33,695 bases of DNA from Clostridium sp. (GTDB lineage: Bacteria > Bacteroidota > Bacteroidia > Bacteroidales > Bacteroidaceae), in the NCBI GenBank assembly GCA_023663705.1, contig JAMPGY010000026.1:1-33695 (forward strand), given 5' to 3'. The notes under the pieces are model-generated. The model saw nothing but the letters and a program-made list of their open reading frames with translations, was not told where the DNA came from and did not search any database. Below are positions 1 to 33,695 of the stretch, one piece after another; position 1 is the stretch's first letter; every line of letters begins with the position of its first letter. The translations under genes were made by a program, and so were the position numbers.

Positions 1-158
1 GGAAATTTTCGGCAGTCTTTTATATTTTTCCCCACTATTTTTCTACTGAGCCAAAGCAAGGCGAATGGAAAAAACGGACAAACATGAATAACGGAGCATA
101 GCAAAGAAGCCGTCCGAACAGTAAACATAAGGAACAGTTTTAGCCGTGTATTTTTTCT

Positions 159-185
159 CATATTCAAAGAATATGTGTATATTTG
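159..185 (+). promoter_or_regulatory. Probable gyrB promoter with an overlapping dyad
   Basis: TATATTTG at 178-185 matches the Bacteroidetes -7 element TAnnTTTG. It would start transcription near 192, about 18 nt before the gyrB ATG. No clear TTTG -33 element is visible. Directly upstream is a perfect inverted repeat, CATATTC-AAA-GAATATG (159-175), which sits in the -33 to -7 spacer and could be an operator. Bases 1-158 show no other gene or element I can recognise. Confidence 0.55.
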
Positions 186-188
186 TAG

Positions 189-2180
<1,992 letters not shown>

Positions 2181-2201
2181 GCGTTCGATCCACTTAACTT
2201 C

Positions 2202-2240
2202 AATGTGCCGGTTCCGGATGCCCGAAAACCGGCACATTTT
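2202..2240 (+). terminator. Rho-independent terminator of gyrB
   Basis: A perfect 12-bp stem, AATGTGCCGGTT (2202-2213) with AACCGGCACATT (2227-2238), encloses a 13-nt loop and is followed by TTATTT. It begins 22 nt after the gyrB stop codon. The remaining gap to the next gene (2241-2382) is AT-rich. It contains a weak TATCTTTA box at 2340-2347 that may be the -7 element of the fucosidase gene. Confidence 0.85.
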
Positions 2241-2382
2241 ATTTCCGTCCACAGGCCCATTCAAGGACTATTTTTTCGACTGACCGAATATTTTATGCCT
2301 TATTTACTCTATTATAATCTCTTATAATAAAAAAAACACTATCTTTATACCGATTTTCACTATAAAAACACTATTAACCCTT

Positions 2383-3879
2383 ATGAGAACAATCTTACAA
2401 TCACTGATGGTCGTTGGTGCACTTGCCACACCTGCAACTCTTGCAGCCCAAAGCGAGTTCAATCTTGATGTACATGTGCTTGCGAATCCGGACAACGAAC
2501 CGGCGCCAGTACACCCCGTCCCCCACGAACGCCAGATAAAATGGAATGAAACGGAATTCTATGCCTTTTATCATTATGGAATGAACACCTACACCGGTCT
2601 GGAATGGGGCAATGGCGATGAACCCGAAAGCGGATTTGCCCCCACTGCCGCCCCCAATCCCCGACAATGGCTTGAAGCAGCCAAATCAGCCGGCATGAAA
2701 GGCGGTATAGCCGTAGTGAAACACCACGACGGATTCTGCCTGTGGCCCACAGAAAGCACAACCCACAACGTGACCAACGGCGGAAATGACTTTGCACGCA
2801 ACACCAATATCCCCCGGGATTTTGCGGATGCGGCACGCGAACTGGACATGAAATACGGATTTTACGTATCACCCTGGGATCGCAACTCCGCCCATTACGG
2901 TAAAGATACCTATGTGAAAGAGGTATTCCTCCGACAGTGCGCCGAATTGGCTCAGTACGGAACCGACCAATTCGAAATGTGGTTTGACGGTGCCAACGGA
3001 GGCAGCGGATACTACGGTGGAGAAGGCGGATCGCGCTCCATCGATGCCAGCACATATTATGACATACCCAACCTGCGCGACTCCGTGCACAAAGTATGCC
3101 CCGATTGCGTGATGTGGGGCGTGGGTGGTGAAGCACGCTGGATCGGCAACGAAGCCGGATGGGCCGGCGAAACATGCTGGAGCATGGGCACCGGCACATC
3201 CGGCAACGAAAACGAATGGAAATGGAACCCCGGTGAAAGCGATGCCAAGGCAACCAACCGAGGCTGGTTCTGGCACGACGGCGAATCCGTGTCCAGTGCC
3301 GAACGCCTGTTCCAGATGTATCTTGAAACGGTGGGCCGCAATGCCACCCTCATCCTGAACCTTCCTCCCGACCAATCGGGAAGTTTGCCCGAAGCCACAG
3401 TAAACCGTTGCAAGGAACTCGGCACCATGCTGACAAACAGATTGGGAAATGACTTGGCTGTCAACGCAACGGTAACAGCCAGCGAGGAACGTTCCGCCGG
3501 AGCCGCACGCAACTACCGGGCCACTAATGTCACAGACGGAGACAAAGATACCTATTGGGCCACTAACGACGGAACACTCTCCGCCACACTTACCTTTGCA
3601 TGGGATACCCCGCAAACCATCCGTTACGTCAGCATGATGGAATACATACGCAAAGGTCAGCGGGTGAAAGCTTTCAAAATCGAGACAAGCACCGACGGAA
3701 GCACCTGGACACCTCAGGGTGGAAACATCCAGACCACCACCATCGGCTACAAACGAATCATTCCTCTGAACGGTTCCACTTCCGCCAGCTACGGCAACGG
3801 TGTAAATGCCAAATTCCTGCGCATCATCATCGAAGACAGCAAGGCCTGCCCGCTACTTCACACGGTTTGCATTTATTAA
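2383..3879 (+). CDS. Secreted GH29 alpha-L-fucosidase with C-terminal F5/8 type C-like domain
   Basis: The predicted enzyme hydrolyses terminal alpha-L-fucose from glycans in the periplasm or at the cell surface. A signal peptide ends near residue 22 (LATPATLAAQS). The GH29 barrel spans roughly residues 45-345: an early FYHYGMNTYTGLEWG strand, the VKHHDGF motif near residue 111, and FEMWFDGANG with D202 as the expected catalytic nucleophile. The acid/base residue cannot be assigned with certainty; a glutamate in the GEARWIGNEAG region is one candidate. Residues about 360-498 look like a galactose-binding, discoidin-type (CBM32-like) beta-sandwich: VNATVTASE, ATNVTDGDKDTYWAT, KFLRIIIED. The next gene starts 26 nt downstream on the same strand, so the two are probably co-transcribed. 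No SusC/SusD pair is nearby. Fucose linkage specificity cannot be read from the sequence. Confidence 0.88.
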   Translation: MRTILQSLMVVGALATPATLAAQSEFNLDVHVLANPDNEPAPVHPVPHERQIKWNETEFYAFYHYGMNTYTGLEWGNGDEPESGFAPTAAPNPRQWLEAAKSAGMKGGIAVVKHHDGFCLWPTESTTHNVTNGGNDFARNTNIPRDFADAARELDMKYGFYVSPWDRNSAHYGKDTYVKEVFLRQCAELAQYGTDQFEMWFDGANGGSGYYGGEGGSRSIDASTYYDIPNLRDSVHKVCPDCVMWGVGGEARWIGNEAGWAGETCWSMGTGTSGNENEWKWNPGESDAKATNRGWFWHDGESVSSAERLFQMYLETVGRNATLILNLPPDQSGSLPEATVNRCKELGTMLTNRLGNDLAVNATVTASEERSAGAARNYRATNVTDGDKDTYWATNDGTLSATLTFAWDTPQTIRYVSMMEYIRKGQRVKAFKIETSTDGSTWTPQGGNIQTTTIGYKRIIPLNGSTSASYGNGVNAKFLRIIIEDSKACPLLHTVCIY

Positions 3880-3905
3880 TCCCCATCTAAAAAAGAAAAC
3901 GACTT

Positions 3906-6900
3906 ATGAATATAAAAAAATACATAGGACTGACAGCTTTAGTTCTTCCGCTTACGGCTAACGCACAACTGAATATCGGCTTTGAAACAGCTGACGCCTA
4001 CACCAACCTCAATGTATATGACGCGTGGGAGGAATCACCCTTCAGAACAGGTCTGCTGCAAGGTAATGTGCGTGTGATCTCCAACGAACTTAACCAGGAA
4101 GATGAAATTCTCGGCAAAGCCCCCAATGCGACAGAAAAGATGCTGGCGGTTCAATGTTCCCGTTTCGGCAGCAATACGTTCGGAGCCCGCATTGATCTGG
4201 CAGAACCTTTTGAACTGACCAAGACCGCCAAATACGTACATGTGTTCATCAACAAACCCACCGAAGGACGTGTCATGCTCATCGGTCTGGGCAAACGCAC
4301 AGACCGCGCCGGACAATCCAAGGAAACAGAACAGTTCTGGGAAGTAGCCGGCAGCAAGATTACCGCCAACAAATGGAGTGACGCTGTCTTCACGATCAAA
4401 GGAGCCGGTGGCATCGAGATTCACAGTCTCATAGTTGTACCCGAATGCGAATCTCCACACAATCTTACAGCGGATTTCGCCGCCTACATCGACGAGATAA
4501 CTCTCATGGACACGCCGACTCCCCGTGTCATCTATAGCGACTACCCACTGAACTACGAAGAGACACAGGCTTCCAACAAGTCCAATTTCTATCTGAACTC
4601 CATTGCTTTGAATGGTTCTTCAGACGGCAATCAAACCATCAATGTGGGCAGCTTGTCACCACAGGTTATCTACCGCAACCAATTGGAGAATACCTTTACA
4701 GCCAAAGCCGGCGAAACCCTGACTCCCAACTTTTCCTTCACCGGAAGCTGGATGAACGGTTACGTGTATCTCGACCGCGGAAATGATGGTAAATTCACGG
4801 CAGACCTGAATGAGGACTATACCATTCCCGCCGGAAGCGATATCATGACTTATTCCTATGTGGAGACCGTGGAGAACACGGAAGGATACAAGAGCGATGG
4901 TACTAAAATCAACGGAAACGCCCGCAACTTCATCAATCCGCCCGCATTCCAAGTGCCCGCGGATCTGGCCAACGGCTTCTACCGCATGCGCTTCAAAGTA
5001 GACTGGGGCTGTGTAGATCCCGCCGGCCGGAACACAGCCACCAACAACATCGTGCAGAATGGCGGTATGATTGTGGACGTACGTATGAACGTACACGGCG
5101 ATGAAGTCACCGTGAAGCGTTCGGGCGGCCTCAACGGTGACATTATGAATGAAGATGGGACGGAACTGATTCAAAAAACGGTAAAGTTTGGCGAACCTGT
5201 CACAATCATTGCCAAACCGGCCTCCGACAACTTCCAGATTTCATATATCAAGGTGCGCCACGGCTATAACCTGTCCGGTGACAGCCTCGTGCATGGCACA
5301 CCGCAATATACCGATGTCATTATCCCGGCATTCTTGTTCAAGGAAAACAAATACACCATCCCCGGCGAATACATTGACGGTGACGTGGAGATTGAGCCTT
5401 ACTTTGTGGATGCGGGTACGACCACTGATCCTGAAAATGACTATGCCCGCAACTTTTCGGACGATCTGACCATCACGCGCACAGACCGCAAACTGAACAG
5501 TTTTACATTCACGGCCACCCAAGGCGGAACATCCACCATCACTCTGCCCGAAGGTACCAACTACGTCTACCGGAATCTGACCGATAAGCAGGTGTCTGTT
5601 GTGCCCGGCGACGTCGTGACAACAGCCGTGAACTATACCGGCCGCGCCATGCACCACTACCTGTATGTGGATCTGAATAACGACGGCCAATTTACCAGTT
5701 TGTTGAAAGAGAATGGTGTTCCGGAATTTACCAGTGAACTCATTGCCTACACATACTACAATCAAAAAAACAGTCTGGGAGAAAGCATCAGCGTTCCCGG
5801 TGGTGTTTCCGTAGAATCTTTACCGGCTTTTACGATACCGGCCATCCTGCCCACCGGCATCTACCGTGCCCGTCTGAAAGTGGACTGGAATAATATCGAT
5901 CCCGCCGGACACTGGAATGAATCCGAAGGAAACAAGATCGACGAAAACGGAGGCTATGTGGTTGACTTTTTGCTCAACGTGCACGACACCACCCATAAAT
6001 TGGAATTGCTGACCACCAACGGAAGCATCCACAGCACCGGCAATACGGCATTGCCGCTCAACGTGCCCGTGTTTCAATCACTCAGCATAGTGCCCACCCC
6101 TGCGGCAAATGGCTACACGGCGGAGAAGATTACCATCAAACACGGTCATAACTTCGATGGCCCGCAATACATCCATGGCAACCGCCAATGGAGCGAATTT
6201 GAAGTGGAAGCCGGAGATTACACCATCCCCGCGGACAGTGTGAACGGCGACATGGCCATCACTGTTGACTTTGAAGCCGATGAAAATGCCACCTACCAAT
6301 TGGTGTTCAGCGATGAGTTCAACGAGCCCGACGGCACACGTCCCAACCCAGAGAAATGGGTATGCAGTCCACGCCAGAACGCAACCTGGAACCGCTGGAT
6401 TGCCGATGACGAACGTGTGGCTTTTCTGCAAGGCGGACAACTGGTGACACGTGCCATCCCCAACCCCGACACAGACAAGTATCAAGGCGACATGATTACC
6501 GGTGCCGTACAGAGTAGCGGTGGACGTTTCGGCTTCAAATACGGTAAGATTGAAGCACGCCTGCTTACCAATCCTCACACAGGAAACTTCCCGGCCTTCT
6601 GGATGATGCCCGACGACCAAACCGGCGGATGGCCGGCCTGCGGTGAGATTGACATCTGGGAACAGATTGACAACCAGGATAGAGCTTATCACACGCTCCA
6701 CACTGGCTACAGAACATCAATGTACTCGGCTAACGAGTACTGCCCCACCGACCGCTACCACACGTTCGGCTTCGAATGGGATGCTGAAAAAATGATCTGG
6801 TATCTTGACGGAAAGGAAGTGGGACGCTACAACAAGGCATCCAATTCCAATCCCTCTTCATGGCCCTTTGACAAGACATTCTACATCATCCTGAACCAGT

Positions 6901-7211
6901 CGGTGGGCAACAATGCCTGGGCCGCCAATGCAGACATCACCCACACCTACGAAACCCGTTTCGACTGGGTACGTGTGTATCAGACCAGAGAACAGAGCGG
7001 GAACGCAATCAAGGAAACAAGTGCCAACCATGACCTGTGTATCGGAGTCACCCCGGGATCCATCAACATCACAGCAGAGACTGCCACGGCTGTCACCGTC
7101 TGCAACCTTGCCGGCCAAAGCCTGTTCAACGGACTTATCAACGGCCGCCAGTCCATCGCCGTAGCACAAGGCGTATATATCGTAAACAACCAGAAAGTGG
7201 TTGTGCCTTAA
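3906..7211 (+). CDS. Secreted multidomain GH16 endo-glycanase (laminarinase / endo-beta-galactosidase-like)
   Basis: This 1101-residue secreted protein has a signal peptide (residues 1-20) and an N-terminal beta-sandwich-like region to about 205. Two copies of a roughly 290-residue unit follow, about 209-502 and 510-790. Each unit holds a GEVED-like segment (YVYLDRGNDGKF near 286, YLYVDLNNDGQF near 585) and then a module ending in YTIPGEYIDGDVEIEP or YTIPADSVNGDMAITV. The GH16 catalytic domain covers about 797-1027 and contains GEIDIWE at 913-919, with E914 as nucleophile, D916 assisting and E919 as acid/base. The last 70 residues resemble a type IX secretion-like C-terminal sandwich (VCNLAGQSLFNG...GVYIVNNQKVVVP). 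GH16 includes laminarinases, agarases and mucin endo-O-glycanases, so the substrate is open. It lies 26 nt after the fucosidase, probably in one transcript. Confidence 0.86.
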   Translation: MNIKKYIGLTALVLPLTANAQLNIGFETADAYTNLNVYDAWEESPFRTGLLQGNVRVISNELNQEDEILGKAPNATEKMLAVQCSRFGSNTFGARIDLAEPFELTKTAKYVHVFINKPTEGRVMLIGLGKRTDRAGQSKETEQFWEVAGSKITANKWSDAVFTIKGAGGIEIHSLIVVPECESPHNLTADFAAYIDEITLMDTPTPRVIYSDYPLNYEETQASNKSNFYLNSIALNGSSDGNQTINVGSLSPQVIYRNQLENTFTAKAGETLTPNFSFTGSWMNGYVYLDRGNDGKFTADLNEDYTIPAGSDIMTYSYVETVENTEGYKSDGTKINGNARNFINPPAFQVPADLANGFYRMRFKVDWGCVDPAGRNTATNNIVQNGGMIVDVRMNVHGDEVTVKRSGGLNGDIMNEDGTELIQKTVKFGEPVTIIAKPASDNFQISYIKVRHGYNLSGDSLVHGTPQYTDVIIPAFLFKENKYTIPGEYIDGDVEIEPYFVDAGTTTDPENDYARNFSDDLTITRTDRKLNSFTFTATQGGTSTITLPEGTNYVYRNLTDKQVSVVPGDVVTTAVNYTGRAMHHYLYVDLNNDGQFTSLLKENGVPEFTSELIAYTYYNQKNSLGESISVPGGVSVESLPAFTIPAILPTGIYRARLKVDWNNIDPAGHWNESEGNKIDENGGYVVDFLLNVHDTTHKLELLTTNGSIHSTGNTALPLNVPVFQSLSIVPTPAANGYTAEKITIKHGHNFDGPQYIHGNRQWSEFEVEAGDYTIPADSVNGDMAITVDFEADENATYQLVFSDEFNEPDGTRPNPEKWVCSPRQNATWNRWIADDERVAFLQGGQLVTRAIPNPDTDKYQGDMITGAVQSSGGRFGFKYGKIEARLLTNPHTGNFPAFWMMPDDQTGGWPACGEIDIWEQIDNQDRAYHTLHTGYRTSMYSANEYCPTDRYHTFGFEWDAEKMIWYLDGKEVGRYNKASNSNPSSWPFDKTFYIILNQSVGNNAWAANADITHTYETRFDWVRVYQTREQSGNAIKETSANHDLCIGVTPGSINITAETATAVTVCNLAGQSLFNGLINGRQSIAVAQGVYIVNNQKVVVP

Positions 7212-7249
7212 AGAGGCGCACCCATTCTAATAAGGAATAACAACAGAAG

Positions 7250-7280
7250 AGGCTGTCTAACAAGTTTAGGCGGCCTTTTT
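7250..7280 (+). terminator. Rho-independent terminator after the GH29-GH16 unit
   Basis: AGGCTGTCTAA (7250-7260) pairs over 11 bp, including two G-U pairs, with TTAGGCGGCCT (7266-7276) around the loop CAAGT. A T-run follows (7277-7280). This is a strong intrinsic terminator 39 nt after the GH16 stop codon. Confidence 0.85.
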
Positions 7281-7450
7281 CCTGTGTGGATGGCTGTGTC
7301 GGCACTGTCCGGATGACCGGCGGAACGGTGGATAGGCCGACTGCTGAACATCGTGTGGGAAATGACGGGTATGGTGGAAAAAACAGCTACGGTGAATCTC
7401 TTCGTAGACGGTTTCTTTCAGGTCTTTTCTTCGGTTGGGTCCATCGTCCA
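7281..7450. other. Non-coding convergent intergenic block
   Basis: About 170 bp between the GH16 terminator and the 22-bp repeat array. Open frames exist here on both strands, but none has a recognisable product, start context or domain. The whole block 7250-7537 may be a dispersed repeat that carries the terminator and the tandem array together. That is an inference which needs a genome-wide search. Confidence 0.35.
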
Positions 7451-7537
7451 CCCCCTGTCGAAAAACGGTCAACTCCCTATCGAAAGTCTGTCAACCCCCT
7501 ATCGAAAAGTTGTTTGCCCCCTATCGAAAAAGATCAG
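7451..7537. repeat. Four tandem copies of a 22-bp repeat
   Basis: Units start at 7451, 7473, 7495 and 7517 with an exact 22-bp period. Each begins CCCCCTATCGAAAA or a close variant (CCCCCTGTCGAAAA, CTCCCTATCGAAAG). Units 1 and 2 end in GTCAA, unit 3 in GTTTG, and unit 4 is cut off after about 20 bp. On the minus strand the core reads TTTTCGATAGGGGG. The array lies between convergent genes, downstream of both. The 14-bp conserved core and 8-bp variable part are far too short for a CRISPR array. Confidence 0.85.
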
Positions 7538-7551
7538 AAAGCGATCTGATC
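7527..7551 (-). terminator. Probable terminator of the ung-DUF3109 unit
   Basis: On the minus strand GATCAGA (7551-7545) and TCTGATC (7538-7532) form a 7-bp hairpin with a 6-nt loop, followed by five Ts (7531-7527). It lies about 40 nt after the stop codon of the DUF3109 gene. The T-run overlaps the last unit of the 22-bp repeat. Confidence 0.55.
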
Positions 7552-7589
7552 CAGAACAGACTCCGGGCTATTCCATGACTCGGTTGTGT

Positions 7590-8192
7590 TTAAATCATAT
7601 TCTGCCGTTTCAGTTCCTCCACAACGTCCTCCAACTCGGCATACCACGCCTCACCGAAACGGCGGACAAGCGGCGCCTTCAGAAAACGATAAACAGGCAA
7701 ATCCAGCTGCCGGCCTTTCACTACGGCCATCTTGCACACATCCCAACGGTTGTAGTTGAGCGCCACGCAATCGCCTATACGTTTCAGGCGGATGGGATAA
7801 AGATGACAGGACAAAGGTTTGTAGAAGCGGGTCTTCCCTTCGCGATAGGCCTTCTCCAACGCACAATAGCAGGTGCCGTCCTCGCTGTAGCAAGTAAACA
7901 CACAGTCCTTGCCATTGACAATACTGGTCACAAGGTCGCCTTCCTCATCGGTATAGACCACCCCCTGCCGGTCAATGACCGCCTGCGCCGATGCCGACAA
8001 CATGGGCCATACCACGGGAAGGGCTTCTTCCAGCTCGGCCACCTCATCCAAATCTACCGGTGCCCCGGCATCGCCTTCTATACAACAAGCGCCCTTGCAG
8101 GCCTCCAGATCACAACAGAACTTCTCGGTCAGACAGTCCACAGACACAATCGTGTCGTCTATCTGTATCATTGGTATACGATTGTCTCTCAT
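7590..8192 (-). CDS. DUF3109-family cysteine-rich protein
   Basis: A 200-residue protein rich in cysteines arranged like a metal-binding cluster. FCCDLEACKGACCIEGDAG (residues 25-43) holds five cysteines, with another at residue 20. CVFTCYSEDGTCYC holds four more, and SCHLYPIRL adds Cys-His. This pattern matches the DUF3109 family, which is related to the YkgJ-type zinc/iron-cluster-binding proteins; the biochemical role is not established. No signal peptide or membrane segment is seen, so it is probably cytoplasmic. ATG codons at 8192 and 8171 (MIQIDDTIVS) are both possible starts, and family members often begin near MIQIDD. It starts 10 nt after the ung stop codon and is probably co-transcribed with ung. 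Confidence 0.8.
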   Translation of the reverse strand: MRDNRIPMIQIDDTIVSVDCLTEKFCCDLEACKGACCIEGDAGAPVDLDEVAELEEALPVVWPMLSASAQAVIDRQGVVYTDEEGDLVTSIVNGKDCVFTCYSEDGTCYCALEKAYREGKTRFYKPLSCHLYPIRLKRIGDCVALNYNRWDVCKMAVVKGRQLDLPVYRFLKAPLVRRFGEAWYAELEDVVEELKRQNMI

Positions 8193-8202
8193 CTTAATTA
8201 TT

Positions 8203-8865
8203 CTACCAGTTTATAGGGGCTTTACCATGCTGCAACAGATATTCATTTGTGCGACTGAAATGCTTGTTTCCAAAGAAACCGTGATAGGCCGACAGGGGCG
8301 ACGGATGGGCGGAAGCCAATACCAAGTGGCGATTGCGGTCGATAAAGGCTCCTTTCTTCTGGGCATAGGAACCCCATAGGATGAAGACAAGGTGATCCTT
8401 CTCTTCGGCCAGTGCCTTGATGGCCGCATCCGTAAATTCTTCCCATCCCCGCCGTTGATGGGAACCGGCCTGATGAGCCCGAACGGTGAGTGTGGCGTTG
8501 AGCAGCAGCACCCCCTGTTCAGCCCACCGGGTGAGATTGCCCGTGACGGGAACCGGCGTGCCTAAGTCGCTCTGAATCTCCTTGAAGATATTCTGCAGCG
8601 AGGGGGGAAAAGGCACCCCGTCGTTCACGGAGAAGCACAGACCGTGCGCCTGCCCGGGGCCGTGATAAGGGTCCTGACCGATAATAACGACCTTTACCTG
8701 ATCAAACGGACAGAGATTGAAGGCATTGAAAATGAGTCTACCGGGTGGGTAACAAGTGGCGACGCTGTATTCACTCCGCACAAAGGCCGTCAGGTTCTCG
8801 AAATAAGGTTTACTGAACTCGGCAGACAACTGTTGTTTCCAAGCCTGCTCAATCTGTACATCCAT
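8203..8865 (-). CDS. ung: Uracil-DNA glycosylase
   Basis: This enzyme removes uracil from DNA arising from cytosine deamination or dUTP incorporation and starts base-excision repair. The protein is 220 residues, the normal length for family 1 UDG. GQDPYH lies at residues 63-68, with D65 as the water-activating residue. [10 protein letters not shown] is the uracil-pocket region with the conserved Asn. [21 protein letters not shown] starts at H187 and forms the catalytic His and minor-groove loop. The frame is open upstream to 8964, but the extra 33 residues have no family resemblance and would span the promoter, so I place the start at the ATG at 8865 (MDVQIEQAW). The DUF3109 gene follows 10 nt downstream. 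Confidence 0.96.
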
Positions 8866-8896
8866 GGATATTTCTTTCGGTATTATTTGTAACGTA

Positions 8897-8904
8897 CAAA
8901 AGTA
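8897..8904 (-). promoter_or_regulatory. Probable -7 element of the ung promoter
   Basis: The minus strand reads TACTTTTG, matching TAnnTTTG, about 31 nt upstream of the ung ATG. No good -33 element is visible. The placement supports the 8865 start rather than the longer frame. Confidence 0.5.
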
Positions 8905-9027
8905 CGTATTTTCATCGGAAATAAATGCGTTGCAAAACAGAAAGTTTACCTCACACAAAGGCATGCGCCACCGGAATCACTCCGCCGACGCACGCACCAA
9001 CTTCATATATTCATGAAAAACAGTGTG

Positions 9028-9552
9028 CTATTTAAACATGTAGCGCTTCACCTTTTCCTGCATATCAGCCGACAGAGCAGCCTGCGCCTTGCATCGGCCA
9101 ACAACCTCCTGCACTAAATCCTTTGGCATATCCGTGGCTCGTCTCCACTTGTCATGACGCTTGAACCACCATCCGTGGAAATGATTCTTATCCACCACGA
9201 TAACGGCAGTGCAGTCGGTCTTGCGCCCCATCTCGGTGTAGACGCCGTCTTTACTATAGGTATATGTTCCGTATTCATGAGGCAGTATCTGGAAACTGCC
9301 ATCTTTGAGCTTCACCACCTGTGCACAGGCGTATTCACCATCCGCACCAAACACTTTGATCTGCGTGTAGTCCGTCCCACACTCCTTGGTCTCCTCACCA
9401 TTCCATTGCATGGACTCCATCAACCAGACACCCACCAGATACTTATTCTCCACCTTGGTCTGTGCATTCAGGTTTCCTGCAGAAAACAACATGGCCACTG
9501 CTGTCAGGATGCCCATCATCATTCTGTTTACATCATTCCTTTTCATAAGCAT
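9028..9552 (-). CDS. Secreted lipocalin-like protein (DUF4488-type)
   Basis: A 174-residue protein with an N-terminal signal peptide ending near residue 31 (MLFSAGNLNAQ). The mature part begins LVGVWLMESMQWNGEE and continues with alternating short strands (YTQIKVFGADGEYACAQVV, YGTYTYSKDGVYTEMG, TAVIVVDKNHFHGWWF). It ends in a helical tail of about 30 residues. The GVW opening and strand pattern suggest a small lipocalin/calycin-like barrel, and I associate it with the DUF4488 group of Bacteroidales proteins; ligand and role are unknown. ATGs at 9552 and 9546 are both usable starts. A good promoter lies upstream. The split regulator at 9704-10730, on the same strand, has an N-terminal domain resembling this protein (see findings). 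Confidence 0.7.
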   Translation of the reverse strand: MLMKRNDVNRMMMGILTAVAMLFSAGNLNAQTKVENKYLVGVWLMESMQWNGEETKECGTDYTQIKVFGADGEYACAQVVKLKDGSFQILPHEYGTYTYSKDGVYTEMGRKTDCTAVIVVDKNHFHGWWFKRHDKWRRATDMPKDLVQEVVGRCKAQAALSADMQEKVKRYMFK

Positions 9553-9598
9553 TTAATTTTTAAGATGATTTTTAAACTGTGTGAACTGAATCACAGCA

Positions 9599-9630
9599 CA
9601 AAGGTATCCAAGCAGCAACCGCCGCCCAAG
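9599..9630 (-). promoter_or_regulatory. Promoter of the lipocalin-like gene
   Basis: On the minus strand CTTG (9630-9627), a 20-nt spacer and TACCTTTG (9606-9599) closely fit the Bacteroidetes TTTG-N20-TAnnTTTG pattern. The -33 element lies inside a short dyad, CCAAG (9626-9630) with CTTGG (9638-9642), which could be a regulator site. The predicted leader is about 40 nt. Confidence 0.65.
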
Positions 9631-9703
9631 AAAAATGCTTGGCAAAAAGTTGGCATTACATGCAAAGTGATGCAAACCGAATTGGGAAAAATCAGTAATC
9701 CAC

Positions 9704-10435
9704 TTATAACGAAAGGATAAACTCATCCCAGTCCTTAGAACCGCCACTACGCTGAAACACCTTTTTGAAGAGTCGGCTACGTATACTGCTGATAGTGCTT
9801 ATATCCTTGCAGAGCACTGCAGCCATCTCAGACGGAGAGAAACGCAACTTAATGAGCAGGCATACACGACGCTCCAGCAGAGACATCTTGCACAATGCAG
9901 GAAGTTGGCTGAAAAAATGGGCATACACCGGACGCATCCCGCACTCCAGTTCCTCCCAATCGTCAGGTCGCAGCATGTCGCCAGACTCAACACGCCTGCG
10001 TACAGACTGATACAGCGGTGAGTGCAGAAACTCCTCCTCCACCTGCCGGAGCGCATTGCAAATCGGTTCGGGACGGCGGCTGCTTTCCTCCGTAATCGCC
10101 TGCAACCTGGCTTCCACCTCCCTCTTATGTCTCTTCATCCGAACGAGATATTCCAATATAAAAATCACCCCGACAACCATTACCACCAACAAGAGTCTGA
10201 GAGTGTCATTTGTAGTTTGCAGTTCCCGCTCGGTTGTGGAGAGCACATAACTCATCAGTTCACCCTCCACATCCATATTGTCGTTGGCTATGATGTCACG
10301 TATCTCTGCCATACGTTTCTCACTCATGGAGCGGTTCAAGCTCCAAGTGTAATCGGAACCGTATTTCTGAATCACCAGTGTTGTGTCGTTCACGCGGGTC
10401 AGCGGACGGGGATGTCCGTCTTCAAAATACAACAA
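9704..10435 (-). CDS. C-terminal part of a split membrane-bound HTH regulator
   Basis: This frame encodes 243 residues but has only a weak TTG start (10435) and no plausible initiation site. It reads like the continuation of the lipoprotein frame at 10440-10730. It holds the end of a beta-rich extracytoplasmic segment, a membrane helix at residues 80-98 (LRLLLVVMVVGVIFILEYLV) followed by basic residues, a probable coiled coil (about 100-135), and a C-terminal LuxR-like HTH (about 185-228: LLERRVCLLIKLRFSPSEMAAVLCKDISTISSIRSRLFKKVF). That HTH is typical of Bacteroidetes membrane-tethered regulators. Removing one G from the G7 run at 10443-10449 joins both frames into one 341-residue protein. 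The interruption could be a sequencing error, a real mutation, or a phase-variable or frameshift site. Confidence 0.7.
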   Translation of the reverse strand: MLYFEDGHPRPLTRVNDTTLVIQKYGSDYTWSLNRSMSEKRMAEIRDIIANDNMDVEGELMSYVLSTTERELQTTNDTLRLLLVVMVVGVIFILEYLVRMKRHKREVEARLQAITEESSRRPEPICNALRQVEEEFLHSPLYQSVRRRVESGDMLRPDDWEELECGMRPVYAHFFSQLPALCKMSLLERRVCLLIKLRFSPSEMAAVLCKDISTISSIRSRLFKKVFQRSGGSKDWDEFILSL

Positions 10436-10439
10436 GCCG

Positions 10440-10730
10440 TCACCCCCCCTTATCTATTATCTCAAATTCTCCCTTCCTCTGCGGAATGATGATAATGCCG
10501 GAAGGGGTGGACATGAGCTGACAGTCGTAATAGGTGGTATCCGGAGAATATATGCGGCAGAATGTCATTCCTTCGATGGGATAATCCTTCACCCGCCCCG
10601 TGGGAGACGTATAAGAAGACAGCATCCATACGCCGGGCAACCCATACAGTTCCGGTTCGGACTCCGGTTCGCGACAACCGCCCAATAGCAGGCTGAAAAA
10701 AAGGAATACAACAAGGAAGTGTTTCATCAC
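10440..10730 (-). CDS. N-terminal part of the split regulator: signal peptide and lipocalin-like sensor domain
   Basis: A 96-residue frame starting MMKHFLVVFLFFSLLLGGC with a lipobox-like LLGGC (C19), so it may be lipid-anchored. LYGLPGVWMLSSYTSPTG and CRIYSPDTTYYDCQLMSTPSG follow, resembling the mature part of the secreted protein encoded at 9028-9552. The frame ends at a TGA directly after a run of seven Gs (10443-10449). In the alternative frame the protein continues GGDGLLYFEDGHPRPL into the sequence at 9704-10435, which supplies the rest of the domain, a membrane helix and a DNA-binding domain. On its own this product would be an incomplete domain, so I treat it as half of one gene. Confidence 0.7.
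   Translation of the reverse strand: MMKHFLVVFLFFSLLLGGCREPESEPELYGLPGVWMLSSYTSPTGRVKDYPIEGMTFCRIYSPDTTYYDCQLMSTPSGIIIIPQRKGEFEIIDKGG
10443..10449 (-). other. G7 homopolymer at the frame break of the split regulator
   Basis: The minus strand reads AAG GGG GGG TGA C. With seven Gs the lipoprotein frame stops at TGA. With six Gs it reads AAG GGG GGT GAC and continues without a stop to 9704, giving 341 codons plus stop. The total span 9704-10730 is 1027 nt, exactly one base more than a multiple of three. Confidence 0.9.
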
Positions 10731-10763
10731 ATTCTGATTATAAGGTGCATCAAAGGAGAAAAG

Positions 10764-10813
10764 AAAAGCCGCGGCCGGTCAGCTTGTGAGCTGGGAACCC
10801 TGCCACGGCCTTT
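10764..10813 (-). terminator. Terminator of gpmI
   Basis: On the minus strand AAAGGCCGTGGC (10813-10802) pairs over 12 positions, with two G-U pairs, with GCCGCGGCTTTT (10775-10764). A T-rich stretch follows. The loop contains a smaller AGCT/AGCT hairpin. It begins 22 nt after the gpmI stop codon. Confidence 0.75.
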
Positions 10814-10834
10814 CATGCTATTCTCAGCCAGGAT

Positions 10835-12352
10835 TTAATCCTGAATCAAGTTCTTACCGGTCATGTCGGCAGGCTGCTCCAATCCCATAATGTGGAGGAT
10901 AGAAGGAGCCACGTCGGCCAAGATACCGTTCTCCACTTTAGCCGCCTTGTTGGCCGTCACGTAGATGAAAGGAACGGGGTTGAGCGAATGAGCCGTGTTG
11001 GGCGTACCGTCTTCGTTGATGGCATTGTCGGCATTGCCGTGATCGGCAATGATGATGGTCTCGTAGTCGGTAGCCTTAGCTGTCTCCACCACTTCCTTCA
11101 CACATTCATCCACCGCCTTCACGGCCTTCTCAATAGCGCCGTAGATACCGGTGTGACCCACCATATCGCCGTTGGCGAAGTTCACCACGATGAAGTCGTA
11201 TTTGTTCTCCTTGATGGCAGCCACCAGCTTATCCTTCACCTCATAAGCACTCATCTCAGGCTGCAGATCGTAGGTTGCCACCTTGGGCGATGCCACAAGG
11301 ATGCGCTCCTCACCTTCGTAGGGAGTCTCGCGTCCGCCGTTGAAGAAGAAGGTCACGTGGGCGTACTTCTCTGTCTCGGCCGTGTGCAACTGCTTCAATC
11401 CCTTGCCGGCTATGTATTCGCCCAATGTATTCTGCACGTTCTCTTTCGGGAAGAGGATGTGCACACCCGTGAAACTGGCGTCATAAGGAGTCATGCAGTA
11501 GTACTGCAGACCGGGAATCGTCATCATGCCCTGCTCCGGCATATCCTGCTGAGTAAGCACTACGGTGAGTTCCTTGGCGCGGTCGTTGCGGTAGTTGAAG
11601 AAGATGACCACATCACCCTCCTTGATGGTTCCGTCCACCGTGGAGTTATTAATAGCCTTGACAAACTCATCGGTCACGCCTTCGTCATAAGACTCCTGCA
11701 TAGCAGCCACCATATCCGTGGCCTGCTTTCCTTCACCCTTGACTAACAAGTCGTAAGCCTCCTTCACACGCTCCCAACGCTTGTCACGATCCATGGCATA
11801 AAAACGACCGATAATGGAAGCTATCTTGCAGCCGGTCTTGTCACACTCGGCCTGCAACTGCTCGATAAAGCCCTTTCCGCTCTTGGGATCGGTATCACGA
11901 CCATCCATGAAGCAATGAACAAAAGTGTTCTCAACGCCGTAGGTCTTGGAAATACCGCACAATGTAAACAGATGATCAAGAGATGAGTGAACGCCTCCGT
12001 TCGAGGTCAGCCCCATCAAATGCACACTCTTGCCGTTGTTCTTGGCATATTCGTATGCTGAAACGATTTCGGGATTCTTAAGGATGCTGCCGTCCGCACA
12101 GGCACGGTTAATCTTCACCAAGTCCTGATATACGATACGACCTGCACCGATATTCAGGTGTCCCACTTCGGAATTACCCATCTGACCGTCGGGCAAACCC
12201 ACATTTTCACCGGATGCCTGCAATTGCGAAACCGGATAGTTCTGTGCCAGATAGTCCATATAAGGAGTAGGCGTATTGAAGATTACGTCTCCCTTGCCAT
12301 GACTGCCGATGCCCCAACCGTCGAGGATCATCAAAAGAGCTTTCTTTGCCAT
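10835..12352 (-). CDS. gpmI: 2,3-bisphosphoglycerate-independent phosphoglycerate mutase
   Basis: This glycolytic enzyme interconverts 3-phosphoglycerate and 2-phosphoglycerate using two metal ions, usually Mn. The 505-residue length is normal for the cofactor-independent (alkaline phosphatase superfamily) type. ILDGWGIG (residues 9-16) supplies a metal-binding Asp at D11. [17 protein letters not shown] contains the phosphoserine nucleophile S61. [14 protein letters not shown] lies in the phosphotransferase insert domain. [12 protein letters not shown] and [10 protein letters not shown] provide the remaining metal ligands. The gene has its own promoter, begins just downstream of the inverted-repeat promoter region and is closed by a terminator. 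It appears monocistronic. Confidence 0.97.
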
Positions 12353-12389
12353 AAATATTCTATTTTTTAAAGATTAGACTTTTCATGCA

Positions 12390-12397
12390 CAAAGTTA
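12390..12397 (-). promoter_or_regulatory. Probable -7 element of the gpmI promoter
   Basis: The minus strand reads TAACTTTG, a match to TAnnTTTG, 37 nt upstream of the gpmI ATG. No convincing -33 TTTG is seen at the expected distance. The 12398-12546 stretch upstream is AT-rich and shows no gene. Confidence 0.5.
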
Positions 12398-12546
12398 GGA
12401 ATATAAATCGAGAAATCGATTTTCACCCGTCTAAAAAAACATAACAGACAAAGCGTCGATTGCAAAATGTAGAGATTTCATAACCATCCTTTTACACAAC
12501 AACAAACTCTACCCCATAATGATGCATGATGCTTAGGAGAGTTAAA

Positions 12547-12741
12547 CATCTCTTATGAAGAGATGCGCAGTTTTTGTAAGTTGTTGGTAATTAGTAAAAC
12601 ATCTGTTTATATCGTTAGGCTTTCGCGTTGTTTTGTATGCTGTTGTAACTTTGTGATAATTTATTTTTTTAGATTTTTTGCTTAAATTCAATTTATTATA
12701 TACCTTTGTCGTGTTAATGTCATATCTCTTCATAAGAGATG
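12547..12741. repeat. Promoter segment flanked by 18-bp inverted repeats (candidate invertible element)
   Basis: The left copy CATCTCTTATGAAGAGATG (12547-12565) and right copy ATCTCTTCATAAGAGATG (12724-12741) are reverse complements over 18 bp. They enclose about 159 bp. Each copy is itself a pair of 7-bp arms, ATCTCTT and AAGAGAT, around a 3-bp centre that reads ATG on the left and CAT on the right. The asymmetric centre therefore gives the two sites opposite orientation. The enclosed DNA holds a near-consensus promoter pointing to 12773. This fits the layout of an invertible promoter, but twin operators for a dimeric regulator would look similar. No recombinase gene lies in the window. Confidence 0.75.
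12677..12708 (+). promoter_or_regulatory. Promoter of the 12773-14897 envelope operon
   Basis: TTTG (12677-12680), exactly 20 nt, then TACCTTTG (12701-12708) match the Bacteroidetes consensus on the plus strand. Transcription would start near 12714, so the right-hand inverted repeat would form a hairpin in a leader of about 59 nt. A second, weaker box, TAACTTTG, is at 12646-12653 with TTTC at 12621-12624. Both lie inside the inverted-repeat-flanked segment. Confidence 0.75.
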
Positions 12742-12772
12742 GACAAGTAAGTATCATTTTAAAACACTACGT

Positions 12773-13585
12773 ATGAAAAAAATTCTTTTCACTGCACTGC
12801 TCTCACTTTGCGCAGGCATGTCGGCAACCGCCCAAATCACAACAGGCACCCCCTCTGCCAAACATTTCAAAACCGGCAACCGCGCACAAAGCGGAGATTT
12901 CGGTATCTATTTGGGCATGAGCAGCAACATGTTCAAAAACCTCACAGATAAAGATATTAAATTTGAGAACCCGATGCCCTTGATCAATCTGAAATATATG
13001 ATTACCGACAATTGGGAAGCCCGCGTGGGTCTGGAATTCTCCAAAACCCGTGAAACCGTAAAAGGAGATCAATTCATGGACGAAACAGACAACAATGGAG
13101 AACCGGTTGGAACGGAAGCCAAATATAAAATTGTAGAGGCTGACAACCGAATCACCCCGGGTATCGCTTATCACTTCAGCAAACACAACATCATTGATGT
13201 ATATGCCGGTGCCGAAGGATTATTAGGCTGGAAGAGAAATTCAAATTACGTTACTATTGACAACGACGAAAACAGCACAAGAAAAGCATCTTGCCAGTTC
13301 GGTGCCGGTGCATTCATCGGTCTGCAGGCTTATATCGGCAACCTGCCATTAGCCATCGGTGTGGAATATGGCCTTTCCACCCTGTGGGAGTCCCGTTTGC
13401 GCTATAAGCAGACAAGCACCGACGGAGAAGGCAATGAACAAACCAGCTATACAACCAATGCGGAGTTACTTCCCATGCTAGGTGCCGCCGGCCAACTTCC
13501 TGAAAGCGCATTTGAAAACATGAAAGCCACACGAGGGACTATCGGCAATAAATTCGCCATCACATTGACTTATTTCTTCAAATAA
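12773..13585 (+). CDS. Predicted outer-membrane beta-barrel protein
   Basis: A 270-residue secreted protein. The signal peptide (MKKILFTALLSLCAGMSATAQ) is cut after about residue 21. The rest alternates polar and aromatic/hydrophobic residues in strand-length blocks: FGIYLGMSSNMF, MPLINLKYMITDNWEARVGLEFSK, RITPGIAYHF, IIDVYAGAEGLLGW, FGAGAFIGLQAYI, PLAIGVEYGLSTLW. It ends KFAITLTYFFK, a C-terminal aromatic-rich strand as in outer-membrane barrels. Size and pattern suggest an 8- to 10-stranded barrel, but no specific family is recognised. It is the first gene of a three-gene unit; a lipoprotein gene starts 7 nt after its stop codon. Its promoter lies inside the inverted-repeat segment, so its expression may be switched on and off. 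Confidence 0.8.
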   Translation: MKKILFTALLSLCAGMSATAQITTGTPSAKHFKTGNRAQSGDFGIYLGMSSNMFKNLTDKDIKFENPMPLINLKYMITDNWEARVGLEFSKTRETVKGDQFMDETDNNGEPVGTEAKYKIVEADNRITPGIAYHFSKHNIIDVYAGAEGLLGWKRNSNYVTIDNDENSTRKASCQFGAGAFIGLQAYIGNLPLAIGVEYGLSTLWESRLRYKQTSTDGEGNEQTSYTTNAELLPMLGAAGQLPESAFENMKATRGTIGNKFAITLTYFFK

Positions 13586-13592
13586 TTAAAAC

Positions 13593-14006
13593 ATGAAATA
13601 TCTAAAATACTTATATCTGTTATCCGGTGTTCTCCTGCTTGCCGGATGCGGAACCATAAAGAACGAGTATACATATGGTCCGGAAGTCAACCGTTTTTAT
13701 ATGAGCGACCTGGTATATCTGGGTGAAACGGAAATCGAAGTCAGCTACAGCTCATACTTTGGTTTACTTAAAAAGATACATACAGTAAATGGTAAGGAAT
13801 ACGATTCCGCACAAAAACAGCACGTATATTTGGGCGAAGGATTCAAGACCTACGGACTGAACAAAGCTGCTTACAAAGTATTGGAACAATTTCCTGAAGG
13901 ACGGTATTTTAAAGTCGTACGACGCACCAAAACCAAAGACCGCCTATTCTTAGGAGCCGAAACACAAGTAAAAGCCCTTGTCCGCGTATATAAATATAAA
14001 AATTGA
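13593..14006 (+). CDS. Small predicted lipoprotein
   Basis: A 137-residue protein with a type II signal peptide, MKYLKYLYLLSGVLLLAGC, with lipidated C19. The residues after the cysteine (GTIKNEY) are not acidic, so it lacks the surface-export signal of Bacteroidetes lipoproteins and probably faces the periplasm. The mature part has short strands and many Lys/Tyr/Val residues (DLVYLGETEIEVSYSSYFGLLKKIHTVNGKEYD, RYFKVVRRTKTKDRLFLGAE). No domain is recognised. It starts 7 nt after the barrel protein gene and 57 nt before the next lipoprotein gene, from which a strong hairpin separates it. It may be an accessory or partner of the barrel protein. Confidence 0.75.
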   Translation: MKYLKYLYLLSGVLLLAGCGTIKNEYTYGPEVNRFYMSDLVYLGETEIEVSYSSYFGLLKKIHTVNGKEYDSAQKQHVYLGEGFKTYGLNKAAYKVLEQFPEGRYFKVVRRTKTKDRLFLGAETQVKALVRVYKYKN

Positions 14007-14017
14007 TTTTCCCAACC

Positions 14018-14056
14018 TGAATCAACGGGGAGGAACCTTACATCCCCGTTGATTCA
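14018..14056 (+). other. Perfect 14-bp intercistronic hairpin
   Basis: TGAATCAACGGGGA (14018-14031) pairs perfectly with TCCCCGTTGATTCA (14043-14056) around an 11-nt loop. It lies between two genes of the envelope unit and ends 7 nt before the next ATG. No T-run follows, so it is unlikely to be a complete terminator. It may stabilise the upstream mRNA or tune translation of the downstream gene. Confidence 0.7.
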
Positions 14057-14063
14057 CACATAC

Positions 14064-14897
14064 ATGAACATGAGACATTATTTTTCAATACTCTCCATAT
14101 TTCTCGCCGCCTTATGTCCCATTTTACACGCCTGCGATGAAGAAGACGAGCCCGGAGATCCCATATTCATATCCACCGATATCATGGGAACAACCAATGT
14201 CTACAGCAACACCTATCAAAGGATAAAGATCGAAATCAACAGTTGCGACACTGAACTTGCACGAATGGTCATCAGTTCGTACGACAATCTGAGGGGAAAC
14301 ATCAATCTGATAGACTCCGTACTGAACGGGAAAAAACTATCCTACGAATTTCTGTACAAGGCTCCCATGTTGCCCAACGATTCCATCACTGTCACCCTGA
14401 ATATCTCCGCATCCGATAAAAACGGATATACACAAAAAACCTCGCGCAAGTTGCTTATATTGGCCAAAGACTACAGGCTGGAAGAACTGGCAGGCATTAC
14501 GTTGTATACAAATGAAATCAATGATCACCCCAACGGAATCTACCTTGAAGAAATGCGTCCGCTTATCGTCTCAATGGCAGATTCGGCCACAATAGATATC
14601 TACGCATATCTGGACGCAAATACTCCGGAAGTACTTACGCAAGAATGGCGAAGCAACACAGATATTTATTTTGCACGAGCCAATCAATTTGATTACGCAA
14701 ATGCCACCAACCGCTCCGTGACAGAAGCATTTGGCAATGCCATAGCCAACCCTCGCATCAGCAGAATATCCAAAGATGATATTATATTGATAGGTAGAAC
14801 AAACAAGGCCATCGGAGCGATTAAAGTAGTACAGCTTTATGATGATCCCGGCATTGAAAACGACAGATACATTATCAATATTAAAAAGATTAATTAA
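14064..14897 (+). CDS. Predicted surface-exposed lipoprotein
   Basis: A 277-residue protein starting at ATG 14064 (MNMRHYF) or 14070. A TTG further upstream at 14049 falls inside the hairpin stem and is unlikely. The signal peptide ends in ILHAC, with lipidated C24, followed by DEEDE. An acidic stretch right after the cysteine matches the lipoprotein surface-export signal described in Bacteroidetes, so the protein is probably displayed outside the cell. The mature part begins with an Ig-like or cadherin-like sandwich (TNVYSNTYQRIKIEINSCD, SYEFLYKAPMLPNDSITVTLNISASDKNGY). The remaining 130 residues are unrecognised. It ends the three-gene unit and is followed by a terminator-like hairpin. The base composition is AT-richer than in the neighbouring housekeeping genes. 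Confidence 0.75.
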   Translation: MNMRHYFSILSIFLAALCPILHACDEEDEPGDPIFISTDIMGTTNVYSNTYQRIKIEINSCDTELARMVISSYDNLRGNINLIDSVLNGKKLSYEFLYKAPMLPNDSITVTLNISASDKNGYTQKTSRKLLILAKDYRLEELAGITLYTNEINDHPNGIYLEEMRPLIVSMADSATIDIYAYLDANTPEVLTQEWRSNTDIYFARANQFDYANATNRSVTEAFGNAIANPRISRISKDDIILIGRTNKAIGAIKVVQLYDDPGIENDRYIINIKKIN

Positions 14898-14931
14898 CCG
14901 AGTTGTCAAAACTAAAACATTAACTTTTTTA

Positions 14932-14961
14932 GAAGCCCGAGCTTGTGAAAGTCCGGGCTTC
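14932..14961 (+). terminator. Terminator-like hairpin ending the envelope unit
   Basis: GAAGCCCG (14932-14939) pairs with CGGGCTTC (14954-14961) around a 14-nt loop, 34 nt after the last stop codon. The following sequence, CCTTATATT, is only weakly T-rich. It lies between convergent genes and may serve both directions. Confidence 0.6.
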
Positions 14962-14994
14962 CCTTATATTCCGCCCCAATCCCAACACTTTCCA

Positions 14995-15300
14995 TTATCG
15001 ACGTCCACATCGCGACACAGCCACAATAAACCAGCCTAACACCAGAAAACGCATAGGCAGAGAAAACACCACAGGAAAAACAAGAGACAAAAAAGCCACC
15101 TGCGCATGCAGCAACCTTAACGTGCGCAACGGACTCACCCGCTCTTCCAACAGACGAGAGTAGCAACAAGAGAGCTTTAACAACAGGCGGTTGTGAAAAA
15201 CGGAATTTTTCAGTCCTTCGCATACCAAAGCCCAAAGACCGGCCATCTTGTCGGCCGAAGTCAAGTTCACAGGGATAGTCATTTCTTTTTTCATCGTCAT
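14995..15300 (-). CDS. Small hypothetical membrane protein
   Basis: A 101-residue protein beginning MTMKKEMTIPVNLTSADKMAGLWALVCEGLKNSVF (ATG at 15300 or 15294). The middle is basic and leucine-rich with two cysteines (LKLSCCYSRLLEERVSPLRTLRLLH). The C-terminal third is strongly hydrophobic (VAFLSLVFPVVFSLPMRFLVLGWFIVAV), which suggests one or two membrane segments, and it ends in SRCGRR. I do not recognise a family with confidence. It lies 60 nt downstream of the WYL regulator on the same strand. A perfect dyad and a weak CATCTTTG box sit in that gap, so it could be co-transcribed with, or controlled by, the regulator. Confidence 0.55.
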   Translation of the reverse strand: MTMKKEMTIPVNLTSADKMAGLWALVCEGLKNSVFHNRLLLKLSCCYSRLLEERVSPLRTLRLLHAQVAFLSLVFPVVFSLPMRFLVLGWFIVAVSRCGRR

Positions 15301-15344
15301 ATAGAGTTTAAAGTTGTCTGACGATGCAAAGATGCGCCTGTGCT

Positions 15345-15361
15345 GTGTCAGTCTATGACAC
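15345..15361. promoter_or_regulatory. Dyad between the WYL regulator and the small membrane protein gene
   Basis: GTGTCA (15345-15350) and TGACAC (15356-15361) form a perfect inverted repeat with a 5-bp centre. It abuts the WYL stop codon and lies about 45 nt upstream of the next start. It could be an operator or an mRNA hairpin; there is no T-run. Confidence 0.35.
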
Positions 15362-16269
15362 TAATCAAACTTTTTTGTTAAAAGAGATACTTTTTCTTTC
15401 AGATATTGCTTGAATTCTTGCGGAGCCTCTACCTCCACGTCCTCAAACACCCCCAATACAAAACGGGCCACACCGGTAAAACTACATACCTCTGTCCGCA
15501 ACAACCAATGCTCCGGGCCATCGGCCACCAGTCGAGCCGCACTCCCGGGATACTCCTCACGAAGCAAGTTTGCAGCCAATCGCCCCAGACGCAATGTCAC
15601 CTCCGTGCGTTCCTCGCCACTAAAACGGAACAGATCGGTATACACCGGACGATGGTCGTCCTCATGATCCCAAAGCAGATCCAGCAGTTCCACACGACCG
15701 ATGCGTGTCACCTTGAATGTCTTGTTCATCCGGCTGGACGGTTCGTAACATCTTACTTCGTTATTATTGCTCAGAAAAAGATAAGGTTCTACCACCCGGT
15801 CGCGAGCCTGCCGGCTGCTGGATGAACTATAGTCGTGCAACACCACCTTGCGACGGTCGCGGATAGCCTCATAAAGAGCCTGCAGATTGTCGGCCAGCTG
15901 CAGGTCGGCCTCTGTCTCGTTGACAATACCGAAATCGTAAATCCGCTCTAACTTACGGCGCAACACACGTGCCTGAACATTTGTATCGGCCAAAGTGTCG
16001 AGCACATAACGCAATGTGAGTGCCTCATCATCGGTGAAGTGCACCAAACTTGAAATCTCCCGGAAAAAAGGTGAGGACTTATCCAGACGATATATGTTGC
16101 CGTCCTGCCTCGCCACCTCAAACCCCATATCACGAAACAATTCGAGATAGCGGTACAGTGTGCGGCGACTCATCTCGAGTTTAGCACACAATTGCTCCAG
16201 CGTATAAGTTCTGTTCTGTGTGAGCAATATCATCAGGCGCAGCTGCCTTTCAAATTTCCCGAGTTCCAT
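15361..16269 (-). CDS. WYL-domain transcriptional regulator
   Basis: A 302-residue cytoplasmic regulator. The N-terminal 60 residues form a DeoR/HTH_11-type winged helix (LRLMILLTQNRTYTLEQLCAKLEMSRRTLYRYLELFRDMG). The WYL domain occupies about 135-215 (RKVVLHDYSSSSS...VVEPYLFLSNNNEVRCYEPSSRMNKTFKVTRIGRVELL), followed by a WCX-like C-terminal domain (about 220-300). WYL domains bind small ligands or nucleic acid and occur in many local regulators; the ligand here cannot be deduced. It starts 26 nt after the rnhB stop codon and is followed 60 nt later by a small membrane protein gene with a dyad in the gap, its most likely nearby target. Confidence 0.88.
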   Translation of the reverse strand: MELGKFERQLRLMILLTQNRTYTLEQLCAKLEMSRRTLYRYLELFRDMGFEVARQDGNIYRLDKSSPFFREISSLVHFTDDEALTLRYVLDTLADTNVQARVLRRKLERIYDFGIVNETEADLQLADNLQALYEAIRDRRKVVLHDYSSSSSRQARDRVVEPYLFLSNNNEVRCYEPSSRMNKTFKVTRIGRVELLDLLWDHEDDHRPVYTDLFRFSGEERTEVTLRLGRLAANLLREEYPGSAARLVADGPEHWLLRTEVCSFTGVARFVLGVFEDVEVEAPQEFKQYLKEKVSLLTKKFD

Positions 16270-16295
16270 GAATTACGAATAGACAGGTATTTCGC

Positions 16296-16904
16296 TTACT
16301 CTCCGGGAAACAATTCCAACTGTCCGTCACCCAAGAGATTGAACGTCATCCGATGATAAGGTGTCGTCCCATACGCGCGTATCGCTTCCCGATGCATCCG
16401 CGAAGGATAACCCTTGTTGGAATCCCAATGATAGACGGGATACTCCTCGTGCAGAGCCCGCATATAGTCGTCACGGTAAGTCTTGGCCAAGATAGAAGCA
16501 GCGGCAATACTCATGTATTTGCCATCCCCCTTCACCACTGTGGTATGCGGAATGTCCGGATAGGGTTTGAAACGATTACCGTCGATGAGCAGATGCTGCG
16601 GCCGCAACGTAAGCTGATCCACCGCACGGTGCATGGCCAGGAAAGATGCATTGAGAATATTTATGCCGTCTATCTCCTCCGGAGTGACGACACCCACCGC
16701 CCAAGCCAATGCGTCACGCTCTATCTGCTCCCGCAAAATATAGCGTTTTTTTTCTGACAGTTGTTTGGAGTCGTTCAACATCTCATTTTCGTAATCCAGT
16801 GGCAAAATGACAGCCGCAGCGTATACAGAACCGGCCAGACAGCCCCTTCCGGCCTCATCGCAACCGGCCTCAACCGTATTTTTGTGTAAAAATGGCAATA
16901 ACAT
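16296..16904 (-). CDS. rnhB: Ribonuclease HII
   Basis: This endonuclease cuts RNA in RNA-DNA hybrids and at single ribonucleotides in DNA, using two metal ions. With the ATG at 16904 the protein is 202 residues, the usual length. [20 protein letters not shown] contains the first catalytic pair D16-E17. [12 protein letters not shown] and the downstream acidic residue before HTTVVKGD follow, then [14 protein letters not shown] at 16910 would add only two residues. A promoter box lies directly upstream with only 5 nt to the ATG, so the mRNA may be leaderless. The WYL regulator gene follows 26 nt downstream. Confidence 0.95.
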
Positions 16905-16909
16905 ATGCA

Positions 16910-16943
16910 CAAAGATATAAATATTTACTATAGATTCAACAAA
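16910..16943 (-). promoter_or_regulatory. rnhB promoter
   Basis: On the minus strand TTTG (16943-16940), 22 nt, then TATCTTTG (16917-16910) fit the Bacteroidetes pattern. The box ends 5 nt before the rnhB ATG at 16904, so transcription would start at or next to the start codon. Confidence 0.6.
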
Positions 16944-16956
16944 AAAGACGACCTTT
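16924..16956 (+). promoter_or_regulatory. Possible lysO promoter
   Basis: TTTA (16924-16927), 21 nt, then GACCTTTG (16949-16956) is a near match to TTTG-N20-TAnnTTTG on the plus strand. It interleaves with the divergent rnhB promoter. Transcription would start around 16961, next to the GTG start proposed for lysO. Confidence 0.4.
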
Positions 16957-16961
16957 GTGAT

Positions 16962-17912
16962 GTGGTTATTGTAATTTTGTCTTTATGGGGCAGCGCCGGG
17001 TTGGGTTACCTGTTGCGCCGGCATCCGCAAGCATGGGTTTCACTCATGCTCTTGGTTTTTGTCTGGTTACTTCTGTTTATCATCGGCATCGAAGTGGGAA
17101 GCAACCGGCAATTGATTCAATCCATGGGCAACCTGGGGTTTGAGGCTGCGGTCGTTACTTTCGTCACCACGCTGTGTTGCGGAATCGCCACCTGGATGAT
17201 GTGGCGTTGGATTAATGTGCAGCCCGCAACCGAAATTGTGGAAAAGAAGATGGACGCCCCTCGACGCAAACACCGGTACAAAATCCCCAGTCTATCCTCT
17301 CTGTGGAATAAACTACGCGATAGTCTGATCATCCTATGTTGTTTTCTTGCCGGATGTCTTGTAGGGCTGCAATACGGCAACAGCATGCTTCCGTCCCAAG
17401 CCTCATTCGTCACACTCTGCCTGATGATGGCGTGCGTGGGGTTCAATATCGGACAGAACTCGGAGTTAAGAAACAGTTTCCGACGTATCAAAAAGAAACT
17501 TATACTGCTGCCCCTGGTCACCATAGGAGCCACCTGGGTCGGTTCGGCTCTCACAGCCCTGCTCCTGCCGCGCCACGGTCTGACCGATTGGCTGGCTGTA
17601 GGTTCCGGATTCGGATATTACTCACTTTCCGGCATCATCATCACACAGACCAGAGGTGCCGAATTGGGAACCATTGCTTTGATGTATAACATTTTGCGCG
17701 AAATATCCGCCCTTCTGTTCAGTCCCCTGCTGTTCCGGTTGTTCGGTCCGTTGTCGCCCATCAGCACCGGCGGTGCCACCACTGCAGACACCACCCTTCC
17801 GGTCATTGCCCGCGTATGCGGAGAGAAGTTCATTCCCATTTCCGTTTACCACGGTCTGACCGTAGACTTCACCGTTCCCTTCCTTGTCCCCTTCTTCTGT
17901 TCGCTGGCATAG
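16962..17912 (+). CDS. lysO: LysO-family lysine exporter
   Basis: An inner-membrane protein of about 316 residues with around eight hydrophobic segments, of the LysO (DUF340) family that exports L-lysine in E. coli. Visible features include an N-terminal hydrophobic hairpin ([18 protein letters not shown]...[22 protein letters not shown]), a basic cytoplasmic loop ([13 protein letters not shown]), [11 protein letters not shown], and the conserved [34 protein letters not shown] region. The frame is open to an ATG at 16905, but that extension reads through the divergent promoter region and is hydrophilic. The GTG at 16962 places the first membrane helix at the N-terminus as in relatives. The peptidase gene downstream has its own promoter. 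Substrate assignment rests on family only. Confidence 0.85.
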
Positions 17913-17960
17913 CATCGAAAAGAAAAGTGCCTCCATACGAAAGGATTCAAAAGATTATCA

Positions 17961-17968
17961 TATCTTTG
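17961..17968 (+). promoter_or_regulatory. -7 element of the S9 peptidase promoter
   Basis: TATCTTTG matches TAnnTTTG 22 nt upstream of the ATG at 17991. No clear -33 element is visible. The predicted leader is about 17 nt. Confidence 0.55.
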
Positions 17969-17990
17969 CGACCATAAACACGATAAAGAT

Positions 17991-20237
17991 ATGACAAGAA
18001 AACTCTTTGCAATCGCAGTTTGTCTGACCGGCATACTGAATCTGCATGCGCAAGGTACTGTGGAAGACTACAATCGGGCCTATGCTTTGCGCAGCAAGTA
18101 TAATCCATCCCGTGTCACACACAGCAACGTACAGCCGCAGTGGATTCCCGAAACCGATTGTTTCTGGTATGTTCAACACACAGAAGGCAAGGATGAATAC
18201 ATCCGCGTGGATGCCGCACGCAACAAACGCACTCCCCTGCTTAATACATCACGGGTGGCTGACGCCCTGTCCCAACAAAGCGGCAAAGAGGTAAAAGCGA
18301 ATTATCTGCCTTGGCAGAACATACGGGTGACCGGCAAAGGCAATTGCCTGACGTTTGACTTTGACGGACGCAAATGGGAGTATGACGTCAAACACAACCG
18401 TTTGACAGAAAAAGAGCGCATACACAAGAACGGGCCCGGACGCCATTGGATGGAGCGCGACGACGAACGCAACGGACACCCTGTGGAATCGCCCGACCAT
18501 CGGTATACGGCCTACATCAAGAATGACAACGTATATATAAAGGAGAAGGCAACGGGACGTGAACAGGCACTGAGCATCGACGGCACGGCGGGCAACTATT
18601 ATTCGGCCTACCTGCAATGGTCGCCGGACTCGCGCAAGGTGCTGGCCTGCCGGATACGCCCCAGCGAAAAGCGCTATGTCTACTATGTGGAATCTTCGCC
18701 CCGCGACCAGCTGCAACCCAAATTGCACAAACAGGAATATGCCAAACCGGGCGATGAACTTCCGTTCAAAGTGCCGTGTATATTTGATGTGGAAAAAGGC
18801 ACGCGCCTGATTCCGTCCACCGAACTGTTCTGCCGGCAATATGCCATCGAATGGTTGCGTTGGGACGCCGACAGCCGTGCCGTCACCTTTGAATACAACG
18901 AGCGGGGGCACAAAACATACCGCCTGCTGGAACTATCCGCAGAAGACGGCTCCGTGCGCACGCTAATCGAGGAGAAAGAGGAGAAATACGTGAATTATCC
19001 CCGGCTCTATCGCCACCATCTGAGCGACGGACGGCGCATCCTGTGGACCAGCGAGCGAGACAATTTCAACCACATCTACCTGTATGACCGCAACCGGCTG
19101 GACACACCACGCCAGGTGACACAAGGCGCGTGGTATGTGCGGGAGATTGTGCATGTAGACGAGGAACGGGAACAAATCTACTTCTCCGCCAACGGGGTCA
19201 ATCCGACGGAAGACCCGTATCTGATACATTATTACCGCATAAACTTCGACGGTTCCGGCTTCACCAGCCTCACTCCGGAAGAGGGTACACACAAGGTATG
19301 GTTCTCGCCCGACTTCCGCTATTTGGTGGATGTCTACTCCACCGTCAGCTGCCCGCCGACGGCCGTATTGCGCGATGCCACCGACGGTAAAATCCGCATG
19401 ACATTGGAGACGGCAGACATCTCGGCATTGACGACGGAAGGCTGGAAGGCCCCGGAAGTGTTCCAGGCACCGGGGCGCGATGGAATAACGCCGATGTGGG
19501 GCATCATCTATCGTCCGTCCAACTTCGACCCCTCCCACAGTTACCCTGTGATTGAATATATCTATTCGGGACCGGGCGACCAGTATGTGCCCAAATTATT
19601 CTCCGCCTACAACTGGTGGATGACCTCACTGGCCGAACTGGGCTTCATCGTGGTGCAGGTGGACGGTATGACCACCTCTTTCCGTTCCAAGGCTTTTGAA
19701 GAAGTCTGCTACAAGAATCTGAAAGATGCCGGTCTGCCCGACCACATGGCTTGGATACGCGCTGCAGCCGAACGGTATCCTTATATGGACATCAACCGGG
19801 TGGGCATCTTCGGCTGTTCGGCCGGCGGACAGGAGTCGACAGCCGCCGTACTGCAATACCCCGATTTCTACAAGGCGGCTTACTCGGCCTGCGGCTGCCA
19901 CGACAACCGGATGGACAAAATCTGGTGGAACGAACTGTGGATGGGCTACCCCGTAGACGAGTCTTATGCAGCTTCCTCCAATGTGGAGATGGCTCATCTG
20001 CTGCAACGCCCGCTGATGCTGGTTGTCGGGGAGATGGATGACAACGTGGATCCTGCCTCCACCATGCAGGTGGCCGATGCGCTCATCCGTGCCAACAAGG
20101 ACTTCGAGCTGGTGGTGATTCCCGGAGCGCGCCACACCATGGGCGAAGATTACGGAGAGCACAAGCGCTACGACTTCTTCGTGCGCCACCTTCTGGGCGT
20201 CAATCCTCCGGCATGGAGCGAGGTGAAGACCAAATAA
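17991..20237 (+). CDS. Secreted S9 family peptidase, dipeptidyl peptidase IV type
   Basis: A 748-residue exported serine peptidase expected to release dipeptides, often X-Pro, from peptide N-termini. A signal peptide ends near residue 20 (GILNLHAQG). Residues about 25-480 form the DPP IV N-terminal beta-propeller (repeats such as FWYVQHTEGKDEYIRV, YLQWSPDSRKVLACR, IYLYDRNRLDTPRQVTQG, IYFSANGVNPTEDPY). The alpha/beta-hydrolase domain follows, with GIFGCSAGGQ (S610 nucleophile), GEMDDNVDP (D683) and IPGARHTMG (H715) as a complete triad. The motif is GCSAGG where many DPP IV enzymes have GWSYGG, so substrate preference may differ. The gene has its own promoter and is closed by a strong hairpin. 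It likely works in the periplasm in peptide use. Confidence 0.92.
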   Translation: MTRKLFAIAVCLTGILNLHAQGTVEDYNRAYALRSKYNPSRVTHSNVQPQWIPETDCFWYVQHTEGKDEYIRVDAARNKRTPLLNTSRVADALSQQSGKEVKANYLPWQNIRVTGKGNCLTFDFDGRKWEYDVKHNRLTEKERIHKNGPGRHWMERDDERNGHPVESPDHRYTAYIKNDNVYIKEKATGREQALSIDGTAGNYYSAYLQWSPDSRKVLACRIRPSEKRYVYYVESSPRDQLQPKLHKQEYAKPGDELPFKVPCIFDVEKGTRLIPSTELFCRQYAIEWLRWDADSRAVTFEYNERGHKTYRLLELSAEDGSVRTLIEEKEEKYVNYPRLYRHHLSDGRRILWTSERDNFNHIYLYDRNRLDTPRQVTQGAWYVREIVHVDEEREQIYFSANGVNPTEDPYLIHYYRINFDGSGFTSLTPEEGTHKVWFSPDFRYLVDVYSTVSCPPTAVLRDATDGKIRMTLETADISALTTEGWKAPEVFQAPGRDGITPMWGIIYRPSNFDPSHSYPVIEYIYSGPGDQYVPKLFSAYNWWMTSLAELGFIVVQVDGMTTSFRSKAFEEVCYKNLKDAGLPDHMAWIRAAAERYPYMDINRVGIFGCSAGGQESTAAVLQYPDFYKAAYSACGCHDNRMDKIWWNELWMGYPVDESYAASSNVEMAHLLQRPLMLVVGEMDDNVDPASTMQVADALIRANKDFELVVIPGARHTMGEDYGEHKRYDFFVRHLLGVNPPAWSEVKTK

Positions 20238-20259
20238 CGTCTTCCGTCCGCCCGTTACG

Positions 20260-20304
20260 GCAAAGGGGATGTGCCCTCGCAAAACCGCGGCACATCCCCT
20301 TTGC
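20260..20304 (+). terminator. Terminator between the S9 peptidase and sufS
   Basis: GCAAAGGGGATGTGCC (20260-20275) and GGCACATCCCCTTTGC (20289-20304) form a perfect 16-bp stem around a 13-nt loop. It sits between convergent genes, 22 nt after the peptidase stop and 22 nt after the sufS stop, so it probably ends both transcripts although neither side has a long T-run. Confidence 0.8.
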
Positions 20305-20326
20305 AATTCTTGGCAAGAGGTGCGGA

Positions 20327-21544
20327 CTATCCGAACATCTTGCTGACACGCTCTATGCCGGCCACCAGCGCATCCACCTCCCCGCGGGTGTTGTACAGAC
20401 CGAAAGAGGCACGGACGGTGCCTTCCACCCCCATGCGTCGCATCAGGGGTTCGGCACAATGATGCCCTGTGCGGACGGCTATCCCCAGGCGGTCGAGCAG
20501 CGTGCCCATATCCAGGTGATGAATATTACCTACCAGAAACGAAATAACTGCGTCCTTGTGAGTCGGTTCGCCGATAAAACGCATACCGGGGATGGCGCGC
20601 ATGCGTTCCATGGCATAACGCGTCAAGTCCTGTTCGTGAGCGTAGATATTGTCCAGCCCCAGTTCCGTCACGTAGTCCAAGGCACAAGCCAATCCGGTGG
20701 AGGCCACATAGTCGGGCGTGCCGGCCTCAAACTTGAACGGCAGGTCGTTGAACGTGGTCTTCTCGAAACTGACATTACGTATCATCTCACCACCGCCCAT
20801 ATAGGGAGGCATGCGGTCCAGCCATTGCTCCTTGCCGTAAAGCACACCGATGCCCGTGGGACCGTAAACCTTATGTCCGCTGAAGGCGAAGAAGTCGCAG
20901 TCCAGATCCTGTACATCCACCGCAAAATGCGGTGCACTCTGTGCTCCGTCTACCAAAACGGGAACACCGCGGGCATGTGCCACAGCCACCATTTCCTTCA
21001 CCGGATTCACCGTGCCCAGCACATTGCTGACGTGCGTGATGCACACCAGACGGGTGCGTTCGGTAAACAGTGTCTCAAATACATCCAGCCGCAACTCGCC
21101 TTTGTCCGTGATGGGTATCACCCGCAGACGGATACCCTTGCGCTGCTGCAGCAACTGCCAGGGCACAATGTTGGAGTGATGTTCCATCTCACTGACAATC
21201 ACCTCGTCACCAGCCTTCATCAGGCCCTCTCCGAAACTGGAGGCCACCAGATTGATGCTCTCCGTGGTGCCACGGGTGAATACAATCTCTGATGTGGTGC
21301 GGGCATTCAGGAAGCGACGCACCGTCTCGCGGGCCGCCTCGTGCAGCTCCGTGGCCTGTTGCGACAGGAAGTGAACGCCCCTGTGCACATTGGCATTCAC
21401 CGAATAATATTCGTTGACAAGGGCATCCACCACCTGGTGCGGTTTCTGCGTGGTGGCTCCATTGTCCAAATACACCAGCGGGCGACCATACACCTCGCGC
21501 CGGAGTATGGGAAAGTCGGCCCGTATCTTTGCTATATCGTACAT
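20327..21544 (-). CDS. sufS: Cysteine desulfurase SufS
   Basis: A PLP-dependent enzyme that takes sulfur from L-cysteine and passes it to the SUF scaffold for Fe-S cluster assembly. The 405-residue length is typical of class II desulfurases. FSGHKVYGPTGIG holds the PLP lysine K225. VFTRGTTESINLVASS is the cofactor-phosphate loop. EMEHHSNIVPWQ holds the PLP-stacking His. RTGHHCAEPLM holds the persulfide cysteine C363. The short loop before the cysteine fits SufS rather than IscS. It is the last gene of sufBCDS, 6 nt after sufD. No sufE or sufU sulfur-transfer partner is present in the window. Confidence 0.96.
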   Translation of the reverse strand: MYDIAKIRADFPILRREVYGRPLVYLDNGATTQKPHQVVDALVNEYYSVNANVHRGVHFLSQQATELHEAARETVRRFLNARTTSEIVFTRGTTESINLVASSFGEGLMKAGDEVIVSEMEHHSNIVPWQLLQQRKGIRLRVIPITDKGELRLDVFETLFTERTRLVCITHVSNVLGTVNPVKEMVAVAHARGVPVLVDGAQSAPHFAVDVQDLDCDFFAFSGHKVYGPTGIGVLYGKEQWLDRMPPYMGGGEMIRNVSFEKTTFNDLPFKFEAGTPDYVASTGLACALDYVTELGLDNIYAHEQDLTRYAMERMRAIPGMRFIGEPTHKDAVISFLVGNIHHLDMGTLLDRLGIAVRTGHHCAEPLMRRMGVEGTVRASFGLYNTRGEVDALVAGIERVSKMFG

Positions 21545-21550
21545 AGTGTG

Positions 21551-22894
21551 CTACTTACGGAATTTACAACCCTCACAGCGCCCCAGTTCTCCACGGAAAC
21601 GCTTCTCCACCAGATAGTGCAACCTGTCGCGCAGAGCATCCAGTTTCAGCACGTCCAGCACCTGCGTCACGAAGGCAAACTTCAGCAGCGTGCGGGCCTC
21701 GGCCTCGCTGATGCCGCGCTGCCGCATATAGAAGAGCGCCTGCTCGTCCAACTGTCCAACCGTGGAACCGTGGCTGCACTTCACATCATCGGCATAAATC
21801 TCCAGCATGGGCTGCGTGTACATGCGCGCCTCCTTGGTGGCACAAAGGTTGGCGTTCGACTCCTGCGACGTCACTCCCTGCGCTCCAGCACGCACCAACA
21901 CACGGCCGGCAAAAGCTCCGGTCGATTGGTCGTCGAGCACATATTTATAGAGTTCGGTGCTGTGACTGTCGGGTGCCTGATGGTCTATCAGCGTGTTGTT
22001 GTCCACATGCTGTTCCTGGTCGGCTATGGCGCATCCGTAGAGGTTGGTCTCCGCCCCCCTTCCGGCCAGCACCACGTCCGTCTGATTGCGCGTATACCCG
22101 TTGTGGAGGGTAAAACCGGCAAAGGTGGCCGTGCTGTATGCCTCCTGACGGGCGTACAGATGACTGAAACGGGTGTTCTTCACATGTGTCTCTTCCAAAT
22201 CGTAGAGTTCCAGATGGGCATTCTCGCCCACATAGGCTTCCGCCACCTGGGTGGCCAGGAAACGACGGTCGTCCACGGCGTGGTCGCAGAAGAGGATACG
22301 CGCCTGGGCACCTTCCTCCAACACAATCAACACACGGCGGTTCACCATAAAGTCTACATCCGAACGCAGGATGTTCACCACCTGGATGGCACGATCCACC
22401 ACCACATTCTTCGGCACATAAATGAACAGTCCGTCCTGCGCCAGTGCCGTGTTCAGCGCCGTGACGGCATCCCCGCCTGTAGGAGCCAGACGGCCGTAAT
22501 GGGCAGCCACCACCTCCGGACATCTCTCCACCGCCTCGCGCATGGAGCACACCATTACCCCTTGGGGCAGCGACACGGCGGGCAGGGCCTCATCGTAGAA
22601 CGCATCGTTCACCACGAAATAGAGCGAGGTGCTCAGATTGGGCACATCGCAAGTGAACACGTCATACGGATTGACAGGTATCTTCAATCGATTGATGTTC
22701 AGTCCATAGTCCGGTGCGAAGGCTTTCTGTACATCCGTATACTTGTAGCGTTCCTCCTTGCGGCCGGGAAAGCCCAGACGACGGAAGTCGGCAAAAGCCT
22801 GCTGCCGCAGCGCGTTCATCACCGCCGGACTGTGGGAGGCTATCGCATCGGAATGCTGCTCTATAAGGTCAATATATTGCTGTTCGCTATTCAT
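21551..22894 (-). CDS. sufD: Fe-S cluster assembly protein SufD
   Basis: A subunit of the SufBCD scaffold complex on which Fe-S clusters are built; SufD pairs with SufB and supports iron entry. The 447-residue protein has an N-terminal helical region including GRKEERYKYTDVQKAF, typical of SufD. The right-handed beta-helix core contains RVLVRAGAQGVTSQESNANLCATKEARMYTQPMLEIYADDVKCSHGSTVGQLDEQALFYMRQRG, with the SufD His in KCSHG. The C-terminal helices end in GRCEGCKFRK. It lies 14 nt after sufC and 6 nt before sufS in the same operon. Confidence 0.95.
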   Translation of the reverse strand: MNSEQQYIDLIEQHSDAIASHSPAVMNALRQQAFADFRRLGFPGRKEERYKYTDVQKAFAPDYGLNINRLKIPVNPYDVFTCDVPNLSTSLYFVVNDAFYDEALPAVSLPQGVMVCSMREAVERCPEVVAAHYGRLAPTGGDAVTALNTALAQDGLFIYVPKNVVVDRAIQVVNILRSDVDFMVNRRVLIVLEEGAQARILFCDHAVDDRRFLATQVAEAYVGENAHLELYDLEETHVKNTRFSHLYARQEAYSTATFAGFTLHNGYTRNQTDVVLAGRGAETNLYGCAIADQEQHVDNNTLIDHQAPDSHSTELYKYVLDDQSTGAFAGRVLVRAGAQGVTSQESNANLCATKEARMYTQPMLEIYADDVKCSHGSTVGQLDEQALFYMRQRGISEAEARTLLKFAFVTQVLDVLKLDALRDRLHYLVEKRFRGELGRCEGCKFRK

Positions 22895-22908
22895 GGATTC
22901 CGCATTTT

Positions 22909-23664
22909 TTAGGACTCGGAGATTTCCGCCTTTATCCAGTCAAATCCTCTGTTCTCTATCTCCAAAGCAAGCTCCGGTCCGCCGGACTTCACGATACGTC
23001 CGTCTATCAGCACATGCACAAAGTCGGGCTTCAGATAGTCCAGCAGACGCTGATAGTGTGTGATTACCATCGCACTGGTTTCGGGCGTTCTCAGTTTGTT
23101 GAATCCCTCGGCCACGATGCGCAGTGCATCCACGTCCAATCCGGAATCCGTCTCGTCCAGTATGCTGAACGTGGGTTCCAGCACAGCCATCTGGAATATC
23201 TCGTTGCGCTTCTTCTCGCCTCCGCTGAACCCCTCGTTCACCGAGCGGTTGGCCAGTTTGCTGTCCAGCTCCACGATGCGCCTTTTCTCGCGCATCAGTT
23301 TCAGGAAGTCGCCGGCGCTCATCGGCTCCAGCCCCTGGTATTTGCGCTTGGCGTTGAGAGCCGCCCGCATGAAATTGACCATCGACACACCGGGTATCTC
23401 CACCGGCTGCTGGAACGACAGGAAGAGTCCCTCGTGGGAACGCTCTTCCGGCGACAACGCCAGCAGGTCCTTTCCGTTGAACGTGACGCTTCCTCGGGTC
23501 ACCTCGTAGGCGGGATGCCCCACCAGCACGTTGCTCAGCGTGCTCTTTCCGGCACCGTTCAGCCCCATCAGCGCGTGAATCTCGCCCGGATTGATGGTCA
23601 GATTGATGCCCTTCAATATTTCTTTGCCGTTGATTGCGGCATGCAAATCCTTTATCTCTAACAT
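22909..23664 (-). CDS. sufC: Fe-S cluster assembly ATPase SufC
   Basis: An ABC-type ATPase of the cytoplasmic SufBCD complex that drives conformational change during cluster assembly. The 251-residue length is normal. The Walker A motif is GLNGAGKST (34-42), the signature region is FSGGEKKRNEI, and Walker B is FSILDETDSGLD with the Glu-Thr-Asp typical of SufC. A His switch lies in MVITHYQRLL. The frame is open upstream to 23931, but that part overlaps sufB and has no family resemblance, so the ATG at 23664 (MLEIKDLHA) is chosen. It lies 17 nt after sufB and 14 nt before sufD. Confidence 0.96.
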   Translation of the reverse strand: MLEIKDLHAAINGKEILKGINLTINPGEIHALMGLNGAGKSTLSNVLVGHPAYEVTRGSVTFNGKDLLALSPEERSHEGLFLSFQQPVEIPGVSMVNFMRAALNAKRKYQGLEPMSAGDFLKLMREKRRIVELDSKLANRSVNEGFSGGEKKRNEIFQMAVLEPTFSILDETDSGLDVDALRIVAEGFNKLRTPETSAMVITHYQRLLDYLKPDFVHVLIDGRIVKSGGPELALEIENRGFDWIKAEISES

Positions 23665-23681
23665 AATCTTTACGTATGTGT

Positions 23682-25133
23682 TTATCCAACCGTTCCCTCC
23701 AGAGACACGTTCAACAATTTCTGTGCCTCCACGGCAAACTCCATCGGTAACTTGTTTATCACTTCCTTGGCATATCCGTTGACAATCAGCCCCACGGCCT
23801 CCTCGGTGGGGATGCCGCGCTGGTTGCAATAGAACAACTGGTCTTCGGATATCTTGGATGTCGTCGCTTCGTGCTCCACCACGGCCGTGTTGTTTTTCAC
23901 GTCCATATAGGGGAAGGTGTGTGCCCCGCATTCGCTACCCAACAGCAGTGAATCGCACGAACTGTAGTTGCGGGCGCCATCCGCCGTGGGTGCCACACGC
24001 ACCAGTCCGCGGTAGGAGTTCTGGCTCTTACCGGCCGATATGCCTTTGCTGATTATCGTGCTTCGGGTGTTGCGCCCCAGATGAATCATCTTGGTTCCGG
24101 TGTCGGCCTGCTGGTAGTTGTTGGTCACGGCCACGCTATAGAACTCGGCCTGAGAATTGTCTCCGCTCAACACACAACTGGGATACTTCCAGGTGATGGC
24201 AGACCCCGTCTCCACTTGTGTCCACGACAGCTTGCTGTTGGCTCCGCGCAGATGCCCGCGCTTGGTCACCAGATTGAGCACACCGCCCTTTCCTTCCGCA
24301 TCGCCGGGATACCAGTTCTGCACCGTGCTGTATTTCACCTCCGCATTGTCGTTGACCACAATCTCCACAATGGCGGCATGCAACTGGTTCTCGTCACGCA
24401 TCGGTGCCGTGCATCCCTCCAGATAGGACACGTATCCCCCATCGTCGCACACGATGAGCGTGCGCTCAAACTGCCCCGTGTTGCGGGCATTGATTCTGAA
24501 ATAGGTGGACAATTCCATCGGACAACGCACCCCCTTGGGGATATACACGAAAGAACCGTCGCTGAATACAGCCGAATTGAGTGCTGCGAAATAATTATCA
24601 CGATAGGGCACCACCGTTCCCAGATACTGACGCACCAGATCGGGATACTCGCGTACAGCCTCGCTAATGGAACAGAAAATGATTCCTTTCTCTGACAGCT
24701 TTTCCTTGAAGGTAGTCTTGACAGACACCGAGTCCATGACAGCATCCACAGCCGTTCCACTCAATGCCAGACGCTCCTCGAGAGGGATTCCCAACTTGTC
24801 GAACGTCTTCATCAATTCCGGATCGATCTCATCCAACGCTTTCGGCCCGTCTTTCCTTCCCTGTGTGGGATCCGCATAGTAGGAAATAGCCTGATAGTCT
24901 ATTTCAGGCAGGGTCAGATGCGCCCAATCGGGTTGCTCCAGTGTGAGCCAATGGCGAAATGCCTTGAGCCTGAAGCCGAGCATCCAGTCCGGCTCCCCCT
25001 TCTTCTCCGAGATCAGGCGCACGACATCCTCGTTCAGCCCTTTCTCTATAATCTCGGTATGAATATCGGTGGTAAACCCGTATTCATATTTTTTTTCGGC
25101 AACTTCCCGGACAAACTTATTTTTTTCTTCCAT
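23682..25133 (-). CDS. sufB: Fe-S cluster assembly protein SufB
   Basis: The main scaffold subunit of the SufBCD complex, on which the nascent Fe-S cluster forms. The 483-residue protein has the family hallmarks: [16 protein letters not shown] near the N-terminus, [41 protein letters not shown] (with the conserved Cys that accepts sulfur), VQNWYPGD, and the C-terminal [49 protein letters not shown]. It is the first of four closely spaced suf genes. A 114-nt gap with an imperfect hairpin separates it from cvpA, so the suf genes may have their own start of transcription or depend on readthrough from infB-cvpA. Confidence 0.97.
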
Positions 25134-25165
25134 TTATCTATTCGTTACTCCTGATATTCATAAGC

Positions 25166-25220
25166 CAAAGAGAGGAATGCACCATCCGAAATCCGATGTG
25201 GCATTCCCGCTCTCACTTTG
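25166..25220 (-). other. Imperfect hairpin between cvpA and sufB
   Basis: Arms CAAAG-AGAG-GAATGC (25166-25180) and GCATTC-CTCT-CTTTG (25201-25220, with bulges) pair, and the inner CATC/GATG (25183-25186 with 25195-25198) extends the stem. It could terminate the infB-cvpA transcript or act in the sufB leader. No T-run follows it on the minus strand, and no good promoter box is seen before sufB. Confidence 0.45.
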
Positions 25221-25247
25221 TATGGTCAATAAGGAGACAGAGAACAT

Positions 25248-25790
25248 TCACGGTTCTCCGGCTTCGCCCTGTGCTTCTGTTCCGTCGGCTCTTTTGAGCG
25301 TTCCGTCCACAACTCTGACCACCATTTTCCGGCAACCGTCGCAAGTGTAGGCAGCCGCGCTCTTCAACGGGGGATAGAGCACAGAACGCTCACATAGGCG
25401 CCCGCTCCTCAATCCACCCCACTCGACCACGGTTATCAGAAGGCTCAGTCCGACCACATAGATCAGCACACCGGCCAATGCTCCGGCCAGACGGTTGAGA
25501 CCGTTCAATCCCAACCATTCCGTGACCGCCGTAAGCAGTCGGGCGACCACTCCCAACGCAACTGCCACCGCCATCCAAATCAGGACAAAAGCAGCCAACA
25601 GAGACATGCCCTCCCCCCAACCAGTATAAGCCGAAAGCAGGCAGCCACCCCGGGCGGCACACACGCAGGCAGCCCACAGACCCAGCCACAGGCCGATCCA
25701 ACGGGCACAACGACAGAAGAACCCTTTGCTCCATCCCTGCCAGGCTCCGTAGAGCAGAACAAGCCCCAGTGCAATGTCCACTGTCGTCAT
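25248..25790 (-). CDS. CvpA-family membrane protein
   Basis: A 180-residue inner-membrane protein with four hydrophobic segments (about 5-18, 28-48, 62-88 and 100-125) and a hydrophilic C-terminal tail with a CxxC pair (YTCDGCRKM). The start TTVDIALGLVLLYGAWQGWSKGFF matches the CvpA (colicin V production) family opening, where an Asp precedes the first helix and GxxxGF follows. CvpA proteins are linked to envelope stress tolerance, but their molecular role is not settled. The gene starts 8 nt after infB and probably shares its transcript. Confidence 0.82.
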   Translation of the reverse strand: MTTVDIALGLVLLYGAWQGWSKGFFCRCARWIGLWLGLWAACVCAARGGCLLSAYTGWGEGMSLLAAFVLIWMAVAVALGVVARLLTAVTEWLGLNGLNRLAGALAGVLIYVVGLSLLITVVEWGGLRSGRLCERSVLYPPLKSAAAYTCDGCRKMVVRVVDGTLKRADGTEAQGEAGEP

Positions 25791-25798
25791 ACGCCTCC

Positions 25799-28633
25799 TT
25801 ACAATTTGGCCTTAACCTCCACTTCCTGGTAGGTTTCGATAATATCTCCCTCGCGGATATCGTTGTAGTTGACCAGACTGATACCGCACTCGAAGTTCAG
25901 ACCCACTTCCTTCACGTCGTCCTTGAAACGCTTCAAGGCATTGATCTGGCCCGTGTGCACCACAATGCCGTCGCGAATCAGACGTGCCTTGTCCGAGCGG
26001 TGTACCTTACCATCCGACACAAACGCACCGGCCACGGTGCCCACCTTGCTGATATGATAAACCTGACGTACATCCAGCTGGGCAGTCACCTCTTCCTTCA
26101 GTTCCGGAGCCAACATGCCCTCCATGGCGGCCTTCACCTCCTCGATGGCATCGTAGATGATGGAGTAGAGACGGATGTCCACACCCTGCATCTCGGCCGA
26201 TTTGCGGGCCATGGCCGACGGGCGCACCTGGAAGCCGATGATGATGGCCTCCGAAGCGGCGGCCAAAGCCACATCGCTCTCGGATATCTGACCCACGGCC
26301 TTGTGGATCACATTCACGGCAATCTTTTCGGTGGAGAGCTTGATCAGGGAGTCGCTCAACGCCTCGATAGAGCCGTCCACGTCGCCCTTCACAATCACGT
26401 TCAGTTCCTGGAATCCGCCCAATGCGATACGGCGTCCCACCTCGTCCAGCGTGAGCATCTTCTGCGTGCGCAGTCCCTGCTCGCGCTGCAGCTGCTCGCG
26501 CTTGCCGGCTATCTCGCGGGCTTCCTGCTCGGTTTCCATCACATGGAAGGTGTCACCGGCCGTGGGGGCTCCGTTCAGTCCCAATATGGTGGCGGCCTGA
26601 GCCGGACCGATTTCCTTCACGCGCTGGTTGCGCTCGTTGAACATGGCTTTCACACGACCGAAGTTCGTTCCGGCCAGCACGATGTCGCCGATACGCAAGG
26701 TTCCGTTGGAGACCAGCACCGTGGCCACATAGCCACGTCCCTTGTCCAGCGAGGATTCGATGATGGAACCCGTGGCCTTGCGGTTGGGGTTGGCCTTCAG
26801 ATCCAGCATCTCGGCCTCGAGCAACACCTTCTCCATCAATTCGGCCACACCGTCTCCCTTTTTGGCAGAGATGTCCTGGCTCTGGTACTTACCGCCCCAG
26901 TCTTCCACCAGGAAATTCATGGCAGCCAGCCCCTCCTTGATTTTGTCGGGGTTGGCCGCAGGCTTATCCACCTTGTTTATCGCAAACACGATGGGCACAT
27001 TGGCAGCCACGGCGTGGTTGATAGCCTCCTTGGTCTGAGGCATGATGTCGTCATCGGCGGCGATGATGATGATGGCGATATCCGTCACCTGGGCACCACG
27101 GGCACGCATGGCGGTAAATGCCTCATGACCGGGCGTGTCCAGGAAGGTGATGTGACGTCCGTCTTCCATGCGCACATTGTATGCTCCGATGTGCTGGGTG
27201 ATGCCACCGGCCTCACCGGCAATCACGTTCGTCTTGCGGATATAGTCGAGCAGCGAGGTCTTACCGTGGTCCACATGACCCATCACCGTAACGATGGGAG
27301 CGCGCGGCACCAGATCTTCCTCGTCATCCTCCTCTTCGGTTACGGCTTCAGACACCTCCGCACTCACGTATTCCGTCTTGAACCCGAACTCCTCGGCCAC
27401 GATGTTGATGGTCTCGGCGTCCAGACGCTGGTTGATGGAAACCATGATGCCGATGCTCATGCAAGTGCCGATAACCTGGGTCACGGCCACGTTCATCATT
27501 GAAGCCAGCTCGTTGGCAGTCACGAACTCGGTCAGTTTCAACACCTTGCTCTCCGCAGCCCGCTCTTCCAGCTGTTCCTCCATGTTGGCACGGGCGTTAT
27601 CGCGCTTTTCCTTGCGGTATTTGGCGCCCTTTCCGGCCTTGCTCTTGTTGGTCAGACGTGCGAGCGTCTCCTTTACCTGCTTGGCAACATCCTCTTCCGT
27701 CACCTCAGCCTTGGGCTGCTGTTGCGGTTTCTTGCGGTTGTTATGCTTTCCGCCGGCATTGGCGGAATGATTGTTGTTATTGTTGCCGTTATTCTTTTTC
27801 CCGGCCTGCGCTCCGCTGTTCTGTCCGCCCTGTGTACCGACAGAAGACACGTCCACACGTTCCTTGCCGATGCGGACACGCTTTTTCTTCTCTCCCGTTG
27901 CCGTTTTGGCTGCATCGCCCTGACGGCGGGGATCCTGCTGGCTACGCTTGTCCTCGCGTTCCTTGCGACGCTCTTCCTTGCTCTTTTTCTTCGGACGGGT
28001 AGACTGGTTCAGACTGGCCAGGTCAATACGCCCCTTTACCACCAGTTGCGGCCCGGTCTGACCGGTTTTGTTCAGACGGAACACTCCGTTCTCTTCCGTT
28101 CCTATCGCCTGATCCGTCGGCGTCGGCGTTGGTGTCGTCACGATCTGCGGTTCCTCCGGAACGACTTTCACTTCCGGTTGCTTCGGTTCCGCCGCAGCAG
28201 CGGCGACCACCGGCTCACTCTGCCGGGGAGTCTCCTCCACGGCAGGTGCTACGGATGCAACCGTTTCTTCCTGCGCCGGCTTGGCCGGTGCGGCAGTTTT
28301 CTCACCGTTGAGATTATCCAGGTCGATATGTCCCACCACTTTGGGCCGACGCTCCAGGGTAGCACTTGTCTTGATTTCCACCGTCTGAGGCTCCCGAAGA
28401 GTAATCGTTTCCTTCTTCTCTTTGTTCTGACGCTGCTTGCTCAGGATGGTAGCATCCTTGCGCAAGCCCTTGTCGGTCTTGAACTCGGCTACCAACAAAG
28501 CATACTGTTCGTCGGTAATCTTTGCTGAGGGGTTGGCCTCCACGTCGCTGAATCCTTTCTTCTGCAAAAATTCAACGGCGGTCTGAAGCCCCACATTGCA
28601 TTCCTTAATTACTTTGTTTAATCTAATACTCAT
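25799..28633 (-). CDS. infB: Translation initiation factor IF-2
   Basis: This GTPase places initiator fMet-tRNA on the 30S subunit and promotes subunit joining. At 944 residues it has a long N-terminal part: an IF2_N helical domain (about 1-60), a Pro/Ala/Glu-rich linker, a charged Lys/Arg-rich stretch with an Asn-rich tract, and a second IF2_N-like segment (about 365-415). The G domain begins with GHVDHGKT at 452-459, followed by the IGAYNV effector region, DTPGHEAF and NKVDKP. Domains II to IV complete the protein. The [19 protein letters not shown] stretch is typical of IF-2. It lies 3 nt after nusA and 8 nt before cvpA, in the classic rimP-nusA-infB order. Confidence 0.97.
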
Positions 28634-28636
28634 ACG

Positions 28637-29896
28637 TTACTCTTCAAATTCTTCTCTTAATATTCTTAACACGTCGTCAACGGTTTCCTCTTCCAGGTCG
28701 GCGCGGGAAATCAGCATCTCACGGGGAGCGTTCAGCACATCCTTGGCTGTCACCATGCCAATCTTTTTCAACTCCTCGATTACCCACGGTTCGATCGCAT
28801 TGGAGAACTCATCCAGATAAACGTCATCATCTTCCTCCTCGTTGTTTTCCACTTCGCGGAACACATCTATCGTATACTCGGTCAGCATGCTGGCCAACTT
28901 GATATTCATACCGCCCTTACCGATGGCCAACGACACCTGATCGGGATCCAGATACACCTCAGCCTTACGCTCCTCCTCGTTGAGATGGATGCTGTTCACG
29001 CGGGCCGGACTGAGCGCGCGGGTGATGAACAGAGAGGTGTTGGCCGTGAACGGAATCACGTCGATGTTCTCGTTGCGCAACTCACGCACGATGCCATGCA
29101 CACGGCTACCCTTCACGCCCACGCAGGCTCCCACCGGATCGATGCGGTCGTCGTAACTTTCCACCGCCACCTTCGCGCGCTCGCCCGGGATGCGGGCAAT
29201 CTTCTTGATAGTGATCAGGCCATCGTTGATCTCGGGCACCTCGGCCTCCAGCAGACGCTGCAGGAAGACGGGTGATGTGCGGCTGAGGATAATCTTGGGG
29301 TTGTTGTTCGTATTGTCCACGCGGAGCACCACGGCACGCGCGGCCTCACCCTTGCGGTAGAAGTCGCCCGGTATCTGCTCCGTCTTGGGCAGCAGCAGTT
29401 CGTTGCCCTCATCGTCCACCAGCAGCATTTCTTTCTTCCACATCTGGTAGACCTCCGCACTGACCACCGAACCCACACGATCCTTATATTTGTTGTACAG
29501 GCTATCGTGCTCCAGTTCCAGAATCTTGCTGGCCAAGGTCTGACGCAAGGTGAGAATGGCGCGGCGGCCGAAGTCCTCGAAGTTCACGCTCTCGCTCACT
29601 TCCTCGCCCACCTCATAGTCGTTGTCTATCTTGCAGGCCTCCGTCAGCGAGATTTCCATGTTGGGATCCGTCACGTTGTCGTCCTCCACCACCGTGCGGT
29701 TGCGGTAGATTTCAAAGTCGCCCTTGTCGGGGTTCACAATCACGTCGTAGTTCTCGTCGCTTCCGAAGAGTTTGGCTATCACACTCCGGAAACTCTCCTC
29801 CAGCACGCTCACCAGCGTGGCGCGGTCTATATTCTTGGTTTCTTTAAATTCTGCAAATGTGTCAATCAGATTGACCGATGCGTCTTTCTTTGCCAT
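28637..29896 (-). CDS. nusA: Transcription termination/antitermination protein NusA
   Basis: NusA binds RNA polymerase and nascent RNA to control pausing, termination and antitermination. The 419-residue protein has the N-terminal polymerase-binding domain (about 1-130), an S1 domain (about 135-200, GSVVSAEVYQMWKKEMLL...KTEQIPGD), and two KH domains (KVAVESYDDRIDPVGACVGVKGSRV and VSLAIGKGGMNIKLASML). The C-terminal region is short, with one helix-hairpin-helix-like segment (VIEELKKIGMVTAKDVLNAP) instead of the two acidic repeats of the E. coli protein, as usual outside Proteobacteria. It lies 6 nt after rimP and 3 nt before infB. Confidence 0.96.
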   Translation of the reverse strand: MAKKDASVNLIDTFAEFKETKNIDRATLVSVLEESFRSVIAKLFGSDENYDVIVNPDKGDFEIYRNRTVVEDDNVTDPNMEISLTEACKIDNDYEVGEEVSESVNFEDFGRRAILTLRQTLASKILELEHDSLYNKYKDRVGSVVSAEVYQMWKKEMLLVDDEGNELLLPKTEQIPGDFYRKGEAARAVVLRVDNTNNNPKIILSRTSPVFLQRLLEAEVPEINDGLITIKKIARIPGERAKVAVESYDDRIDPVGACVGVKGSRVHGIVRELRNENIDVIPFTANTSLFITRALSPARVNSIHLNEEERKAEVYLDPDQVSLAIGKGGMNIKLASMLTEYTIDVFREVENNEEEDDDVYLDEFSNAIEPWVIEELKKIGMVTAKDVLNAPREMLISRADLEEETVDDVLRILREEFEE

Positions 29897-29902
29897 AATC
29901 CT

Positions 29903-30370
29903 TTATTTAAAGCTTATTAAGTATTTTGTATATTTGACTTCCTCAAACGTGTAGCGGTGATCCTGCTCCACCATGCGGGGGCGCTTGGCGCCCTCCTCTT
30001 TCACTTTCGCACTGACAGACACCACAAAGTCGTTCTCGCCCACTTCCTTCAGCACGCCCTTCAGCTTCTTGCCGTCCTTGGTCAGCACTTCCACGTCCTT
30101 GCCGATGTGGTTCACATACTGACGGTGCACTTTGAAGGGCTGACCGATACCGGCGCTGCCCACTTCCAGTTCATAGTCTTCCTCATCCCGGCTCAGGCGT
30201 CCTTCGATAAACCGGCTCAGTTCCACACAGTCCTCAATCCAAACACCCTCGGCATGATCGATTTCAACGACGATACGATCGTCCGGCGTCACCAGAATGT
30301 CCACCAGGAAATAATCCTTTCCCTCCAGCCATTCCTCAACCAATTGCTTTACAATACTTTTTTCTATCAT
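29903..30370 (-). CDS. rimP: Ribosome maturation factor RimP
   Basis: RimP helps assemble the 30S ribosomal subunit. The 155-residue protein has the two-domain structure of the family. The N-terminal alpha/beta domain includes FLVDILVTPDDRIVVEIDHAEGVWIEDCVELSRFIEGRL and YELEVGSAGIGQPFKVHRQYVNHIG (the E-V-S-S/A-P/I-G signature region). The C-terminal SH3-like barrel includes KDVEVLTKDGKKLKGVLKEVGENDFVVSV. Here the signature reads GSAGIGQP rather than the common SSPGLDRP. It opens the rimP-nusA-infB-cvpA operon and is preceded by a promoter box and a leader hairpin. Confidence 0.93.
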   Translation of the reverse strand: MIEKSIVKQLVEEWLEGKDYFLVDILVTPDDRIVVEIDHAEGVWIEDCVELSRFIEGRLSRDEEDYELEVGSAGIGQPFKVHRQYVNHIGKDVEVLTKDGKKLKGVLKEVGENDFVVSVSAKVKEEGAKRPRMVEQDHRYTFEEVKYTKYLISFK

Positions 30371-30389
30371 CTGGTTCGTATTAAATGCA

Positions 30390-30417
30390 AAGTGAGGGAC
30401 CGCTCAGCCCCTCACTT
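30390..30417 (-). terminator. Hairpin between the 30466 gene and rimP (terminator or rimP leader attenuator)
   Basis: AAGTGAGGG (30390-30398) pairs with CCCTCACTT (30409-30417) over 9 bp with a 10-nt loop. On the minus strand it is followed by TGCATTT. The probable rimP promoter box lies upstream at 30431-30438, so the hairpin would fall inside the rimP leader (expected start near 30425). It could end the upstream transcript, attenuate rimP-nusA-infB, or both. Confidence 0.55.
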
Positions 30418-30430
30418 CATCTTACAAGTG

Positions 30431-30438
30431 CAAATATA
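30431..30438 (-). promoter_or_regulatory. -7 element of the rimP operon promoter
   Basis: The minus strand reads TATATTTG, matching TAnnTTTG, 61 nt upstream of the rimP ATG. No good -33 element is seen at the usual spacing. Confidence 0.5.
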
Positions 30439-30465
30439 CAGGTTTTCAGACTTTGAAACAACATT

Positions 30466-30891
30466 TTAGTGCTTTTTTTCGTCCCGGACGGCATTTTTCG
30501 TGTCTGACTGGCGCATTTTCACGCCGCCGGCCTCCTTCGTGAGGTTCACCACGGGGTGTCCTTGCTCCAGCGTGAAGGTGTAGAGCACGTCCAGCCGGGC
30601 GTCGCCCACCATCAGCACGTCCTGTTCCCCGCACCCCTCGGCCGGCAGACTGAAATCCGCGCCCGCAACCACGCCGTCAAACAGCAGGCTGTCATTGAGG
30701 TGAACCTGAATACTGTCTCCCTCAAACGATTCGGAGAAACGTATCGTGTAGCCGGACGCGGCTACCGGAGCGGCAGTGCCGTTCGGGAAACACCACACCC
30801 AGAAGGCCACCACCACGATGAAGACCACCACGGCCAGCGACATAACACCGAGCATGATCTGCCGGTTGTGATTCAGTTTTTTGTTTCGCAT
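30466..30891 (-). CDS. Hypothetical single-pass membrane protein
   Basis: A 141-residue protein with a short basic N-terminus (MRNKKLNHNR) and one membrane helix (about 12-34, IMLGVMSLAVVVFIVVVAFWVW), so the remaining 105 residues probably face the periplasm. That part is beta-rich (YTIRFSESFEGDSIQVHLNDSLLFDGVVAG, DVLMVGDARLDVLYTFTLEQGHPVVNL) and could be a small sandwich; the C-terminal 20 residues are charged and likely disordered. I do not recognise a family. It starts 3 nt after the S41 protease gene, so it is almost certainly co-transcribed and may assist or be regulated by that protease. Confidence 0.7.
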   Translation of the reverse strand: MRNKKLNHNRQIMLGVMSLAVVVFIVVVAFWVWCFPNGTAAPVAASGYTIRFSESFEGDSIQVHLNDSLLFDGVVAGADFSLPAEGCGEQDVLMVGDARLDVLYTFTLEQGHPVVNLTKEAGGVKMRQSDTKNAVRDEKKH

Positions 30892-30894
30892 CGT

Positions 30895-32550
30895 TTATTT
30901 CTGTTTTCCAAGCAATTCGTCATACACTCCCTCGGTGGTCAATATTCTCATCGCCTCCTTCAGGTCCACATCATCCTTCAGGTGCTGCACAATCGTGCCT
31001 TTCTGATAATAATAGCGGGGGATGATCTCGTCCACGATCAGCGACCGGATTTCTTTCCGGTTCTTGCGCAGGTCGCCCTCCAGATCCGGCGTCAGCAGTT
31101 CCTTCAGCTCGTCCAGTTTGTCCTTGGCGCGGTCATACACCCCGTCTCTCCGCAGGGTCTTTTCAAGCACGTCCACAATGCTGCTGCTCCGGTATTTGCA
31201 GGCGAAGCCACTGTCCACCATCTCGCGCACAAAGGCGTCGTAGTCCTCGTCCGAGAGCTCAAACTCACCGGCGGGAGCTATTTCCTTGTGATCCGCCACG
31301 TAGCGGGTGACATAATTGAACAGTTCGTCACTGGCCGCCACCTCATACACGATATCCGCCAGACTGTCCGGACGCACCACCACATCCGGCTTGATGCCGC
31401 CGCCGTCACGCACCTCACGCCCCGCAGCCGTGTGGAACACCCGCGTCAGACTGTCCGGCACCGTACCCACGGATCCGTCCGCATTCAGATGACGGTAATC
31501 ATAGGCCTGTATACACCGTCCGCTGGGGATGTAATACCGGCTTGTAGTCACTTTCAGATTGCCGTGATACGGCGTATCGCGCAAGGTCTGAACCAGCCCT
31601 TTCCCATACGTGCGCATACCGACAATCACCGCCCTGTCCAGATCCTGCAAGGCACCGCTCACGATCTCGGCGGCCGAAGCCGATCCTCCGTCCACCAACA
31701 CCACTAAAGGCATCCCGGCATCCAACGGAGGTTTCTGCGTGAAGTATTCCATATTGGAGGAGGACAACTTGCCTTTGGTGTAAACCACCTTCTGTCCCTT
31801 GGGCACAAACAGGCTCACGATTTCCACAGCCTCGGCCAACGAGCCACCGGGATTTCCCCTCAGATCAAAAACCAGCGACTGCATCCCCTGCTCTTTCAAA
31901 TCCACTATGGCCCGGCGCACTTCACGCGAACAGCCATCCGTGAAACTGTTCAGCATCAGATAGCCCGTCCCGCCGGTCAACATGCCGTAGTAGGGCACGG
32001 CCGGCAATTGTATATTCTCGCGGGTTATCTTCAAGGCAACGGGGGCGTCCGTCCCGGGACGCTTCACCGTCAGCACAAAACGCGTGCCGGCATCTCCTCT
32101 CAGCAAACGGCTCACCTCGGTGGTGGACATGCCTTTCACGTCCTTGTCATCCACTTTCAGTATCACGTCGCCGGCCTTCACCCCGGCCACATCCGAAGGG
32201 CTGCCTTCATAAGGTTCGGCTATCACCACACGATCTTCCGACTTTATATAACGGATCACCGACCCGATACCGGCATATTTTCCGGTGGTCATCGTCTTCA
32301 GATCGTCCATGTTGGTCTCGGCGAAATGCACCGTGAAGGGATCCACCTTGTTCAGCATGGCGTTGATGGCCCAGCCTATCACGGTGTCCGCGCTCAACGT
32401 ATCCACATAGAAGCGGTCGAGTTGCTTATATATGTTGTTGAATATCTCCAGATTCTTGGAGATCTCGAAATTGTGGTTGCCGGACTCCTGCGCTGCAGAC
32501 CGACCGGCACACATCCAAGCCACCACAAGGCCTAATATCAGTTTCTTCAT
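30895..32550 (-). CDS. S41 family C-terminal processing peptidase
   Basis: A 551-residue exported protease of the CtpA/Prc (tail-specific) type, acting in the periplasm on protein C-termini. The N-terminus has a signal peptide (LILGLVVAWMCAGRSAAQE). A PDZ domain covers about 85-175 (GIGSVIRYIKSEDRVVIAEPYEGSPSDVAGVKAGDVILKVDD). The S41 core has SLVFDLRGNPGGSL and GGSASAAEIVSGAL with the catalytic S292, and K317 in TYGKG exactly 25 residues later, as in E. coli Prc. A C-terminal helical region of about 150 residues follows. It lies 24 nt after the pfkB-type kinase gene and 3 nt before a small membrane protein gene, probably one operon. Confidence 0.93.
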   Translation of the reverse strand: MKKLILGLVVAWMCAGRSAAQESGNHNFEISKNLEIFNNIYKQLDRFYVDTLSADTVIGWAINAMLNKVDPFTVHFAETNMDDLKTMTTGKYAGIGSVIRYIKSEDRVVIAEPYEGSPSDVAGVKAGDVILKVDDKDVKGMSTTEVSRLLRGDAGTRFVLTVKRPGTDAPVALKITRENIQLPAVPYYGMLTGGTGYLMLNSFTDGCSREVRRAIVDLKEQGMQSLVFDLRGNPGGSLAEAVEIVSLFVPKGQKVVYTKGKLSSSNMEYFTQKPPLDAGMPLVVLVDGGSASAAEIVSGALQDLDRAVIVGMRTYGKGLVQTLRDTPYHGNLKVTTSRYYIPSGRCIQAYDYRHLNADGSVGTVPDSLTRVFHTAAGREVRDGGGIKPDVVVRPDSLADIVYEVAASDELFNYVTRYVADHKEIAPAGEFELSDEDYDAFVREMVDSGFACKYRSSSIVDVLEKTLRRDGVYDRAKDKLDELKELLTPDLEGDLRKNRKEIRSLIVDEIIPRYYYQKGTIVQHLKDDVDLKEAMRILTTEGVYDELLGKQK

Positions 32551-32574
32551 CTTGCAAAAATATACAAATACACG

Positions 32575-33558
32575 CTACCCACCCACAATCCGGCACACAT
32601 TTAACCTTATTTCATTCCACTCTTCTTCCGACAGGGATGTACCCATCACACCGACGGCCTTTCCGCCCATCAGATTGCCCGCACGGACACATTGCTCCAG
32701 TCCGCAACCGTTCATCAGGCCATACAGGAAACCACCGGCAAAGAAATCGCCGGCCGCCGTCGTGTCCACCACCCGTTCCACCGGTCCGCAAGCCACCGTC
32801 ACGCGCTCACCGCCCCGGCAGGCCATAGCTCCCCGGGCTCCCAACTTCACCACTGCAGTCCCGCACAATGCGCCCAAATCCGTCAGCGCCTCTTCCGGAG
32901 CTTTCCCGGTAAAGGCCAGTGCCTCCTCCTCGTTGGCCAGCACGATGTCCACATACCGGGTCAGCAGACGGGCGAAGAAGTCGCGGTCGGCCTTCACCAC
33001 ATTGTAGCTTGCCATATCCAGCGCCACCTTACCTCCCTTCTCGTGCATGACACGCATCGCACGCTCTATCAGCTCATGGTTCTGCACCAGATAACCCTCC
33101 ACATACAGACAATCGTATCCACACAGACAGTCGTCAATCACATCGCAGGGCTCCAGCGTGGCCGCCGCACCGAGATAAGTGGCAAAGGCGCGCTCGGCAT
33201 CATCCGACACGAAGGTTGAGGCCACTCCCGTGTGCAGGCCGCACTCCGTCAGATGCAGTTCCACTCCTTTGCTTCTGAATGTATCCGCAAAAAAACGGCC
33301 GTAATCATCACGCCCCACCTTTCCTATATATCCGGCCTGTGCCCCCAGAGCCGACAAGACCAATATCGTGTTTGCCGCCGAACCGCCCGTAGCACGGGTA
33401 AATTGCCCGGCAGTCAGTCCTGTGGCCAACTCCGTATATCTTCCTTCGTCTATCAACTGCATACTGCCACGCTCCAACCCCAGTTCCGCCAGCCTGTCTT
33501 CTGTCGTACCGGCCAGAACGTCTACCAGAGCATTGCCTATACCTATTATTTTTGCCAT
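32575..33558 (-). CDS. PfkB-family carbohydrate/nucleoside kinase (adenosine kinase-like)
   Basis: A ribokinase-fold kinase that phosphorylates a sugar or nucleoside hydroxyl with ATP. From the ATG at 33558 it has 327 residues. The N-terminal signature GIGNALVDV...TGGSAANTILVLSALGAQAGYIGKVGRDDYG is complete. The C-terminal anion-hole motif reads VDTTAAGDFFAGGFLYGLMNG, with the catalytic Asp but AAGD in place of the usual GAGD. The overall pattern resembles the adenosine kinase-like branch, but the substrate is not certain. The frame is open to 33588, yet the extra ten residues overlap the promoter box. It leads the unit pfkB-ctpA-30466. Confidence 0.92.
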   Translation of the reverse strand: MAKIIGIGNALVDVLAGTTEDRLAELGLERGSMQLIDEGRYTELATGLTAGQFTRATGGSAANTILVLSALGAQAGYIGKVGRDDYGRFFADTFRSKGVELHLTECGLHTGVASTFVSDDAERAFATYLGAAATLEPCDVIDDCLCGYDCLYVEGYLVQNHELIERAMRVMHEKGGKVALDMASYNVVKADRDFFARLLTRYVDIVLANEEEALAFTGKAPEEALTDLGALCGTAVVKLGARGAMACRGGERVTVACGPVERVVDTTAAGDFFAGGFLYGLMNGCGLEQCVRAGNLMGGKAVGVMGTSLSEEEWNEIRLNVCRIVGG

Positions 33559-33574
33559 TTTCTCGTTTTTTTTG

Positions 33575-33582
33575 CAAAGATA
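33575..33582 (-). promoter_or_regulatory. -7 element of the pfkB-type kinase promoter
   Basis: The minus strand reads TATCTTTG, matching TAnnTTTG, 16 nt upstream of the ATG at 33558. It supports that start over the longer frame. The -33 region overlaps the divergent tRNA promoter. Confidence 0.55.
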
Positions 33583-33613
33583 TTGCATATTTCAAAAAAA
33601 ACATCTACTTTTG
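33582..33613 (+). promoter_or_regulatory. tRNA-Asn promoter
   Basis: ATTG (33582-33585), 20 nt, then TACTTTTG (33606-33613) is close to the Bacteroidetes consensus on the plus strand. The tRNA begins 31 nt after the box. Confidence 0.6.
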
Positions 33614-33644
33614 CATCGCAATTCTGAAAAGAATCTGTTTCACT

Positions 33645-33695
33645 GCTTCAGTAGCTCAGTTGGTTAGAGCACCTGACTGTTAATCAGGGGGTCGT
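33645..33695 (+). tRNA. tRNA-Asn (anticodon GUU), 5' part
   Basis: The first 51 nt of a tRNA run to the window edge: a 7-nt acceptor strand (GCTTCAG), TA, a D-arm with GCTCAGTTGGTTAGAGC, then anticodon stem CCTGA/TCAGG around the loop CTGTTAA, giving anticodon GTT (Asn). The variable loop and the start of the T-arm are visible. The T-arm, 3' acceptor strand and CCA lie outside the window. Confidence 0.93.

Follow-up and report, generated by a model that had tools for sequence, protein, structure and literature searches.

A candidate invertible promoter in front of a beta-barrel and lipoprotein-like operon, and its site family linked to tyrosine recombinases in Bacteroidales

Among the described systems closest to the locus reported here is Tsr19/BF2766 of Bacteroides fragilis, for which the relevant passages of PMC4747536 describe one enzyme tested on both a local promoter and a distant one, the latter lying beside but not controlling a housekeeping operon; PMC4747536 and PMC3090145 both name the promoter element TAnnTTTG. 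In B. fragilis, IVp-II adjoins the housekeeping operon groES/EL without controlling it (same part of PMC4747536), and at our locus gpmI similarly lies beside the predicted switch. The species and loci are different, and the likeness to the accounts in those portions of PMC4747536 and PMC3090145 is one of arrangement, not of compared repeat or recombinase sequences. The S-layer/OmpA and CPS invertons of Bacteroides thetaiotaomicron carry the repeat CCGTTACCTABVRAGTAAC, as given in the pertinent text of PMC12118408. They resemble our locus in their palindromic arms, short variable centre and surface-protein targets (there with CPS operons), and an integrase or tyrosine-type invertase lies nearby, as in our site family; the arms differ, i.e., GTTAC...GTAAC in B. 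thetaiotaomicron and B. xylanisolvens versus ATCTCTT...AAGAGAT here.

The Mpi system of the B. fragilis PS promoters, as treated in parts of PMC4747536 and PMC12632263, is alike in serving many promoters with one invertase and in ON/OFF phase variation of the surface, but Mpi is a serine enzyme. The genome studied here gave no match to the serine recombinase model PF00239, and the serine invertase of an Mpi-type regulon was accordingly not found in it; such a gene could have been missed because the assembly is 96.41% complete. The inverted-repeat groups of a PhaseFinder-type survey (PMC11892184, in the parts that describe them) are, like our segment, short-repeat Bacteroidota invertons holding a Bacteroides-type promoter, and likewise include invertons near tyrosine invertases that their promoter could not drive; they are likened here by description, and ATCTCTT-N3-AAGAGAT may be one of them. 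Class 2 invertible promoters precede resistance genes on integrative elements whose hosts include Paraprevotella xylaniphila (relevant text of PMC8748976); they are alike in lying beside an invertase gene and in occurring in the same genus, and unlike in being carried on mobile elements before resistance genes. Among the literature matches listed for Paraprevotella and inversion, only the text of PMC8748976 names the genus, once, as a host. The motif AAGAGAT/ATCTCTT was not found as a printed Bacteroidales invertible site in literature text (logos in figures and supplements being outside that scope), and there is weak evidence that the site motif is novel.

The window, i.e., the whole stretch of 33,695 nt that was analysed, is contig C18 of an assembly of 2.74 Mb in 43 contigs that very probably comes from a gut bacterium of the genus Paraprevotella. 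Judged from its sequence, the region 12547-12741 is in all likelihood an invertible promoter (inverton), flipped in trans by a member of the tyrosine recombinase family found on contigs C7 and C41, and assembled with its operon ON. It appears to be one among many switches of this sort in the genus. What is new is a further invertible promoter of the Bacteroides Tsr type, the kind itself being already known.

The only inverted pair reported in 12000-13200 consists of 12547-12564 and 12724-12741, which face each other across 159 nt and are complementary at 18 of 18 positions, just as the sequence-only reading had described. The left putative crossover site (12547-12565, + strand), assigned by direct reading and from the site family, reads CATCTCTT-ATG-AAGAGATG; the right one (12724-12741, - strand), assigned on the same grounds, is an inverted copy that reads ATCTCTT-CAT-AAGAGATG on the + strand. 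The palindromic arms and asymmetric 3-nt centres claimed earlier are present in both (ATG on the left, CAT on the right). With up to 3 mismatches allowed, the 19-nt site had 3 matches in the window versus 0.01 expected from shuffles, two of the three being one place counted on both strands, i.e., two places in all. The limits of the predicted invertible segment (12566-12723, + strand) are consistent with the spacing of genus invertons and with flipped orthologues of other family segments: the site-to-site distance is 176 here and 153-211 across 31 tabulated genus invertons, the window included. Facing short inverted repeats around a promoter, as in the tyrosine-recombinase invertible promoters of Bacteroidales, are thus found at this locus.

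The promoter inside the segment is a sequence match to the Bacteroidales type, TTTG-N20-TACCTTTG, at 12677-12708 on the + strand (TTTG at 12677-12680, TACCTTTG at 12701-12708), and it is aimed at the barrel and lipoprotein genes, in agreement with the sequence-only reading. A second box, TAACTTTG, lies within the same 12566-12723 segment, farther from the site than TACCTTTG. The first gene of the operon (12773-13585, + strand) encodes a 270-aa outer-membrane beta-barrel protein (PF13505, 34.9 bits against a cut-off of 28.7). It is followed on the same strand by genes for a 137-aa protein (13593-14006) and a 282-aa protein (14049-14897, TTG start with an ATG at 14064), both with lipoprotein-like N-termini recognised by eye (LLAGC and ILHAC, respectively) and neither with a match in Pfam or NCBIfam. 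A terminator-like hairpin from the hairpin scan lies 3' of the operon (14939-14960, + strand), which is weak evidence because 12300-15100 holds 2 such matches versus 2.6 in shuffles. The divergent neighbour is gpmI (10835-12352, - strand; PF06415 and PF01676), encoding cofactor-independent phosphoglycerate mutase, with a possible -7 box of its own, TAACTTTG, found by eye outside the invertible segment (12390-12397, - strand).

In the mechanism that we propose, a tyrosine recombinase of the C7/C41 family, encoded on other contigs, would act in trans on both ATCTCTT-N3-AAGAGAT sites, and recombination between them would invert the intervening 158 bp. Inversion rather than deletion is the expected outcome because the sites face each other and the ATG and CAT centres match only in the inverted register. 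In the assembled orientation, TTTG-N20-TACCTTTG would read into the barrel/lipoprotein operon (ON); in the inverted one, the promoter would face gpmI and the operon would be deprived of it (OFF). The earlier reading had inversion turn the promoter toward gpmI and silence the operon. With regard to gpmI that reading is weaker than it was put: gpmI seems to own a TAACTTTG box outside the segment, and the main expected effect is therefore loss of the barrel operon. We infer that the window copy flips, that the C7 or C41 enzyme is the agent and that no second promoter drives the operon. The prediction is that the barrel and the two lipoprotein-like surface proteins would be produced in only part of the population.

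Further copies of the site next to promoters, which the sequence-only reading had proposed seeking, occur elsewhere in the genome as pairs on C7, C17, C41 and C42. The pattern TCTCT-N5-AGAGA was found at 12 places in this genome versus 2 for the reversed pattern. Full inverted pairs lie at C7:182/349, C17:7054/7208, C18 (the window) and C41:61609/61770, and a fifth pair (C42:92667/92842) has one arm base off. In all five the centres match in inverted orientation within the pair yet differ between loci, and a TAnnTTT[G/A] box is close to one end of every segment (TACCTTTA at C17, TAnnTTTG elsewhere). As assembled, the C7 and C41 promoters face the 3' end of a recombinase gene and are thus OFF for the opposite neighbour, which is a BACON/fn3 surface-type protein at C41 and is truncated by the contig end at C7.

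Three further sites have no partner and are found where contigs end or close by (C7:1-15, C21:29045-29059 of 29063, and C27:119-133), and a site at C22:117518 was taken as chance given its GC-rich centre. Contigs C7 (L012 1-15) and C21 (L044 7046-7060) begin or end at recombination sites; contig ends at sites, also seen in several congeners, are a cheap assembly signature of active inversion. The C17 pair (L043 7052-7225) has GG-extended arms (CCTCTCTTGGTAAGAGAGG) and lies before a DUF975 membrane protein, and the unpaired sites on C21 and C27 have the same GGT centre as this pair. The promoter of the C42 inverton (L047 8666-8858) points away from an ORF truncated at the contig end, the start of which resembles, by eye, a restriction-modification-type methylase.

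The pairs on C7 and C41 each lie just downstream of the 3' end of a tyrosine recombinase gene, i.e., C7:391-1593 (- strand; PF00589, 25.8 bits, cut-off 27.1) and C41:61825-63024 (- strand; PF00589, 34.9 bits, above the 27.1 cut-off). The two proteins are 47% identical over nearly their full length and retain R, K, R-H, G-H and Y motifs, which we take to be the usual ones of tyrosine recombinases; NCBIfam returned Xer/integron-type models only, far under their cut-offs. A third relative (C16:185-1387, 39%) has no such pair in the 8 kb examined. The search of the genome for an unlinked tyrosine or serine recombinase, as suggested earlier, thus gave tyrosine enzymes on C7, C41 and perhaps C16 and no serine enzyme, with all matches on contigs other than that of the window. 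These three (C16 with the same reservation) are the candidate enzymes for the window segment on the basis of sequence. The bases outside AAGAGA, compared for three loci of this genome and for 72 of the 80 recombinase loci described below (the 8 others having short or interrupted matches), did not assign the window site to C7 over C41.

It is conceivable that the segment is a former inverton now locked ON, whose sites persist while the right enzyme is absent, divergent or unexpressed. The window segment has a single orientation (ON) in the one assembly, on a contig that is unbroken across it whereas C7 and C21 of the same genome end at sites, and no recombinase is linked to it, as would be expected of a locked promoter. 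Loss of function is nevertheless difficult to reconcile with arms that pair without mismatch over 18 bp, with centres that match each other, and with two full-length recombinases of the family that adjoin sites of the same type in this genome, and we consider a locked promoter unlikely compared with an active inverton.

The link between the site and the recombinase family extends beyond this genome. With the C7 protein as query, the GTDB species collection yielded 164 loci, of which the best 80 were kept. With 1 mismatch allowed, a TCTCT-N5-AGAGA inverted pair was present at most 800 bp downstream of the recombinase gene in 33 of the 67 loci (among the best 80 of 164) that have at least 450 bp downstream; the 13 others end too soon, and one site or more is present in 7 of these. 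The controls gave no pair upstream (0/72), far downstream (0/64) or in block-shuffled sequence (0/3350). All 33 loci with a pair have reverse-complement 5-nt centres, and Phocaeicola vulgatus ATCC 8482 (L128) is among them. By the same definition, 34 of the 67 loci are without a pair downstream. Among congeneric recombinase loci, 8 of 28 have an exact inverted pair (at most 2 mismatches), always downstream of the gene and with clearly drifted arms in four of the eight, and 20 have none. Because 34/67 and 20/28 loci are without a pair, specificity may vary within the recombinase family, or the sites may have diverged or lie elsewhere or at a distance. The linkage of the repeat to a tyrosine recombinase (33/67 and 8/28) is again a feature of Bacteroidales tyrosine-recombinase invertible promoters.

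The CAT/ATG centre of the window recurs in congener G006, in a pair immediately downstream of the recombinase gene that, among those of the congeners, is most similar to that of C7. A close recombinase (at least 330 bits, a limit set after the table was seen) is present in 13 of 13 genomes with strict sites and in 2 of 5 without; this co-presence is suggestive only, because kinship and completeness differ among the genomes. Genomes G007 and G011 have a close recombinase and no strict site, and G011 has a diverged pair.

Across the 18 congeneric genomes, TCTCTTNNNAAGAGA occurs 127 times versus 6 for the reversed control, and it was detected in 13 of the genomes (28 sites in G013). Neighbour pairs 100-450 bp apart have 3-nt centres that match in inverted orientation in 44 of 44 cases in the nine genomes listed in full, which hold 106 of the 127 sites (85 in pairs, 21 not); 6 of the 44 come from G015, where three loci with three sites apiece contribute two pairs each. 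With ATG/CAT in the window, 44/44 here and 33/33 at the recombinase loci, an asymmetric crossover centre matched between sites is thus found, as in tyrosine-recombinase invertible promoters. Sites at most 100 bp from a contig end numbered 9 of 98 versus 0.49 expected (sites on contigs of known length, with 8 other sites excluded), an excess that mixed orientations would cause. A TAnnTTTG box was found in 28 of the 31 tabulated invertons (window included); measured from the outer end of the site core to the end of the nearest box, the distance is 26-30 nt in 21 of the 28 and 47-51 nt in the other seven. At 30 nt, the window box fits the genus pattern.

Both orientations exist in nature at other loci of the site family. 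For 34 of the 80 recombinase genes, selected for available length and similarity, the next 700 bp downstream were aligned with one another; in several locus pairs the DNA between the sites aligns in reverse and that outside them forward, i.e., L060/L062 and L058/L062 (188 bp, 75.5%), L062/L073 (199 bp, 76.4%), L061/L065, L064/L065, L065/L073 and L054/L060, among others; these flipped pairs reflect a small number of shared events rather than independent ones, and other pairs have the same orientation. Within the genus, 10 orthologous invertons (between G013/G015 and G017/G010) could be oriented by both flanks; 4 are flipped, with colinear flanks, and 6 are not. Two more rows were left out, one because it lacked the left flank and one, in the same orientation, that was a cross-pair comparison. 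The flipped ones are L154/L210 (92.7%), L162/L204 (92.5%), L163/L212 (83.5%) and L172/L214 (82.8%, over an alignment of only 64 bp).

The window segment itself is not visible as flipped by such comparison because its inverton has no orthologue in 17 congeners (three short matches only) and no site was found in the stretches examined for four weak barrel homologues of other genomes. The short match in G005 was rejected as an orthologous segment, being another inverton with the same centre (L135). A 53-base stretch of the window had no exact match in viral contigs. At the level of the site family, the earlier proposal of an invertible promoter is therefore supported by paired copies, recombinase linkage, matched centres and flipped orthologues, and the repeats are very probably crossover sites because of these and the site enrichment.

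The same evidence bears on whether the palindromes are twin operators, bound by a dimeric regulator of the promoter between them and involving no inversion. Each site is a good palindrome, the pair straddles the promoter, and the window copy is seen in one orientation only, all of which such operators would explain. An operator does not need an asymmetric centre, yet the centres match in inverted orientation in 33/33 loci and 44/44 pairs; moreover, the sites are linked to tyrosine recombinases and orthologous segments are flipped, which makes twin operators very improbable. A role of the repeats as leader hairpins or terminators for the two divergent transcripts is less credible still: the left site with its T-run does score as terminator-like on the + strand and the right site (12724-12741) would fall within the 5' leader expected for the ON transcript, but 12300-13000 has no Rfam match (E up to 1) and unrelated loci would not need to share ATCTCTT and have matched centres in order to form hairpins. 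Neither operators nor leader hairpins account for centres that vary between loci and yet match in inverted orientation inside each pair. A riboswitch was set aside on the same Rfam result.

Returning to the invertible promoter, the site, the candidate enzyme family and the centre suggest a wider arrangement, which we offer tentatively and with more doubt than belief: one recombinase family with the near-fixed site TCTCTT-N3-AAGAGA might operate promoter switches genome-wide in Paraprevotella, the 3-nt centre being the address by which partners are chosen. If so, loci that share a centre could recombine with one another and rearrange the chromosome. The richest genome has 14 site pairs, and across the genus the switches lie near capsule-type NusG, OmpA, two-component, BACON and barrel genes. 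For Paraprevotella and other Bacteroidales, the analysis provides a well-defined consensus for the sites of promoter inversion and a family of candidate enzymes, and with the site, the candidate enzyme and the 3-nt centre known, the invertons of the group could be listed by a simple pattern.

Functional annotation with Pfam of nine inverton neighbours, picked from the ORFs flanking each segment and thus putative targets, gave two NusG-type (UpxY-like) proteins, an OmpA protein, a two-component sensor, two BACON proteins (one with an M6 peptidase, one with fn3), DUF3575, DUF975 and a PD40 repeat protein. In G005 (L135), the same ATG/CAT centre as in the window lies before a NusG-like gene, from which the promoter points away. 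UpxY/NusG-like genes are preceded by this type of site at L135 3013-3236 and L163 1655-1880 in congeners; therefore, capsule-type loci in the genus may be switched by a tyrosine recombinase. At L161 3013-3204, an inverton lies before a two-component sensor with Reg_prop and HisKA domains, and a whole regulon may therefore be phase-variable. In the window, beyond the switched operon, a gene at 15361-16269 (- strand) encodes an HTH regulator with a WYL/WCX domain.
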